This document shows positions 1 to 64,000 of a stretch of 64,000 bases of DNA, in pieces (position 1 is the stretch's first letter; each line of letters begins with the position of its first letter). This stretch comes from Gemmatimonadales bacterium. Its GTDB lineage: Bacteria > Gemmatimonadota > Gemmatimonadetes > Palauibacterales > Palauibacteraceae. The position numbers and the translations under genes are program-made. The notes below the pieces were generated by a model. That model did no database searches. It was given only the letters and a program-made list of their open reading frames with translations, and was not told the DNA's origin. Location of the stretch: assembly GCA_009838765.1 (NCBI GenBank), contig VXQX01000068.1:1-64000 (forward strand), given 5' to 3'.

Positions 1-113
1 GGCGGGGGGGGCATCGGCCCATCTCCGCAGGACGCCATGTTTGCCAGGGCGGCAGCGACGAAGGCTGCCCACAGCACACCTCGCAGCGAGACGTCTCGTT
101 CCCGTTTGTTCAT
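1..113 (-). CDS. Lipoprotein precursor, N-terminal part only
   Basis: Reading leftward from the ATG at 113 gives an uninterrupted frame of 37 codons that runs off the window. It has a basic start (MNKRERD), a hydrophobic stretch (LWAAFVAALANM) and a lipobox-like NMASC with the acceptor Cys at residue 28, followed by GDGPMPPP. This is the pattern of a signal-peptidase II substrate. It lies 34 bases downstream of the amidohydrolase stop on the same strand and may share its transcript. The mature protein is outside the window, so no function can be given. Confidence 0.5.
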   Translation of the reverse strand, partial: MNKRERDVSLRGVLWAAFVAAALANMASCGDGPMPPP

Positions 114-147
114 GTCCACGATACGCCGGCGGTCAGATGATCAGGAG

Positions 148-1668
148 TCAGCGGACGAACATGACGGGGCGCGTCGGGAGGGCGTCGACGTCGATCACCG
201 TCCCCTCCTTCATCACCATCGCCTGCAGGCGGATGTTCCTGATGTCCTCCAGCGGGTTCGCGTCGAGAAGGACGAGATCCGCGAACTTGCCGACTTCGAT
301 CGTGCCGAAATCGTCGAGGCCGCGGGCGGCGACGGCGCCGTTGCGGGTGCCGGCCACGATCGCCTCCGACGGGGTCATGCCGAGTTCGACGAGGCCCTCG
401 ATCGCCATCAGCGTGCCGATGCCGGGCTCCTGCCAGATCGGCTTCGGCTCGCGCAGGAACCGGATGTCGGCGGCGGGGAAGTTGTCCGTGCCCAGCGTGA
501 CGATGCAGCCCGCGTCGATGAGGCTCTTCGCGTTCTGGCGACGCATGGCGTTCCCATGGCCCAGGGCGTTGCGCTCGCGGCGCAGCTCGAACGACGTCTT
601 CTCCCGCTCGACGGGCCGGCGCAGGCGCCCCCATTCGGCAGCCTTCCCTTCGCTCGCAAGGCGCGCCTCGGCCGCGGCCACGTCCCCAAGGTGCTGCTCC
701 CACGCCGCTCCCGTGATCGTGTTCACGAGCATCGAGCAGATTACGCCGCGCTCGCGGATCTGCGTCAGCAACTCCTCGGAATACGGCTGGCCGGCCAACA
801 CTTCCGGGTGCTGGATGAGGTCGATCCCCGCTTCGACGGCGAGCCGCAGGCTTTCCGGATTGGTGGCGTGCGTCTCGGCAGCGAGTCCGCGCCTGTGGGT
901 CTCCTCCACGATCACCCGCTGCGCCTCGGGAGAGAAGCCGATCATGGTCGGATAGGACCAGTGGCTGCTCCCCCCGTACTTCACGAAGTCCACGCCCTTG
1001 TCGAGGTAGTCGTTGATCGCGACGCGGAGCTCCTCGGGGTACATGTCCATGAGATCTTCGCCCGCGCCCTGCGCGAGGTGGTCGGAGAACTGCTCCTCCC
1101 AGAGAGACAGGTCCGTGTCGGCGATCAGGGAGAACGTGACGGAAAAGGCGCCGCCCCAGCCGACGATGTTGCCGGCGACCTGCATTCGCGGGCCGATTTC
1201 GCGTCCCTCGGCGATCGCGTCTCGCACCTCGATGAGTTGCGGGAGCTGGCCGTAGCTGTCGCGGACGTGCGTCACGCCATGCTTGAGGTGCATCTGCGCG
1301 GCCTCGAGGGCGATCTCCGCCCCGCGCTCCCAGTAGAAGACGGCGTTCTCCTTCCGGTGCTTCCCGAAGCCCGCCCCGTAGAGGCTCGTGTGGACGTTGG
1401 TGTCGACGAAGCCGGGCGTCAGGAACTTCCCCGCCCCGTCGATGATCCGCGCCCCGTCCGGCACGGCCGTCGAACCGCTCGGCCCCACCGAGACGATGCG
1501 GGCGCCCTCCACCACAACGGTCGCGTCCGTCAGGGGTTGGCCCCCATTCCCGTCGATGACCGTAGCCCCGACAATGGCGATCGCCTCCTGCGCGACGCCC
1601 GGTTGTGCAGACGGCCACATGGCGCAGCATGCGATAATCACAGAGGCAAGTACTGGTCGAACTGACAT
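148..1668 (-). CDS. Exported amidohydrolase (imidazolonepropionase-like subfamily)
   Basis: A 506-residue protein with an N-terminal signal peptide ending near GVAQE and the composite-barrel layout of metal-dependent amidohydrolases: a beta-sandwich start (VGATVIDGNG), then PGFVDTNVH, HGVTHVRD, AETHATNPES, DLIQHPE and VTLGTDN. These carry the usual metal ligands and catalytic Asp, except that the first His of the HxH motif is Asn91 (N91-V92-H93). Members typically hydrolyse cyclic amides or prolyl dipeptides; the substrate cannot be read here. The start is supported by GGGAGGA seven bases upstream of ATG. The gene follows the HNH nuclease gene after 20 bases and is probably cotranscribed. Confidence 0.85.
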   Translation of the reverse strand: MSVRPVLASVIIACCAMWPSAQPGVAQEAIAIVGATVIDGNGGQPLTDATVVVEGARIVSVGPSGSTAVPDGARIIDGAGKFLTPGFVDTNVHTSLYGAGFGKHRKENAVFYWERGAEIALEAAQMHLKHGVTHVRDSYGQLPQLIEVRDAIAEGREIGPRMQVAGNIVGWGGAFSVTFSLIADTDLSLWEEQFSDHLAQGAGEDLMDMYPEELRVAINDYLDKGVDFVKYGGSSHWSYPTMIGFSPEAQRVIVEETHRRGLAAETHATNPESLRLAVEAGIDLIQHPEVLAGQPYSEELLTQIRERGVICSMLVNTITGAAWEQHLGDVAAAEARLASEGKAAEWGRLRRPVEREKTSFELRRERNALGHGNAMRRQNAKSLIDAGCIVTLGTDNFPAADIRFLREPKPIWQEPGIGTLMAIEGLVELGMTPSEAIVAGTRNGAVAARGLDDFGTIEVGKFADLVLLDANPLEDIRNIRLQAMVMKEGTVIDVDALPTRPVMFVR

Positions 1669-1688
1669 GGGGAATCCTCCCGAGTGAT

Positions 1689-2654
1689 TCAGAGGGTGGC
1701 CGCTTTCTCCAGGAAACGGTCGTACCTGAAGGAAAGCGACGAGGGCGAGGGTCGGTCAGAGTGACGACGTGGAAGGGAAATGCGCCGACCGTGAAGGCCC
1801 TGAATCGCATGTCGCAGCGTAGGACCGTCTTCTTCCAGCAGAATCGCCGGTCGAACCTGGATGGTGTAGTCGGGACGGATACCCAGGAAGAACCGGTCGA
1901 AGGCCGCGTGGTGCAGCCGACAAAGCGCGAGGCCGTTTCTTACCTCGGGCTCCCCCTCCGGCTCGGCATCGGGAATGATGTGGGCCGCGTCGAGCAGTTC
2001 CTCGTGACGGAGGCGGCAGAGCGCACACTGATGCCTGTACGCTTTGAGTACCCGCTCCCGGAATGCCTGCTGGTGCAATCTTCGGCGTGACTCGACGGTC
2101 ACATATTGACGGCGCAACGCCGTCTCTCGACGCGCCGCGGCGCTCTCCCTTACCTGCATCGGTACCGCGGCAGGACGCATCTTCCGGGTATCGACCTCGA
2201 TGGAGAACGTCAGCGTCTCCGGTGAATCTCCGACCACGTACACCGGCCATTCGGCAAAGTACCTGCCGGGGAGAAGGCCGTGGAAATACACCAGCGGGAG
2301 GTGGTATGCCATCGCGGTGCGCAGGCCGACGTTCTCGTGGTGGTCGACATCATCGCCTCGGTAACGGTAGCGAAGGAAGTGTTCGGGGCCGAACGCATCG
2401 TTGTAGGGTCCCGCTGGGGTCGTCGTAATCGATAGCGGGACCGCCATCGTCCGCGGCTTGAAGATCCCCTGTGGACCGACGAGGTGGATGCGACGTCCCT
2501 GAAACTCGAACCCCCTCTCGAGGAGGGGGCGTCGCGGAAGCACGTCCCCATGGACGGCACACTGACTGGCAAGCCACTCGAAGGCCGCATTCCTGACCCG
2601 TTGGTCGTACAGTTGATCGAAGTTCGCTGCACTCCCAAGGCGGTCGTAACGCAT
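1689..2654 (-). CDS. HNH endonuclease family protein
   Basis: A 321-residue protein. The C-terminal third holds a zinc-type HNH module: C210-x2-C213, then AAHIIPD (His225), then NGLALCRLHH (Asn240, Cys245, His248) and a downstream Phe-Asp. This arrangement is typical of restriction-like HNH nucleases that cut DNA. The N-terminal 190 residues (DQRVRNAAFEWL, GPQGIFKPR, then a Tyr-rich stretch) match the specificity or effector domain that commonly precedes HNH in solitary HNH proteins of unknown target. No methyltransferase gene is adjacent, so it may be a lone defence or repair nuclease. It diverges from the M1 peptidase gene across a 164-base region. Confidence 0.85.
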   Translation of the reverse strand: MRYDRLGSAANFDQLYDQRVRNAAFEWLASQCAVHGDVLPRRPLLERGFEFQGRRIHLVGPQGIFKPRTMAVPLSITTTPAGPYNDAFGPEHFLRYRYRGDDVDHHENVGLRTAMAYHLPLVYFHGLLPGRYFAEWPVYVVGDSPETLTFSIEVDTRKMRPAAVPMQVRESAAARRETALRRQYVTVESRRRLHQQAFRERVLKAYRHQCALCRLRHEELLDAAHIIPDAEPEGEPEVRNGLALCRLHHAAFDRFFLGIRPDYTIQVRPAILLEEDGPTLRHAIQGLHGRRISLPRRHSDRPSPSSLSFRYDRFLEKAATL

Positions 2655-2818
2655 GTCTCACGCTACCGACGGTTTGAGCGGTCCGTCAATTCGGCTCCAG
2701 ACGATGCCGGCGGCAGCAGGCGTCGCGACCGGAAAGGGACGCGCCCCCGGGACGTGCGGGGAGAGGACTCTCCGGTGCAGGTTGGGGGCGAACGCAGAAC
2801 CACTTTCGCGAGGTACCG

Positions 2819-4561
2819 ATGAAATACGCCCTGCCGCTGCTGCTGGTCTCATCGCTTACGCTGGGTTCGACGCACCACGGGTTGCGCCCGACGCCGGAGC
2901 CGGGCCGAACCGGGCCGGAGCCGTCCCGGGAGCCGCCATCGGAGCGGGCGATGGACACGTATCCGAAGAACCCGGCGATCGATGCGCTCAACTACGCGTT
3001 CGCGCTCACGCTCTCCGACGAGACGGACATGATCTCGGGCGAGGCGACGATCGACCTCCGTTTCCTGGAGGCGGGGATCGATGAAGTGCGGTTGGACCTG
3101 ATCGAGCAGACGGCCGATGGCAACGGGATGCGGGTTCTGGCCGTCACCGGGGCGGACGGCGCGCTGGAGTTCGAGCACCGGGACGACGCGCTCTTCATCG
3201 CGCTCGCGCGTCCCACGGAGGCGGGCGAGCGGCGGCAGGTCACAGTCGCATACGAGGGCGTTCCCGCCACCGGTCTGATCATCGGGCCGAACAAGCACGG
3301 GGACCGGACGTTCTTCAGCGACAACTGGCCCAACAAGGCACGGAACTGGCTGCCGACGATCGATCACCCCTACGACAAGGCGACGAGCGAACTCATCGTC
3401 ACGGCGCCAGCACACTATCAGGTCATCTCCAACGGACTGCTCATCGAGGAGACCGACCTCCTGGACGGCACGCGCCGCTCACACTGGAAGGAGTCCGTTC
3501 CGATCGCGACCTGGCTGTACGCGCTCGGGGTGGCCCGCTTCGCCGTGCAGACGGTGGACCACTACAACGGCGTGCCGATCCAGACGTGGGTGTACGCGCA
3601 GGACCGCGACGCGGGCTTCCATGACTTCGCGGTGCCGACGAAGCAGGCGATGGAGTTCTACGGGGACATGGTCGGCCCGTACTCGTACGAAAAGCTGGCG
3701 AACGTGCAGTCGAACAGCGTGGGAGGTGGCATGGAGGCGGCCACCGCCATCTTCTACGGCGACGCCTCGGTCACGGGCGAACGGGACGTGCGGTGGAGGA
3801 ACGTGATCATCCACGAGGTGGCGCATCAGTGGTTCGGGAATTCCGTCACCGAATACGACTGGGACGACGTCTGGCTGAGCGAAGGCTTCGCGACCTACTT
3901 CACGCTGCTCTTCATTGAACATCAATACGGGCGCGACGAGTTCATCGAGCGGTTGAAGGTGAGCCGCGACCGCATCCGGGACTTCATGCGCGTGAACCCG
4001 GACTATCGAATCGTTCACGACAATCTCTCGGACATGGGCCTGGTCACGAGCGGGCCGGGGACATATCAGAAGGGATCGTGGGTGCTGCACATGCTGCGCG
4101 GGGTCGTCGGGGACGACGCGTTCCGGGCCGGGATCCAGGCGTACTACCGCCAGTTCCGGAACCTCAACGCGACGACGGCGGATTTTCGGCGCGCGATGGA
4201 GGAGGCGTCGGGCCTCGATCTGCGGACGTTCTTCGACCAGTGGCTCTACCGCGGCGGGTGGCTGGCGTTCGAGGGCGGCTGGAGCTACGACGCGGCGGCG
4301 GGGGCGATTCACGTCGACATCCGGCAGACGCAGGACGAACGCTACACTTTCCGCATGCCGGTGGAGATCGCGATTCACCTCCCCCCGGATGGTCCGCTCG
4401 AGGGCGGGGTGCACGGGGCTACTCGGCCGCCCCGATTCGAAGTGATCGACGTCGGCGGGAGGCAGGACCGGTTCACGATCCCCGTTCCGGCGGAGCCGCT
4501 CGACGTCGTCTTCGACCCGAACACGCGGCTGCTCATGGACGCGGCCTTCGAGCGCCGGTAG
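2819..4561 (+). CDS. M1 family metallopeptidase (aminopeptidase N-like)
   Basis: A 580-residue exported peptidase. An N-terminal signal (MKYALPLLLVSSLTLGS) precedes a beta-saddle domain and the thermolysin-like core. The zinc site HEVAHQWFGN begins at about residue 332, with the distal Glu in WLSEGFATYF 18 residues on. The exopeptidase motif reads GGGMEAAT instead of the usual GAMEN, with the Glu kept. Such enzymes remove N-terminal residues from peptides. At 580 residues it lacks the long C-terminal helical domain of E. coli PepN, as in the short secreted M1 group. GAGG seven bases upstream supports the ATG. The flavoprotein gene follows after 74 bases. Confidence 0.92.
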   Translation: MKYALPLLLVSSLTLGSTHHGLRPTPEPGRTGPEPSREPPSERAMDTYPKNPAIDALNYAFALTLSDETDMISGEATIDLRFLEAGIDEVRLDLIEQTADGNGMRVLAVTGADGALEFEHRDDALFIALARPTEAGERRQVTVAYEGVPATGLIIGPNKHGDRTFFSDNWPNKARNWLPTIDHPYDKATSELIVTAPAHYQVISNGLLIEETDLLDGTRRSHWKESVPIATWLYALGVARFAVQTVDHYNGVPIQTWVYAQDRDAGFHDFAVPTKQAMEFYGDMVGPYSYEKLANVQSNSVGGGMEAATAIFYGDASVTGERDVRWRNVIIHEVAHQWFGNSVTEYDWDDVWLSEGFATYFTLLFIEHQYGRDEFIERLKVSRDRIRDFMRVNPDYRIVHDNLSDMGLVTSGPGTYQKGSWVLHMLRGVVGDDAFRAGIQAYYRQFRNLNATTADFRRAMEEASGLDLRTFFDQWLYRGGWLAFEGGWSYDAAAGAIHVDIRQTQDERYTFRMPVEIAIHLPPDGPLEGGVHGATRPPRFEVIDVGGRQDRFTIPVPAEPLDVVFDPNTRLLMDAAFERR

Positions 4562-4635
4562 CGCAGCGCGACGGGCGACCGCCCTGTTTGTTACTTTGAC
4601 GCCGCATTGACTCGTTCCGGGAGGGGACGCGCCAC

Positions 4636-5976
4636 TTGGCGATCGATCGACGGGAGTTTCTGAAGAGCGCGACGGCCGGGGCGGCTGCAGCCGGGCTGTC
4701 GCTCGGCGGCTCATCCCCCCTCACGGGCGCTCCGCCGCCGCCACGCTCGGCTCCCCTGCGACGCCCCGCTGGCCAGCCCCCGGACATCGTCGTGATCGGA
4801 GCCGGAAACTTCGGGATCTGGACCGCGCTCAACCTCGTCCGGCTCGGGGCCACGGTGACCGTGCTCGACGCCTACGGCCCCGGCAACTCGCGCTCCACTT
4901 CGGGCGGGGAAACGCGCGGCGTCCGGTCCTCCTACGGGGGACGTCCCGAGGGCCTCGTGTGGAATCGGTGGGCCAACGAGGCCATCCGCCGCTGGATCCA
5001 GTGGGACGAAGAAGGGCAGGAACTCCTCCTGCCGCGCGTCTTCTACCAGATGGGCGATCTCATCCTGCGTGAGGAGATGGTCCCCTATCTCGAGGACACG
5101 ATGGCCCAGTGGGACCGGCTCGGCGTCGACTACGAGCTGCTCGACGTGGACGAGATCCACTACCGCTGGCCCTGGATCCGGACGGAGGAGGGCGTCTCCC
5201 TCGGACTCCACGAACCCAACGCGGGGGTCGTGCGGGCGCGACGGGCCATTGAATCCGTAGCGAAGCGGTTCGAGATGGAGGGCGGCGAGATCCGGATCGC
5301 GCGCGCGGCGCTCGGGGGATCGGACGGTCGCCGGCTGAACGACGTGACCCTCGGAGGGGACGAGTCGCTGGCGGCCTCGACCTTCGTATTCGCGGTGGGG
5401 CCGTGGATGGGCAAGACGTTCCCGGAATTGTTCGGGGACCGGATACGCATCCCCGTGGGCAACGTCTTCTACTTCGCGGTCCCGGATCGGCGCTTCATGT
5501 TTCCCAACATGCCCAGCTACGGCGTCCCCGGCTGTACGGGCTGGCCCGCTCTGGGCCCGGACCACCGCGGCTTCCGGGTGCGGGTCGGCGGCCAGGCCGG
5601 CGACGATCCGGACACGAGCGATCGCTGGGTGCCGCCGGAGGCCCATGAGCGGCCGCGCGAGATCCTCAAGCGCTACTTTCCGGACCTGGTGAGCGCGGCG
5701 GTCAACGAGACGCGGGCCTGCCACTACTGCTTCGGTCCCAGCCGCAACTTCCTCGTCGACCGGCATCCCGACTTCGACAACGTGTGGCTCGCGGGTCTGG
5801 GGACGGCCGAGTCCTTCAAGCAGGGGCCGGTGCTCGGCGAGTACATCGCCAAACGTGTGTTGGAGATCGCAGACGACCCGGAACTGGCCGAACAGTTCAG
5901 GTTCTCGCTCGAGGCTCCGGAGGGACGAGATCCGGGGGCGGCCCTGGATCCTGAGCTGGAGGACCTGGGCGGTTGA
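4636..5976 (+). CDS. FAD-dependent oxidoreductase, sarcosine-oxidase-like, Tat-exported
   Basis: A 446-residue flavoprotein of the D-amino-acid oxidase fold. A twin-arginine signal (DRREFLKSATAG) at the N-terminus is followed by the Rossmann motif VVIGAGNFGIWTAL and by STSGGETRGVRSSYG, which corresponds to the flavin-contacting loop of monomeric sarcosine oxidase and N-methyltryptophan oxidase. Near the C-terminus, ACHYCFGPSRNFLVDRHP aligns with the segment that holds the covalent-FAD Cys in that family, so covalent flavin is plausible. The likely reaction is oxidation of a secondary or N-methyl amine outside the cytoplasm. The start is TTG; the stop overlaps the TTG of a possible longer start of the next gene. 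Confidence 0.85.
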   Translation: MAIDRREFLKSATAGAAAAGLSLGGSSPLTGAPPPPRSAPLRRPAGQPPDIVVIGAGNFGIWTALNLVRLGATVTVLDAYGPGNSRSTSGGETRGVRSSYGGRPEGLVWNRWANEAIRRWIQWDEEGQELLLPRVFYQMGDLILREEMVPYLEDTMAQWDRLGVDYELLDVDEIHYRWPWIRTEEGVSLGLHEPNAGVVRARRAIESVAKRFEMEGGEIRIARAALGGSDGRRLNDVTLGGDESLAASTFVFAVGPWMGKTFPELFGDRIRIPVGNVFYFAVPDRRFMFPNMPSYGVPGCTGWPALGPDHRGFRVRVGGQAGDDPDTSDRWVPPEAHERPREILKRYFPDLVSAAVNETRACHYCFGPSRNFLVDRHPDFDNVWLAGLGTAESFKQGPVLGEYIAKRVLEIADDPELAEQFRFSLEAPEGRDPGAALDPELEDLGG

Positions 5977-5996
5977 GCCGGCGGCGCGTTTTCCCG

Positions 5997-7949
5997 ATGC
6001 CGGCTCGCGCCTTCGTCGCCGCGGCAGTCACCGTATCGGGCTGCTACGGTCCGCTGCGACTCACGCCGTCGGATCACGCCACGGTCCTCGCCGAACAGTC
6101 GCTGGACGCGGACCACCCCGCTCTCCCCGGCCCCTACCGCGTCTCGCGCCTTTACTACGGGAGCGGCACGGACAAGCGCCGGCCCGAGTACCGGGATTCC
6201 GTGTCGATCGTGACGGAGACGGTCGACGCCTCGAAGCTCGTCTCGCTCGGCGCGTCCGCGAGCGAACGGAACGGCTACTGGGGCTTCACGCCGAAGGAAT
6301 TCCCGCTCAACGGACGCGCGTGGTATCCCGAGGGCGAGGGCCCCTTCCCGCTGGTCCTCATCGTGCACGGGAACCACGACATGAGGGACTTCTCCGACCC
6401 CGGATACGGCTATCTCGGCGAGTTGCTCGCCAGCCGGGGCTACGTGTTCGCCTCCATCGACATGAACTTCATCAACGGCGGCATCCGCAACGAGAACGAC
6501 GGGCGGGGGTGGTTCCTCCTCAAACACATCGACGCCTTCAGGGAATTCGCGGCGGACGAAACCACGCCGTTCCACGGCAAGATCGACTTCGACCGCATCG
6601 CCCTCATCGGTCATTCCCGCGGGGGCGAAGCCGTCGGGCATGCCGCGGCGTTCAACCGGTTGTCCCGGTATCCGGACGACGCTTCCCTCGAGTTCGACTT
6701 CAACCACGGGATCCGCGCGATCATCGCGATCGCGCCCGTCGACGGACAGTACCTTCCGATGGGACGTTTCGTGCCGGTCGAGAATATCAACTACATGGTG
6801 TTCCACGGGTCGCACGACGGGGATGTGACGAGTTTTCACGGCCTGCGTCTCTATAATCGCCTGTCCTTCACGGACGGTGGCGACTATTTCAAGACGGCCA
6901 TCTACATGTACCGGGCCAATCACGGACAGTGGAATACCGTCTGGGGGAACAAGGACAACGGCCCGCGGAGCGCGCGGCGACTCGACTTGCGGGGTCTCAT
7001 AGACGGCGAAGCGCAGCGGGAGTTCGGGAAGATCTACATCTCCGCTTTTCTCGAGACCACGCTGCGCGACCGGCCCGACTACATGCCGATGTTCCGGGAC
7101 CATCGCACGATCGGCGGCTGGCTCCCGGAGACGATGTACATCACGCAGTTCGAGTCGAGCGGCTTCCGGGCGCTCGCGTCGTTCGAAGAGGACATCGACC
7201 TCACCACCGGCACGGCGCCGGGCGTGACGCTCAGGGGAGACTCGCTCGGGGCTTGGCGGGAGAACCTCCTGGACCTCCGCTCGCGGAACCGGCCCACGAC
7301 GTCGAGTTCGCAGGACAACAACGCGCTCTGGCTGGGCTGGAACAACCGCGTCGCCGACGCGGGGGACGCGGTGGGGACGCCCGCCGGCTACGCCATCTCG
7401 CTGCCGGGCGGATTGGCCGCGGGTTGGGGTCTGGGCGCGGCCTCACGGCTGGACCTGCAGCTCGCCGCCGTGGAGGGGCATCCCTCCCCGAGGAGGCCCG
7501 GGAACGACGACGAGGCGGAGGCCGGCGAGGGGCGGGACGAGCCGGAGATCGATGGAGGCGACGCCGAGCGGGACGGAGGCGACGCCGAGCGGGACGGAGG
7601 CGACGCCGAGCGGGACGGCGACGACGCCGAGCGGGACGGGGACGACGAACCCGTGGATCTGTCTGTTGTCGTCAAGGACGCCGACGGCGAGTCGGCGGGC
7701 GTGCGGCTGTCGGACTACGGGCCCATCCGGCGACCCCTCGAGACCGTCGTGCGGCGCCGTAACGACGCGGAATCGTTCGACAACCAGTGGGAACTCGTGC
7801 TCCAGTCCTTCTCGATCCCGCTGGCCGACTTCGTCGAGGCCAATCCCTCGTTCGATCCGGCCCGGCTTGACGAGATCCGCCTCCTTTTCGACCGCACGCC
7901 GGCCGGCACCGTCGTCGTGGACGACATCGGCTTTTCTAGCGGAAGGTGA
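5997..7949 (+). CDS. Alpha/beta-hydrolase lipoprotein
   Basis: A protein of about 650 residues. Starting at ATG 5997 gives MPARAFVAAAVTVSGC, a compact lipoprotein signal with lipobox VSGC; a TTG at 5973 that overlaps the previous stop is an alternative. The catalytic half shows LVLIVHGNHD for the oxyanion region, nucleophile elbow GHSRGGEA near residue 206, and a later YRANHGQWN with the probable catalytic His. This fits the secreted chlorophyllase/PET-hydrolase-like group. The C-terminal half is beta-rich with an inserted acidic linker of DGGDAER heptads. Substrate unknown; an ester is expected. It probably forms an operon with the upstream flavoprotein. Confidence 0.8.
   Translation: MPARAFVAAAVTVSGCYGPLRLTPSDHATVLAEQSLDADHPALPGPYRVSRLYYGSGTDKRRPEYRDSVSIVTETVDASKLVSLGASASERNGYWGFTPKEFPLNGRAWYPEGEGPFPLVLIVHGNHDMRDFSDPGYGYLGELLASRGYVFASIDMNFINGGIRNENDGRGWFLLKHIDAFREFAADETTPFHGKIDFDRIALIGHSRGGEAVGHAAAFNRLSRYPDDASLEFDFNHGIRAIIAIAPVDGQYLPMGRFVPVENINYMVFHGSHDGDVTSFHGLRLYNRLSFTDGGDYFKTAIYMYRANHGQWNTVWGNKDNGPRSARRLDLRGLIDGEAQREFGKIYISAFLETTLRDRPDYMPMFRDHRTIGGWLPETMYITQFESSGFRALASFEEDIDLTTGTAPGVTLRGDSLGAWRENLLDLRSRNRPTTSSSQDNNALWLGWNNRVADAGDAVGTPAGYAISLPGGLAAGWGLGAASRLDLQLAAVEGHPSPRRPGNDDEAEAGEGRDEPEIDGGDAERDGGDAERDGGDAERDGDDAERDGDDEPVDLSVVVKDADGESAGVRLSDYGPIRRPLETVVRRRNDAESFDNQWELVLQSFSIPLADFVEANPSFDPARLDEIRLLFDRTPAGTVVVDDIGFSSGR
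7554..7637 (+). repeat. Four 21-bp tandem repeats coding an acidic linker
   Basis: Four near-identical 21-base units start at 7554, 7575, 7596 and 7617, with a decayed fifth unit after them. They encode heptads of the form GGDAERD inside the alpha/beta-hydrolase gene. As 21 is a multiple of three, unit gain or loss would lengthen the linker in frame. Confidence 0.9.
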
Positions 7950-8925
7950 GGCCGAAGCGGTGGGCGTTTCCGTCCACGTGGAAGGCCTGAAACGCGTACT
8001 CGAGGGTAAGGGCGTCACCCGTGAACGCGAGACCGAAGGTGAACGGGCTCCTCCGGTCCTCCACCACGCGCTGGAGTCCGGCGCGGAGGCGGAACGTGTA
8101 GCCCTGCACCGGCCAGTAGGAGATCTCGACCCCGCCGGCCGGGATGATCTCGCCGTCCCGACGCCGGGCGACCTGGCTGGTGAGGAACATGTCCAGCTCT
8201 CCGACCTCGAAACTCTCCGTCGAGATGCCCAGCGCCAGTTGCGTGGGGATTCTGTCCGCGCTGTCCGTGACAGCCCTCGTCTCCAGGTCCGATCCCAGGT
8301 TGCGGGCCGTCAGGCTGACCATCGCCGGTCCGAACTCGCGCGCCACGCCCAGGTCCGCCACGAGCGCGCGATCCCGCAGCGCGTGCAGGGAATGGAGTTC
8401 GAGGTACTTGGCCACGACACCGGCATCGACCACGCCGAACAGGGTGCGCGCGTAGCCGAACGAGGCTGCGAACTCGGTTACGGGTTCGCCATCCGCGAAC
8501 GCGGCGTACTGCAGGTCCGGAAGCGTGGCGGTACCGGAGCCGCCGTAGCGCATGTACTGGAGGCCGACCGCGAAGTCGCCCAGTCCGACGCTGCCCTCCG
8601 AAGCGAGCGTCGCGACGGTGCCCTCCGAGCCGTATCGGTGCAGACCCGCCGCCATGCCGCCCGCGCGCCCTATGAGAGCAGGCGCGTAGAAGAGGAGGTC
8701 TGCCCCACCGCCGCGCAGATGGGGCGCGTTCCCGTACGCGGCCGCTTCCACGCTGGCCGGGGCCTGGAGCACGAGGGCACGGTAGGCGTCCCGGGCCGGC
8801 TGGACGACCTGTGCTCTGCTCTCCGCCGCACCGGCTCCGATAGCCAGGATCGCGAGCGGCAGGGAAACCGCGAGCCGTGCGGCGGGGGATGGCGCGGCCT
8901 GTTTCCGCGCGGGCCTCAGTCCCAC
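7936..8925 (-). CDS. PorV/UPF0164-like outer-membrane barrel protein
   Basis: A 329-residue protein. The frame has no ATG near its start; GTG at 8925 overlaps the last codons of the aminotransferase and gives MGLRPARKQ followed by a signal peptide (LPLAILAIGAGAAESRAQ). The mature part consists of alternating beta strands with Gly/aromatic turns (LQYMRYGGSG, FGYARTLFG, AKYLELHS, GVEISYWPVQ) and ends in a strand with terminal Phe-Arg (HRFGLTFR). This matches the PorV/PorQ/UPF0164 barrel family, whose members serve as transporters or anchors in the outer membrane. Cotranslation with the aminotransferase is likely from the overlap. Confidence 0.75.
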   Translation of the reverse strand: MGLRPARKQAAPSPAARLAVSLPLAILAIGAGAAESRAQVVQPARDAYRALVLQAPASVEAAAYGNAPHLRGGGADLLFYAPALIGRAGGMAAGLHRYGSEGTVATLASEGSVGLGDFAVGLQYMRYGGSGTATLPDLQYAAFADGEPVTEFAASFGYARTLFGVVDAGVVAKYLELHSLHALRDRALVADLGVAREFGPAMVSLTARNLGSDLETRAVTDSADRIPTQLALGISTESFEVGELDMFLTSQVARRRDGEIIPAGGVEISYWPVQGYTFRLRAGLQRVVEDRRSPFTFGLAFTGDALTLEYAFQAFHVDGNAHRFGLTFR

Positions 8926-10214
8926 AGGCGCTCCGTCTCGAGGAACTCCCGGAATCCGTCCGGGTCGTCGGCGGCGCGCTCGATCCGAGCCACGCCGCGC
9001 TCGATGTCCTCCATGCTGTTGGCGATCGAAATACGGAGGAAGTGCTGGCCCCCGGAGCCGATGCGGCAGAAGGAGGCCCGGTCCATCGTGGCCACCCCGT
9101 ACCGGTAGAGCAGGAACATCTGCAGCATCCCCGACGGCGTCGCCCGCGCGCGGGATTCCGCCGGCATGGCGTCGTGCGCCTCGAACACGCCCAGCCGCTC
9201 GCACATGCCCGACACGTTGGGGAAGACGTAGAACGCCCCCTTCGGCAATCGGCAACTCAGGCCCTCGATCGCGTCGAGTGCGGGCACGATGAAGTCGCGC
9301 CGCCGTTCGAACTCCCCCACCATGCGCGCCACGACGCCGGCCGTGGCCGGGTCCTCGTACGCCGCCCGTCCCCCTTCCTGCAGGAACGGCGGCACGCACG
9401 ACATGATGTTGATGTTCAGATTCTTGAAGACGTCGGCCTCCTCGCGCGTCGGCAGGACGGCCCAGCCCAACCGCCACCCCGTCATGGCGAATCCCTTCGA
9501 ATGGCCGCTCGCGATGACCGTCCGCTCCGCCATCCCCGCGTGCGACGCGATGCTCCGATGCTCCAGGCCGTCGAACAGAATGTGCTCGTAGATCTCGTCG
9601 GAGTAGATCCGGACATCCGGGTGACAGCGTTCGCGGATCACCGCCGCGATGCCCGCAAGATCTTCGCCCGACAGCACGCCCCCGGTCGGATTCGAGGGCG
9701 AACAGAGGATGATGAGCCGGGTGCGCTCGGTGAGGAGCGCGCCGAGGTCGTCCGCCGTGAACGCGAAGCCCTTCTCCTCCGAGAGGTGCAGAGGCACGGG
9801 GCGCGCGCCGACGAACGTGGCCCAGGACTCGTAGATGGGGAACCCCGGACTCGGGTAGACGACCTCATCGCCCCGGTCCACGTACGTCTGGAAGGTGTAG
9901 CCGATGGGCGGCTTGGCCCCCGGCGTGACGACGACCCGATCCGCTCCCGCCTCGATCCCGCGCGTGGCCGAGACGTGGCGTGCGATCGCCTCGCGGAAGG
10001 ACGGGAGTCCCGCCGCGTCGCAGTACCCGGAGTTTCCGGCTTCGAGTTCGGATACGGCGACCCGGTTGAGGTGGGGCGCGCTGCGGAAGTCCGGCGCCCC
10101 GATGTTGAAACGGATGACGTCCATCCCCCGATCGAGACACACCTCGATGTCGTCGTTGACCTTGAACGCGTTCTCGGTCCCGAGATCGGCAAGTCGCTGC
10201 GCCAGGACCGTCAT
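8916..10214 (-). CDS. Class I/II PLP-dependent aminotransferase
   Basis: A 432-residue enzyme that starts at ATG 10214 (MTVLAQRLAD). The family landmarks are in order: NIGAPDF, the cofactor-phosphate region TPGAKPP, CSPSNPTGG, YSDEIYEHI (Asp-x-x-Tyr contacts the pyridine ring), SGHSKGFAMTGWRLGW with the Schiff-base Lys, and FLRISIAN with the carboxylate-binding Arg. It groups with aspartate/aromatic aminotransferases of the I-gamma type. The amino donor cannot be assigned. A longer in-frame ATG at 10301 would add sequence that lacks family similarity and is rejected. It diverges from vapBC. Confidence 0.9.
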   Translation of the reverse strand: MTVLAQRLADLGTENAFKVNDDIEVCLDRGMDVIRFNIGAPDFRSAPHLNRVAVSELEAGNSGYCDAAGLPSFREAIARHVSATRGIEAGADRVVVTPGAKPPIGYTFQTYVDRGDEVVYPSPGFPIYESWATFVGARPVPLHLSEEKGFAFTADDLGALLTERTRLIILCSPSNPTGGVLSGEDLAGIAAVIRERCHPDVRIYSDEIYEHILFDGLEHRSIASHAGMAERTVIASGHSKGFAMTGWRLGWAVLPTREEADVFKNLNINIMSCVPPFLQEGGRAAYEDPATAGVVARMVGEFERRRDFIVPALDAIEGLSCRLPKGAFYVFPNVSGMCERLGVFEAHDAMPAESRARATPSGMLQMFLLYRYGVATMDRASFCRIGSGGQHFLRISIANSMEDIERGVARIERAADDPDGFREFLETERLWD

Positions 10215-10302
10215 GCGACCTCCCCTCGCGGAGCCCGCGACCGTCGCGCCGCTCCGCCGTTCAAGGTCGAATCTCCACGGCGTGGATCGTCGTGGGAGCA
10301 AG

Positions 10303-10331
10303 TTGCCACATCGCTGTCAACCATATACCAT
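10303..10331 (+). promoter_or_regulatory. Possible vapBC promoter, leaderless
   Basis: TTGCCA at 10303-10308 and TACCAT at 10326-10331 are separated by 17 bases, a sigma-70-like arrangement. The expected transcription start falls on or next to the vapB ATG at 10338, and no ribosome binding site precedes that ATG. A leaderless message is the inference. Confidence 0.35.
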
Positions 10332-10337
10332 ACATTC

Positions 10338-10643
10338 ATGGACAGAATCAAGACTACGGTGTACCTGAGAGCCACCGACTACGGCAAGCTGAAGTCGATT
10401 GCCGCCGCCGAGAACCGCTCCGCGGCCGAATTAATCCGGGAAGCGGTGGGCGAATACGCCACCCGCAAGGTACGGGATCGTTTGCCGCGCAGCATCGGCA
10501 TGGGCGACAGCGGCATGCCGGACCTGGCCGAGCGGTACGAGGAGTACCTGGACGGGTTCGGGGAGGATGAACCTGCCGGCGGCGCCCCGGAGGCCCCGGA
10601 GGCCGAGGAGGAACCGGGCCCGCGGGACGCGAACCGACGGTGA
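10338..10643 (+). CDS. vapB: Ribbon-helix-helix antitoxin (VapB/CopG type)
   Basis: A 101-residue protein. Residues 1-45 form a ribbon-helix-helix DNA-binding unit (MDRIKTTVYLRATDYGKL, then SAAELIREAVGEYATRK), as in CopG-type antitoxins that bind their own promoter and neutralise the partner nuclease. The tail is acidic and proline-rich (EEYLDGFGEDEP onward), which fits the flexible toxin-wrapping region. The stop overlaps the GTG start of the toxin gene by four bases. A longer upstream frame exists but is antisense to the aminotransferase. Confidence 0.85.
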   Translation: MDRIKTTVYLRATDYGKLKSIAAAENRSAAELIREAVGEYATRKVRDRLPRSIGMGDSGMPDLAERYEEYLDGFGEDEPAGGAPEAPEAEEEPGPRDANRR

Positions 10644-11056
10644 TCGTCGCGGACACCAGCGCAATGCTGGCGTTGCTCGACCGCGGGGCGCGGGACCACG
10701 CAGCGATCCGCAACGCCTACGAGAAGAGACCCGGCGAGTGGATCCTTCCGTGGGCGATCCTCCCGGAGTTGGATCACATGGTAGCCGCGAGATTGGGCAC
10801 GGCTGTCGCAGCCGCGCTGCGCCGGGATCTTGCCGACGGCAGATTCATGGTCGAGTGGGGGAGCCTGGCAGATCTGAGGCGGGCGGAGGAGCTGAACGCC
10901 ACCTACCGTTCCCTGCGGTTGGGGCTCGTGGATGGCGTGGTCATGGCCATCGCCGAGCGACTCCACGCCCGGGCGATCGCGACCGTTGATCCGGGCAACT
11001 TCGGAGCCGTATCCCTCGACGGGCAGCCACAGCTCTGGCCGAGGGACCTCTCTTGA
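10640..11056 (+). CDS. vapC: PIN-domain ribonuclease toxin (VapC-like)
   Basis: A 138-residue PIN-domain protein that starts at GTG 10640. The acidic metal ligands are visible: Asp5 in MIVADTSAML, Glu in ILPELDHM, and the Asp pair in RLGLVDGVVMAIAE and AIATVDPGNF. VapC toxins cleave structured RNA, often initiator tRNA or 23S rRNA; the target here is unknown. Coupling to vapB through GTGA is the standard arrangement. Its TGA in turn overlaps a TTG start of the squalene-synthase-like gene, so the toxin sits in the middle of a three-gene overlapping unit. Confidence 0.88.
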   Translation: MIVADTSAMLALLDRGARDHAAIRNAYEKRPGEWILPWAILPELDHMVAARLGTAVAAALRRDLADGRFMVEWGSLADLRRAEELNATYRSLRLGLVDGVVMAIAERLHARAIATVDPGNFGAVSLDGQPQLWPRDLS

Positions 11057-11076
11057 CCCGGAGTTCTTCGCGGGGA

Positions 11077-12048
11077 ATGGCCACGCTTCACGAACTCCTC
11101 GTGCGCGCAAGTCGCACGTTCGCGGTCGGCATCGAGATCCTCCCGCGCCCCCTGCGGGGCGAGATCACCGTGGCCTACCTCCTGCTGCGGGTGTCCGACT
11201 ACCTGGAGGACAATCAGGAGATCGCGGGAGACGAGAAGGTCCGCCTGCTCGAAGCGTGGCGGCGCGTGCTCGGCGGGGGTCCGGGACGCGCGGCTCTCAT
11301 CGATCGTCTGGGAGAGGCCGCGGAAGACACGCCGGACGCGGCCGTGGCGCGACACGCGACGCGCGTTCTCGAAGGACTCGACCGGCTGGCGCCCGAAGCG
11401 CGCGAGATCATCGTACGCCGGGTGCGGGAATCCAGCGCGGGGATGGCGCGGTGGACGGAGCGGGGCTCGGAGTTCGGGACCGAAGAGGATCTCGACGACT
11501 ACATGCACGAAGTCGCCGGGCGAGTGGGCCATCTGCTGACGGAACTGTTCGCCCATCGTCTGTCGGGCGTCGGAGGGGACCGTGCGCGAATGATGGCGCT
11601 TGGCAGAGAGTTCGGCCTCGCGCTACAGACGGTCAACGTGATCCGAGGGCTGCACGAGGACCGGCATCGCGGCTGGGTGTACGTGCCCGCGTCCTTCCTC
11701 CCGGACGGCATGGATCCGCGGGAGCTGTTCGAGCCCGCCAACCACGCGGCGGCGATGGCGGTGCTCGACCGACTCGTGGAGAAGGCGGACCGGCACCTGG
11801 CGGCGGCCCGCAGTTACATGCGGATGATCCCGAGACGGTACCACCGGGTGCGCCTCTTCTGCCTGCTCCCGCTCCTCTTCGCGGTCCGGACGCTGGCCAT
11901 CAGTCGCACAAACCCCGAGGTACTGGACCGGGAGACGAAGATGTCCCGCCGGGAGGTCCTCGCGATCACGCGCCGCGCGAAGCTCTTCGGCTTCTCCAAT
12001 CGGTGGATCGCGCGTTACTGCCGCCGACTGGCCGCGCGGGGCGCCTGA
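11077..12048 (+). CDS. Squalene/phytoene synthase family protein
   Basis: A protein of about 323 residues from ATG 11077; TTG at 11053, overlapping the vapC stop, would add eight residues. Two Asp-rich prenyl-diphosphate sites are visible: YLLLRVSDYLEDNQE, equivalent to the first DxxED motif, and QTVNVIRGLHEDRHRGWVYV, equivalent to the second. Both resemble squalene synthase more than phytoene synthase. The expected reaction is head-to-head condensation of two prenyl diphosphates. No hopanoid or carotenoid gene is nearby in the window, so the pathway cannot be fixed. Confidence 0.85.
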   Translation: MATLHELLVRASRTFAVGIEILPRPLRGEITVAYLLLRVSDYLEDNQEIAGDEKVRLLEAWRRVLGGGPGRAALIDRLGEAAEDTPDAAVARHATRVLEGLDRLAPEAREIIVRRVRESSAGMARWTERGSEFGTEEDLDDYMHEVAGRVGHLLTELFAHRLSGVGGDRARMMALGREFGLALQTVNVIRGLHEDRHRGWVYVPASFLPDGMDPRELFEPANHAAAMAVLDRLVEKADRHLAAARSYMRMIPRRYHRVRLFCLLPLLFAVRTLAISRTNPEVLDRETKMSRREVLAITRRAKLFGFSNRWIARYCRRLAARGA

Positions 12049-12109
12049 CCGCCGAGCGAGCGCTGCACCGCTCTCGGCGCCCAAGCGGGGTCTTGCCGCG
12101 AACCGCGGA

Positions 12110-15100
12110 TCAGGCGCGCGCCAGCCGCCAGCGCTCCCGCCGCGCCTCGAGGTTGTACTGCGTCATCACCAGCGCCGGCACGACGACCATGAGGAGGATC
12201 GTGGCGATGAACACGCCGAAGCCGACGGAGGTCGCCAGCGGCACGAGGTGCTGAGCGTAGGTGCTCGTCTCGAAGACGAGCGGGGCCACGCCCAGGAAGG
12301 TGGTAATCGACGTGAGCATGATCGCCCGGAACCTCTCCTTGGCCCCGCGGATGACCGCATCCGCGGGCTCCAGGCCGGAGGCTCTGAGGTCGTTGATGAA
12401 CCGGATCATCATGAGCGAGTCGTTCACGACGACGCCGAAGACGCCGACCAGTCCGTACAGCGACCAGAGTCCCCAGCTGAGGCCGAGGAGCATGTGGCCC
12501 GCCAGGGCGCCGATCGCGCCGAGCGGCACGGCGGCCATGATGATGAGCGGCTGCGTGTACGAGCCGAACGGGATGGCCATCAGGCTGTACATGATGAGGA
12601 GAGCGAGGATGAGCGACCGGCCCAGCACGGAGATCGCGTGATCCTGCTCCTTTCTCTGGCCGCCGTACGTGTACGTGAGATCCGGGTCCTCGCTCGTCAG
12701 TCGCGGGAGAACCTCCCTGTCCAGCCTCGCGTTCACCTGCTGGCCGGTGACGATGCGCGGGTCCACGTCCGCGGTGATCGTGACGGCGCGGCGTCCGTCC
12801 ACCCGGTGAATGGCGGCTGACGAGCGGGAGAAGCCGGCGGACGCGATCTGACCCAGCGGCACCTCCCCGCCCGGCGTGCGGACGAGGTAGTTCTCGACAT
12901 CCGTCGCCGAGTTGCGCTCTCCCTCGGGAAGCCGGACCCACACCCGCATGTCTTCGCGGCCTCGAGGCACTCTGAGCGCTTCCGCCCCGAAGAAGGCAGA
13001 GCGCACCTGCGTCGCGAAACGGTCGAGCGTCAGGTTCAGGGAGCGGCCCGCCGGATTCAACTCCAACTGAAGTTCCCGGAACCCGTCATCGAGATTGCTG
13101 CGAACGTCGAAGGTCCCCTCGATGTCGGTCAGTTCAGCCGCGAATTCACCCGCAATGGCCTCCAGCCGAACGGGATCCGGGTGGGACAGTTCGTAGTGAA
13201 CGGGCAACCCCAGACCCAGAAGATTCGATGAGATGGAGAGCGATTTCGCCGCAGCGGGGATCCCCACCTCTTCTCGCCACACGCGCTCGAAGGTGGAAGC
13301 GGCGATGCCCCGGCGGTTCCAGTCATGGAGCTTGAACTGCACTGTCCCGAGGTGGCCGCGGGCCGCCTCCACCGCATCCCCGCCGAGAGGATCGTACAGC
13401 GCCGCCAACTCGCCCACGGTGACGGCGACATCGAACTCCAGCGGATCCTCGCCCTCGTTGCTCCCGTCCGAGAGACGGGCCACGGCTCGGTGTCCCGCGG
13501 CTTCGATTTCCGCGACGATCCGGGCCGTGCGTTCGGCCGGAGTACCCGTCGGCATCTCCAGGTTCGCCGACACGACGTCGCCCGCGATCGGGGTGATGAA
13601 CTGATTCGGGACGATGCCCGACGCCACCGCCCCCAGCGAGATCACGAGCAGGCCGGCCGCCGCGGCGAGGATGATGGAGGGCTGCTCCGTCGCCACGCGG
13701 AGTCCGCGGTCGAGGGGGCCGTCCGCGATGCGCTTCATGACTCGGTCCACGGCCCCCTGGGCCCGGTGCAGCACCCGCTGGGCGGCGCCGGATCTCCGCA
13801 CGCGGGGCGCGGCCAGATGGGAAAGGTGGTTCGGGAGAACGAGCAGCGATTCCAACAGCGAGATCACGAGCACCGCGATCACCACGAGCGGAATCCCGCG
13901 CCCGAGTTCCCCCTGCGGGCCGGGCGCGTTCAAGAGCGCGGCGAAGGCCGTGATCGTCGTGAGAACGGAGAAGATGACGGGAGTGCTGACGCGGCGTGTG
14001 CCGCGAATGGCGGCTGCGAGCCCCCGGTGGCCGCGCTCTCGCTCGGCGAAGATGCTCTCTCCCACGACGATCGCGTCGTCCACGACGATGCCCAGCGCCA
14101 GCACAAGCGCCATCAGCGAGAACATGTTGATCGAGATGCCCAGGAAGCCCATCACGAAGAAGGCGCCCAGGAACGAGACTGCGAGACCCACCGCCACCCA
14201 CATGGCGAGCCGGATTTCCAGGAAGAGCGCCAGCGCCAGGAAGACGAGCGCGAATCCGATCAGAGCGTTCTCGATCATGAGGCCGAGTCGCCCGCTGACC
14301 TGCTCCGAATCGTCCTTCCACAGCTCCGCCGAGACGCCTTCGGGCAGACTCGGCACCACCTCGGCATCGAGGTGCCGCTTTACCGCCTCGACGATGTCCA
14401 GCACCTGCTCCCCGGAGGTCCGGTACACGTCGACCCGGACCGCCGTCTGCCCGTTGTAGCGCACGCTGAGGTCGGTGTCCGCGAAGCCATCCCGCACCGT
14501 CGCAATCTCGCCGAGGCGAACCGACGTGCCGTCCGGACGCCCGAGGAGGATGATCTCCTCGAAGTCCACCTGTTCGTAGTTCTGCCCCAGCGTGCGCACC
14601 AGGATGTCCTCGCCGCTGGTGGACACCCTGCCGGCGGACAACTCGAGCGAACTCTGCCGCACCGCCAATGCGATGTCGTCGAGGGTCAGGCCGAGGGCGC
14701 GAAGCCGTCTCAGCGGCACTTCGATCGAGATCTCGTACGGTCGAGCACCGCTGACCTCGGCCAGCGACACTTCGGGAAGGGCGGAGAGTCCCTCCTCGAT
14801 GCCGTATGCCAGCTCCTTGAGCGTGCGCTCCGGCACATCGCCGTAAACGAGGAGTCGAATGACGCTCTGCCGACTCGTGATCTCCCGTATCTCGGGCCGT
14901 TCGGCGGCGGCAGGGAAGGTGGGAATGCGGTCGACCTCGGCCTTCAGTTCGTTCAGGGCGCGGTTGACGTCCGTTCCCGAATCGAACTCCGCGATGACCG
15001 AGGCGAGTCCCTCGGAGGCGGTGGCTTCCACCCGGCTCAGGCCGTCCACCGCCCGGATCTGCTCCTCGATGCGGCGGACAATGGATTCCTCGACCTCCTC

Positions 15101-15304
15101 CGGAGCCGCGCCAGGGTAGGGGACGAGAATCTGGACGCGGTCCAGGGAGAAATCGGGCAGGACCTCCTGGACCAGGTTCCGGGCCGAGGCCAGCCCGGCG
15201 AGGACGAGAAACAGCATGACCACGTTCGCGGCGATGCCGTTCTTCGCCATGAAGCCGATGGGCCCGCGGATACTCGCTCGGTCGACGTGACCCTCGTCAC
15301 TCAC
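12110..15304 (-). CDS. RND-family efflux permease (AcrB/HAE1-like)
   Basis: A 1064-residue inner-membrane transporter, of normal family length. The N-terminus GPIGFMAKNGIAANVVML is the first membrane helix, followed by periplasmic porter domains (PDFSLDRVQILVPYPGA). In the membrane half, LALGIVVDDAIVVGE is helix 4 with the proton-relay Asp pair. A second membrane set ends with LYGLVGVFGVVVNDSLM and VFIATILLMVVVPALV. The drive is proton antiport; substrates may be drugs, lipids or metals. GGAGGAG precedes the GTG start. No periplasmic adaptor or outer-membrane channel gene is adjacent, so it is an orphan permease. Confidence 0.92.
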   Translation of the reverse strand: MSDEGHVDRASIRGPIGFMAKNGIAANVVMLFLVLAGLASARNLVQEVLPDFSLDRVQILVPYPGAAPEEVEESIVRRIEEQIRAVDGLSRVEATASEGLASVIAEFDSGTDVNRALNELKAEVDRIPTFPAAAERPEIREITSRQSVIRLLVYGDVPERTLKELAYGIEEGLSALPEVSLAEVSGARPYEISIEVPLRRLRALGLTLDDIALAVRQSSLELSAGRVSTSGEDILVRTLGQNYEQVDFEEIILLGRPDGTSVRLGEIATVRDGFADTDLSVRYNGQTAVRVDVYRTSGEQVLDIVEAVKRHLDAEVVPSLPEGVSAELWKDDSEQVSGRLGLMIENALIGFALVFLALALFLEIRLAMWVAVGLAVSFLGAFFVMGFLGISINMFSLMALVLALGIVVDDAIVVGESIFAERERGHRGLAAAIRGTRRVSTPVIFSVLTTITAFAALLNAPGPQGELGRGIPLVVIAVLVISLLESLLVLPNHLSHLAAPRVRRSGAAQRVLHRAQGAVDRVMKRIADGPLDRGLRVATEQPSIILAAAAGLLVISLGAVASGIVPNQFITPIAGDVVSANLEMPTGTPAERTARIVAEIEAAGHRAVARLSDGSNEGEDPLEFDVAVTVGELAALYDPLGGDAVEAARGHLGTVQFKLHDWNRRGIAASTFERVWREEVGIPAAAKSLSISSNLLGLGLPVHYELSHPDPVRLEAIAGEFAAELTDIEGTFDVRSNLDDGFRELQLELNPAGRSLNLTLDRFATQVRSAFFGAEALRVPRGREDMRVWVRLPEGERNSATDVENYLVRTPGGEVPLGQIASAGFSRSSAAIHRVDGRRAVTITADVDPRIVTGQQVNARLDREVLPRLTSEDPDLTYTYGGQRKEQDHAISVLGRSLILALLIMYSLMAIPFGSYTQPLIIMAAVPLGAIGALAGHMLLGLSWGLWSLYGLVGVFGVVVNDSLMMIRFINDLRASGLEPADAVIRGAKERFRAIMLTSITTFLGVAPLVFETSTYAQHLVPLATSVGFGVFIATILLMVVVPALVMTQYNLEARRERWRLARA

Positions 15305-15458
15305 ACGGTGCTCCTCCGTGATGTGCCCCCCTCATCTGATCGGACTTCTCAGGTCTGACAACCCGTGCCAACAATCCGTGCTAACGGTTTACGCAGCGCG
15401 CGGTCGATTCGCCAGAGCGGCGGGCAGCGGGCTCCGGGAGTCCGTTCGTCCCGAAACT

Positions 15459-15486
15459 TTGCCCTGCCCCATCCGAGGGGTATTTT
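15459..15486 (+). promoter_or_regulatory. Candidate sigma-70-type promoter of the MpaB-like gene
   Basis: TTGCCC at 15459-15464 and TATTTT at 15481-15486 are 16 bases apart in the gap between two divergent genes. The start site would lie near 15493, about 33 bases upstream of the preferred ATG. Confidence 0.4.
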
Positions 15487-15525
15487 GTTCGGTTGAAACG
15501 GAGAGAGAGTCAGATCGAAACGCAG

Positions 15526-16701
15526 ATGAGGATTCCGTCCAGCTACGCTGACGGGTACGAGGCGGCGCGGGCTGTCGACGCCCGATTGGCGGACGATTTC
15601 ATCCGTCATACGACCCTCGGCGACCCGCTTGCCGATCGCGTCGTCGAGGGCCTCGCGGCCACCCGTTCCCCCGAAGAGGTGCACCCACTCATCTCCGCGG
15701 CCCTGCGGGATCCGTTTCAGTTGCCCGATGGCCTGCCCGACTCCCTCAGGGAGTTGGTCAGCGAGGTCTCCGTCATTCCGGACTGGTACGATCCGAAGTT
15801 GGCACAGGCGGCCACGCGCGGCTTCATCCGCAACTCGAACATCATTCCGGCGGCCCTCGCCGGAGCCGCGATCGTGGAAGGCTTCTCAACGCTGATCAGC
15901 AAGTCCTTCCGGATTCGGGGCCGCATCACTCAGAACGGAGTTCGCCGCCTCCGCCAGAACCTGCTGCACCTTTCCGACCAGTATCTTCCCGGCGGGATGG
16001 AACCGGGGGGAGATGGGTGGCGGCTGACGCTTCGAATCCGATTGGTGCATGCGCAGTCGAGGATGCTGCTCAAGGATTCCGACGAATGGGACGCGGCGGC
16101 GCACGGCATGCCTATCAGTGCTGCCAATATCCTGCTCGCGTCAACCACCTTCTCCGCCCGTCTCCTCCGGCATGCCAGGCGCCTCGGCGCCAAGTTCAGC
16201 GACCAGGAGTGGGAGGGCTACGTCCACGTGTGGAGGTATACCGCGTGGGTCATGGGCGTCCCGGAGGCGATTCTCTTCGAGGACTACGACGAGGCGCGCC
16301 GCAGATTCGAGATCGGGATGTTGTGCGAGCCCCCTCCGGACGACGATGCCATCATCATGGCGAACAGCATCGTCAACAGCGCGCCGCTCCTGCTGGGCGT
16401 GAAGGATCCCGCGGAACGCCGGCCTTTCGCCACGTTCATCTACCAGGTGTGCCGGGAGCTGGTTGGAGACGAGCTCGCCGATCAGTTCCTGTTCCCTCCA
16501 TCCCGAAGGGTCCCGCAGGTCCCGCTGCTGTGGCTGAAGCACCGGCTGAGGAGGGTGGCGCTCGAGCGGATTCCGGGATTCCACAAACTCGATTCCGGTT
16601 ACGACTACATGGAGATGCTCGACATCTCCAACGTGGGCAACTTCGAGCAGTCCTACAGCCTGCCCACCGCGCTCCACGACGAAGCGTCAAGGCCCTGGTA
16701 G
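15526..16701 (+). CDS. MpaB/latex-clearing-protein-type haem oxygenase (DUF2236)
   Basis: A 391-residue protein from ATG 15526 (MRIPSSYADG); TTG at 15493 would add 11 residues. The core segment RIRLVHAQSRMLL followed by a Trp-Asp and GMPISAANIL matches the MpaB/Lcp family, in which a His-ligated b-type haem splits C=C bonds of isoprenoid chains such as rubber or mycophenolate side chains. YVHVWRYTAWVMGVPEAIL further on is also conserved. No export signal is seen. It is divergent from the RND pump, and a spermidine-synthase-like gene follows on the same strand after 46 bases. The substrate is unknown. Confidence 0.8.
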   Translation: MRIPSSYADGYEAARAVDARLADDFIRHTTLGDPLADRVVEGLAATRSPEEVHPLISAALRDPFQLPDGLPDSLRELVSEVSVIPDWYDPKLAQAATRGFIRNSNIIPAALAGAAIVEGFSTLISKSFRIRGRITQNGVRRLRQNLLHLSDQYLPGGMEPGGDGWRLTLRIRLVHAQSRMLLKDSDEWDAAAHGMPISAANILLASTTFSARLLRHARRLGAKFSDQEWEGYVHVWRYTAWVMGVPEAILFEDYDEARRRFEIGMLCEPPPDDDAIIMANSIVNSAPLLLGVKDPAERRPFATFIYQVCRELVGDELADQFLFPPSRRVPQVPLLWLKHRLRRVALERIPGFHKLDSGYDYMEMLDISNVGNFEQSYSLPTALHDEASRPW

Positions 16702-16747
16702 ACATCTCCGATCCGGAACCAACCCGCCGACCTGGATTCCCCGACCG

Positions 16748-19042
16748 ATGATCTCCGATAGCCGTGTACGGCGGGCGGCGCTGCTGGCCCTGTTCTTTCT
16801 GTCGGGGGCCAGTGGGCTGATCTACCAGATCGCCTGGGTGAGACAGTCCGTCTTCACGTTCGGGGTCAGCGTCTACGCCTACAGCGCGGTCATCGGGGCG
16901 TACATGATCGGGCTCGCGCTGGGCAGCTACGCGATGGGCAGACGAATCGACGCGCACGCGCGGCCTCTGCGCACGTACGCGGCGCTCGAAGTGGGGATCG
17001 CGGCCCTCGCCGCGCTTTCGCCCTTCCTGCTCGGGGCTCTCCACGCGCTCTACCCGGAGCTCAGCAACGCCCTCCCGGCCGGCGGCTTCTGGCTCACGCT
17101 GGGCCGGCTCGTCCTCTCCCTGGCAGTGCTCACGCCGACGACCTTCCTCATCGGTGCCACGCTGCCCGTCATGAGCCGGATCTACGCGACGCACGGCGGG
17201 CGCGTCGGAAGCGACGTGGGTCGGCTCTACCTCGTGAACACGGCGGGCGCCGCCCTGGGCTGCGTCCTCACGGGACTCGTCTTCCTCCGGTACCTGGGTG
17301 CGCGGGAGACCATCTTCCTCGGCGCGGCGATCAATCTGTTCGTCGGGGGGGGTGCGCTCGCGCTCATGCGGCGGGCCGGGGCCCCGCAACCGGGCGGCAC
17401 GGCGCGCGAGGCCGGCGCGCCGCGGGAGCGAGGCGACGGCGCGATCAATGCCGCGGCTGCGCCCGGACCCGCTGCCGGACCCGCCGCCGGGGCGCTCCCG
17501 ATCTCGGCCGGAGCGCTGCGCTACGTGGCGATCGCGTACGCCATCTCCGGCTTCATCGCGCTGGGCTACGAGGTGGTGTGGGCGCGAATCCTCTACATCC
17601 ACTCCTCGCACGCGGCGTATTCGTTCTCGCTCATGCTGACCGTCTTCCTCGCCGGGCTCGCGCTCGGGGGCGCCGGCGGGAGCTGGGTCCTGCGGCGGAG
17701 ACGGGCGACGCTGCGGCACTTCGGGGCGATCCAGCTCGCGATCGGACTGCTGGCCGTCCTCATCCTCCACGCCTTCGCGCGACTTCCCGCGCTCCACCTC
17801 GACGAATGGTTCGGCGGCTACACCGTCGCGTACGAGTTCCTCATCGCCTTCGTCACGCTCTTTCCCCCCACCGTCCTTCTCGGGGCGCTGTTCCCCGTCG
17901 TTGGGAGTCTGTACACGCTCGAGCGGGCGCGGGCCGTGGGACTTCGCATCGGCCGCGTGAACGCGTTCAACACGGTGGGGGCCATCGCCGGCTCGCTCGG
18001 CGCGGGGTTCGTGCTCGTACCGCTCCTCGGACTCCGCAACACGACGGTGGCGCTTGCGGTGCTGAACCTCGCGCTCGGAGCCGCGGCATTGCGCTTCGAC
18101 CGCGGGGGCCGGCGGGCGCTGCGATTCGCGCCGGCGGGCGCGGTCGTGGCCACAATCGCGGCCGTCGCGATCCTGCCCGCGGGCTTCTATCTCGGCTCGT
18201 ACTACACGGAGGTCGACCGGCTCATCTTCTACAAGGAGGGCGTGGAAACCACCGTCGCCGTGCTCGAGGTTCCGGAAGACAACTACAAGATCTCCTTCGT
18301 GAACGGCCGCGACGAAGTGCCGACGGACCGGGCGAGCATGTCGGCGTTCCGGCTGCTCGGACACCTTCCGCCGCTGCTCCGACCGGGCGCCCGCAACGCG
18401 CTCGTGCTGAGCTTCGGCAACGGGATCGCAACCGGGACGATGAACACGCACGACATCCCCGTCATCGACGCGGTGGACCTCTCTCCCGAGATGATGGAGG
18501 CGGCCGCCGTCTATTCCGAGGAGAACTACGATGTCCTCGACAGCGACCGGCTGCGGCTGCACGTGGAGGACGGGCGGAACTTCCTCCTCCGGAGGGAGGG
18601 GTCGTACGACATCATCTCGGTGGACGCGACGCACCCCGCGAACGCGAGTTCGTGGGCGTTGTTCACGAGCGAATTCTACCAGCTCATCGAGAGACGGCTC
18701 GCCGAGGACGGCGTCTTCATGCAGTGGATCCCGATCCACGGGGTCCGAGAAGACGACTACCGCGACATCCTGCGGACTGTCTGGGACGTCTTCCCCAACA
18801 TGGTGCTGTGGTCCACCGGATCGACGCACAGTTACGTCGTCGCCACGCGGGAACCGATGTCGTCAGCCGTGATGCAGTCGGTGCTCGCGCGGGCGGCCGC
18901 CAACCCGATCGTCGTCCGGGATCTCGGACCGCCGGAAGCCATCGCCGGCTACGTGGCGATGGCCGAAGGGGACCTGACGCGCTACATCGGCCGCGGCCCC
19001 GTGATCACGGACAACGACGCCTTCTTCATGCCCGCCCGCTAG
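16748..19042 (+). CDS. Membrane-fused spermidine synthase-like protein
   Basis: A 764-residue fusion. The first ~500 residues contain many hydrophobic helices in two blocks separated by an Ala/Gly/Pro-rich linker, and begin with [19 protein letters not shown], a signature of this family. The last ~260 residues are a SAM-fold spermidine-synthase-like domain: SFGNGIATG (glycine-rich loop), DAVDLSPEM (acidic residue for the ribose), [10 protein letters not shown] and [13 protein letters not shown]. Polyamine synthesis is not certain, because many such fusions lack tested activity. It may modify or export a small molecule at the membrane. A propeller-protein gene follows. Confidence 0.88.
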
Positions 19043-19118
19043 CTGCTGCGGTTCGCGTGAACGCCGGGAAGCTGACCCCGAGTTGCCGACGGTCTCAGGC
19101 GTGCGGAAGGTTGTCGGC

Positions 19119-20393
19119 ATGAGAACGGGACATCCTATCCGGGTCTTTGCCGCCCTGACGGGTCTCGCGGCGTCGGTAATCGGCGCGGGTGCGCAGGAGA
19201 TCATCGAACTCCCGGGTGAGGACCGCTGGCTCGAGGCGCGTTTCGAGGAGGTCTACCGGGTCGGCTCCGCGCTCGGAGAGGCGTGGGAGGAATTCGGCAC
19301 GATCGCACGGGTGGGGTTCGACGAGGCCGGGAACCTGTACGCCTTCGATCGCCTCGCCGCGCGCATCGTCGTCGTGGGGCCGGACGGAAATCTGGTCCGC
19401 GAGTTCGGCCGCCGGGGCGAGGGGCCGGGCGAGTTCCGCGACGCGGCGGAGATGGCGGTCCTGGCCGACGGAAGAGTCCTGGTCGTCGATATGGGACATC
19501 GCGCCTACCAGATCTTCGATTCGGAGGGGCAGTTCGAGCGCATGGTCCGGGCGAGTGGCGGCGCCATGTTCGTGGTCCGGCGACTTTACCCTGAGGACGG
19601 ACGCGAATCCGTCGTCACGAGTGCGGAGGTGGTGAGCGTCGGATGGCGGCGCCCGGAGAATGGGTCGCCGGACATGGTTTTGCCCAATCTGCGCGCGATC
19701 GAACGAATCGTTTTCGAGGAGGATGATGCGACGACGGAAACCGCGGTCGAGGCGTGGGTACCCCCTTGGCACGAACGGACCGTGCGGGAGCTGGCGGGCG
19801 GAGAGGGGTTGCGAATCATCGGCCCGGCGGGTCGCCGAAGGGCCTTCGAGCCGCCGCTCCTTGCGGGTGTGCTCCCCGGCGGACGCATCGCATACTCGGA
19901 TTCATCCGGCTACGCGATCAAGATCGCGGAGCGCGACGGCCACATCGCTTCGATCCTGACCCGGCCGTTCTCGCCTGAGCCCGTCACGGAACGGGTAATG
20001 AGAGCGGAGAGAGAGCGGAGGCTCGGTAACCTCCGAAGTGCTTCGGAAGGTTCGGTCTCCCGGAGTCCGGACCGGATCGTGGTTTCCGGGGCTGGCGGCG
20101 GGAGGCGCGAACAGATCGAAACGATGGATTTCTACGACGAGGTACCGGTAGTGCGAGACCTGAGCACGAGTTGGAGCGGCCAGATCTGGGTCCAGCGTCG
20201 CGGGGAGGAGCCGGCCAGCGATGGCCCCGTCGATGTCCTCGCGCCCGATGGGCGTTACCTCGGCAGCTTCCGCGCGGGAGCGGCGCGGCTTCCCGACGCG
20301 TTCGGACCCGGAGGGCTCGCCGCGTTCATCGAGCGCGACGAACTCGACATCCAGACCGTGGTCGTGAAGCGGCTCCCGCGGCCGGTGAACTGA
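19119..20393 (+). CDS. Secreted 6-bladed beta-propeller protein
   Basis: A protein of about 424 residues from ATG 19119, preceded by GGAAGG; a TTG at 19083 is less likely. A signal peptide ([15 protein letters not shown] to GAGAQ) is followed by NHL/6-bladed propeller strands: [44 protein letters not shown], and a late blade ending VVKRLP. Proteins of this type are common in Bacteroidota and Gemmatimonadota, usually exported and of unknown ligand. It is same-strand with the spermidine-synthase-like gene 76 bases upstream; whether they share a transcript is not clear. Confidence 0.75.
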
Positions 20394-20479
20394 CCGCGGG
20401 ATTCGGAGGTGCCGCTCCCGCGCGGGCTACGCCCGCTGGGTCCTTCGGCAGGCCGCAGCGCGCGCGCCGGTCTTCTCTT

Positions 20480-20632
20480 CCAGCCGGCGAGAGGCATCGA
20501 CAGGGAAAGCGGGTACGCGCCCGACGCTTGGCGCCACGTCTCGTCGTATGAAAAGGCGAGCTGCCCGCGCCCGTGGCGCGTGACGTGGCCCATGACCTCC
20601 CCGTTCGCTACCGCGATGAGGCGTTAGGTCAC
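20480..20632 (-). pseudogene. hipA: hipA N-terminal remnant with nonsense codon
   Basis: On the minus strand a GTG at 20632 begins GTG-ACC-TAA, a stop at codon three. Past it the frame reads RLIAVANGEVMGHVTR, then LAFSYDETW and YPLSLSMPLA. This follows the first ~50 residues of HipA-type kinases (nG..vG.L.., F.Y...W, plSlSlPl). After about codon 50 the sequence turns into Arg/Gly-rich noise with no kinase core. The GTG overlaps the TGA at 20629-20631 of an upstream frame ending VVRAHEDPAP, which may be a HipB-like tail. The whole gap 20394-20792 holds no intact gene; I see only these remnants. Confidence 0.6.
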
Positions 20633-20792
20633 GGCGCCGGGTCTTCGTGGGCCCTGACGACCGCCTCAACGTCGGGAACGGCAATCCGGCTGTGTGTCGT
20701 CGAACGGCGACCTCCGGCTAGCAGTCCGTGGGAAAACCCCCGCGTCGGCGGCGCTCGAAGGCAGTGGGGTGTGGCCGCGGACTGCCAACCCC

Positions 20793-21476
20793 TCAGTACG
20801 AGACGGCGGTCGCCTGGCACAGCCAGCGCTGGAACGGCGCGGCGGTGCGGCACAGGGCGGTGAACCTGTCGAGGAAGTCGTCCGACATCAGCTCGTCGTC
20901 GCCGAGTTGCACTACGGCGATGAAGTCCTTGCGGCGCAGGTCCTCGATCAGCGGATGTTCCACGCTGAAGCCCTGCGGGGCGCGGACGAGCGAGTCGCCC
21001 GAGAGGTCGAAGGTCTCGCGAAAAACGGGGTCGTGCGACGCCCGCTTCCAGGCTTGCGGGTCCTCGTCGATGGACGCGCGGATCTTCCGGAGCGCCGGCC
21101 CGCCGGGGCGCCAGGAGCCGCAGCCCGTGAAGCAGTGCCCGGGCTGGATGTGCAGGTAGAAGCCGGGCGCGTGGGCGTCCTTGCCCGCCTCGTGCCGGAA
21201 CTGGATGCCGGTGTGGGTCTTGTACGGGCTCTTGTCCCGGGAGAAACGCGTGTCGCGGTAGATCCTGAAGAGCGAACCGCCGTTCGCCCTCGGGTCGGCG
21301 CGAAAGTGGGGACTGATTTCCTCGAGAGGCGCGGAGAAGTCGGAGATGAAGCGGAGCGCCGGCTCTTTGACGTCCGCCTCGTATCGTGATTTGTTGGCGA
21401 GAAACCACTCCCGGTCGTTGTTGGCGGCCAACTCGCTCAGGAAGCTGAAGGTGTGGGGCGTGAAGTAGGCGGTCAT
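20793..21476 (-). CDS. TIGR02453/DUF2461 family protein
   Basis: A 227-residue protein that starts at ATG 21476 (MTAYFTPHTFSFLSELA). The family pattern is clear: LAANNDREWFLANKSRYE, then RIYRDTRFSRDKSPYKTH, HAPGFYLHIQPG and the late KDFIAVVQLGDDEL. The family is widespread and cytoplasmic, with no established biochemical role. A longer start at 21572 would only add a non-conserved Arg-rich stretch. It is divergent from the SRPBCC gene. Confidence 0.88.
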   Translation of the reverse strand: MTAYFTPHTFSFLSELAANNDREWFLANKSRYEADVKEPALRFISDFSAPLEEISPHFRADPRANGGSLFRIYRDTRFSRDKSPYKTHTGIQFRHEAGKDAHAPGFYLHIQPGHCFTGCGSWRPGGPALRKIRASIDEDPQAWKRASHDPVFRETFDLSGDSLVRAPQGFSVEHPLIEDLRRKDFIAVVQLGDDELMSDDFLDRFTALCRTAAPFQRWLCQATAVSY

Positions 21477-21589
21477 CGCAAGGTGGCTCGTCGGCTGGAG
21501 AGACAGGTATGATGAGCGGGGCCGGATGCAGCGGCGCTCGAATGGCCGCAGGATTTCTGCGATACTACCCAAGCAGGCGGAGGGAAGCC

Positions 21590-22036
21590 ATGACGCGCAC
21601 CCAACTCAGCCGCAGCATCGACGCTCCAATCGGCGTGGTTTTTTCGACTGTCGCCGATATCTCCAACTTTTCCGCAGCCGTACCGCACATCGAGGACGTC
21701 GAGTTCCTGTCGGAGACCAGGACAGGCGTGGGCGCCCGCTTCCGGGAGACGCGGCTCATGGGGAGCCGAAGGGCGACCACGGAGCTGGAGGTGACCGAGT
21801 ACGTCCAGGACGAGCGGGTGCGCTTCGTGTCCGACGCCGGCGGCACGGTCTGGGACACGACCTTCAGCGTCGAGCCGGAGCGGGATGGCCGCGGGACGCG
21901 GCTGCTCATGGTGATGGAGGCGCGGCCCCACAAGCTCCTGGCCAAGCTCACGACGCCGCTCATGAAGCGAGTGATCGCCAGGGCGATCGCAGCGGACCTC
22001 GATGCCGTGAAGGCCTACGCCGAGGCCGCCGGATAG
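21590..22036 (+). CDS. SRPBCC (START-like) family protein
   Basis: A 148-residue protein from ATG 21590, which has a strong GGAGGGA site just upstream; the open frame reaches back to 21509 but without a binding site. The helix-grip pattern is visible: SIDAPIGVVFSTVADISNF at the start, GVGARFRETRLMGSRRATTE in the middle strands, and the long C-terminal helix (MKRVIARAIAADLDAVKAY). These proteins bind hydrophobic ligands or act as cyclases. The ligand is unknown. The gene stands alone on its strand. Confidence 0.85.
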   Translation: MTRTQLSRSIDAPIGVVFSTVADISNFSAAVPHIEDVEFLSETRTGVGARFRETRLMGSRRATTELEVTEYVQDERVRFVSDAGGTVWDTTFSVEPERDGRGTRLLMVMEARPHKLLAKLTTPLMKRVIARAIAADLDAVKAYAEAAG

Positions 22037-22518
22037 GGGAATGCGAAACGTAGCTCCGGCTCGTCCCCCCAGTTAAACGACGCCTGTCACCACGTCCTTC
22101 CCTTCGGGTTCCCCCCCCGGCGGGCCTGGTCCGACAGCTTGGGACTACCCCATTTGAGCAATTGCGCGCCTTCGGCGACTGGCTAAGCCTGTCCGAATGC
22201 GACCGTTGATCCGGAGGGGGAACGAGATGCACTCGCTCGGCAGGGTGTTGCCGGCAGGGTTGGGCTAGGGAACGTGCCCAGGAACCCGGGAACCACCTGC
22301 ACCAGGCCCGGATGCTCGGCCATCACCGTAAAGCCACCTCAGACGGCAGGCTCCACGAATTCCAGTTGTACCCAGCCCTTGAAGGCCTGTCCGCGTTGCG
22401 TCGTGGAGGCCGCCCGCCGAATCGACGTTGAGCCTCCGTCCTGGGCTGTGGAAGCGCTGGCCGAGCAGCCCGGATCCGACGGTAAGACCAGGACTTGAGG
22501 AGACTCTGCTTCAGGACT
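22037..22518. other. Gene-free stretch, no recognisable feature
   Basis: This 480-base gap lies between two genes that converge on it. All frames are short or interrupted. A 74-codon frame at 22274-22498 has no family pattern, and the opposite strand has stop-broken peptide segments. It could be decayed sequence, but I cannot name its origin. Confidence 0.4.
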
Positions 22519-23805
22519 TCACGCCGCGACCCGCAAGGGGAGCGCGGCGAGTCCCCGGATCACCGTCGATGTCCGGTAGTGCGGGCTGTTCGAGGCGAGT
22601 TCAATCGTGCCAAGCTTGCGTAGCGCCTCGGTGAAGATCGCGCCTGCCTCCATGCGCGCGAGTTCGGCGCCGATACACTGGTGGACCCCGTGTCCGAACG
22701 AAGCGTGCTTCGGACCCGTGCGTGTAATGTCGAAGGTATCGGGATTCTCGAACGCCGCCCCGTCCCGGTTCGCCGACCCGGTGAGCAGGATCACGCCATC
22801 GCCCGCCCTGATCGTCCGCCCACGCACCACGACGTCCGCCTTCGCGATCCGGAAGTCCGTCTGCACCGGGCTGTCGAAGCGCAGCATCTCGTTGATCGCG
22901 GCGCGCGTCCGCTTCGGTTCTTCGCGCAGGCGTTGCATCTGTTCCCGGTCGCGCACGAGGGCGAGCATGCCGTTGCCGATGAGGTGGGTCGTGGTTTCGT
23001 TGCCGGCAATCATCAGCACGCTCAGCATGTCGGAGGCTTCGGCCATGCTGATCCCGTCGCCCGCAGCAGCCAGCCTGGCCAGCGTGCTGACGGCGTCGTC
23101 CTCGCTCGATTGCGTCCGCTGACGTAGCAGGGCCGTGAAGTACCGCCGGATCTCCGACCCCGCGATGTGCGCGGCTTTGCGCTCGCGGCGCGTCGCGATC
23201 ATCTCGAGGAGCCGGGCACGCCTCCGTGACCATACCTCCCATCGGCGATGGTCCCTCTCGGGGAGCCCCAACATCGCCAGCATCACCCGCATGGCAAGCG
23301 GCTCCGCCACCTCGGCGATCCAGTCGATCGTCCGCCGTCCAGCCGCCCCCTCCACGAGTTCGGCCGCAACGCGCGCGATGGTCTCGTCCAGTGCCCGCAG
23401 GCGCGTACTCGTGAAGGCCTTCGCGGCGCACCTGCGCAGCCGCGTGTGTTCGGGCGGATCCACGAGCAGGATGCTGTAGTCGTCCGGGGCCGGCGGGAGC
23501 ACGCTTCGCGTCGCTTCGCGCCATCTCGGGTTGTTGGAGAAGCGCTCGTGGTCCTTTGCCGCCTCGAGCACGTCCTCGTAGCGGGTCAACAGCCAGCTGC
23601 CCAGAATGGTGCTCCGATGCACGGGGCTCCGCCTGCGAAGCCTGGCATAGGTCCGGTACGGGTCCTGGATCACGCTCGGCGACAAGGGGTTGTAAGTTGC
23701 TCCGCTCGTTGCCCTCTCTCCAATGCCGACGGCGCGTGCGCCCACGCTGCGCCATCGTTGCCGGTTCATTCGCGAGATGGTCTCACGAACGGCTCGTCGA
23801 GGCAT
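22519..23805 (-). CDS. Cytochrome P450
   Basis: A 428-residue bacterial P450 from ATG 23805, preceded by GGGAG; an upstream ATG at 23904 adds 33 unsupported residues. The landmarks are in order: I-helix oxygen-activation motif AGNETTTHLIG, the K-helix ExxR pair in INEMLRFDSPVQ, the GSANRDGAAFENPDTFD segment, and the haem loop FGHGVHQCIG with Cys377. It is a soluble monooxygenase that needs separate ferredoxin partners, which are not in the window. It diverges from a LuxR-type regulator across a palindrome-rich gap, so the regulator probably controls it. Confidence 0.93.
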   Translation of the reverse strand: MPRRAVRETISRMNRQRWRSVGARAVGIGERATSGATYNPLSPSVIQDPYRTYARLRRRSPVHRSTILGSWLLTRYEDVLEAAKDHERFSNNPRWREATRSVLPPAPDDYSILLVDPPEHTRLRRCAAKAFTSTRLRALDETIARVAAELVEGAAGRRTIDWIAEVAEPLAMRVMLAMLGLPERDHRRWEVWSRRRARLLEMIATRRERKAAHIAGSEIRRYFTALLRQRTQSSEDDAVSTLARLAAAGDGISMAEASDMLSVLMIAGNETTTHLIGNGMLALVRDREQMQRLREEPKRTRAAINEMLRFDSPVQTDFRIAKADVVVRGRTIRAGDGVILLTGSANRDGAAFENPDTFDITRTGPKHASFGHGVHQCIGAELARMEAGAIFTEALRKLGTIELASNSPHYRTSTVIRGLAALPLRVAA

Positions 23806-23946
23806 GTGGCTCTCCCAACTCCCTTCACGGTACAGGCGACGTCCCGCAAGAGACTCTATCCGTCCCTCGGCCGACACCGCACCAATACACCCGTTGCCGA
23901 GCAAGCTCCCCGCGCAGACCGCATGTCTTCGTCAAGATTGCGGATT

Positions 23947-23984
23947 GTCATATGACTTGCCCGTCGACTACCTCATTTGAGGTA
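23947..23984. promoter_or_regulatory. Two palindromes between P450 and regulator genes
   Basis: GTCATATGAC at 23947-23956 is a perfect 10-base palindrome. TACCTCATTTGAGGTA at 23969-23984 has perfect 7-base arms around TT. Their centres are 25 bases apart in the divergent intergenic region. They look like operator sites for a dimeric regulator such as the adjacent LuxR-type protein. Confidence 0.5.
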
Positions 23985-24009
23985 GGATGCTGGCGCTAGC
24001 CTGAATGGC

Positions 24010-24045
24010 CGTATCACATGATTTCGTGGTCGTATCACATGATTT
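24010..24045 (+). repeat. 15-bp direct repeat upstream of regulator
   Basis: CGTATCACATGATTT occurs at 24010-24024 and again at 24031-24045. The 21-base period equals two helical turns, so two protein units would bind on the same DNA face. It lies upstream of the preferred regulator ATG at 24098. Confidence 0.6.
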
Positions 24046-24097
24046 GAGGCCACTATCTCCGGGACACACACCAAACAGGGCTGGCGGCAGAAACAGC

Positions 24098-25291
24098 ATG
24101 ATCGCGCGGGACAGGTTCGAGCGGACGTTGGCGTTGCTGCACCGGGCGGCGCTGGGCGATGCCAGGTGGATCTCGGCCGCCGCCTCCGTCAACTCCCTGA
24201 TCCGGGCGAGCGGCCACAGCCTGGGGTACGGCAAACTGCATCCGGGGAGCGATCCCGAGGTCTTCCTCGCACGGTCGTTCTCCGGCCGGCAGCGTCGCAG
24301 GGACTGGGAGGAGCTGTATTTCGGCCGCTATTGGGGCCAGGATGAGGCGCTGCTGCGGCTCAGCACGCTTCGTCCCGACGAACTGGCCCACAAGCCGGAT
24401 CTCTACACGGACGAAGAGAAGAAGACCTCGCCTGTGTACAACGACTTTCGGCGCACCACCCGATCGCAGAACGGCCTCTTCATGGTGCTCGACGGACTCG
24501 ACGGGTGCGGCATCGTGTGGTCGTTTGCCGACTCCATGAAATCCGGAGGCTGGGGATACGACCAGATCCGGGACATCAAGCGCCTGGCGCCCCATATCCG
24601 CCACTTCGCGCGCGTCCGGCGCCTGATGATGGACGCCGAGGCGCTGGGTGCATCGCTTGCCGAGCTGCTCGACAACAGACGGTCGGGGATCGTCCAGCTC
24701 GACCGGCGCGGACGGATCCGGGAGGCGAACGACCAGGCCCGGGCCCTCCTGCTGAAAGGCGATGGGCTCCGCGACAGGAAGGGTTCGCTGACCGCCGGGC
24801 TGCCGGCGGAAGACGACCGGCTACAGCGGCTGCTGGCGGCCGCCTCGCCCCCATACGGCACACAGGGCGCCGGAGGCTCGATGAAGATCACGCGCCCGGA
24901 CGCGGGAACGCCGCTGGTCATCGAGGTCCATCCCGTCGGCGGAATGCGTGCGGACTATCGGGCATGGAAGGTCGGCGTGCTGGTGCTCATCGTAGACCCC
25001 GCGAGTCGATCCCGCATAGATCCGGCGTTGGCGGCTATGGTCCTGGGCCTGACGCCCACGGAGAGCCGCGTGGCGGTGGCGCTGGCCGCCGGCCACTCCG
25101 CGGCCGGGATCTCGCGGACTCTGGGCATGGCGGAGGGTACCGTGCGGGTACACCTGAAGCACGCCTATCGCAAGCTGGGGATCAAAGGTCAGACCGAACT
25201 CGCGCGGCGGATCCTGTCGCTGGAGGCCGTACGAGCGCCCCCTCGCTCACCAGGTACTTGCCGAGTATCACTACCAACCCAAGTACGGTAG
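24098..25291 (+). CDS. LuxR-type HTH transcriptional regulator
   Basis: A 397-residue protein from ATG 24098; a start at 24005 would translate the operator-like direct repeats and is rejected. The N-terminal ~220 residues (FERTLALLHRAALGD, YFGRYWGQDEALLRLS) are a ligand or PAS-like sensor. A second PAS-like part includes GIVQLDRRGRIREANDQAR. The C-terminal GerE-type helix-turn-helix reads LTPTESRVAVALAAGHS, then TLGMAEGTVRVHLKHAYRKL and KGQTELARRIL. Divergent placement next to the P450 suggests local control. No AHL-synthase gene is present, so the signal is unknown. Confidence 0.88.
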   Translation: MIARDRFERTLALLHRAALGDARWISAAASVNSLIRASGHSLGYGKLHPGSDPEVFLARSFSGRQRRRDWEELYFGRYWGQDEALLRLSTLRPDELAHKPDLYTDEEKKTSPVYNDFRRTTRSQNGLFMVLDGLDGCGIVWSFADSMKSGGWGYDQIRDIKRLAPHIRHFARVRRLMMDAEALGASLAELLDNRRSGIVQLDRRGRIREANDQARALLLKGDGLRDRKGSLTAGLPAEDDRLQRLLAAASPPYGTQGAGGSMKITRPDAGTPLVIEVHPVGGMRADYRAWKVGVLVLIVDPASRSRIDPALAAMVLGLTPTESRVAVALAAGHSAAGISRTLGMAEGTVRVHLKHAYRKLGIKGQTELARRILSLEAVRAPPRSPGTCRVSLPTQVR

Positions 25292-25311
25292 ATGGTACAG
25301 TGGCGAGTACC
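25253..25311. other. Nested inverted repeat across the regulator gene end
   Basis: GGTACTTGCC at 25253-25262 pairs with GGCGAGTACC at 25302-25311 (nine of ten positions), and inside it CTACC at 25271-25275 pairs with GGTAG at 25287-25291. The structure spans the stop of the LuxR-type gene. There is no T-run, so intrinsic termination is uncertain. Confidence 0.3.
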
Positions 25312-25495
25312 CCAAGGGAGTGAGCTGTAGTCGTAACGACGCCGGCGGGAACGCGTACGATCCTGCTTTTAACCACATTGCGGCTGACATCGATACCGAT
25401 CTCTCGCAGCAACCGACGCCGGCCGTCCGCGCACTTCTCTGCCGGCAGAGTACCTGGATCAGGCTGAACTCGCGTACCCATCTGGTGCGTCCCTC

Positions 25496-25857
25496 TCAGG
25501 GCGAGATCACGGCCCTGTAGTCCGCGGGGTCCCGGAGGCCGTAGTCCTCGCCCGTGACCTGGAGCACGCGGACCCGGTACAGGGAAAGCGAGCCGCGGTC
25601 CGGGACGCGGAACCGCGGGAGCGGACCCGCTTCGAGCGCGCCCCCCACGACGGCCCGATGCCGTCCGCCCGCGCGGGACTGGTAGAGTTCGAGACCGGGC
25701 GCCCGGCGGCCGGCGGCCCGGCGAGATCGCCGGTGCAAGACCAACTGACGCCCGCCGCGAGCAGCGCCGCGAGGCCGGCGCGGCGCCGGCCGGAACGGCA
25801 TTCGACCGGGGCATGCGCTTCCCACGGCATGCCTGGGGCGCTCGAGTATCGGTTCAT
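25496..25857 (-). pseudogene. Small lipoprotein gene broken by a frameshift
   Basis: On the minus strand the frame from ATG 25857 gives a lipoprotein-like signal (AGLAALLAAGVSWSC, then TGDLAGPPAAG) and then degenerates to Ser/Arg/Thr-rich sequence. At about 25690-25740 another frame takes over with natural composition, RAPGLELYQSRAGG, LPRFRVPDRGSLSLY and VLQVTGEDYGLRD, to a TGA at 25496. Joined, they make a plausible lipoprotein of about 110-120 residues with a beta-rich mature part. A frameshift or small deletion is the simplest reading; a sequencing error cannot be excluded. It lies 19 bases after the DUF3500 stop on the same strand. Confidence 0.5.
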
Positions 25858-25876
25858 GAAGAGTTCCTCGTTCGGG

Positions 25877-27040
25877 TTACCGCTCGTGGTGTTCTTCGTA
25901 GTGCTTGCCGAGCCAGTCCTCGCCGTAGTCGTTGCCGGGGTCGCGCATGATGCTGTGCACGTGGTTCGCGGCGTTCCCGCCGACTCCTTCCTCGACGATG
26001 TACTCGATCAGGACCGATGGACCGTGGACCCGGTAGTAGTAGCGTGCCATCTGGTCATCCGTCGGACCGATCCAGGCGAAATGAAGAGCTTCCAGGCCAT
26101 CCGCGCGGATCTTTTCCAGTTGCGCGTCGGCTGCGGCGTGGTCCGCGTTGCCCGCGAACTCCTCAACCAGTTCCCACATCAGCGTCCGCTGCACCTCATT
26201 CAACGAGGACGCCTGTATCCCGGAGAATTCGCTCAGGCTCCCTTTGCGGCCCGGTCCAGCCAGCACGTCAAACGGGATTTCGCCACCGAGGACCGCGACC
26301 GCCCGCTGCTCCGCGCTCAAAGCCTGCAACAGTCGCCACCCGCGTTCGCCCTCGTTGGCGAGCACTCGCCAGCCCGCCTCGAGGCCGCGCTCGATCTCGT
26401 GCGGCTCGGCCCCGAGGAACAGCGGGGTGAACGCGATCCTGTCGTCGACCACGGTGAAGCTGGCCGCCATGTGGTGTCCGTTGACCAACCAGCCCCAGGC
26501 CGGGTCGCCGGGCTGCCCGAAGACCGCGATCCAATAGTTGGCCGACGTCCAGCTTTCGAGCAGGCGTTCCGGGATACGGTCTTCACCGCTCTCTACGGCT
26601 GCCGATGCTTCCTCGTGGAGCACCTCGTCCAGCCGGATCACGCCGGCGACCTTCTGGTACCCCTGACTGCTCGTCGATGCGCGCAGCAGATGGTGAAGCC
26701 GACGCCGCTGCTCATCGGTCAGGTCTCCCAGTCGCACGCCGGATCGCGTCACGATCGACGCCGGAAGGTTGCTCCAGCCAGTGCGTTCCGCATCGGCGTC
26801 GAAAGCGAACACAGCCGCCTCCCGTTGTTCGGGGGAGAGGGCGGCGAGGAAGTTGCGCGCGGTGCCGGCCATGCGCTCCGGCGACGTGCCGGTCGCGGCG
26901 GGCGGCGCGGCGGAAGATGGCGTGTCGGAAAGCGCCGGCTGCCCCTCGGCGGCATCGCCGCGGCAGCCGCTGAGTGCCAAACCGGCGACGAGAGCGAGCC
27001 GGCCGAGGGTCATGACGGAAACGGATTGCGTGCGCTTCAT
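25877..27040 (-). CDS. DUF3500 lipoprotein
   Basis: A 387-residue protein. The signal MKRTQSVSVMTLG to ALSGC is a lipobox with the Cys at residue 26. The mature region matches DUF3500: FLAALSPEQREAAVFAFD, a short stretch before LHHLLRASTSSQGYQKV, YWIAVFGQPGDPAWGWLVNG, HHMAASFTVVDDRIAFTPLF, and the C-terminal HVHSIMRDPGNDYGEDWL followed by a His/Glu-rich end. The family is exported and without a proven function; conserved His and Asp residues suggest a metal-binding hydrolase, which is inference. GAGGA upstream supports the ATG. Confidence 0.85.
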   Translation of the reverse strand: MKRTQSVSVMTLGRLALVAGLALSGCRGDAAEGQPALSDTPSSAAPPAATGTSPERMAGTARNFLAALSPEQREAAVFAFDADAERTGWSNLPASIVTRSGVRLGDLTDEQRRRLHHLLRASTSSQGYQKVAGVIRLDEVLHEEASAAVESGEDRIPERLLESWTSANYWIAVFGQPGDPAWGWLVNGHHMAASFTVVDDRIAFTPLFLGAEPHEIERGLEAGWRVLANEGERGWRLLQALSAEQRAVAVLGGEIPFDVLAGPGRKGSLSEFSGIQASSLNEVQRTLMWELVEEFAGNADHAAADAQLEKIRADGLEALHFAWIGPTDDQMARYYYRVHGPSVLIEYIVEEGVGGNAANHVHSIMRDPGNDYGEDWLGKHYEEHHER

Positions 27041-27130
27041 GAGTTCCTCTTTCGTTCATGCCTTGCAGTTCACGTCTGCAATCGGGTCAACCGAAGAATC
27101 GGCGCCCTCTGCTTGTTCTGATACGGCAAT

Positions 27131-27279
27131 CACCTGACAGGTGCCCCCGAAAAAGGGGGACGCGGCCACCCGGCCTCCGAAGAGTGACCACCGTCCAGGC
27201 CGAGAAGATAGCTCGGCGGAAGCTGTCGCTGCTGGAACTTGCCCAGGAGCCCGGCAACGTCTCGAGGGCGTGCAGGTGA
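27131..27279 (+). mobile_element. IS481-type insertion sequence remnant
   Basis: From GTG 27184 the frame reads TTVQAEKIARRKLSLLELAQ, then EPGNVSRACR, and stops at 27279. This is the start of the N-terminal helix-turn-helix found in IS481-family transposases (ARRKLSLLELA..LGNVS.AC). The DDE catalytic part is missing. Upstream, CACCTGACAGGTG at 27131-27143 is a perfect palindrome, followed by CCCCC-GAAAAA-GGGGG, which may be the element's end. The truncation lies 13 bases from the 3' end of the large surface-protein gene on the other strand. Confidence 0.6.
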
Positions 27280-27291
27280 GCTCGAGAGGAG

Positions 27292-30144
27292 TCAGAGGCG
27301 CCGGAGCGCTTCGATCACGTGATCTCGAGGTAGAGCTCCAGTTCCCCGTGCCCGGCGGCGGCGCGAACCTCGCCGTCCCCTGCGCCCGGATCTCCACCGG
27401 CGGCGGCCCGCGGCGGCACCGAACGGGAGGAGGGTCGAAGGCGCGGCACCGGGGTCATCGGGCGTGCTTCCGCAGTCGGCCTTGCCCGTGCGGCAGCGCT
27501 CGGTCCAGGAGAGCATGTCGCCGAGGTCGTAGCTCCCGTTCCGGTTGCCCAGGCGGTCCAGGGCGTCGAGCTGGGCGTCGCTCAGGCGTCCCTTGCCGAA
27601 CAGCGCCGCCGAGGCCGCCTCCGGCGTCACGCCGTCCAGGAGCGTGAGCGCGTCCTCCGCCGCGTCTCCGCCCGCCATGTCGCTCGACGAAGAGGCGGGG
27701 GCGACCGTGTCCGACACCGCCGCCGACAGCTTGCGGTTGTCGGCGGTGCAGATGGCGCCGCTCGCCGAGCAGTCGGTCGTCGCCGGCAGCGTGATCGCCA
27801 CCGTGCTGGTGGCCGTGTCGGGCCGGACGGTGATCGTCCAGGCCTGATTGCTGCCCTTCGTTTTGCGCCGGGCCTTCCGCACGTCGCCGCCCGAGACGAC
27901 GAACGCGCTGTCGCGCAGCGTGAGGTAGCTCAGGCCCTCGATCTCCTCGCTGAAGGTGAGGGCGAACGTGAACGCCGCGCCCGAGTGATCACCCGGCATG
28001 CCGCCGAAGGTCGCCGTGAGCGCCGCCTGCGCCGCGTCGTCGTCGACGATCGTCCCCGTCGCCGCCGCCGCGACCCCCAGCGTCGCGCCCGCCGGGCTCG
28101 ACAGCGTGAGCGTGAACGTCTCGTTCGGTTCCTCCACGGTGTCCTCCGTCGTCGATACGCTCACCGTCTTCTCCGTCACGCCGGCCGCGAACGCGAGCGT
28201 CCCGTCCTCCGCGGTGAAGTCGGTGCCGCTCGTCGCCGTCCCGCCCGCCGTGGCGTAGGCGACCGTCACCTGCTCACCGGTGGCCACCGAGAGCGACACC
28301 GTGAACACGACCGAGTCGCCCTCGCTCGCGCTCGCATCGGCCACGCTCACCGACGGAGCCGCCGGCCCCGCCACCGTGTCGGCCACCGCGCCCGAGAGCG
28401 GCCGTCCGTCCGCGGTGCACGGCGCGTTGGCGAGGTGGCAGTTGCGCCGCACCGGCAGCTCGATCGTCACCGCCTCCATCGAGTGCGGCTCGACGGTGAT
28501 CCTCCAGCGCCGGTTGCTGCCCCGGTCCCGGCGGCTGACACCGACGATCTCGCCCCTGGTTATGTCGAACAGGTAGTCGCGCACCGCGAGGTATCCGAGG
28601 CTCCTCGGCTCCTCGCTGAAGGTGAGCCCGAACTTGAACTCGGTCACCCCGTCGTGGGCGTCCGGCATGTCCTCGAAGACCGCCGCAAAGGCTGTTTGCC
28701 CCGGCTGCTGCAGCGCGGTCTCCGAATGGAGCCCCGAACCCGAGTCGTTCACCGCCCGCATCTGGAAGGTGTAGGTCGTGTCGGCCGAGAGCCCGGTCAC
28801 CACGAAACTCGTCAGCGACGCGCTGTTCGGGATCGAGGTCCAGCTCCCCCAGTTCCCGCCCTCGTCCGCGCTCCGCCGGTACTCGTAGCCGGTGATCGCC
28901 GAGCCGCCGGTCTTCTCCGGCTCGCTCCAGCCCAGCGTGACCCACGTGGCGCTCGCCGCTGTCGCGCTCAGATCCCCCGGCGCGCCCGGCTCGCTCGTCG
29001 AGATGCCGACGATCACGCCATCGGGCCAGGCAAAGTTGGTGCTTTGCCACAGGATGAACGTGGCGGCGGTCTGGCCGTCCGACACCGCAAGCGTGTGGGT
29101 GCCGATATGAAGGCTCAGATTCGAGCCGGAATCGCCAAGGCCCCGCGCGTCCGGACCTCCAACGGCGAAATGGATGTAGCTATTTCCGGACTCGTTATAG
29201 ATATCGGTGACCTCATAGATGGCGTCCTTGTACTCGAAGCTGACGGGACCGGTGAGCCTGCCGTAGGAGTTCGAGCTGCTCCAACCCTGCTTGTCATGAT
29301 CGGCCCCGGAGCCGGTTCCGCGCGTGATGTCCGCCTGCCAGATCACGGGGTGCCCGTCGGGCACCGTGATCGGTGTGCCGGCGCGCCGCGTGATCTTGAC
29401 GTCGACCGTGTCCCCGTCGGCCCAGCCGAGGTCGTCCGTAGTTACGTCGCACCAAGTGATCTCGCTGGGTGACAGGTCTTCGTGGTCGGCGAAGTCGAAG
29501 GTGTGGCTGTCGAGGTGCAGCACCCATCTCGCCTCGGAATTGTCCCTCCAGTTGTTGCCGCGGGAGGTACTGAACATGATCAGTTCAGAAGACGGTTGAT
29601 TCTCCGCGTTTTTGCAGCCCACCGTTGCGACGCTGATGGCGTCGAGGTGGAAGGTGTGGCCGTCGTACGTGAACTGGGTGGTCGGGGTAAGGCTGCCATT
29701 GCCATACCTGAAGTACCCGAAATCGGCGAAGCCCGGGTTCGACGAGACGATCAGCTCGCCCGTGAAGAGCGTCGCGGAGCCGTCGGAATTGATGGTCTGC
29801 GCCTGCGCGGTCCCGGCGCCCGCGAGCAGGAGGGCGCCCGCCAGCAGCCCGGCCGCCCGTCGCCGCGCACCGTTGGGCGACCCTCCGATGCGCCAGCGGC
29901 CCCACCGCCGACCACCGGGCCCGGGTGCCTCCGAAACAACACGCGGTCCCGATCGCGGCTGAAAACGGGCCTGCCCAGGCGGGCGGGCCGTTTCCGTTGA
30001 TGCCCCGACCGGCCGGGAGGCAGCGAAACGGCTACAAGCGGAAGGAGGGTTTACGGCGCGGCGCGCCGGTCGGATCCGCGGGTCCCGGGAGACGCGGAAT
30101 CCCGCTGGCTCGGTGTCACCACCTACCGCGTTCGCTGCAGACAT
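27292..30144 (-). CDS. Large FN3/Calx-beta surface protein
   Basis: An open frame of 950 codons. A signal peptide (AAGLLAGALLLAGAGTAQAQ) sits about 95 residues in; the only canonical start is ATG 30144, so the true N-terminus is unclear. The mature part has a fibronectin type III domain (PGAPGDLSATAASATWVTLG), a Calx-beta domain (SEGDSVVFTVSLS to GTIVDDD) and two copies of a ~105-residue module (LTFSEEPRSLGYLAVRD and LTFSEEIEGLSYLTLRD), each with a Cys pair. A calcium-loop-like GNRNGSYDLGDMLSWTERC follows. The last ~40 residues are Arg-rich noise, whereas another frame gives a cleaner tail (GHGELELYLEIT), which suggests a 3' frameshift. Probable cell-surface adhesin. Confidence 0.7.
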   Translation of the reverse strand: MSAANAVGGDTEPAGFRVSRDPRIRPARRAVNPPSACSRFAASRPVGASTETARPPGQARFQPRSGPRVVSEAPGPGGRRWGRWRIGGSPNGARRRAAGLLAGALLLAGAGTAQAQTINSDGSATLFTGELIVSSNPGFADFGYFRYGNGSLTPTTQFTYDGHTFHLDAISVATVGCKNAENQPSSELIMFSTSRGNNWRDNSEARWVLHLDSHTFDFADHEDLSPSEITWCDVTTDDLGWADGDTVDVKITRRAGTPITVPDGHPVIWQADITRGTGSGADHDKQGWSSSNSYGRLTGPVSFEYKDAIYEVTDIYNESGNSYIHFAVGGPDARGLGDSGSNLSLHIGTHTLAVSDGQTAATFILWQSTNFAWPDGVIVGISTSEPGAPGDLSATAASATWVTLGWSEPEKTGGSAITGYEYRRSADEGGNWGSWTSIPNSASLTSFVVTGLSADTTYTFQMRAVNDSGSGLHSETALQQPGQTAFAAVFEDMPDAHDGVTEFKFGLTFSEEPRSLGYLAVRDYLFDITRGEIVGVSRRDRGSNRRWRITVEPHSMEAVTIELPVRRNCHLANAPCTADGRPLSGAVADTVAGPAAPSVSVADASASEGDSVVFTVSLSVATGEQVTVAYATAGGTATSGTDFTAEDGTLAFAAGVTEKTVSVSTTEDTVEEPNETFTLTLSSPAGATLGVAAAATGTIVDDDAAQAALTATFGGMPGDHSGAAFTFALTFSEEIEGLSYLTLRDSAFVVSGGDVRKARRKTKGSNQAWTITVRPDTATSTVAITLPATTDCSASGAICTADNRKLSAAVSDTVAPASSSSDMAGGDAAEDALTLLDGVTPEAASAALFGKGRLSDAQLDALDRLGNRNGSYDLGDMLSWTERCRTGKADCGSTPDDPGAAPSTLLPFGAAAGRRRWRSGRRGRRGSRRRRARGTGALPRDHVIEALRRL

Positions 30145-30174
30145 GACGTGCCGCCTCGCTCCGTGCTGGATTGG

Positions 30175-30200
30175 GGTTGATAATTGGTAGTTATCAACCG
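30175..30200. repeat. Left recombination-site-like palindrome
   Basis: Arms GGTTGATAA and TTATCAACC (9 bases, perfect) flank a 7-base asymmetric spacer TTGGTAG, then G. Paired arms with a 6-8-base overlap region are the architecture of a tyrosine-recombinase core site. An identical 26-base copy in reverse orientation lies at 31332-31357, on the other side of the recombinase gene. Confidence 0.75.
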
Positions 30201-30264
30201 TAATCGGATCGCATGTATATCGTGCTGCCAGAGTCGCTTATGCCGATTTTGACGCCGGGCTGAA

Positions 30265-31263
30265 GTGAGCGGTCACAACCTTCCGGCCACGCCGCGGTCA
30301 CACATGGATGAGCTGCGGATCGGGGACCCGGAGGCCGCCGCCGGATCCCTCGGCACGTACCTGGAAGCCGTCGCCGACGGCTCGCTGAGCGGCAACACGG
30401 TGCGGGCGCTGAGGGGAGATCTGGAGCGGTTCGCGGCGTGGTGCGAGGAGCGGGATGTGAGTCCGCTGCCTGCGCTCGCCGGGACGGTCGTGGCCTACGT
30501 CGAGGCGATGTCGGGCGAGTGCGCGCCCGCCACCGTGAGGCGCCGCATATCGAGCATCGCCGCCGTGCACAGGGCGGCCGGAGAGCCGAGCCCGCTGGAG
30601 CACGCCGAGGTGCGCCGGGCGCTCCAGCGGATGCGGCGCCGGAAGGGGTCCCGGCAGGCGCAGGTCGAGGGTCTGACCTGGGCGCTGCGCCAGCGCCTGA
30701 TCGAGGCCGCGGGCGACCGGACGATCGACATCCGCAACCGCGCGATGCTGGCCGTCGCCTACGACGCCATGCTGCGCCGCTCCGAGCTGGTGGCGCTGCA
30801 AGTCGCTGACGTGAAGGTGGATAGGGGCGGATCGGCCTCGCTGCTGGTGCGCCGCGCCAAGAACGATCCGGAGGGCGGAGGCGCGGTGCTCTACCTGCAC
30901 GGCGACAGCGTGAGGCTGCTCAGGGAGTGGCTCGCCCGAAGCGGGGTCCGCGGGGGGCCGCTCTTCCGTTCCATGCGCAAGGACGGGTGCGTGGGCGGGG
31001 CGCTCCATCCGGGCCAGGTGCCGCGCATCTACAAGGCCATGGCCAAGCGCGCCGGGCTCTCCGCAGAGGTCGTGGACCGGCTCTCCGGGCACAGCCCCCG
31101 GGTGGGCGCGGCGCAGGACATGATCGCCTCGGGCATCGAGCTGCCGGCGATCATGCAGGCCGGACGCTGGAGGAGCGTCCGCATGGTTCAGCGCTACGGC
31201 GAGCGGCTGCTCGCGAAACGCAACGGAGCGGCCCAACTCGCCCGGCTCCAGAAGCGCCGCTGA
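30265..31263 (+). CDS. Tyrosine recombinase/integrase
   Basis: A 332-residue site-specific recombinase. The N-terminal SAM-like core-binding domain (SGNTVRALRGDLERFAAWC, TVRRRISSIAAVHRAAG) precedes the catalytic domain with Arg171 (MLRRSELVAL), Lys199 (RRAKND), His276 and Arg279 (SGHSPRVG), Trp302 in place of the second His (AGRWRS) and the nucleophile Tyr311 (MVQRYGERL). The set is complete, so it should be active. The start is GTG 30265; ATG 30304 is an alternative. It is the only gene between two inverted copies of a recombination-site-like palindrome. No excisionase gene is seen. Confidence 0.92.
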   Translation: MSGHNLPATPRSHMDELRIGDPEAAAGSLGTYLEAVADGSLSGNTVRALRGDLERFAAWCEERDVSPLPALAGTVVAYVEAMSGECAPATVRRRISSIAAVHRAAGEPSPLEHAEVRRALQRMRRRKGSRQAQVEGLTWALRQRLIEAAGDRTIDIRNRAMLAVAYDAMLRRSELVALQVADVKVDRGGSASLLVRRAKNDPEGGGAVLYLHGDSVRLLREWLARSGVRGGPLFRSMRKDGCVGGALHPGQVPRIYKAMAKRAGLSAEVVDRLSGHSPRVGAAQDMIASGIELPAIMQAGRWRSVRMVQRYGERLLAKRNGAAQLARLQKRR

Positions 31264-31319
31264 GAACCCGCCGGGCGACAAATGCTTGGATCGATGACCC
31301 CGGCGGGTTACCGTTCTCA
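31261..31319 (+). terminator. Long hairpin at the recombinase stop codon
   Basis: AACCCGCCGGG at 31265-31275 pairs perfectly with CCCGGCGGGTT at 31299-31309, and the flanks TGAGAAC (31261-31267) and GTTCTCA (31313-31319) are also complementary. The structure begins in the recombinase stop codon. Without a T-run it is either a factor-assisted terminator or an accessory site for recombination. Confidence 0.5.
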
Positions 31320-31331
31320 CCGGTCAGATAG

Positions 31332-31357
31332 CGGTTGATAACTACCAATTATCAACC
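31332..31357. repeat. Right recombination-site-like palindrome, inverted
   Basis: This is the exact reverse complement of 30175-30200 over 26 bases: arms GGTTGATAA and TTATCAACC around CTACCAA. On this side the arm complementarity extends to 11 bases (GCGGTTGATAA at 31331-31341 and TTATCAACCGC at 31349-31359). Because the spacer is asymmetric, the two sites have opposite polarity. Confidence 0.75.
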
Positions 31358-31359
31358 GC

Positions 31360-31655
31360 TATTTCTTCAACATAGCCCCCATTTCGTGAGCAAATCGTGA
31401 ACTACCGGGGAATCGCCGTGGCGGAGTCGTGACTTCTTGCGGAACGGCGCTGTCGGCCACTCCCCTCCCGATTCGGCCGGAGTCTTCCTTCAACTCGGTC
31501 CCACCCGAGGAGCGCCGCAAGATGGTCGAGCGGCCCGACGGGCCGGGGCTGTTCGCGCACCTGCGCGACCTGCCCGCTCCGCTCCCGGTGGCGGACGTGC
31601 AGGACTACCTGCGCTCGCACGGCATGCCGCCGCACCCAGTCTGACTTCAGCCGAT
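31360..31655. other. Stretch between recombinase cassette and integrase remnant
   Basis: There is no recognisable gene. A 71-codon frame at 31429-31644 (ending DVQDYLRSHGMPPHPV) has plausible composition but no binding site and no family I recognise. The first ~60 bases after the right palindrome are locally AT-richer, as around the palindromes themselves. Confidence 0.35.
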
Positions 31656-31800
31656 TTCCTGCCGGGATTCCGGCCACCCTGGATCCGGTGGTCGGACATC
31701 GACATGGAGCACGAGACCATCCGGTGGCGGGGCGAGCACGAGAAGACAGGCGGGGACATTGCGGCGCAAAGTCGCCTCGACCTCATGGACCGGCCGCTCA
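31656..31800 (+). pseudogene. Integrase remnant next to tRNA-Ala
   Basis: One frame contains IRWSDIDMEHETIRWRGEHE followed by KTG. This follows the tyrosine-integrase stretch after the catalytic Arg (rWsDIDle..TirWr.E..KTg), including the beta-hairpin Lys. The rest of the domain is absent on both sides and no start can be assigned. It lies about 100 bases from the 3' end of tRNA-Ala, the usual position of an island integrase. Confidence 0.55.
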
Positions 31801-31899
31801 AGATCCTCTGCGAACCCGGGGGCTGGAAGACAGCCCGAGCGGTGCTCCAGTGCCTACCAGAGGGCCGACCAGGATCGGCTCAGGAAGGCCCAGGTCCAG

Positions 31900-31972
31900 T
31901 GGAGCCGATCGGATTCGAACCGACGACCTCCTGCTTGCAAAGCAGGCGCTCTCCCAACTGAGCTACGGCCCC
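31900..31972 (-). tRNA. tRNA-Ala (anticodon TGC)
   Basis: A 73-base cloverleaf on the minus strand. The acceptor GGGGCCG pairs with CGGCTCC with one G-T pair, D-arm region GTAGCTCAGTTGGGAGAGC, anticodon stem CCTGC/GCAGG around TTTGCAA with anticodon TGC, and T-arm with loop TTCGAAT. The discriminator base is A; CCA is not encoded. The sequence is close to typical bacterial alanine tRNAs. Confidence 0.97.
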
Positions 31973-31983
31973 TCGACACAGGC

Positions 31984-32001
31984 GGGACACAGCGGTGTCC
32001 C
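31984..32001. other. Short perfect hairpin upstream of tRNA-Ala
   Basis: GGGACAC at 31984-31990 and GTGTCCC at 31995-32001 pair perfectly around AGCG, eleven bases upstream of the tRNA 5' end. It could be a regulator site or part of the tRNA leader. Confidence 0.35.
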
Positions 32002-32152
32002 CGAGTGGTGAAGGATGGGGCGCCCGCGCTCCGCTCGCCAGTTTCGTAGCACCCCGCTTCGGTCGAGGCCGGTCGGGGTTGCGACGCTCCAAGCCTGGCG
32101 CCTACGCTCACTTGAGGGCTGGATTAGCTCAACTTCCGGAAGGCCGGTGGTT

Positions 32153-32785
32153 ATGGCCGAGTCTCGAAGGACGTTCCTGAAGCAGTCTGCCGCGACGGTG
32201 GCCGCCGTCTCCCTGACGGGCTGCGCTCCCGAAGCCGCTGGCGCGCGAGCGGCCGAGACCGGCGGAGACGCGCTCTCCCGCGCCGACGACGCCACCCCGG
32301 TCCCCCTCCCCGCCGAGACCCTCCGGGCCGTCGCCGAAGCCGTCCTCCCGGACGAACTGGGGGAGGACGGTCGCGAACGCGCCGTGCGCGCCTTCGAGCG
32401 CTGGTCCGAGGCGCTGGAGCCCGTCGCCGAACTGAGCCACGCGTACCTGGTACCCGAGATCCGGTATTCGGGGCCGGATCCCCGGCCGGGATGGGTGGCG
32501 CAACTCGACGGCATCGAGAAGGAGTGTGAGAGCCGCCACGGCGTGTCCCTCTCCGACCTCGGGGTATCCGGTCGGCGGGAACTCCTCGTGCGTCCGCTCG
32601 CGGACACCGGGCCCGACCTGGGGGCGCCCGAGAACGCGGACCACGTGGCGCTGGCCCTGGCGGCCCATTTCTTCGGCTCCGCGATCGCGATGGACATTTG
32701 CTACGGGCGGTCCATTCGGAGGGAGCTCTGCCGCTCGATCGAGGGGGCCGAGGACGAACCCGCGCCGCTGGGAGCCGCGCCGTGA
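32153..32785 (+). CDS. Gluconate 2-dehydrogenase subunit 3-like protein, Tat-exported
   Basis: A 210-residue protein from ATG 32153. It starts with a twin-arginine signal (ESRRTFLKQSAATVAAVS) ending in a lipobox-like LTGC. The mature domain has LPAETLRAVAEAVLPDELG and a helical body ending HFFGSAIAMDICYGRS, as in the small subunit of membrane-associated flavin dehydrogenases. In that family the small subunit carries the folded flavin subunit through the Tat system and helps dock it at the membrane. The stop overlaps the GTG start of the GMC gene by four bases, so the two form one complex. Confidence 0.85.
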   Translation: MAESRRTFLKQSAATVAAVSLTGCAPEAAGARAAETGGDALSRADDATPVPLPAETLRAVAEAVLPDELGEDGRERAVRAFERWSEALEPVAELSHAYLVPEIRYSGPDPRPGWVAQLDGIEKECESRHGVSLSDLGVSGRRELLVRPLADTGPDLGAPENADHVALALAAHFFGSAIAMDICYGRSIRRELCRSIEGAEDEPAPLGAAP

Positions 32786-34413
32786 GCCGGGCAGCCAGCC
32801 CCGCGGTCGGGCGGGCGGCGCGACGCGTCGTCGAGAGCGACGTATGCATCATCGGCGGCGGGATCACGGCCGCCATGGTGGCCGAACGGCTCGCCGAGCG
32901 CACCGGCGCCTCGATCACCGTGGTCGAGGCCGGCGGACGGACGGTGGCTCTCGGGGAACGGTCCGACACCCGGGCGCGGATGCTGGCCTACGGTGAGAAT
33001 CCCTGGCCCAACGACCATATCCGCGGCCAGACGGGCACGGGCGCCATGTACAATTCCATGGTCGTGGGCGGCGCGGCGATGCACTGGGGCGGCGCGGTCC
33101 CGCGCTTTTCGCCGGAGGATTTCCGTCTGCGGTCGCTGTACGGCGTCGCGTCCGACTGGCCCATCTCCTTCGACGACATCGAGCCGTACTACCAGGAGGC
33201 GGAGGAGCGCATCGGCGTGGCGGGCGAACAGGGTCCCCCCGAGTACGACCCGCGCTCGAAGCCCTATCCCATGCCCCCGCTGCCGCTGTCGTACAGCCTC
33301 GAGCGCATGCGGGAGTGGACGGAGAGGACAGACATCCCCTTCTGGACGCAGCCCTGGGCGCGCAACACGGAGCCCTGGCAGGGGCGCAACGTCTGCCGCC
33401 GCTGCGACACCTGCTTCGTCTGCCCCACGGGGGCCAAGTACACGCCCGACTTCTCCTTCGACCGGCTGCTGGCTGGCGGGCGCATCGACCTCGTCACCCG
33501 AACCCTCGTCCGGCGCCTGCGCCTGGAGCCGGGCTCGGACCGGATCGCCATGGCGGAAGCCATCGACCGGGACGCGCCCGACGAGCCCGTCGAGTTCCGC
33601 GCGGGCACGTTCGTGATCGCCTCCGGGCACGCCTGGAGCTCCCACCTCCTGCTGCTCTCGGCGAACCCCCGCTTCCCGAACGGCCTCGCCAACCGCACCG
33701 GAAACGTGGGACGGTACATGACGGCGCACTGGTATCTCGCGGGCTTCATCGACCTCCCCATGCGGCTCTACCCCGGCATGTTCGTCTACAACAGCCTCCT
33801 CTCGCGCCGCTTCGCGAGCCCGGGGCCGCTCGACCGCTACGTACGCCACGACCTCCGCCTGTGGGAGTCGACGGTCGGTCGCGCGCCGAAGATCATGGAC
33901 GACGACGGAAAACTCCTCTGGGGCGACGAGATCATGGCCGACTGGAGGGCCCGCACCGAATCCGAATCCACGGCCCGCATCCGCGCCTACTACGACCTGC
34001 TCCCGGACCGGGACAGCCGTCTCACGCTCGACCCCGCCAGGGCCAACGAACTGGGCGACCCCATGCCGCGAATCGACTATCGTCCGGCGCAGGAGAGCGT
34101 CGACCTCCAGGAGCACACGATCGAGACGATCTCGGGGCGCTTCAAGGAACTCGCGCGCGCGGCCGGAGGCTCGATGAGGAGCATCGGGCAGCCGTCGGAG
34201 TTGTGGGAGCATCCGGGCGGCGGCTGCCGGATGGGCGACGACCCGGCCACCAGCGTGGTGGACCGCTGGGGGCGCACGCACGACCACGAGAACCTGTTCG
34301 TGGTGGGGGCGCCGACGATCGTCTCGGGTGGCTGCGCGAACGGGACGCTCACCTTCTGCGCCCTCTCCCTCATGTCCGCCGAGGAGATGGAGAACGAACT
34401 CCCCTCGGCCTGA
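32782..34413 (+). CDS. GMC-family FAD oxidoreductase (dehydrogenase large subunit)
   Basis: A 543-residue flavoprotein from GTG 32782. The Rossmann FAD motif SDVCIIGGGITAAMVAERLA lies near residue 22, followed by an acidic ribose contact (VVEAGG). The GMC-type loop TGTGAMYNSMVVGG continues as AMHWGG. A cysteine-rich insert, NVCRRCDTCFVCPTGAKYTP, is typical of the glucose/gluconate-dehydrogenase branch. The C-terminus has HPGGGCRMG and ANGTLTFCAL with the active-site His and Asn. It has no signal of its own and should ride with the small subunit. The substrate is probably a sugar or alcohol; electrons likely pass to cytochrome c or quinone. Confidence 0.9.
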   Translation: MSRAASPAVGRAARRVVESDVCIIGGGITAAMVAERLAERTGASITVVEAGGRTVALGERSDTRARMLAYGENPWPNDHIRGQTGTGAMYNSMVVGGAAMHWGGAVPRFSPEDFRLRSLYGVASDWPISFDDIEPYYQEAEERIGVAGEQGPPEYDPRSKPYPMPPLPLSYSLERMREWTERTDIPFWTQPWARNTEPWQGRNVCRRCDTCFVCPTGAKYTPDFSFDRLLAGGRIDLVTRTLVRRLRLEPGSDRIAMAEAIDRDAPDEPVEFRAGTFVIASGHAWSSHLLLLSANPRFPNGLANRTGNVGRYMTAHWYLAGFIDLPMRLYPGMFVYNSLLSRRFASPGPLDRYVRHDLRLWESTVGRAPKIMDDDGKLLWGDEIMADWRARTESESTARIRAYYDLLPDRDSRLTLDPARANELGDPMPRIDYRPAQESVDLQEHTIETISGRFKELARAAGGSMRSIGQPSELWEHPGGGCRMGDDPATSVVDRWGRTHDHENLFVVGAPTIVSGGCANGTLTFCALSLMSAEEMENELPSA

Positions 34414-34425
34414 GCGGCAGCACCC

Positions 34426-35403
34426 CTACGGGCGCTTTTCTCCGGCAGTCACGGGGAAGCGGAGGTAGTTCTCCGGAGGTGGGAGGCTGCACACGGAGTG
34501 GGGGGTGAAGGCGCACGGTGCGTTGTAGGCGCGGTTGAAGTCGATCGTCGTCCAGCCGTCTCCGTCCGGGAAGGGGGCGCGCATGTAGCGGCCCGCCTGG
34601 TAGGTGTCGGTCACGGCGGTCGAATCCCACAGGCTGATGAAGTAGGAGCGGCTCGACGCGCCGGCGAAGGCCATGAGCCGGTGCTCCGCCCCGCCGACGC
34701 GGAAGACGAGGTCCCCAGGCGCGGTGTTCTCGAGCGTCCCACCCCTCACGTCGGCGAGCGAGACCGTGCGCGGCGAGGCATAGGGCTCGAAGCGCGCCGT
34801 CACGCGCCATTCGTTCGTGATCGGGAAGTACTCGGGAAGCTCGAAGGCAGAGAGGCGCGGGGCGTCCGTATCCCAGACCCGGAGCCACAGCCTCTCGGTT
34901 CCCGGCTCTGCGTGGACCCGCATCCCGAGCGACCCCAGCCCCAGGCGGATCGTCCCCTCGCTCCGGTCGTCCGGCAGCGGCATCGGTTCCGTGACGGCGT
35001 CGCCGGCCGCGCCGGTCACCGGCTCTCTCAGATACAGACCGCTCCCGGCTTCGGGGACGAGCCGCACGGCCCCATCCTCGAGGTACAGCGTACCGGCCAG
35101 GGGCGGCGCGTCTTCCTCCGGCAGGACGATGGACGACGCCGGATCGGACCCGAAGGCATTCGCGCCTTCGCGCAGCTCGAAGAGCCCGTCCCAACTGATG
35201 ACGCCCGCGTTGGGGTTCGCAAGGCTGCGCCGCCGCCCGTCCCGCCACTCCTCATGCTCGGCCGCCAGCACCTCGGACTCCACCGGCTGCGGATCGGGCC
35301 AGGTTTCGCTTGCGCAGCCCGCCACTGCGGTACCAAGCAGCGCCACTGCCAGCCCGGAGGCCGCGTTCCGTCCAGTACCGGTCGACCTCCGCACCGTTCT
35401 CAT
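34426..35403 (-). CDS. DUF1684 lipoprotein
   Basis: A 325-residue protein from ATG 35403. The signal RNAASGLAVALLGTAVAGC is a lipobox sequence. The mature part matches DUF1684: EHEEWRDGRRRSLANPNAG at the start, LRVWDTDAPRL in the middle, and the diagnostic end TTIDFNRAYNAPCAFTPHSV with the following Cys and LPPPENYLRFPV. The family is exported and of unknown biochemical role. It converges with the GMC gene, with only 12 bases between the stops. ATG 35424 would add seven residues. Confidence 0.87.
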   Translation of the reverse strand: MRTVRRSTGTGRNAASGLAVALLGTAVAGCASETWPDPQPVESEVLAAEHEEWRDGRRRSLANPNAGVISWDGLFELREGANAFGSDPASSIVLPEEDAPPLAGTLYLEDGAVRLVPEAGSGLYLREPVTGAAGDAVTEPMPLPDDRSEGTIRLGLGSLGMRVHAEPGTERLWLRVWDTDAPRLSAFELPEYFPITNEWRVTARFEPYASPRTVSLADVRGGTLENTAPGDLVFRVGGAEHRLMAFAGASSRSYFISLWDSTAVTDTYQAGRYMRAPFPDGDGWTTIDFNRAYNAPCAFTPHSVCSLPPPENYLRFPVTAGEKRP

Positions 35404-35452
35404 GTCGCAGCATGCGCCCGGCAACCCGGGCCGTGCAACCCGGCGGCAGGAG

Positions 35453-35606
35453 GGGCGTAAGGAAAAGTTCCTTCGTTAGCCGACGCGTAACGAAAGAAAG
35501 GGGTCGTTTTCTTTTCTTAGCGGCGTCCCGAGAGGGCGTAAGGAAAAGTTCCTTCGTTAGCCGACGCGTAAGAAAAGAAAATGACAAAAATCTTGCTTAG
35601 CGGATG
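35453..35606. repeat. Phased repeat array upstream of the first fic gene
   Basis: A 38-base sequence at 35453-35490 recurs exactly at 35534-35571, a period of 81 bases. Inside and between the copies, TTAGC followed by C or G occurs at 35476, 35517, 35557 and 35597 (steps of 41, 40 and 40). The oppositely oriented GCGTAA-plus-A-run occurs at 35455, 35485, 35536 and 35566. The steps are multiples of about ten bases. The stretch is much richer in A and T than the surrounding genes. It sits just upstream of the Fic ORF and looks like an operator array. Confidence 0.7.
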
Positions 35607-35663
35607 CGGCCGTGAGACTATCAAGCAGATCAAGCGAAGATCAGGACACGATTCGGGTCAAGA

Positions 35664-36833
35664 ATGAAACGTGAAGCGACAGGCACCTACGACGTTACGG
35701 TAGCTGGCGGGGAAACCGTACGGGCTTTCATACCCGTAGCTTTGCCACCCTCGCCGGACATCGACCTCCGGGAAGGGCTGCACCAACCGTTCGAGGCAGC
35801 TGCCGCCGCATTGGGGCGACTCGACGCGGTGACCGAGCTTTTTCCGGATGCCGCTTACTTCGTGTACGGATACGTGCGGAAGGAGGCCGTGCTCTCCTCT
35901 CAGATCGAAGGTACGCAGTCTTCCCTTTCCGACCTAATGCTGCACGAAGCGGGCGGGGTACCCGGTGTCTTACGGGACGACGTTGTCGAGACATCAAATT
36001 ACGTTGCCGCATTGTATCACGGAATCCAACGCTTGCGGGACGACAACTTCCCGCTCTCGAATCGCCTCATGCGAGAGCTGCATGCCAGGCTTCTCGCAAG
36101 CGGCCGTGGCGCGACGATGATGCCCGGCGAGTTCCGGCGGTCGCAGAACTGGATCGGGGGCTCGCGTCCCGGCAACGCCGCGTTCGTTCCCCCACCGCCG
36201 AACCATGTGGAGGAGTGCATGGCCGCGCTCGAGCGGTTCATTCACGGGGCCGACGACGACTTGCCGGCACTCATCAAGGCGGGGCTCGCCCATGTGCAAT
36301 TTGAGACGATCCATCCATTCCTGGACGGCAACGGACGATTGGGGCGCCTGTTGATCACCCTGATGTTGTGCGATGCAGGGCTTCTGCGTGAGCCCCTCCT
36401 GTATCTCAGCCTCTACTTCAAACAGCATCGGGACACCTACTACCGACTCCTGAACGAAATGCGTCGCACGGGAGACTGGGAGACGTGGCTGCGCTTCTTC
36501 CTCGAAGGCGTGCGCGAGGTGGCCGAGGGTGCCGTCGCGACCGCCCGATCCGCACTCGAACTCGTCGCGGACAACCGTGCCCGGATCCAGGAGGGACGAC
36601 GGGCAAGTTCAACTCTACGGGTACACCGTGCGCTGGTGGAACGCCCGGTCGACAGCATCAACGGACTCGCTGAGCGCACGAGTCTCTCCGGTCCGACAGT
36701 CGCCGCCGCTCTGCAGTCCCTCGAAGAGTTGGGCTTCGTAAGCGAAATCACGGGCCGCCAGCGGGGCAAGATCTTCGCCTACGACAGCTACCTCGCCGTT
36801 CTCCGGGAGGGAACGGAGGAACCCCCAGGGTAG
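35664..36833 (+). CDS. fic: Fic family AMP-transferase with C-terminal winged helix
   Basis: A 389-residue protein of the single-chain Fic class. The inhibitory helix motif SSQIEGT lies at residues 78-84 (Ser79 and Glu82). The catalytic motif HPFLDGNGRLGR has His217. A flap segment, FVPPPPNHVEECM, precedes it. The last ~80 residues form a winged helix (VDSINGLAERTSLSGPTVAA, then LEELGFVSEITG), as in SoFic/BtFic-like proteins that may bind DNA. The expected reaction is transfer of AMP to a Thr, Ser or Tyr of a target, held in check by the inhibitory Glu. The upstream repeat array suggests self-regulation. Confidence 0.92.
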   Translation: MKREATGTYDVTVAGGETVRAFIPVALPPSPDIDLREGLHQPFEAAAAALGRLDAVTELFPDAAYFVYGYVRKEAVLSSQIEGTQSSLSDLMLHEAGGVPGVLRDDVVETSNYVAALYHGIQRLRDDNFPLSNRLMRELHARLLASGRGATMMPGEFRRSQNWIGGSRPGNAAFVPPPPNHVEECMAALERFIHGADDDLPALIKAGLAHVQFETIHPFLDGNGRLGRLLITLMLCDAGLLREPLLYLSLYFKQHRDTYYRLLNEMRRTGDWETWLRFFLEGVREVAEGAVATARSALELVADNRARIQEGRRASSTLRVHRALVERPVDSINGLAERTSLSGPTVAAALQSLEELGFVSEITGRQRGKIFAYDSYLAVLREGTEEPPG

Positions 36834-36862
36834 CGCCAGCTACGCCCGACGCCGAGGGTCCT

Positions 36863-38275
36863 TCAGGGGACGAGGGCCTCCAGGGCATCGGGGTTGCGGG
36901 GGAGGGCGTCGGTGAGGACTTCGGCGCCGTCCTCGGTGACGAGGAGGACCTCTTCCACGAACACCGAGACGCCGAGGTCGTGGTTGTAGTACCACGGCTC
37001 GATCGTGAACACCATTCCGGGGGCGAGGGGCTCGTCGAGAAGGGCCGGATCTCCGGCCGAAAGCCCGATGTGGTGGCCGAAGAAGGAGGGCGTCTGCATG
37101 TACGGCTCCTCCTCATCCGGGATCGCGTCGTACGCCACCTGGGTGAGTTCGCGCAGGGTAACGCCGGGGCGCACCGCGGCGATCACTGCCTCCGTCGCGC
37201 GCGTGCTTACGAGCAGTTTCTCGCGCTGGATTTCGGTGAACGCCCCGTTCACGGGGAACGTGCGGCCGACATCGCTCACATATCCGTTGATCTCGCACCC
37301 CACGTCGAAGATCACCAGGTCGCCGTCCTGCAGCGTGCGGTTGCGGCGGTTGTAGTGGGCGGCGAGGACGCGCCATGGCCACAGGCTGTTGGGGCCCGAC
37401 TTGATGATCGGCGTGAAGGGGATGGACTGGGCGCCCGCCTGCCGGCAGGCGCGCTCGAACTCGCCCTGGAGGGTGCGCTCGTCGACCCCCGGCCGAACGA
37501 GGGCGGCGGCGGCCCGGATCCCGGCCATCGTGGCGTCCGCCGCGCGCCGCATGCGCATGATCTCGGCGGGGGACTTCACCATGCGCAGACGCGCGACGAT
37601 CTCGAACGCGTTCACCAGGCGCGCATCCGGATAGTCGTCCCGCAGTCGCCGGATCAGAGATGCCGTGGGGTCGAGACTCCCGACCAGGGGCACGACCGGA
37701 TCGGGGACGTCCCCCGGGGCGCCCGCGTTCACCCGAAGGATCTCACCCCTCCCCACGCGCTCGCGGAGAAAGCCTTCGAGCTCGGCGATGTCGCGGTAGT
37801 CGTCGGCACCGCCAATGCCGCGGATCCGGTAGTCGTCCAGCAGCGGCCGGCCCGGGAAATCGTTGGGCCGGCCCGGGTTCTCGAAGCGCGGGTCGCGCTG
37901 CGGCATGAATAGAATTGAAACGTCGCGTCGCGCGTCGAGGACGAGCATCGATTGTGGGACTTCCAGTCCCGTCAGGTACCAGAAGTCCTCGAGTTGCCGG
38001 AAGGTCTCGCCGTGCGTGATCCCGTCCGAGGAGGGAACGAGCAGGAGGCCGCCTCCGGTGGCGCGCAGGCCGTCGAGGATCCGGTTGCGGCGAAACTCGT
38101 ATTCCTGCGGGCGGAAGCCCGGGCGGACCCAGTCGGAGTAGCGCTGCTCCGGCGTTTGGGCCGAGAGCCGGCCGATGTCTCCCGCGGCCGCAGCCGCGGC
38201 GGCAAGCAAAGAACCCGCGAGCAGGCAGCGTCCAAGCCTCCGGTTCGTCACGCGAGGGGCGGGGATGGCGTTCAC
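36863..38275 (-). CDS. Exported Xaa-Pro aminopeptidase (M24B)
   Basis: A 470-residue peptidase. GTG 38275 overlaps the stop of the upstream Tsx-like gene. A signal peptide (RCLLAGSLLAAAAAAAG) leads into an aminopeptidase-P N-terminal domain (FRRNRILDGL, FWYLTGLEVPQS) and the pita-bread catalytic domain. All five metal ligands are visible: the Asp pair in FDVGCEINGYVSDVG, His in FFGHHIGL, Glu in FTIEPWYY and Glu in VFVEEVLL. It removes residues N-terminal to proline. The longer frame that reaches 39763 is only an upstream extension through other genes and has no real start. Confidence 0.9.
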   Translation of the reverse strand: MNAIPAPRVTNRRLGRCLLAGSLLAAAAAAAGDIGRLSAQTPEQRYSDWVRPGFRPQEYEFRRNRILDGLRATGGGLLLVPSSDGITHGETFRQLEDFWYLTGLEVPQSMLVLDARRDVSILFMPQRDPRFENPGRPNDFPGRPLLDDYRIRGIGGADDYRDIAELEGFLRERVGRGEILRVNAGAPGDVPDPVVPLVGSLDPTASLIRRLRDDYPDARLVNAFEIVARLRMVKSPAEIMRMRRAADATMAGIRAAAALVRPGVDERTLQGEFERACRQAGAQSIPFTPIIKSGPNSLWPWRVLAAHYNRRNRTLQDGDLVIFDVGCEINGYVSDVGRTFPVNGAFTEIQREKLLVSTRATEAVIAAVRPGVTLRELTQVAYDAIPDEEEPYMQTPSFFGHHIGLSAGDPALLDEPLAPGMVFTIEPWYYNHDLGVSVFVEEVLLVTEDGAEVLTDALPRNPDALEALVP

Positions 38276-39057
38276 AACCGCCACACGACGAGAAACTGGA
38301 CCACGCTCTCCGACACGTCGGTCCCCAGCTTGTGGCGCCAGTACTGGTATTCGATGCCGCTCATGAGGCGACCTCCGTCGCCGCCCAGGATTCGGCCCAC
38401 GTCCACGGTCAACTGCGGCTGGGCGAGGATCCAGGCGCGAACCTCGTCGCCGAACTCGTTCGTCACGGCGCTGATGTACTCCGCGTGGCCGGTGAAGGTG
38501 AACGTCTGCCCCAGCATCTCCCACGTCGCGAGCCAGTTCACGTCGAACATCCAGCCGTTGTCCGTTGCCGGTGCGCCGCCGTTGTCGACCCCACTCGAAG
38601 CGTCGACGAGGTGGGCGAAATCCGTATTCAGAAAGATGAACCCCGGAATGTCCCACGACGCGCGGAGGCCGGGCGTGTACTTCAACACCTTCGCCTGCGA
38701 GCCGTAGTTCACGCCGCCGAGCAGGGCGAAGTCGCGGATCGGGCCGAACCCCGCGCGGCCGCCGCTGATCTTCCCCAGACTCAGCGAGGGATACCACTCG
38801 CCGTACAGGTCCTTCTCGTTGAACCCGTCGTTCCCCCCGTCCGCCGTGTAGTCGAAGAACATGAAGTGGTCGCCCCAGGACCACTGCGCGGCGTGCTGGA
38901 AGGTGACGACGGTCGTTCCGTGTCTCGTGTCCGCGAACGGGTTCACGAGCTTGCCGAGCTGGAGCTGGAATTCCGCCTGGCCGGTCGCGGCCGCCGGCGC
39001 CGCGAGGAGGAGCAGAACTGTGGACAGCCCGCAAAGTGACCGTGCGGTCTGATTCAT
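38272..39057 (-). CDS. Tsx-like outer-membrane nucleoside channel
   Basis: A 261-residue protein with a signal peptide (LLLLAAPAAATGQ). The mature part is all beta with aromatic belts: FQHAAQWSWGDHFMFFDYT, DLYGEWYPSLSLGK, SWDIPGFIFLN and the end VQFLVVWRL, which is a terminal strand. This resembles the Tsx/OmpK nucleoside-specific channel family. A purine-type NCS2 permease gene follows upstream on the same strand 51 bases away, which fits a two-membrane uptake route for nucleobases or nucleosides. Its stop overlaps the start of the M24 peptidase gene. Confidence 0.7.
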   Translation of the reverse strand: MNQTARSLCGLSTVLLLLAAPAAATGQAEFQLQLGKLVNPFADTRHGTTVVTFQHAAQWSWGDHFMFFDYTADGGNDGFNEKDLYGEWYPSLSLGKISGGRAGFGPIRDFALLGGVNYGSQAKVLKYTPGLRASWDIPGFIFLNTDFAHLVDASSGVDNGGAPATDNGWMFDVNWLATWEMLGQTFTFTGHAEYISAVTNEFGDEVRAWILAQPQLTVDVGRILGGDGGRLMSGIEYQYWRHKLGTDVSESVVQFLVVWRL

Positions 39058-39108
39058 TCAGCCTCTCTATCGAGGAGGAGCAGGGCCAACGTGTCACGCG
39101 CCGGGAGG

Positions 39109-40407
39109 TTACAGCCAGATGAACTTCGCGGCGAACACCAGCGCCACCACGAGCAGCATCGGCGGACACTCGCGCCAGCGGCCCGCCAGCACCTTGATGG
39201 CGACGTAGGTGATGAAACCGAGGCCGATTCCGTCGGCGATGGAGTACGTGAGAGGTATGGCGATCGCCGTCACGACCGCGGCGGCGGACTCCGTGATGTC
39301 GTCCCATTCCACGTCCTTCAACGCGCGCGCCATGAGACACGCGACGTACAGGATCGCGGCCGCGGTTGCGAACGGGGGGACGGATTCCGCCAGTGGCGAG
39401 AGGAAGAGACAGACCAGGAATAGTCCGGACACGACGACGGCGGTCAGGCCGGTGCGACCGCCGGCGCTCACGCCCGCGGCGCTTTCGATGTAGCTGGTCA
39501 CCGACGAGGTGCCCAGCAGCGTCCCCGCCACGGTCCCGGTCGAGTCGGCCATCAGGGCCCGCTGGATGCGCGGCAGCCTCCCGGCGTCGTCGAGAAGTTC
39601 GGCCTGGTGCGCTACGCCGATCAGCGTGCCCGCTGTGTCGAAGAGGTCGACGATGAGGAAGGTGAAGATGACCGCGATCATGCCCAGTTGCAGCGCGGCG
39701 CCGATGTCCAGCGAGAGCAGCGTGGGGGTCGGATCCGGCGGCAGCGACGCGAAGCCATGCCACTCCGAAACGCCGAGGATCAGGCCGAGCGCCGTCACGC
39801 CGAGTATGCCGAGGATCGCGGCGCCCGGGACGCGGCGCGCCGAGAGGGCCGCGATCGCGCAGAAACCGAGCAGGGCGAGCACGGCCGGCGCCGACGTCAG
39901 TTCGCCCACGGTGACGAGCGTGGCCGGACTCCCCTCGATGATGCCCGCGTTTCGCAGCGCGATCACCCCGAGGAAGATCCCGATACCAGCCGAAATCGCC
40001 ATCTTCTGTCCCCGCGGGATCGCGTCGATGATCCAGCGCCGCACCGGAAGCACGCTCAGCGTGACGAACAGCGTCCCCGACAGGAACACCGCCCCGAGCG
40101 CGACCTCCCAGGCGTACCCCATGCCGAGCACGACGCCGTAGGTGAAGAAGGCGTTCAGCCCCATCCCCGGCGCCAGCGCGATCGGGTAGTTGGCGTACAG
40201 CCCCATCACGAGCGTGGCGAAGGCCGCCGCGAGGCAGGTCGCGACGAACACCGGGCCGAACGGCATCCCGGCCTCGGAGAGGATCGACGGATTGACGAAG
40301 GCGATGTAGACCATCGTCAGGAAGGTCGTGACCCCCGCCGTCACCTCCGTCCGCACGTCGGAGCCGCGCTCCGCCAACCCGAACCAGCGTTCCAGCGTCC
40401 CGGTCAT
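39109..40407 (-). CDS. NCS2 purine permease (AzgA-like)
   Basis: A 432-residue inner-membrane transporter from ATG 40407, with a strong GGAGGAGAGG site; the frame extends to 40503 without support. It begins MTGTLERWFGLAERGSDVRT, the AzgA-type N-terminus, followed by EVTAGVTTFLTMVYIAFVNP. Substrate-site motifs include the AGMP/GLNAFF region (ALAPGMGLNAFFTYGVVL) and FLIVDLFDTAGTLIGVA with its conserved Asp. It should take up hypoxanthine, guanine or adenine with protons. A matching outer-membrane channel gene lies directly downstream and an adenine deaminase lies nine kilobases away. Confidence 0.9.
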   Translation of the reverse strand: MTGTLERWFGLAERGSDVRTEVTAGVTTFLTMVYIAFVNPSILSEAGMPFGPVFVATCLAAAFATLVMGLYANYPIALAPGMGLNAFFTYGVVLGMGYAWEVALGAVFLSGTLFVTLSVLPVRRWIIDAIPRGQKMAISAGIGIFLGVIALRNAGIIEGSPATLVTVGELTSAPAVLALLGFCAIAALSARRVPGAAILGILGVTALGLILGVSEWHGFASLPPDPTPTLLSLDIGAALQLGMIAVIFTFLIVDLFDTAGTLIGVAHQAELLDDAGRLPRIQRALMADSTGTVAGTLLGTSSVTSYIESAAGVSAGGRTGLTAVVVSGLFLVCLFLSPLAESVPPFATAAAILYVACLMARALKDVEWDDITESAAAVVTAIAIPLTYSIADGIGLGFITYVAIKVLAGRWRECPPMLLVVALVFAAKFIWL

Positions 40408-40444
40408 CGCCTCTCCTCCCGCTGTTTCCGTGGTGACCTGTCCC

Positions 40445-41962
40445 TCAAGATATCTCTGCAGAAAAGCAACGCGCATAGAGCGCCTCGACCCGCTCCACCT
40501 CATCCGCCGTCAATCGCTTGAACTCGCGGGTGCGCGCCCGCCTGGACAGCGTGCCGTGATTCTGCCGGAGGGACCTGGACAGCAGGTCGATGGTCCGGCC
40601 CGGCATGTCCGCGACTTCCTCCTGGACCCGTCGCGAGAACTCGTCGTACTTCTCCAGGTATTCGACTTCTCCGGGGAGATCCCGTGTCACCGTCTCTTCC
40701 ACACAGCTATACAGAAACTCGGCGTGAGCCGTCGCGTCAAAGAACCGGTAGAAGTCGGCCGTTTCGTTCAGGACCTCGACGTTGTGTCCACTCGTCGCGC
40801 GCCATTCAACCAGGGGCACAACTCTCGAGGAGTAGCTCCGGAGAACCTCGCGGTACTCCGAGATCCGCCTGAGCATCGGCACGCTCACCGGAAACACCAG
40901 GCTTGGCGGACTATAGCCCGCACGGGAGAGGACGTGATGGACCAACCACCGGTGGAGGCGCCCGTTCCCGTCTTCGAAGGGATGGATGTACACGAACCCG
41001 AAGGACAGGGCCGCCGCGGATATGACGGGATCGACCGACGTTTCTTCCGCCATCCGGCCATACTCGACCATCCCCCGCATCAGATCCGGAAGGTCTTCCG
41101 GGCGTGCACTGATGTGTTCCGGGATCGGGTTACTGGTGCGCCGGTCCCGCTCACCGATCCACCCCCCCTCGGTCCGGACCCCGAGTTTGACGAATCTCGA
41201 GTCCCCGATCACGAGTTCCTGAAGGCGCTCCAGTTCATCGACCTCAAGGTCTCGCTGGCCGGCCTCGCCGATCGCCTGGCCCCAACGGAGCCCACGATCC
41301 GGCGTCGGGTGCTCGCCCTCGATCTGAAACGATGCCTGGCTGTCCTCGAGGAGTAGAAACGCCGCGGCGCGCCGAACGATATCCGGAGGGGTACGACCAA
41401 CGACAACTTGAGCCTGCTCGCCGAGGCGCATGTCCGAATAGCGCTCAAGCTCGGGAGTCCGCCGGACGAGCGGACAGAACCGGTTCGTACCGGGCAGGTT
41501 GTTGCGCACACGATGCCGTCGTGAGAGAGGGCCGCTCGCCGAAGCAAACTGTTGCTTCGGATCCACCACCGGAACGGCCTTCACCGTCCCGGCGTCGGGA
41601 AGATCCAGGCGCGTGTCCAGCAGCCATTCGTACAGGAACCAGATGCGGCGGGCGTAGGCGCCCGTTGGCTTGGCACGCACCATACGCGCGATCTCTCGCG
41701 GGTCGATCTGCCTGAAGAGAGCAGCGAGGACCCCCAAGCTCACCCCCTCCCACTTCAAAGCGAACTCGAGGTGTCCTCGAAGACTCTCCTCCGGGGCGTA
41801 GCCCGGAGAAAGCAACATCCACTCGCGTGTCGAGGTGGGGCGATGACGCTTGGCGATGGCAGCCATCCGTGGCGGCAGCGGAACTTCAAGGTCGTACCGC
41901 GCGATGAGCGCAGCGTAACCCGCAGGTTGCCCGGGTTCTGGAGGCCGCCATCGGAAGTTCAT
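40445..41962 (-). CDS. fic: Fic family protein, long form
   Basis: A 505-residue protein from ATG 41962; GTG at 41983 would add seven residues and lies inside the upstream repeat array. The inhibitory motif reads SFQIEGEHPTP and the catalytic motif is HPFEDGNGRLHRW, with His, Phe, Asp, Asn and Arg all kept. A long N-terminal region (YDLEVPLPPRMAAIAKRH) is typical of ~500-residue Fic proteins. The C-terminal part is helical and basic (RSLRQNHGTLSRRARTREF) and may bind nucleic acid. Target unknown. It shares strand and order with addB-addA upstream but is separated by the array, so it likely has its own promoter. Confidence 0.9.
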   Translation of the reverse strand: MNFRWRPPEPGQPAGYAALIARYDLEVPLPPRMAAIAKRHRPTSTREWMLLSPGYAPEESLRGHLEFALKWEGVSLGVLAALFRQIDPREIARMVRAKPTGAYARRIWFLYEWLLDTRLDLPDAGTVKAVPVVDPKQQFASASGPLSRRHRVRNNLPGTNRFCPLVRRTPELERYSDMRLGEQAQVVVGRTPPDIVRRAAAFLLLEDSQASFQIEGEHPTPDRGLRWGQAIGEAGQRDLEVDELERLQELVIGDSRFVKLGVRTEGGWIGERDRRTSNPIPEHISARPEDLPDLMRGMVEYGRMAEETSVDPVISAAALSFGFVYIHPFEDGNGRLHRWLVHHVLSRAGYSPPSLVFPVSVPMLRRISEYREVLRSYSSRVVPLVEWRATSGHNVEVLNETADFYRFFDATAHAEFLYSCVEETVTRDLPGEVEYLEKYDEFSRRVQEEVADMPGRTIDLLSRSLRQNHGTLSRRARTREFKRLTADEVERVEALYARCFSAEIS

Positions 41963-41978
41963 GGAAGAAATCGCATCG

Positions 41979-42199
41979 TTCACAGAGTTGCCGTTCTCGC
42001 GAGAAAACCTTCACGGATCGCCGAAAACTATCACAAATCTAGCTAATCGCAAGAAAAGATTCACAATTTTTCCCGTATGGGGAAAAAAGATCACAAATGG
42101 ACCCCAATCGTCAAAAATCTTTCGCGGATTTGCGAATCGTTTCACGATGAGCGCCAAACGCCAAGAAACCTTCACGGACTCTTGCAGATCTCTTCACGG
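41979..42199 (-). repeat. Helically phased TCAC/GTGA array upstream of the second fic gene
   Basis: In this AT-rich stretch the motif TCAC (GTGA on the gene strand) or a one-base variant starts at 41980, 42011, 42031, 42061, 42091, 42111, 42122, 42142, 42172 and 42194. Steps are 31, 20, 30, 30, 20, 11, 20, 30 and 22 bases. On the gene strand the best units read like CCGTGAAGGTTTTCTCGCGA and TTGTGAATCTTTTCTTGCGA. The array spans the whole gap between addA and fic. It resembles an iteron or multi-operator array rather than CRISPR. Confidence 0.75.
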
Positions 42200-42230
42200 A
42201 TGAGCGGCACGCAAAAAAACGCGCACCGAA

Positions 42231-45200
42231 TCAGGCGGGCGGCTCCCCCGGCATCGGGACGAGCGCGTTGGGGTGGGTGAAGTGCAGGCCCACGGCGACC
42301 CGGCCGGCCATGCTTGAGGCGGCCGCTCGGTACACGTCGGCCTGGATCCGGTAGCTGCGGGCCGCGCGCGGCGCGTGCGCCGCCGTGATGTCGTGCGTCT
42401 TGAAATCGATGACGAGGGCATCCAGTCCGTCGTCCAGGCCGAGGGCTCCAGCCAGGCGGGAAGGCGCGGGGCCGGGGCCGGGGCCGGGGCCGGCGAGACG
42501 CCGGTACAAGTCGAACGCGCCGAACCGCCAGTCCCGTGCGCCCACGAGGTGCGTGAAGGTGAGTTCCTTCCAGTAGTCGCGGCCGAGTTCGCCCTCCGTG
42601 TACCAGGCCCACTCGTCGCTGGCGGCCACCCGGCGGATCTCCTCCTCCAGTTGTTCGCGGTATTCGCTGCCCGGACGGAGCATGGCTTCGAGTTCGGGCT
42701 CGTCCAGCGAACCGATGGTCTCTTCGACGACGCGCGCGATCTCGGCCTCCGCCTCCAGCCGCTCCAGCGCGCCGTGGATGATCTGGCCCCGGACGAGGGC
42801 TGGGAGTCCCGCTTTCTCCGCCGAGGCTTCGGGCGCGAAGTGCCATGGGGCGAGGGCGCCGTGCCTGTACCGGCGCTCCCATTCTTCCGGATCTTCCTCC
42901 AGGAGCATGAGTTCGGTCGCCGAGCGGGTCCAGCGCAGCGGCGGCTCGGGGAGCGGCTGGATCAACGCCGGCGGCGTCGCCGTCTCGTACCGGTCCAGCC
43001 ACTCCAGCGTCGGCGGGCGGCTCGTCCGCGGGACGGCCGGCGTGTCCGCGTGGCTCCGCACTTCGGCCTCGCCATGGGCGAGCCACCGGTCGTACCCCTT
43101 CCCCCCGTCCCTCGGGCCGACGATGATCAGGCGGTCGCGAGCCCGCGTCGCGACCACGTACAGGAGCCGCGCCTCCTCCGCCGTCGCCTCGAGTTCCTCG
43201 CGGCGCAGGATCCGGTTGCCGCGCACCCCCCGATCGGACGCCTTGAGGCAGAAGAAAGGTCCGAGGTCGGGGTCGGACCAGAACTCGTTCGTGGGCGGGC
43301 TCCAGAGCCGCCGGTCGACGCCGACCAGGAAGACGACCGGCCACTCCAATCCCTTTGCCTGATGGATCGTCGACAGCGTGACGACATCGTCGTCCTTCGA
43401 ATAGAGGGGCGCCTGCGGAAGCCCGATGTCGCGGTTCGTCGAGCGATCCCATACCTCGAAGAAGGTGGAGAGGTCGTGCGCGCGATGGGACTCCGCGAAG
43501 TGGATGAGACTCTGGAGGTTCGCGAGGACCTCCTCCGCGCCCTCCATGAGCAGCACGTGCAGACGGTATCCGGTGCGTTCGAGCAGTTCCTCGATGACTT
43601 CGTCCAGCGCGAGCCGCGGCGCGAGCTGACGCAGGTCTTCGAGGACCGAGAGCCCATCCTCCAGCGCCCGGCGCTCGATCTCGGCCAACTGCGGGTGATC
43701 CGGGGCCTCCGGCCATTCCCCCTCCTCCAGCCATCGCTTCGCTTGGCGCAGGAGCGGCCCCCCGCGTTGCAGCAGGCGGATGCGGGCGATCGTCTCATCC
43801 CGTAGACCCACGAAGGGCGAGCGGAGGTAGCCGAAGGCACGCAGGTCGTCGCGCTCGTTCCCGATCAGCCGGAGCGCGTTGAGGACATCGAGGATCTCCT
43901 GGCGTTCCCCGAGGTGCGTGATGCCGGCCACGAAGTAGGGGATGCCGCAGCGCTTGAGCGCCGTCTCGAAGTGTTCGAGCCCGGTACGGGCGCGGTACAG
44001 GAGGGCGATGTCCCGGAACGCCACTGGACGAAGCGCGCCGGTGTCGGGATCGCGGACTTCGTCGCGGCCCACGGACGCGAGGATCCGGGAGGCGATGCGG
44101 CCGGCCTCGGATTCGCGGCGCTCGGCTACGTTCTTCCCCCGGGCCGGGATCCACTCGACGCCGGCCTGCTCATGACCGTCAACGCCCGCCACGAGGTCCG
44201 CGTAGTCGATCCGGCTGGGCAATTCCTCGTCGGCGAGCGCGTCGCCCGTCTCGTCCATCGAGGCGCGGCTGACGACGTTCACGAAGTCGACGATCGGGGG
44301 GGCGCTGCGGAAGTTCCGCGGGAGGTCGAGGATCTCGCCGCGCTCGGCAAAATCGTCGGCCACTGCGTTCCAGACGGAGATGTCGGCACCGCGAAAGCGG
44401 TAGATGCTCTGCTTCGGATCGCCGACGAGAAAGAGTTGGGGACGCTCGATCCCGCGCCCGATTGCGAAAGCGATGTCGCGCTGCGTGAAGTCGGTGTCCT
44501 GGAACTCGTCGATGATGAGCATGCGGTAGCGGTCCCGGATTGCGGCCAGCGCGGCGGCGCCGTCGGGGCCGAGCAGGAGATCGGCCGCCCCCAGGACGAG
44601 GCTGTCGAAGTCGCGCCGGTTCTCTTCCTGGAGCCAGGCGTCCCAGCGCGTGCGGGCTTCGAGTGCCAGTTCGACGAGTTGCGAGCAGATTTCGAGCGCA
44701 GCGTCGTCCTTTTCTTCGCTCTCGGGGACCAGGCCCTTCACCGCCGGCACGTCGAGGCCGGAACTTTCTGGCGCAAAGAGGTCGAGCGTCCCGTCACTCG
44801 CCGGCGGCGGGGCGGTGGGGAGCCATCCCGCGTAGCGCCGGTCCCGCCACCTCAGGTCGCGGACCACATTCCGGACGTGGCCGATCGCGCCCTTGGAGTG
44901 CTGCCAGCCCGTGAGCTTCCATCGACGCACGATCGATCGGGCCGCGGGGTTTCCCTCTTCGAGCCTGTCGAGCAGGAGCGTCTTGATGAGTTCGTCCTGC
45001 TCGGCCCACGCCTCGTCTTCATCGAGGATCTCGAAGGTCGGATCGATGCCCAGGCGCAGCGCGTGTTCGCGGAGCAACTCGCCGCAGAAGGAGTGGATGG
45101 TGCCGACCGAGGCGCGGTCGATCTCCCAGCGCAGTTCGTCCGCGCGCGACGAGGCCTCGATCCGCTTCCGGAGCTGCCGCTTGAGATCGTAGGCTGCCTT

Positions 45201-45425
45201 CTCCGTGAACGTGATGGCGGCGATCTCGTCCAGTCGGCAGCGGACCGCGGGCGGCGCGAGGGGCTCCCCCGTCTCCCCGTTCACGCCGAAGGGGAGGCCG
45301 AGCCGCCACATGATCTTCCCGACCACGGTGGTCGTCTTGCCCGTGCCGGCGTTGGCGACGAGCAGCGTGTCGTCCTCCGACCGGATCGCGCGCACCTGCT
45401 CCGGAGTCCACCGGATCTCAGCCAC
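42231..45425 (-). CDS. addA: AddA/RecB-type UvrD helicase-nuclease
   Basis: A 1064-residue protein from GTG 45425, which overlaps the addB stop by eight bases. It is a superfamily 1A helicase: Q-motif WTPEQVRAIR, Walker A ANAGTGKTTT at residues 24-33, Ia motif AAITFTEKAA, Walker B MLIIDEFQDTDFTQRD, III/IV LFLVGDPKQSIYRFRGAD, and VTLSTIHQAKGLEWPVVFL with LLYVVATRARDRLI late. The C-terminal ~280 residues hold a RecB-like nuclease with ALVIDFKTHD (Asp and Lys of the active site). With AddB it should resect double-strand ends for recombination and degrade foreign linear DNA. Confidence 0.9.
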   Translation of the reverse strand: MAEIRWTPEQVRAIRSEDDTLLVANAGTGKTTTVVGKIMWRLGLPFGVNGETGEPLAPPAVRCRLDEIAAITFTEKAAYDLKRQLRKRIEASSRADELRWEIDRASVGTIHSFCGELLREHALRLGIDPTFEILDEDEAWAEQDELIKTLLLDRLEEGNPAARSIVRRWKLTGWQHSKGAIGHVRNVVRDLRWRDRRYAGWLPTAPPPASDGTLDLFAPESSGLDVPAVKGLVPESEEKDDAALEICSQLVELALEARTRWDAWLQEENRRDFDSLVLGAADLLLGPDGAAALAAIRDRYRMLIIDEFQDTDFTQRDIAFAIGRGIERPQLFLVGDPKQSIYRFRGADISVWNAVADDFAERGEILDLPRNFRSAPPIVDFVNVVSRASMDETGDALADEELPSRIDYADLVAGVDGHEQAGVEWIPARGKNVAERRESEAGRIASRILASVGRDEVRDPDTGALRPVAFRDIALLYRARTGLEHFETALKRCGIPYFVAGITHLGERQEILDVLNALRLIGNERDDLRAFGYLRSPFVGLRDETIARIRLLQRGGPLLRQAKRWLEEGEWPEAPDHPQLAEIERRALEDGLSVLEDLRQLAPRLALDEVIEELLERTGYRLHVLLMEGAEEVLANLQSLIHFAESHRAHDLSTFFEVWDRSTNRDIGLPQAPLYSKDDDVVTLSTIHQAKGLEWPVVFLVGVDRRLWSPPTNEFWSDPDLGPFFCLKASDRGVRGNRILRREELEATAEEARLLYVVATRARDRLIIVGPRDGGKGYDRWLAHGEAEVRSHADTPAVPRTSRPPTLEWLDRYETATPPALIQPLPEPPLRWTRSATELMLLEEDPEEWERRYRHGALAPWHFAPEASAEKAGLPALVRGQIIHGALERLEAEAEIARVVEETIGSLDEPELEAMLRPGSEYREQLEEEIRRVAASDEWAWYTEGELGRDYWKELTFTHLVGARDWRFGAFDLYRRLAGPGPGPGPAPSRLAGALGLDDGLDALVIDFKTHDITAAHAPRAARSYRIQADVYRAAASSMAGRVAVGLHFTHPNALVPMPGEPPA

Positions 45426-48400
45426 CGGCGCCCTCCCCGCGATCCCGGATGTCGCCTCCGAAGTTGTTCCCGAAATCGTTGAAGCGGTGGCCCTCCGTGA
45501 GCCGGGCGTGATTGCGGCGGATCTCCGGCCCGGGATCCCAGAACTCCCAGCCGCCCTTCCACGACGCGACACACTCGAAACAGCCGCTCCGCACTCGGGC
45601 GGGGATCGTGAGCGCGAGCGACAGGGCTCGCTCGTACCTCGCCGAGCCGAAGTCGACCTTGCCCCCGTTCAGCGGTTTCCCCGGCTTCCTGATGGCCCGA
45701 TAGCGGCTGGATCCCATCTCGTAGCCGCGGTCGGCCAGCACCTGCGTGTAGAGGACGCCCTGGAGCGCCGTTGCATCGTCGAAGCTCGGCGCGCCGGGGA
45801 TCCGGCTGCTCTTGTAGTCGAGCACGTGATGGACACCGGCCCCCGCCCCCACCTGATCCACCCGGTCGATGCTGCCGCGGAGGCGCAGGCGCGATACCCG
45901 CCCCCGCACATCTTCGCCCTCCACGAACGTCCGATCGTCGTCCCAACCGAATCGCAGTTCGGTGTGGACGGGGCGTTCGCCGTCCTCCGACATGTGTACG
46001 AGTTCCCAGGCGATGTAGTCTCGCACCCCCGTCGCGATCCCTTCGCGGGTCTGCTCCCAGAGGGCGGCGACGCCGAGCCACTCGCCCTTCGCCGCGCGTT
46101 CGGCGCATACCTCCTCGGAGATCTCCGCGAGGCGGTGCTCGGCGGGGCCGGCGAGGGAGGTCGGAAGCCGATCCATGACTTCGGCGTAGAATCGCTCGAG
46201 TATCTCGTGCGCCACGCTGCCGAAGGTGAGCGGCGTCGTCTCCTCCTCCGCCTCCTCCACACCTTCGAGTCGGAGCAGGCGTTCGATGAAGAAGGTGAAG
46301 GGGGACCGTGCGTAGGCTTCGAGCTGGCCCGCTGACCACGGGTAGTCGTCGTCGTAGCGGCGCTCCAGCTCCCGCAGTACGTCGGGGTCGCGCAGGTGGC
46401 CGTTCCACGGGTTCGGGCGAAAGGCGGGGTGCAGAACGCTGGCGTCGCTCGATGGCGGCGCGGGCAGGAGGAATCCGGGATAGCGCTCGAGCCCGGGGCC
46501 GCGATGGGTCTCGGCCGCGGCCGCCACGATCGCGCGCGAGAGGCGTCCGGGGCGGGCCGGGGCGATGCGGGGTCGCTCCGTCGAGTCGGGGGCTCCGAGC
46601 GTACGGTACAGGGAGAAGGCAGCCCGCCGATCGGCTTCCGCCGGCGTCATGGGCTCTCCGTCGTCCGACGGGCGCCGGACTCTGGGCAATTCGGCCGCGT
46701 CCTCGTGTGGGGGGACCATGAGCGACGGAAGGAGCGGCGTGCCCCCCGCGTCGGTGGTGCGGTAGCTGATGCAGACCGGGCCAGCCTGCTGCGTGACCGC
46801 GCGCCACAGCCCGCGCTCGCGGCGCAGCGTCTCGTCCCGGTGGGCCAGCGGCAACCCGAGGGCCGCGAGGCGGCGGCGCTCCGTGTCCGTGAACACGCCC
46901 GTGGCGCCCCCCGCGCGGGGGAACTCGCGGTCGTTCGCATGCACGACGAAGGTGTGGGCGAAGGGCACGAGCGCGGCGTCGTGCGCCTCCAGCACCTGGA
47001 CACCCTTCTGTCCGGGCGTCGAGAGTACGAGTTCGTTCGCCTGCAACAGCTTGCCGAGCAGCGCGTGCCACCCCGCCGGCGGGAGCGGGTCGTCCGGGTG
47101 GTCGAGCTCCCTCCACTCCCGCAGCAGTCGTTCCAGGAGAAGGATTCCGCGCTGGTCGGAGCGCACGACCTCCCACCGTTCCTCGACCGGGTCGCACACG
47201 CGGCGCCTCAGCCGGAACACGCCGCGATCCTCCCTGAGGAGCGCGAGCGTGAGGTCGATCCAGTCCGCCTCGGAGCGGGCGTCGGCGAGCGGGTCGAGCA
47301 CCTCCCGCAAGGCGCCAAAGGCCTCGATGTCCTTCTCCACACGATCGAGGAAGAGCCCCCGTCTGCGGACCTCGCGCGCCCTATTCTCGACGAGCGGACG
47401 CAACTGCTCGAGGGCGCCGGTCCAGCTCTCGAGCCCCACCACGCGCCGGAGCGCCGCGATGGCGTCGATGCTGCGCAGATCGACGCGCGTGTCGAAGTAG
47501 GGGTGCGCGAGGAGGGCGCGCAGAGATCGGTAGTCCCAGTTCCGCCCGGCGCCCCGCAGCACGAGCAGGAGCGCTCTGAGCGCCGGGATCTCGTCCAGCG
47601 GCGTCCGGATGCGGGCCGTGGCGGAGACGCCCGCCCGCCGCAACGCCCGGTACGCGCGGTGTGTGTTCTCGCGACCGGACCTCGCGACGACGGCGACCTG
47701 ATGCGGTTCTGCCGTCCCCGCCACCAGAATCTCCTTGACCTGCCGTGCCACCCAGGCCATCTCGCGCGCGGCATCCGGCACCGGCTGCACGGTCACCGGC
47801 CCGGCCCCGGCCCCGGCACCTTCGCCACCATCTTCGCCACCATCGCGGGAGACGCCGATCACCTCGATTCGGGTCGCCAGCGTATCGAAGAACGGATCCG
47901 GTTCAGACTCCCGCGGAAGGTAGAGATGGACGTCCACCTCCTCCTGCCGGGAGAGGGCCTCGAGCATGCGGCGGCGCGTGCGGGGGCTCGCGATGCTGTA
48001 CACGTGCAACTCCCGCGCGCCACCGATGGCCGCAGCCAGCCCATCCGCCTCGATCCGCTCCGCGATGCGGGCATTCACCGAGCGCCGGTCGAGAAACCCG
48101 CGCTTCTCGAGCGAATCGAGGTACGCGCGGTAGACCTCTACGGCCCATCGGTTGCGGCGTCGTGCGAAGTCGTCACCCCCCAGCCGATCCAGCGCCCGTT
48201 CGAGCCGCTCCGGCGACACGCCCTCCGGCAGCAGGTCGCCGAACAGCCGGTCGAGCATGTGTCCGCGGATCACGCCGTCGCCCCGGCCGGGCTCCCGCCC
48301 GAGGATCCGCCGCCCCTCCCGCGCCGCGTGCCGGCTCACCAGCCGGCGGCGCGTGAGGAGCCCGACGGACTTCTCCCGGATGCCGAAGCGGTCGGTCAAC

Positions 48401-48618
48401 TCCCCGAACAGCGTGACGGGGGGATCGAGCCACCCGGGGAGCCCACGTTCATGCGCGGCCTCGAACAGGAGATCCCGCAGGTTTCGGTGGTTGAGCCAGA
48501 TCCACGCGCGCGCGCCCGTGCCCGACTCGGCCGGTGCGGCGGCCTCCGCCAGAAAACGGTCGACGCACCCCTCCCACAGTGGGGCCGCCGCCGGCGCTCG
48601 CACTACGTTGAGAGGCAC
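45418..48618 (-). CDS. addB: AddB-type nuclease/inactivated helicase partner
   Basis: A 1066-residue protein from GTG 48618. The N-terminal and middle parts look like a degenerate helicase (GARAWIWLNHRNLRDLLFE, QVAVVARSGRENTHRAYRAL, FVVHANDREFPR) with no intact Walker A. The C-terminal PD-(D/E)XK nuclease reads TFGSVAHEILERFYAE, then LRGSIDRVDQ and HHVLDYKSSR with the Asp-x-Lys pair. The iron-sulphur Cys that usually precedes the PF.YF segment is a Ser here (YARSPFTFFIERLL); only CFECVASW offers a later CxxC. The overlap with addA implies a complex. Nuclease activity appears intact. Confidence 0.82.
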   Translation of the reverse strand: MPLNVVRAPAAAPLWEGCVDRFLAEAAAPAESGTGARAWIWLNHRNLRDLLFEAAHERGLPGWLDPPVTLFGELTDRFGIREKSVGLLTRRRLVSRHAAREGRRILGREPGRGDGVIRGHMLDRLFGDLLPEGVSPERLERALDRLGGDDFARRRNRWAVEVYRAYLDSLEKRGFLDRRSVNARIAERIEADGLAAAIGGARELHVYSIASPRTRRRMLEALSRQEEVDVHLYLPRESEPDPFFDTLATRIEVIGVSRDGGEDGGEGAGAGAGPVTVQPVPDAAREMAWVARQVKEILVAGTAEPHQVAVVARSGRENTHRAYRALRRAGVSATARIRTPLDEIPALRALLLVLRGAGRNWDYRSLRALLAHPYFDTRVDLRSIDAIAALRRVVGLESWTGALEQLRPLVENRAREVRRRGLFLDRVEKDIEAFGALREVLDPLADARSEADWIDLTLALLREDRGVFRLRRRVCDPVEERWEVVRSDQRGILLLERLLREWRELDHPDDPLPPAGWHALLGKLLQANELVLSTPGQKGVQVLEAHDAALVPFAHTFVVHANDREFPRAGGATGVFTDTERRRLAALGLPLAHRDETLRRERGLWRAVTQQAGPVCISYRTTDAGGTPLLPSLMVPPHEDAAELPRVRRPSDDGEPMTPAEADRRAAFSLYRTLGAPDSTERPRIAPARPGRLSRAIVAAAAETHRGPGLERYPGFLLPAPPSSDASVLHPAFRPNPWNGHLRDPDVLRELERRYDDDYPWSAGQLEAYARSPFTFFIERLLRLEGVEEAEEETTPLTFGSVAHEILERFYAEVMDRLPTSLAGPAEHRLAEISEEVCAERAAKGEWLGVAALWEQTREGIATGVRDYIAWELVHMSEDGERPVHTELRFGWDDDRTFVEGEDVRGRVSRLRLRGSIDRVDQVGAGAGVHHVLDYKSSRIPGAPSFDDATALQGVLYTQVLADRGYEMGSSRYRAIRKPGKPLNGGKVDFGSARYERALSLALTIPARVRSGCFECVASWKGGWEFWDPGPEIRRNHARLTEGHRFNDFGNNFGGDIRDRGEGAGG

Positions 48619-48698
48619 CCGTCAGGTTCCGGATGAGTCGATGGTTCACTCCTCGGCGTGGAATTCAAGCCCGACGGTTGTCACGAACGGCTGTCGCG

Positions 48699-49655
48699 TC
48701 AAGCGGCGAACGAGGCCGTGAAAGAGTTTCGGGCGAGCGTTTGGATGTCGTCGGTCGAGAGGTCGACGGCCTCGGCGACCCGCCGGAAGTTCTCGTTGAT
48801 GTAGCCGCCGAAGTAGGCCGGGTCGTCGGAGTTCACGGTCGCGAGGAGGCCGAGGTCCAGCATGCGCTTGATCGGGTGGGCGGCGAGGTCATCCACGACG
48901 CGGAGTTCGAGGTTCGACAGCGGGCATACCGTGAGCGGGATCCGGTCCTCGCGCAGGCGGGCCACCAGGGCGTCGTCCTCCAGGGCGCGGTTGCCGTGGT
49001 CGATGCGCTCCACGCCGAGGATGTCGAGCGCTTCCCACACGTACTCCGGCGGACCCTCCTCCCCCGCGTGGGCAACGAGCCGGAGGCCCATGTCGCGCGC
49101 CGCCTCGAACACGCGCGCGAACTTCGAGGGCGGGTGGCCGACCTCGCTCGAATCCAGACCCACGCCCAGCAGCCGGTCCCGGCACGGTTCCGCGGCCTCG
49201 AGCGTCTCGAACGCCTCCGTCTCGGTGAGGTGTCGCAGGAAACAGAGGATGAGGGAGACGCTCACGCCGCGCTCCCTTGAGCAGTCGCTGGCCCGCTCGA
49301 GGCCGTCCATCAGCGCTCGCAGCGATACGCCGCGTGCGGTGTGCGCCTGCGGGTCGAAGAACATCTCGACGTGGACGACGTTGTCCGCGGCCGCCCGCCG
49401 CAGGTAGGCGTCGGCGAGCGCGAAGAAATCGTCCTCCGTCCGCAGGACGCTCATCCCCTCGTAGTAAAGGTCGAGAAACTCCTGGAGGTTGCGGAACGAA
49501 TAGGCCCGGCGGACCTCGTCGACATCGCCGTAGGGCAGCGACACCCCGTTCCGGCGGGCGAGGTCGAACATCATCTCCGGCTCCAGCGAGCCTTCGACGT
49601 GGATGTGGAGTTCCGCCTTGGGCGTGTTCCGGATGACTTCGTTCAGGTTCGGCAT
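48699..49655 (-). CDS. Adenine deaminase (adenosine deaminase family)
   Basis: A 318-residue zinc enzyme that begins at ATG 49655 (MPNLNEVIRNTPKAELHIHV). The metal and catalytic residues are in HIHVEGSLEP, HAGEEGPPEYVWEAL (His, then Glu), RIDHGNRALED and TVNSDDPAYFGGYI (double Asp). The HAGEEGPPEY stretch is characteristic of the bacterial adenine-deaminase branch rather than true adenosine deaminases, which read HAGE with other residues. It converts adenine (or adenosine) to hypoxanthine (or inosine). It lies on the addB strand with an 80-base gap and diverges from the symporter gene. Confidence 0.85.
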   Translation of the reverse strand: MPNLNEVIRNTPKAELHIHVEGSLEPEMMFDLARRNGVSLPYGDVDEVRRAYSFRNLQEFLDLYYEGMSVLRTEDDFFALADAYLRRAAADNVVHVEMFFDPQAHTARGVSLRALMDGLERASDCSRERGVSVSLILCFLRHLTETEAFETLEAAEPCRDRLLGVGLDSSEVGHPPSKFARVFEAARDMGLRLVAHAGEEGPPEYVWEALDILGVERIDHGNRALEDDALVARLREDRIPLTVCPLSNLELRVVDDLAAHPIKRMLDLGLLATVNSDDPAYFGGYINENFRRVAEAVDLSTDDIQTLARNSFTASFAA

Positions 49656-49772
49656 GGCTTGCGTCTGGTGGCCTCTCGTCACGACGGGGTAGGTTGGATC
49701 GTCGAACTCATGCAGGGCCAGCCCACGGGCTGCCAGGCCCCTGCCCGGATAACGCCCGACTGGACACGTCCC

Positions 49773-51158
49773 ATGAGCCAACCCCGCGACACCTGGAGTT
49801 CGAACGTCGGTCTCGTGCTGGCCGCGACCGGCAGCGCGATCGGCCTCGGCAACCTGTGGAAGTTCCCGTTCATCACGTGGGAGAACGAGGGGGGCGCCTT
49901 CGTCCTCGTATACCTCGTCTGCATCGTCGCCGTGGGCCTGCCGATCATGATGGCGGAACTTCTCATCGGGCGCAGGAGCCAGAAGAGCGCGGTCGGGGCG
50001 CTCAAGGAGGCGGCCGGCCCGTGGTGGGGCGTCGTCGGCGGATGGGGCGTGCTCGCGGGGTTCATCCTCCTCAGCTACTACACCGTCATCGCGGGCTGGT
50101 CGCTGTACTACTTCGCCCAGTCCCTCGGCTGGACGTTCGGCGGCTATCCCGCCGGGATGGCGGCGGGCGACCTGTTCAACGAGCAGGTGGGCAACGCCGG
50201 CCTGCAGCTCGCGCTCTCCCTCAGCTTCAGCGTCGCCACGATCGCGGTGGTCTACTTCGGCGTGAGCAAGGGGATCGAGCGGATCGCCCGCATCTTCCTC
50301 CCCATCCTGTTCGGCATCCTCCTCCTCCTCCTGGTCAGCGCACTGGGGATGAGCGGGTCGGGGGAAGCGCTGCGCTTCATCTTCCGCGCCAACTTCTCGG
50401 AGCTGGAGATGAGCGGCGTCCTCGAGGCGCTGGGACACTCCTTCTTCACCCTCTCCATCGGGATGGGGGCGATGATCACCTACGGCTCCTACATTTCGCG
50501 CAAGCAATCGATCGTGAAGGCGTCGGGGGCGATCGTGGCGCTCGACACGCTGATCGCGCTCGTGGCGACGATGATCATGTTCTCCGTCATCTTCTCGGTG
50601 GCGGGGATGAGCGACCAGGTGAGCGGTTCGCCGGTGGGGATGCTCTTCATCTCGCTGCCGGAACTGTTCTACACCGCGGTGCCGTTCGGCGTCGTGCTGG
50701 GGCCGCTCTTCTACGTGCTCGTCGCGCTGGCCGCGCTGACCTCGACGATCTCCCTCCTCGAGGTCGTGTCGAGCTACGTCATCGATGAGCACCGCATCCC
50801 TCGACACAAGGCGACGGTCCTCTGCGGCGCGGCGATCTTCGTGTTCACGATCTTCGCGGCGCTCTCGTTCACGGGCACGCCGTTCCTCGCCACGCTGGAG
50901 ATCTTCGCGGGCAAGGTGGGCTGGTTCTCGACGGTCGACCATTTCGTGTCGAACTGGATGCTGCCGACGGGCGGGTTCGCGATAACGCTCGCCGCGGGCT
51001 GGTTCATGACCCGGAACGCGACGGAGCGGGAACTGGTGGACGGCACGGAGCCGCGCTGGTTCCGCTACGGGGCCTGGCGCTTCTTCATCCGCTGGGTGGC
51101 GCCGCTCGCGGTGGGGGCGATCATCGTCGCCGTCATCCTGGGCCGCGACTTCAGCTGA
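49773..51158 (+). CDS. Neurotransmitter:sodium symporter family transporter
   Basis: A 461-residue LeuT-fold transporter from ATG 49773; an upstream open frame to 49341 is antisense to the deaminase. TM1 holds the sodium and substrate signature LVLAATGSAIGLGNLWKFPF. TM6 region FFTLSIGMGAMITYGSYIS and TM8 VALAALTSTISLLEVVSSY are also family-typical. About eleven hydrophobic segments can be counted. It imports an amino acid or related amine with sodium; the bacterial paralogues are often Trp, Tyr, Leu or Ala carriers, and the substrate is not readable. Confidence 0.92.
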   Translation: MSQPRDTWSSNVGLVLAATGSAIGLGNLWKFPFITWENEGGAFVLVYLVCIVAVGLPIMMAELLIGRRSQKSAVGALKEAAGPWWGVVGGWGVLAGFILLSYYTVIAGWSLYYFAQSLGWTFGGYPAGMAAGDLFNEQVGNAGLQLALSLSFSVATIAVVYFGVSKGIERIARIFLPILFGILLLLLVSALGMSGSGEALRFIFRANFSELEMSGVLEALGHSFFTLSIGMGAMITYGSYISRKQSIVKASGAIVALDTLIALVATMIMFSVIFSVAGMSDQVSGSPVGMLFISLPELFYTAVPFGVVLGPLFYVLVALAALTSTISLLEVVSSYVIDEHRIPRHKATVLCGAAIFVFTIFAALSFTGTPFLATLEIFAGKVGWFSTVDHFVSNWMLPTGGFAITLAAGWFMTRNATERELVDGTEPRWFRYGAWRFFIRWVAPLAVGAIIVAVILGRDFS

Positions 51159-51262
51159 CGGAGCAGGAGGTGCGGGGCGCGCGACGACCGGATCCGGAGG
51201 ATTCTCCGGATTGAGGGGCCGCCACCCTCCCGTCAACGGATCAGAGCGTGTCGGGAGGAACC

Positions 51263-54200
51263 ATGCTGAAGTCATCCCCGGCTCGACGGAACCTCGGGGC
51301 TGGGCGAGCGGCAGTCGCTTTGGGTCTCCTGGCGGTGCTTTCCTGCGGGGGCGACACGACTGAGCCGGATCCCGTTCGGCCGCCGCCCACTCGGCCAGCC
51401 CCCCCGGCTGCGGTCGCGGTCACTCCGCAGGCCATCGAGTTCACTGCGCTGCGCGACACCGCGCGGCTTCTGGCGGAGGTTCGGGACGCGAACGGACGGG
51501 TCGTCGCTGGCGCGGTTGTCGCCTGGGCCTCGAGCGACACGGCCGTAGCGACCATAGCCGCTTCCGGACTCGCCGTTGCCGCGGGAAACGGCTCGGCGAC
51601 GCTTACCGCCTCGGCGGGCGCGGCCTCCGGTAGCGCCGCCGTGACCGTGGCCCAACGGATCGCGGCAGTCGTGGTGTCACCCGCGGCCGATACGCTCGTC
51701 AAAGGCGAGACGCTCAGGCTCTCGGGGGAGGCGCAGGACGCAAACGGCTACGCGGTGGCAGGGACGACGCTCGCGTGGGCGTCGAGTGACACAACCGTAG
51801 CCGTCGTGGACGGTGCCGGAGCCGTGACCGGGCTCGCGGCGGGACGGGCCGATATCACGGCCGCGGCGGCCGGGCTGATGGGAAGCGCGGAGCTGACGGT
51901 CTTACGGCCTGCACCGGCCATCGTGCTCGTAACCCCCGGAGAGGCCGAACTCACCGCGCTCGGGGACACGATTCGACTGTCGGCAGAGGTTCTTGACCAG
52001 ATCGGGCGGCCCCTGGTCGACGTCGATGTGTCCTGGACCAGCGGGGACTCCGCGGTCGTATCCGTCGATTCGACGGGGTTGGTCAGGGCGACGGGCCCGG
52101 GGACCGCCGCGGTCGCCGCAGCAGCCGGCGCCGTCTCGGGAGAGGCTCGGCTGTCCGTGATGCAAGCGGCGTTTTCCGTGACGGTGTCCCCTCCTTCACG
52201 AAGCGTCGCTCCCGGGGACACGGCGCGACTCATCGCCTCGGCCACGGACGCCAACGGCCACCCTCTGAGGGGCGTGGTCTTCGACTGGTCATCGAGCGAC
52301 GTCACCATCGCCTCGGTCGACGGCTCGGGGCTGGTGCGCGGCGTGTCCGAGGGCTCCGCGACCATCACGGCCGAAGCGGGGGAAGCCTCCGGAGCCTCGG
52401 AGATCACGGTGGCCAGCCCGGATCGGGCCGTGCTGGGCGTGCTCTATGAAGTCATGGGCGGCACGGCGTGGCGGAACAGCGACAACTGGCTCACGGACCT
52501 GCCCCTGGGGGAATGGTATGGAGTTGAGGTCGACAGCCACGGGCGCGTCACACATCTGAGCCTCGACGACAACGGTCTGACGGGAGCGATCCCCGCCGAG
52601 ACCGCCCGGCTCTCCCAATTGCGACAACTGAGGCTCTCGCGCAACGGGTTGGAGGGCTCCATCCCGCCCGAACTTGGAAGTCTGGCCGAGCTGACCCTTC
52701 TTCAGCTCCCGTACAATGGCCTGACGGGCTCCATCCCGCCCGAATTGGGCAGTCTCAAGAGCCTCACGGGCCTCCTGCTCCAAAGCACCAATCTGTCCGG
52801 GCCCATCCCTCCCGAACTCGGGCAGCTCTCTCGATTGACCCGGTTGTGGCTCTTTTCCAACTCGCTGACGGGTTCCATACCGCCGGCGCTCGGCGGCCTC
52901 GCGAGCCTGACATCTCTCCGGGTGTCGGGCAACAACCTCACGGGTTCCATGCCGCCGGAACTGGCGTCGCTCGGGGCGTTGACGCAGCTCCGATTCGAGG
53001 AGAACGCGGGCCTCTGCGCGCCCGGCACGGTCGAATTCGTGACCTGGCTGCGAGCGGTGTCACACACGGGGCCTTTCTGCAACGAAGCCGACATGGCCAC
53101 GCTGCGCGCCCTCTACGATGCCGCGAACGGCGCGAACTGGGCGGACTCGGAGGGCTGGCTCGACGGGCCGGCCCTCGGCGAGTGGCACGGAGTCGATGCC
53201 GACTCGACCGGCCGGGTGTTGAGACTGGATCTGGCGGAGAACGGGCTCGTCGGGAGCCTGCCGCCGATGCTCGGTACGTTGGTGCGACTGACGACTCTGC
53301 GCATCGGCGGCAACGCGCTCTCCGGCCGCCCGCCCCTCGGTCTGGCCGGCCTGTCGCTCCGTGAATTCCACTATGCGGATACCGAGCTGTGTGCGCCCGC
53401 CGGGGCTTCGTTTCAAGCCTGGCTGAACGCTGTTCCGTCGCTGGAGGCCACGGGTCTCGAATGCACGGCGCTGTCCGACCGCGAGATCCTCGAGATCGTG
53501 TACGAAGCGATGCATGGGGCGGGCTGGCGACGGAGCGGCAACTGGCTGACCGACGCTCCCCTGGAGGAATGGTACGGAGTCGAGGTCAACGAGCGGGGTC
53601 GCGTCTCGGGTTTGACCCTCGGGTACAACGACCTGGCGGGACCGATCTCTCCGGAAATCGGGGAATTGACCGATCTCGTAACGCTCAATCTTGGAGGAAA
53701 CTGGCTTCCGGGGCGCATTCCGAGCGCCCTCGGCAAGCTCGTCAATCTGACGCGGCTGCGTCTTTCCCAGAACTCCCTGGCGGGGCTCATCCCGCCCGAA
53801 CTGGGTGAGCTTGCAAAGCTGAGACAGTTGTGGCTGTTCGATAACAACCTCACGGGAGCCATCCCGCCCGAACTGGGCAATATGACCGAGCTTTCAGTTC
53901 TCTCGATCGCCAACAACCGACTGACGGGAAGCATTCCGCCCGAACTCGGTCTTCTGTCCAACCTCTCGACTCTGGGGCTCTCCTCCAACGGACTCGACGG
54001 CACCATACCGCGCGCACTCGGGGACCTTGTCAGCCTGTCGTCCCTCAACCTCTTCAACAACCGCCTGACCGGCGCCATACCGGCCGACCTGGGCCGCCTG
54101 AGCGTCCTGAAACGGTTGCAACTCTCCGGGAACGAACTCGACGGGCCCATACCGGCTGAGCTGGGCGATCTCACCCGAGTGGAGACGCTGCAGCTCTCCC

Positions 54201-55969
54201 ACAACGCGCTGACGGGCGATGTCCCGCCCGAGCTCGGTCGTCTGGTCCGACTCGAGAACCTCGACCTCGGCCACAATGCCCTGACGGGTCCGATTCCGTC
54301 GGAATGGGGCGGCATGACAGCCCTCGAGACGCTCGTGTTGACGAACAATCCGGCCATGGGCGGCACCGTGCCCACCACTCTGACGGCGCTCGATCGGCTC
54401 GCGGCGCTCCTGGCCGGTCAGACCGGGCTGTGCGCGCCCGTTGAAGGTGCGATCCGCGATTGGCTGGTCACCGTGCGCACCCAGCGGATCAGTGGGTGTG
54501 CCGACGGAGCGGGAGCAAACGCGTACCTGACCCAGACGGTGCAATCGCGGCGGTTCCCGGTGCCACTGGTCGCCGGCGAAGAAGCCCTGCTCCGCGTGTT
54601 CGTGGCGTCGGAGCACGCGACGGGGGAACACACCCCCGCCATACGGGCCCGATTCTTCGTGGACGGGACGCAGACTCATGTCATGGACGTTCCGGGCAAA
54701 CCGATGCCCATCCCGACCGCGGTTGACGAGGGCGATCTGTCGAAGTCGGCCAACGCCGGGGTTCCAGGCGCGGTGGTGCAACCCGGCCTGCAAATCGTGA
54801 TCGAGATAGATCCGGATGCGACGCTCGATCCGGCGCTGGGAATCCCGAGGCGGATCCCCGACACGGGGCGCCTGCCGGTCGACGTTCGGGCGATGCCGGT
54901 TCTGGATATCACGGCTGTTCCGCTCCTCTGGTCCCAGCGCCCCGATTCGTCCGTGGTGGGGCTCGTGGCCGCGTTGGCCGCCGACCCTCGCGGCCATGAG
55001 TTGCTCAGTGGTGTGCGCACGTTGCTACCGGTCGGCGAACTGGATGTCACGGCGCACGAACCTGTCGTGGTCTCGAATAATCACTTTCTCGGGCTGACCT
55101 TCGATCTCGACGCGATTCGCGTGATGGAGGGAGGAACCGGCTACTACGTCGGTCTCATCCGAGGGCTGTCGGGAGCGGGGGGGTCGGCGCTCACGGGCGG
55201 GCGGACGAGCGTTTCCGCACCCTCCTCCTACGTCGTCGCGCATGAACTCGGCCACAACATGAGCCTTCAGCACGCGCCCTGCGGAAACCCAAGCGGCGTG
55301 GATCCATCGTTCCCCTACGCGAATGGCTCGAGCGGAGCCTGGGGGTACGACTTCACTGCGGGCACCCTCGTATCGCCGAACCGACCGGATCTGATGTCCT
55401 ACTGCCGCCCGGAGTGGATAAGCGATTATCACTTCACCAACGCCCTTCGTGACCGGCTGTTCGACGAGGGAGCACCCGCCCCGGACGCCCCGACCGCGTC
55501 GCTCCTGCTCTGGGGTGGGATGGATGGCGCGGGAGACCTGTTCCTGGAGCCGGCGTTCGTCGTCGAAGCCCCGCCCGCGCTCCCGGATTCGGCCGGCGCT
55601 TTCGCTTTGGCCGGGCGAGATGGTGATGGACGGGAACTGTTCTCGCTGAGCTTCGACATGGTGGACGGCGCCGATGGCGATGGGAGTTCCGGCTTTGCGT
55701 TCGCGCTGCCCGCGCGACCCGAGTGGGCCGACGACCTCAGCCGTATCGTGCTTTCCGGACCTTCGGGCGAAGCAAGGCTCACTTCCGCGACCGCCCGCCC
55801 CATGGCCATACTGCGCGATCCGCGGAGCGGCCGGATCCGCGGCCTCCTGCGCAACCTGCCGGCGTCCGTCGCGACGCTGGCCGATGCCCGGGAAGAGGTT
55901 GCGCCTGAGCGGGGGCTGGAGATTCTGTTCAGCCGGGGCATCCCCGATGGCGAGTCCTGGAGGCGATAG
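51263..55969 (+). CDS. BIG2-LRR-metzincin surface lipoprotein
   Basis: A 1568-residue lipoprotein from ATG 51263, preceded by GGGAGGA; lipobox LAVLSC has its Cys at residue 28. Four BIG2-like Ig domains follow (each with VSWTSGDSAVVSVDSTGLVR-like cores). Then come three blocks of plant-type leucine-rich repeats of about 24 residues (LTGSIPPELGSLKSLTGLLL), each block starting with a cap such as LYEVMGGTAWRNSDNWL. The C-terminal third is a zinc protease: HELGHNMSLQH at residues 1327-1337 and Met-turn DLMSYC near 1377. It is probably anchored outside the cell and combines target recognition with proteolysis. The phosphoesterase gene follows 45 bases on. Confidence 0.85.
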   Translation: MLKSSPARRNLGAGRAAVALGLLAVLSCGGDTTEPDPVRPPPTRPAPPAAVAVTPQAIEFTALRDTARLLAEVRDANGRVVAGAVVAWASSDTAVATIAASGLAVAAGNGSATLTASAGAASGSAAVTVAQRIAAVVVSPAADTLVKGETLRLSGEAQDANGYAVAGTTLAWASSDTTVAVVDGAGAVTGLAAGRADITAAAAGLMGSAELTVLRPAPAIVLVTPGEAELTALGDTIRLSAEVLDQIGRPLVDVDVSWTSGDSAVVSVDSTGLVRATGPGTAAVAAAAGAVSGEARLSVMQAAFSVTVSPPSRSVAPGDTARLIASATDANGHPLRGVVFDWSSSDVTIASVDGSGLVRGVSEGSATITAEAGEASGASEITVASPDRAVLGVLYEVMGGTAWRNSDNWLTDLPLGEWYGVEVDSHGRVTHLSLDDNGLTGAIPAETARLSQLRQLRLSRNGLEGSIPPELGSLAELTLLQLPYNGLTGSIPPELGSLKSLTGLLLQSTNLSGPIPPELGQLSRLTRLWLFSNSLTGSIPPALGGLASLTSLRVSGNNLTGSMPPELASLGALTQLRFEENAGLCAPGTVEFVTWLRAVSHTGPFCNEADMATLRALYDAANGANWADSEGWLDGPALGEWHGVDADSTGRVLRLDLAENGLVGSLPPMLGTLVRLTTLRIGGNALSGRPPLGLAGLSLREFHYADTELCAPAGASFQAWLNAVPSLEATGLECTALSDREILEIVYEAMHGAGWRRSGNWLTDAPLEEWYGVEVNERGRVSGLTLGYNDLAGPISPEIGELTDLVTLNLGGNWLPGRIPSALGKLVNLTRLRLSQNSLAGLIPPELGELAKLRQLWLFDNNLTGAIPPELGNMTELSVLSIANNRLTGSIPPELGLLSNLSTLGLSSNGLDGTIPRALGDLVSLSSLNLFNNRLTGAIPADLGRLSVLKRLQLSGNELDGPIPAELGDLTRVETLQLSHNALTGDVPPELGRLVRLENLDLGHNALTGPIPSEWGGMTALETLVLTNNPAMGGTVPTTLTALDRLAALLAGQTGLCAPVEGAIRDWLVTVRTQRISGCADGAGANAYLTQTVQSRRFPVPLVAGEEALLRVFVASEHATGEHTPAIRARFFVDGTQTHVMDVPGKPMPIPTAVDEGDLSKSANAGVPGAVVQPGLQIVIEIDPDATLDPALGIPRRIPDTGRLPVDVRAMPVLDITAVPLLWSQRPDSSVVGLVAALAADPRGHELLSGVRTLLPVGELDVTAHEPVVVSNNHFLGLTFDLDAIRVMEGGTGYYVGLIRGLSGAGGSALTGGRTSVSAPSSYVVAHELGHNMSLQHAPCGNPSGVDPSFPYANGSSGAWGYDFTAGTLVSPNRPDLMSYCRPEWISDYHFTNALRDRLFDEGAPAPDAPTASLLLWGGMDGAGDLFLEPAFVVEAPPALPDSAGAFALAGRDGDGRELFSLSFDMVDGADGDGSSGFAFALPARPEWADDLSRIVLSGPSGEARLTSATARPMAILRDPRSGRIRGLLRNLPASVATLADAREEVAPERGLEILFSRGIPDGESWRR

Positions 55970-56014
55970 AGCGAACCCCGAAGGCCACGGAAGATGAACG
56001 AGGAGAGCGCGCGA

Positions 56015-57523
56015 ATGCTGAACCGTCGAACGTTTCTGAGAACCGGAACCCTCGCCGCAGCCGGATGGGCGACGGCGGCGGAACGCCTCGTCGCCGCCCC
56101 GAACGATCCCCTTCCTCGGCACCCGCGCATCGGGCCCGCCGTCGGGTCCCCGGTGCGGATACAGGGCATCGTCCGGGCGGGAGGGCGCGGGCTGGGGCGC
56201 GTGGCCATCTCCGATGGACTCCGGGTCGTGGATTCCGACGCCGATGGCCGCTTCGAACTCGTGACCTCGGCGGACCGGGATTTCGTCTGGGTTCGGGTCC
56301 CGGCCGGATACGAGATCCCGCTGAACCCGTCCGGCACCGCGCGCTTCTACGAGCGCATCGACCCATCCGCGAGCGAGATGTCCGTCGCCTTCGACCTCTC
56401 GCCTCTCGATGTCTCCGACGAAAGGCACACCCTCCTCCTCCTCGGGGACATCCAGACCGAGACCGAAGAGGAGATGGGGTGGTTTCACGAACGCTCCGTC
56501 CCCGACCTCCAGCAAACCGTGCGGGAGCTGGGCGACATGCACGTCTTCGGTATCTCCGACGGCGACATCATGTACGACAACCTGGAACTGTATCCGGAGT
56601 ACGAACGCGGCGTGCAGCGGATCGGAGTTCCGTTCTTCCAGGTGATCGGGAACCACGACCTCGACATGGAGAGCCCCACCGACGAGGCCTCCTCGGACAC
56701 CTTTTCGCGCCACTTCGGACCGCGCTACTACTCGTTCGACCGGGGCGCCGTGCACTACGTGGTGCTCGACGACGTGTTCTGGCACGGGAGCGGATACCTC
56801 GGATACCTGGACGCGGACGCGCTGACCTGGCTGGCGGCGGATCTGAGTCGCGTGGAGGCGGGGTCACCAGTCATTGTGGCCACGCACATCCCGGCGCTCG
56901 GGAGCAACCATGTTCGACGCGGCCTGACCTCACCCGACCCGCCCGGCGCAATCATGAACCGCGACGCGCTGTACCGTCTGCTGGAGCCCTTCCAGGCGCA
57001 CATCCTCACCGGCCACACGCACGAGCTGGAGCACGTGTTCGAGGCGGGGACGCACGAGCACGTGGCGGGCGCGATCTGCGGCGCGTGGTGGAGCGGGCCG
57101 ATCTGCTGGGATGGAGCCCCGAACGGGTACTGCGTCTACGAGGCGGCGGGCGAGGAGATCTCGTGGCGTTACAAGTCCACGGGATTCGACGCGACGCACC
57201 AGATGCGGATCTACCCGCCGGGCGCCGACCCATCGGCACCCGGCGAGGTCGTGGCGAACGTGTGGGACTGGGACCCGGAGTGGACCGTGCGCTGGTTCGC
57301 CGACGGCGAGCCCCGGGGGCTGATGACGCGACGCAACGGACTGGATCCGCTCAGCGTCGAACTGCACACGGGAGAGGACCTTCCGCCGCGCCGATCGTGG
57401 GTCGAACCCCGCATCACGAACCACATGTTCCAGGCACCCGTCGACCCCGGGATCGCCGAAGTGCGCGTGGAGGCCGCGGACCGCTTCGGCCGCGTCTACT
57501 CCGAGGTCCTGCGCCTGTCCTAG
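56015..57523 (+). CDS. Tat-exported calcineurin-like phosphoesterase
   Basis: A 502-residue protein from ATG 56015, with GAGGAG in front; ATG 55994 would add seven residues. The twin-arginine signal is LNRRTFLRTGTLAAAG. A beta-sandwich domain (VRAGGRGLGRVAISDGLRVV) precedes the metallophosphoesterase core: LLLLGDIQTE, GISDGDIMYD, VIGNHDLDM, THIPALG and LTGHTHELEH supply the two-metal site. A C-terminal phosphoesterase-associated domain (WVEPRITNHMFQ, RFGRVYSEVLRL) ends the protein. Substrate unknown; phosphoesters or nucleotides outside the cytoplasm are expected. It follows the LRR protease gene closely. Confidence 0.88.
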   Translation: MLNRRTFLRTGTLAAAGWATAAERLVAAPNDPLPRHPRIGPAVGSPVRIQGIVRAGGRGLGRVAISDGLRVVDSDADGRFELVTSADRDFVWVRVPAGYEIPLNPSGTARFYERIDPSASEMSVAFDLSPLDVSDERHTLLLLGDIQTETEEEMGWFHERSVPDLQQTVRELGDMHVFGISDGDIMYDNLELYPEYERGVQRIGVPFFQVIGNHDLDMESPTDEASSDTFSRHFGPRYYSFDRGAVHYVVLDDVFWHGSGYLGYLDADALTWLAADLSRVEAGSPVIVATHIPALGSNHVRRGLTSPDPPGAIMNRDALYRLLEPFQAHILTGHTHELEHVFEAGTHEHVAGAICGAWWSGPICWDGAPNGYCVYEAAGEEISWRYKSTGFDATHQMRIYPPGADPSAPGEVVANVWDWDPEWTVRWFADGEPRGLMTRRNGLDPLSVELHTGEDLPPRRSWVEPRITNHMFQAPVDPGIAEVRVEAADRFGRVYSEVLRLS

Positions 57524-57557
57524 CCGTCCGGGCCGCAGCATCGGACCCGCCGGGGGC

Positions 57558-57650
57558 GTTGTAGACGTCGGACTGCGGGTTCATGTTCCGGGGACGGGAC
57601 GGCCGGAGGGTCGGCCGTCCGCACGCTGACCCGGGCCCGGAGATGTCGCC
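57558..57650 (+). promoter_or_regulatory. Duplicated leader, first copy, with hairpin
   Basis: From GTTGTAGAC at 57558 to the ATG at 57651 the sequence is alignable with 59791-59878 upstream of the paralogue. It contains GGACGGCC (57597-57604) and GGCCGTCC (57613-57620), a perfect 8-base hairpin, and ends in the same CGGAGATGTCGCCATGA context. GTTGTAGAC itself lies in the loop of a weaker hairpin (ACCCGC to GCGGGT). Confidence 0.55.
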
Positions 57651-59753
57651 ATGACCCAGCCACGCCCGCGCTTTCGTTCGTCTTCCTTCTTCCTCCCCGC
57701 CTCGACGCTGCTCCTCGCGGGGGCCTGTGCGCCGCCCCGGGTGACGATGGAGGAGGCGTGCGCCGACCCCGCCAACGAGATCGTGGCCGAGAACTGTCTC
57801 GAGGGTCATCCGCCCACGGAGTGGGACATCAACGGCTACGGCGATCCCAGTATCCAGGGGTTCGGGACCGACATCGGGATCAACCGGGGCGAGATGATCG
57901 AGTTCAAGGTCGACACGGACTCCGACGACTACCGCATCGACATCTATCGCATGGGCTACTACGGCGGCATGGGCGCGCGCCGGGTGGATTCCTTCGAACC
58001 CTCCGCAGCCCTGCCCCAGATCCAGCCGGAGTGCCTGCGAGCACCCATTCCGGTGCTGGCCGAGGGGGGCGGGCTGGAGACCTGGCCCGCGCCGCTCGTG
58101 GATTGCGGCAACTGGGCAGTGTCGGCCTCCTGGCAAGCGCCGGAGGACGCGACCTCGGGCATCTACTTCGCCCGGCTCGTGCGTGAGGATCCGATCGAGG
58201 GTTGGGTCAAGAACGATGAGTTCGAGCCCACGCCGCTCCCGCCGACCGGAATGGACTCGCTGTGGGAGGCCCAGGGCTTCCATGCCGTGATGCGGAACCC
58301 GCTGCGCGAGGCGCGCGCCAGCCACATCTACTTCGTCGTGCGGGACGACGACGGCGAGTCCGACCTGCTCTTCCAGACCTCGGATCTCAACTGGCAGGCG
58401 TACAACCGCTACGGCGGCCACAGCGTGTACGGGCGCCTGAATCCCGAGCGCCTCCGGCTGCACGGGGGACCGCCGCGCGCGCCGAAGGTGAGCTACAACC
58501 GGCCGTTCGAGACGCGGCACTACCGGGCCGTGAACATGGTCTTCAACTCCGAGTACCCGATGGTCCGCTGGCTCGAGCGGAATGGCTACGATGTGAGTTA
58601 CCTGTCCGGGGTCGACACGGACCGCCACGGCGAGGAACTGCTCGAGCACAGGGTCTTCCTCTCGGTGGGACACGACGAGTACTGGACGGGGCAGCAGCGG
58701 CGCAACGTCGAGGCGGCGCTCGCGGCTGGCGTACACCTCGGCTTCTTCGGTTCGAACGATGTTTTCTGGAAAGTGCGTTGGGAGCCGAGCATCGACGGCT
58801 CGGACCAGCCGTACCGCACCTTCGTCACGTACAAGGAGTCGCAGGACCACCGGAAGCTCGATCCGGTCGAGTGGACGGGGCTGTTCCGCGATCATCGCTC
58901 GATCAATCCGGAGGGTCCGTGGCCGGAGAACGCCCTCACGGGAACGCTGTTCACGGTGAACGCGTGGCGGAACGACCCGCTCATGGTGGACGCCGAGTTC
59001 GCCGACCTGAGGTTCTGGCGCAATACGGAGGTGGCACAGCTCCAGCCCGGCGAGCGCTACGTGTCGATCAAGGGAATCCTTGGACACGAGTGGGACTCGG
59101 ACATCGACAACGGCTTCCGTCCCCCGGGGCTGTTCCGGCTCTCCGCGACGACGATCGACAACCTGCAGTACTGCGTCCACCCGGGTCGGGGCTGCGAGAC
59201 GGGGTCGGCCACGCACAACGCGGTCCTGTACCGGCACGAGAGCGGGGCGCTCGTGTTCGACACGGGGACGCTGCAGTGGCCGTGGGGCCTCGACGCCCAC
59301 CATGACACCGAGACCGGGGTCCCGCCCGAACGGCAGAACGGCATGGACACGCGGGTCGGCGTCGATCCGAACGGCCCCGACCTCGTCCTGCAGCAGGCGA
59401 CGCTCAACGTGTTCGCGGACATGGGCGTGCAGCCCGCCACGATACAGGCGGACCTGGTTCCGGCCACCGCTTCGACGGATGACGTCCCGCCGACTTCCTC
59501 CTTCGACGCACCCTCCGGGCCCGGCGCGGAGAGCGGCCTGATGACGATCAGCGGGACAGCGTCGGATGCGGGTGGCGGTGTCGTCGCGGCGGTCGAGGTG
59601 TCGCTGGACGGCGGGATGACGTGGCGCCCGGCTCGCGGCCGCGCGAACTGGAGCTACGCGTGGGATCCGGACGTGACCGGTGGCGACGTGTCGATCCGGA
59701 GCCGCGCCGTCGACGACAGCGGCAACCTGGAGACCCCGCGGGAGGGCGGCTGA
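57651..59753 (+). CDS. Dimethylformamidase beta-subunit-like exported protein, copy A
   Basis: A 700-residue protein. A lipoprotein-like signal (FFLPASTLLLAGAC) is followed by a conserved ADPANEIVAENCLEGHPPTE start and by the large-subunit domain seen in N,N-dimethylformamidase: DYRIDIYRMGYYGGMGARRV, LFQTSDLNWQAYNRYGGHS, FNSEYPMVRWLERNGYDVSY, LSVGHDEYWTGQQRRNVEAA, FFGSNDVFWKVRWEPS. The Tyr and Glu metal ligands of the DMFase iron site are plausible in these motifs but not verified. A C-terminal Ig-like domain (TISGTASDAGGGVVAAVEVS) ends it. An amidase role is possible; many homologues are untested. Confidence 0.78.
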   Translation: MTQPRPRFRSSSFFLPASTLLLAGACAPPRVTMEEACADPANEIVAENCLEGHPPTEWDINGYGDPSIQGFGTDIGINRGEMIEFKVDTDSDDYRIDIYRMGYYGGMGARRVDSFEPSAALPQIQPECLRAPIPVLAEGGGLETWPAPLVDCGNWAVSASWQAPEDATSGIYFARLVREDPIEGWVKNDEFEPTPLPPTGMDSLWEAQGFHAVMRNPLREARASHIYFVVRDDDGESDLLFQTSDLNWQAYNRYGGHSVYGRLNPERLRLHGGPPRAPKVSYNRPFETRHYRAVNMVFNSEYPMVRWLERNGYDVSYLSGVDTDRHGEELLEHRVFLSVGHDEYWTGQQRRNVEAALAAGVHLGFFGSNDVFWKVRWEPSIDGSDQPYRTFVTYKESQDHRKLDPVEWTGLFRDHRSINPEGPWPENALTGTLFTVNAWRNDPLMVDAEFADLRFWRNTEVAQLQPGERYVSIKGILGHEWDSDIDNGFRPPGLFRLSATTIDNLQYCVHPGRGCETGSATHNAVLYRHESGALVFDTGTLQWPWGLDAHHDTETGVPPERQNGMDTRVGVDPNGPDLVLQQATLNVFADMGVQPATIQADLVPATASTDDVPPTSSFDAPSGPGAESGLMTISGTASDAGGGVVAAVEVSLDGGMTWRPARGRANWSYAWDPDVTGGDVSIRSRAVDDSGNLETPREGG

Positions 59754-59779
59754 ACCGAGCCGGTGTGAGCCGACGCGAG

Positions 59780-59814
59780 CCCCCGCCGCCGTTGTAGACT
59801 CGTGACGGCGGGGG
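59780..59814. terminator. GC-rich hairpin between the duplicated genes
   Basis: CCCCCGCCG at 59780-59788 pairs perfectly with CGGCGGGGG at 59806-59814. The loop contains GTTGTAGAC. It lies 26 bases after the copy A stop. There is no T-run, so it could terminate copy A or act in the copy B leader. Confidence 0.45.
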
Positions 59815-59878
59815 CATGTTGCGGAGACGCGACGGCCGAGGGTCGGCCGACGCCCTGCTCTGGCTCGGAGATGTCGCC
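59791..59878 (+). promoter_or_regulatory. Duplicated leader, second copy
   Basis: This matches 57558-57650: GTTGTAGAC, then GACGGCC-GAGGG-TCGGCC (an imperfect version of the first hairpin) and the CGGAGATGTCGCCATGA start context. The two GTTGTAGAC copies are 2233 bases apart and the two ATG codons 2228, so the duplication unit includes the leader. Confidence 0.55.
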
Positions 59879-62002
59879 ATGATCGCGTCCCCAACGCGCT
59901 TCCGTCCGCCCCGCGCCCCCTCCCTCTTCCTGCTCGCGCTCACCGCGAACTCCGGCTGCAGCCTGCAGGTCTCCGTGGGGGATCCGTGCACGAACCCCGC
60001 CAACGAGATCGTGGCCGAGAACTGTCTCACGGGTCACCCGCCGACGGAGTGGGACATCAACAGCTACGGCGACCCCAGCATCCAGGGGTTCGGCACCGAC
60101 ATCGCGATCGCCCAGGGCGAGACGATCGAGTTCAAGATCGACACCGACTCGGACGATTATCGAATCGACATCTACCGCATGGGTTACTACGGTGGCATGG
60201 GCGCGCGACGCGTCGATTCCTTCGACCCCGCGGCGACGCTGCCCCAGATCCAGCCGGAGTGTCTGCGCGGTCCGATCCCGGTGCTGGCCGAGGGGGGCGG
60301 CCTGGAGACGTGGCCCGCGCCGCTCGTGGATTGCGGCAACTGGGCGGTGTCGGCCTCCTGGCAGGCACCGGAGGACGCGACGTCCGGGATCTACTTCGCC
60401 CGGCTCGTGCGCGAGGATCCGATCGAGGGCTGGGTGAAGAACGACCAGTTCGAGCCCACTCCACTGCCGCCGACCGGCGAGGACTCGTTGTGGGAGGCGC
60501 CGGGTTTCCGAGCCGTGATGCGGAACCCGCTGCGTGAGGCGCGCGCCAGCCACATCTACTTCGTCGTCCGCGACGACGACGGCGAGTCCGACATGCTCTT
60601 CCAGACGTCGGACCTCACCTGGCAGGCCTACAATCGCTACGGCGGCCACAGCGTGTACGGACGCCTGAACCCTGAACGGATCCGGCTCCACGGCGGACCC
60701 CCGCGCGCGCCGAAGGTGAGCTTCAACCGACCCTTCGACACCCGGCACTACCGCGCGGTCAACAAGGTGTTCAACTCCGAATACCCGATGGTCCGCTGGC
60801 TGGAGCGCAACGGATACGACGTCAGCTATTCCTCGGGCATCGACACCGACCGCCGCGGCGAGGAACTGCTCGAGCACAAGGTTTTCCTCTCGGTGGGACA
60901 CGACGAATACTGGACGGGACAGCAGCGGCGGAACGTGGAAGCGGCGCGCGCCGCCGGTCTGCATCTCGCCTTCTTCAGTTCGAACGAGGTCTACTGGAAG
61001 GTACGCTGGGAGGCGAGCATCGACGGTTCCGGGACGCCGTACCGCACTCTCGTCACCTACAAGGACTCGCAGGACCACCGTCGTCTCGACCCTGTGGAAT
61101 GGACGGGAGAGTTCCGGGACCACCGGTCCATCAACCACGAGGGTCCGTGGCCCGAGAACGCGCTCACGGGAACGCTGTTCACCGTAAACGCATGGAGGAA
61201 CGACCCCATCATCGTCGATGCCGAGTTCGCGAACCTGAGGTTCTGGCGCAACACCGAGGTGGCGCGCCTCCGGCCCGGTGAGCGGTACGTCTCGATCAAG
61301 GGAATCCTCGGCCACGAATGGGATTCGGACATCGACAACGGGTTCAGGCCGCCCGGATTGTTCCAGGTGGCCGCGACGACGATCGACAACACGCTGTATT
61401 GCGTGCATCCGGGCCGGGATTGCGAGACGGGGTCCGCTACCCACAATGCGGTACTGTACCGGCACGAGAGCGGCGCGCTCGTGTTCGGTTCGGGCACGCT
61501 TCAGTGGTCGTGGGGGCTCGACGCGCACCACGACACGGAGACCGGCGTTCCCCCCGAGCGTCAGAACGGCGCCGATACCCGCGTTGGCGTCGACCCGCAC
61601 GGCCCGGACCGGGTGCTGCAGCAGGCGACGATGAACCTGTTCGCGGACATGGGCGTCCAGCCCGCCACGATGCAGCCGGATCTCGTGCCCGCGACCGCGT
61701 CAACGGATTTCGACGCGCCCGTATCTTCGTTCGGACCGCCCTCGGCGCCGGACGCCGAAAGCGGCATGGTCACGATCTCGGGGACGGCGTCGGATGCCGG
61801 CGGTGGCGTCGTCGCGGCCGTGGAGGTCTCACTCGATGGCGGACAGACCTGGCGCCCGGCCCGCGGCCGGACGGACTGGAGCTACGAGTACGACCCCGCC
61901 ATGGCGGGCGACGAAGTCACGATCTTGAGCCGCGCGGTGGACGACAGCGGCAACATCGAGACGTCAAGCATGGCCATTGGGGGCGACGGCGGGGGGAGCT
62001 GA
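59879..62002 (+). CDS. Dimethylformamidase beta-subunit-like exported protein, copy B
   Basis: A 707-residue paralogue of the preceding gene, from ATG 59879; the longer frame from 59816 would translate the duplicated leader. The signal is MIASPTRFRPP to LFLLALTANSGC, a lipobox. From DPCTNPANEIVAENC on, it tracks copy A almost residue by residue, including SVGHDEYWTGQQRRNVEAA, GTPYRTLVTYKDSQDH, SIKGILGHEWDSDIDNGF and the C-terminal Ig-like domain. Signal peptides and leaders differ most. The pair is a recent tandem duplication; the difference in signals may give different transport efficiency. Confidence 0.78.
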   Translation: MIASPTRFRPPRAPSLFLLALTANSGCSLQVSVGDPCTNPANEIVAENCLTGHPPTEWDINSYGDPSIQGFGTDIAIAQGETIEFKIDTDSDDYRIDIYRMGYYGGMGARRVDSFDPAATLPQIQPECLRGPIPVLAEGGGLETWPAPLVDCGNWAVSASWQAPEDATSGIYFARLVREDPIEGWVKNDQFEPTPLPPTGEDSLWEAPGFRAVMRNPLREARASHIYFVVRDDDGESDMLFQTSDLTWQAYNRYGGHSVYGRLNPERIRLHGGPPRAPKVSFNRPFDTRHYRAVNKVFNSEYPMVRWLERNGYDVSYSSGIDTDRRGEELLEHKVFLSVGHDEYWTGQQRRNVEAARAAGLHLAFFSSNEVYWKVRWEASIDGSGTPYRTLVTYKDSQDHRRLDPVEWTGEFRDHRSINHEGPWPENALTGTLFTVNAWRNDPIIVDAEFANLRFWRNTEVARLRPGERYVSIKGILGHEWDSDIDNGFRPPGLFQVAATTIDNTLYCVHPGRDCETGSATHNAVLYRHESGALVFGSGTLQWSWGLDAHHDTETGVPPERQNGADTRVGVDPHGPDRVLQQATMNLFADMGVQPATMQPDLVPATASTDFDAPVSSFGPPSAPDAESGMVTISGTASDAGGGVVAAVEVSLDGGQTWRPARGRTDWSYEYDPAMAGDEVTILSRAVDDSGNIETSSMAIGGDGGGS

Positions 62003-62075
62003 CCCTCGGTCCGCCGCGCGACCTGGAGACGCGTTCCCGCGGGAACGTCGCGGCGGGCTGCCGACATTCGGCCGG

Positions 62076-62195
62076 CTACCGGTACTCGACCTCCAGCCCC
62101 TCGACCCGGGCGAAGCTCCGCCGGTCGCGCGTGGCGACGGCATAGCCGTGGTGGACCGCGGTAGCCGCGATGGCCCCGAGCGTTCCGGAATCGGG
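62076..62195 (-). pseudogene. vapC: VapC C-terminal remnant
   Basis: Directly after the stop of the methylmalonate-semialdehyde dehydrogenase gene, the same strand reads DSGTLGAIAATAVHHGYAVA and then TRDRRSFARVEGLEVEYR before a TAG at 62076. This is the last ~37 residues of a PIN-domain toxin (d.lIAAtA..hg..laTrd...F....gl.ve). The rest of the toxin and any antitoxin are absent. It may mark a breakpoint in an older toxin-antitoxin locus. Confidence 0.65.
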
Positions 62196-63751
<1,556 letters not shown>

Positions 63752-63755
<4 letters not shown>

Positions 63756-64000
63756 TTCTCCCCCTCGCGATAGCCGAGGATCGCCTTCACCTCGAGGAAC
63801 TCCTCGAGTCCGTGTCGGCCCCACTCGCGCCCGTTGCCGGATTGCTTGTAACCGCCGAATGGCGCCCGGAAGTCCGGACGCGCGCCGTTCAGGTTGACCT
63901 GGCCCGACCGGATCCGGCGCGCGACCGACCGTCCGCGTTCGCGGTCGCCCGCCGACACGTAGCCGGCCAGACCGTAGACCGTGTCGTTGGCGATCCGAAC
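63752..64000 (-). CDS. NAD(P)-dependent aldehyde dehydrogenase, C-terminal part
   Basis: The gene enters from beyond the window's right edge. The visible 82 codons start [19 protein letters not shown] and continue with [32 protein letters not shown] and [13 protein letters not shown], the standard C-terminal oligomerisation strand of aldehyde dehydrogenases. The catalytic Cys and Glu are off the window, so the subclass is open. The TGA overlaps the mmsA GTG start. Confidence 0.9.

What the first reader, a model, noticed from the sequence alone, without database searches (positions are those of the whole stretch)
30175..31359. Self-inverting recombinase cassette
Seen: a complete tyrosine recombinase gene is the only gene between two 26-base copies of one palindromic site. 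Each copy has 9-base arms (GGTTGATAA/TTATCAACC) and a 7-base asymmetric spacer (TTGGTAG), and the copies are in opposite orientation. Known: paired arms with a 6-8-base overlap are the core-site design of tyrosine recombinases, and inversely oriented sites yield inversion. Inference: the enzyme flips its own gene. The adjacent surface-protein frame starts about 30 bases outside the left site, so flipping could switch a promoter toward it. I do not know a described system that consists of only a recombinase between two inverted core sites next to a Calx-beta surface gene.
Basis: partly seen in the sequence, partly recalled or inferred. Interest (0 to 1): 0.85.

Follow-up and report, generated by a model that had tools for sequence, protein, structure and literature searches.

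The report
Cre-like self-flipping switch beside adhesin
A small DNA cassette in an uncultured Gemmatimonadota bacterium carries a Cre-type recombinase between two mirror-image target sites, and the same layout with six different target sequences next to large secreted surface-protein genes in related genomes suggests a natural Cre/lox-type flip switch for a surface protein, although flipping itself has not been seen.

Summary
Two exact copies of GGTTGATAA-TTGGTAG-TTATCAACC (30175-30199 and 31333-31357) lie in opposite orientation around one tyrosine recombinase gene (30265-31263). The recombinase is Cre-like: a PDB profile search returned only Cre entries (best E 9e-40). I found nine complete loci in seven Gemmatimonadota genomes, three of them in the window's own genome, plus two cut by contig ends. 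All nine have a pair of inverted palindromes; six different spacers occur, and in every locus the two spacers are identical. Recombination-partner sites require that; terminators or operators do not. Recombinases with paired sites form one clade (98/99); more distant Cre-like relatives show at most one lox-like site, upstream. The left neighbour encodes a secreted Calx-beta/fn3/cadherin-like/SWM surface protein in eight of nine loci, starting about 30-45 bp outside the left site, so its promoter must overlap the site or the cassette. The right inner end carries an outward sigma-70-like promoter candidate that inversion would aim at that gene. In four loci the right neighbour is a hybrid sensor kinase/transcription factor. 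Inversion was not observed: all nine assemblies show one orientation. Best reading: a Cre-type promoter-inversion (phase-variation) switch with its recombinase inside the invertible segment.

The parts
30175..30199 (+). Left lox-like recombination site: arms GGTTGATAA/TTATCAACC, asymmetric spacer TTGGTAG
   Evidence: spacer identical to the right site here and in 8 other loci
31333..31357 (-). Right lox-like site, exact inverse copy; lies within a 16-bp-arm palindrome (31326-31364)
30265..31263 (+). Cre-like tyrosine recombinase, 332 aa (GTG start; in-frame ATG at 30304). Catalytic residues by alignment to Cre: R171, K199, H276, R279, W302, Y311
   Evidence: Pfam; PDB profile hits all Cre, E 9e-40; Ka/Ks 0.36 against C47
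27292..30144 (-). Divergent secreted surface protein, 950 aa, fn3 and Calx-beta; start codon 30 bp outside the left site; predicted target of the switch
   Evidence: frame and start conserved in four group-A loci
31286..31314 (+). Outward promoter candidate at the right inner end, TTGGAT-17-TACCGT; would face the surface gene after inversion (inferred)
   Evidence: best outward hit of every locus starts TTG, spacing 17 in eight and 18 in one of nine loci; weak by itself in the window (p 0.12; strict scan found none)
30216..30221 (+). -10-like TATATC of the recombinase's own promoter; its -35 region would overlap the left site's inner arm (inferred)
   Evidence: TTATCA-19-TATATC, p 0.17; TATATC-like element conserved in the group-A loci
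31358..31465 (+). Conserved flank outside the right site (77-92% in six loci); contains repeated GTGA motifs and, in C47 and G001, a T-tract after the right palindrome
31504..31637 (+). Decayed fragment of the GAF-PAS-HisKA-HATPase-REC-OmpR hybrid kinase; longer intact reading frames follow the right site in C95, G001, G206 (cut by contig end) and G397

Best explanation
This is a self-contained DNA-inversion switch. A Cre-like tyrosine recombinase, encoded inside the segment, recombines two lox-like sites in inverse orientation and so flips the 1.2-kb segment that contains its own gene. The segment's right inner end carries an outward promoter. In the assembled orientation that promoter points away from the secreted surface-protein gene (toward a sensor-kinase/transcription-factor gene in four loci). 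In the flipped orientation it would read across the left site into the surface gene, whose start codon is about 30 bp beyond the site. Shown by sequence: paired inverted sites, spacer co-variation, Cre kinship, single origin of the paired-site clade, conserved neighbours. Inferred: recombination activity, promoter activity, the OFF label of the assembled state, and reversible surface variation as the purpose.
For: Spacers of left and right sites are identical in inverse orientation in 9 of 9 loci, with six different spacers. Sites are identical between the window and C47 although the recombinase genes differ by 13% of bases. The profile's PDB hits are all Cre, and P1 Cre and D6 Dre are found by tblastn. 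Paired-site recombinases form one clade, 98/99. In distant relatives and P1 at most one lox-like site was recognised with confidence, upstream of the gene. The surface gene starts about 30-45 bp outside the left site; in group B a strong Shine-Dalgarno sequence and a signal peptide leave no room for a promoter outside the site. The outward promoter candidate at the right inner end is found at the same place in nine loci, reaching consensus strength in G069 (TTGACG-17-TACAAT, 10 of 12, the only promoter hit in 1.8 kb); the other three end/strand combinations are not enriched. Ka/Ks 0.09-0.42.
Against: No inverted state was found: all nine complete loci have the same orientation (two-sided chance 0.004 if states were equally common and independent), so the switch may be strongly biased, tightly regulated or inactive. 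The window's promoter candidate is weak taken alone (p 0.12; none). Group-B recombinases lack an evident promoter at the left inner end. The loci are related, so they are not nine independent tests. In G206 the left neighbour is a hexapeptide-repeat protein, not a surface protein directly.
Confidence: 0.7

Rival explanations
1. The paired sites serve mobility or cassette exchange between loci (like inversely oriented pdif modules or a tyrosine-recombinase transposon), not a local switch.
For: Three copies in one genome at different places and a sporadic distribution. G001 contig C50 ends sharing exactly 55 nt with the C49 cassette, an assembly-graph junction that suggests a second locus with the same interior but a flank about 9% different. 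The window copy sits in a variable tRNA-Ala-adjacent island.
Against: DNA just outside both sites is conserved between loci, and the left neighbour is nearly always a divergent surface gene. No solo sites were found in the genus apart from the two at contig ends. The transferred unit looks larger than the cassette.
Confidence: 0.12
2. The switch is ancestral but now locked: the recombinase maintains something else or is inactive, and the orientation is frozen.
For: Same orientation in 9 of 9 assembled loci. The recombinase reading frame starts with a disrupted leader in the window's genus (an upstream ATG runs into a stop after 7 codons).
Against: The catalytic residues are invariant, Ka/Ks is well below 1, and the site pairs are kept identical while spacers change between loci.
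Confidence: 0.1
3. The palindromes are transcription terminators or operators, and the recombinase acts elsewhere (for example replicon dimer resolution, as P1 Cre).
For: The right site folds as a 16-bp hairpin (z -7.2) and has a T-tract in C47 and G001. Relatives with one upstream site fit a dimer-resolution role.
Against: Terminators do not need an identical asymmetric loop at both ends in inverse orientation, yet 9 of 9 loci have it. The left hairpin has no T-tract and no unusual stability (z -0.7). A chromosomal inverted pair cannot resolve dimers.
Confidence: 0.07

Closest known systems
Cre/loxP of phage P1 and Cre-like systems (Dre/rox, Vika/vox, VCre, SCre, Nigri/nox, Panto/pox)
   Same: Clear homology over most of the protein (29% to P1 Cre; PDB profile hits only Cre), same catalytic residues, palindromic target with a short asymmetric spacer beside the gene (PMC4957104).
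   Different: Described Cre-like systems were matched with one target site each (PMC4957104; P1 record). Here every gene is flanked by two inverse sites, the arms are 9-13 bp with a 6-7 bp spacer between the innermost arm pairs (8-9 if counted as in loxP), and the locus is chromosomal next to a surface gene.
Hin/hix flagellar switch of Salmonella
   Same: Recombinase gene inside the invertible segment, inversely oriented 26-bp sites, promoter aimed at a surface-structure gene (hix details from memory; recombinase within the segment: PMC5903667).
   Different: Hin is a serine recombinase; this is a Cre-like tyrosine recombinase with unrelated sites.
fimS, ipuS/UpaE, cwpV and similar tyrosine-recombinase promoter switches
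   Same: Promoter inversion next to a surface adhesin; in ipuS an adjacent regulator gene as well (PMC6083910, PMC2784873).
   Different: There the recombinase genes lie beside the invertible element, or their 3' end overlaps it (ipuA), or are unlinked (RecV). The recombinases are not reported as Cre-like.
pdif modules of Acinetobacter plasmids
   Same: Gene segments bounded by inversely oriented palindromic core sites (from memory).
   Different: They use the host XerC/XerD and move between contexts; here the recombinase is inside and the flanks are conserved.

Membership tests
Cre-type tyrosine recombinases | Sequence homology to Cre across both domains | tested here: met
   Profile A2 against PDB: 17 hits at E<=1e-10, all Cre or Cre-derived; residues 25-315 covered; tblastn 29% to P1 Cre, 28% to D6 Dre
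Cre-type tyrosine recombinases | Catalytic R, K, H, R, W, Y | tested here: met
   R171, K199, H276, R279, W302, Y311 aligned to the Cre residues and invariant in nine sequences
Cre-type tyrosine recombinases | lox-like target: two 13-bp arms and an 8-bp spacer next to the gene | tested here: inconclusive
   Palindromes with 9-13 bp arms and a 6-7 bp spacer between innermost arm pairs (8-9 if counted as in loxP)
Cre-type tyrosine recombinases | Recombination of the site without cofactors | not testable with these tools
   needs a bench assay
Invertible-promoter phase-variation switches | Inverse sites with identical crossover region bounding a short segment | tested here: met
   9 of 9 loci, six spacers
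Invertible-promoter phase-variation switches | Promoter inside the segment, directed outward | tested here: inconclusive
   Consensus-strength only in G069; weaker but co-located candidates in the other loci
Invertible-promoter phase-variation switches | Both orientations observed | tested here: inconclusive
   Only one orientation in nine assembled loci; assemblies show only the majority state and no reads were available, so this is filed as works-like, not as a proven member
Invertible-promoter phase-variation switches | Target gene begins immediately outside one site | tested here: met
   Start codon about 30-45 bp outside the left site in group A and group B loci
Hin/Gin DNA invertases | Serine recombinase catalytic domain | tested here: not met
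   Tyrosine recombinase by Pfam and PDB
Transposon with terminal inverted repeats / pdif module | Element ends at the repeats; unrelated flanks at different insertions | tested here: not met
   Outside flanks conserved between loci

The most novel reading that the evidence does not exclude
A clade of Cre-type recombinases, probably derived from single-lox plasmid or phage dimer-resolution modules, was domesticated once in Gemmatimonadota by gaining a second, inverse lox-like site. It became a self-flipping switch that alternates transcription between a large secreted surface protein on one side and a hybrid sensor kinase/transcription factor on the other, with several orthogonal site specificities in related genomes.
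Probability: 0.35. Interest if true: 0.78.

Novelty: new variant of a known kind. Interest (0 to 1): 0.63.

Why it matters
Cre/lox is a standard laboratory tool whose known natural role is resolving replicon dimers. A natural Cre-type inversion switch would link that enzyme class to reversible surface variation, in a phylum where the searches made here found no paper on phase variation. The nine loci also provide six naturally matched recombinase/site pairs with different spacers and at least four arm families, which would be useful for studying how Cre-type specificity evolves and as candidate orthogonal tools. The flipping hypothesis can be tested directly with existing reads.

Tried and rejected
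Cross-phylum transfer: the 70% relative L065 is labelled Gammaproteobacteria, but its genome is in the window's class by GTDB kinship (same contig as G397), so the jump is rejected. Recent transfer G075-G083: rejected, since cassette and neighbouring DNA diverge alike (82-85%). Simple IS-like transposition by the sites: rejected because flanks outside both sites are conserved. Terminator/operator only: rejected by spacer co-variation. Integration at tRNA-Ala as the function: the tRNA is next to the window copy only among the loci scanned; none was found near C47. Distant relatives (L064, L066-L075, G268, G014, G002) were checked for paired sites and none was found. Reading contig C50's end as inversion heterogeneity: rejected, because it runs 21 bp past the site and shares exactly 55 nt with C49, which fits a collapsed repeat. 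No structure prediction was run because homology to Cre is clear.

Full report
Observation. The two copies are exact and inverse, at 30175-30199 and 31333-31357, and no other site with up to three mismatches occurs in the window; none is expected by chance. Between them lies one gene, a tyrosine recombinase (30265-31263). The start codon of a divergent 950-aa secreted protein with fn3 and Calx-beta domains is 30 bp outside the left site.

Not a single case. The same cassette occurs at two further places in the same genome, C47 and C95, and once complete in G001. Two more copies are cut by contig ends: G001 C50 and G016 C101. Searches of GTDB contigs and of about 400 genomes of the phylum and of the class, plus the 121 held genomes of family f6, added five complete loci: G206 (= L063), G397 (= L065), G075, G083 and G069. 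In total there are nine complete loci in seven genomes. The neighbourhood is Gemmatimonadota; the record of L065 is labelled Gammaproteobacteria, but its genome falls in the window's class.

Sites co-vary. Every locus has a palindrome on each side of the recombinase, in inverse orientation. The asymmetric spacer is identical at both ends in all nine loci, yet six different spacers occur: TTGGTAG, TGGGAG, TTGCTA, TTGCAT, CGGGAT, CTGCCT. The arms also change between groups (GGTTGATAA, TCCCGATAA, TCTCGATTA, GCGCGATAA). A shared crossover sequence in inverse orientation is what a tyrosine recombinase needs to invert the DNA between two sites (established knowledge of the family). It is not expected of terminators, operators or chance repeats. 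The window and C47 share both sites without a mismatch although their recombinase genes differ at 13% of bases.

The enzyme. A profile of the nine recombinases finds only Cre in the PDB (best E 9e-40) and aligns all catalytic residues. P1 Cre and D6 Dre are recovered by tblastn at 28-29% identity. Plasmid-borne relatives of Alphaproteobacteria reach 47%. In a tree of 26 proteins the nine recombinases with paired sites form one group, 98/99 support. Outside it only single lox-like palindromes upstream of the gene were recognised with confidence (L067, L069, L071, and loxP in the P1 record); a single site per recombinase is also how Cre-like systems were identified in PMC4957104. The parsimonious history, an inference, is that a single-site module gained a second, inverse site once.

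What it could switch. The left neighbour is a divergent secreted protein with Calx-beta, fn3, cadherin-like or SWM domains in the window, C95, G001, G397, G075, G083 and G069; C47 has the window's N-terminal sequence before its contig ends; G206 has a hexapeptide-repeat protein and then an SdrD-like lipoprotein. In group B (G075, G083, G069) the start codon has a clear Shine-Dalgarno sequence and a signal peptide and lies about 33-45 bp outside the left site. In group A the start and open frame are conserved at about 30 bp in the four loci aligned; in G397 the annotated secreted frame starts about 420 bp away, with a short open frame between. So in most loci a promoter of the surface gene must overlap the site or the cassette. 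At the right inner end, reading outward, the best promoter-like match of each locus starts TTG, with 17-bp spacing in eight of nine and 18 in one. It reaches consensus strength in G069 (TTGACG-17-TACAAT). The other three end/strand combinations are not enriched. Inversion would turn this element toward the surface gene. In the assembled orientation it faces a GAF-PAS-HisKA-HATPase-REC-OmpR hybrid kinase in C95, G001, G206 (cut by the contig end) and G397; in the window only a decayed 134-bp piece of that gene remains (31504-31637).

Limits. No inverted state was found. All nine complete loci share one orientation, which argues for a strongly biased or regulated switch, or a locked one. No reads were available. 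The loci are related and not independent. The promoter evidence is by consensus only and weak in the window. In the window genus the recombinase may start at GTG 30265 after a short upstream reading frame. C47 is a short contig and could come from a close relative, although its right flank differs.

Comparison. It works like Hin in having the recombinase inside the invertible segment, and like fim or ipu in using a tyrosine recombinase beside an adhesin (PMC5903667, PMC6083910), but the enzyme belongs to the Cre group. In the open-access library I found no paper pairing Cre-like recombinases with phase variation and nothing relevant on phase variation in Gemmatimonadota. I therefore rate it a new variant of a known kind: a probable natural Cre/lox-type inversion switch, with the inversion itself still to be shown.

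Noticed in passing
window 22040-31899: A variable island abuts tRNA-Ala (31899-31972): in the same-genus genomes compared, the tRNA/GMC-oxidoreductase side is conserved at 84-94%, but window 22.0-31.9 kb is largely replaced by other DNA.
   Followed up: partly
window 31684-31891: Degenerate fragment that looks like a tyrosine integrase C-terminal piece beside the tRNA; partly repeated in G001 contig C46.
   Followed up: no
L019 (G001 C50) end, L020 (G016 C101) start: Both contigs break just inside the right site; the G001 one shares exactly 55 nt with the C49 cassette, suggesting a second locus with an identical interior but a diverged flank, i.e. recent copying or exchange of the cassette. 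G016 has no recombinase in its assembly.
   Followed up: partly
L065 / JAPPHB010000060.1: Public MAG labelled Gammaproteobacteria is placed by GTDB kinship in the same class as the window.
   Followed up: yes
window 31360-31440 and equivalents in C47, C95, G001, L065: Conserved flank outside the right site carries GTGA-type direct repeats, with inverse GGTCAC copies inside the left end; possibly binding sites of a regulator or accessory factor.
   Followed up: no
L097 and L098 (G268): Two Cre-like paralogs in one Gemmatimonadota genome without paired lox-like sites.
   Followed up: no
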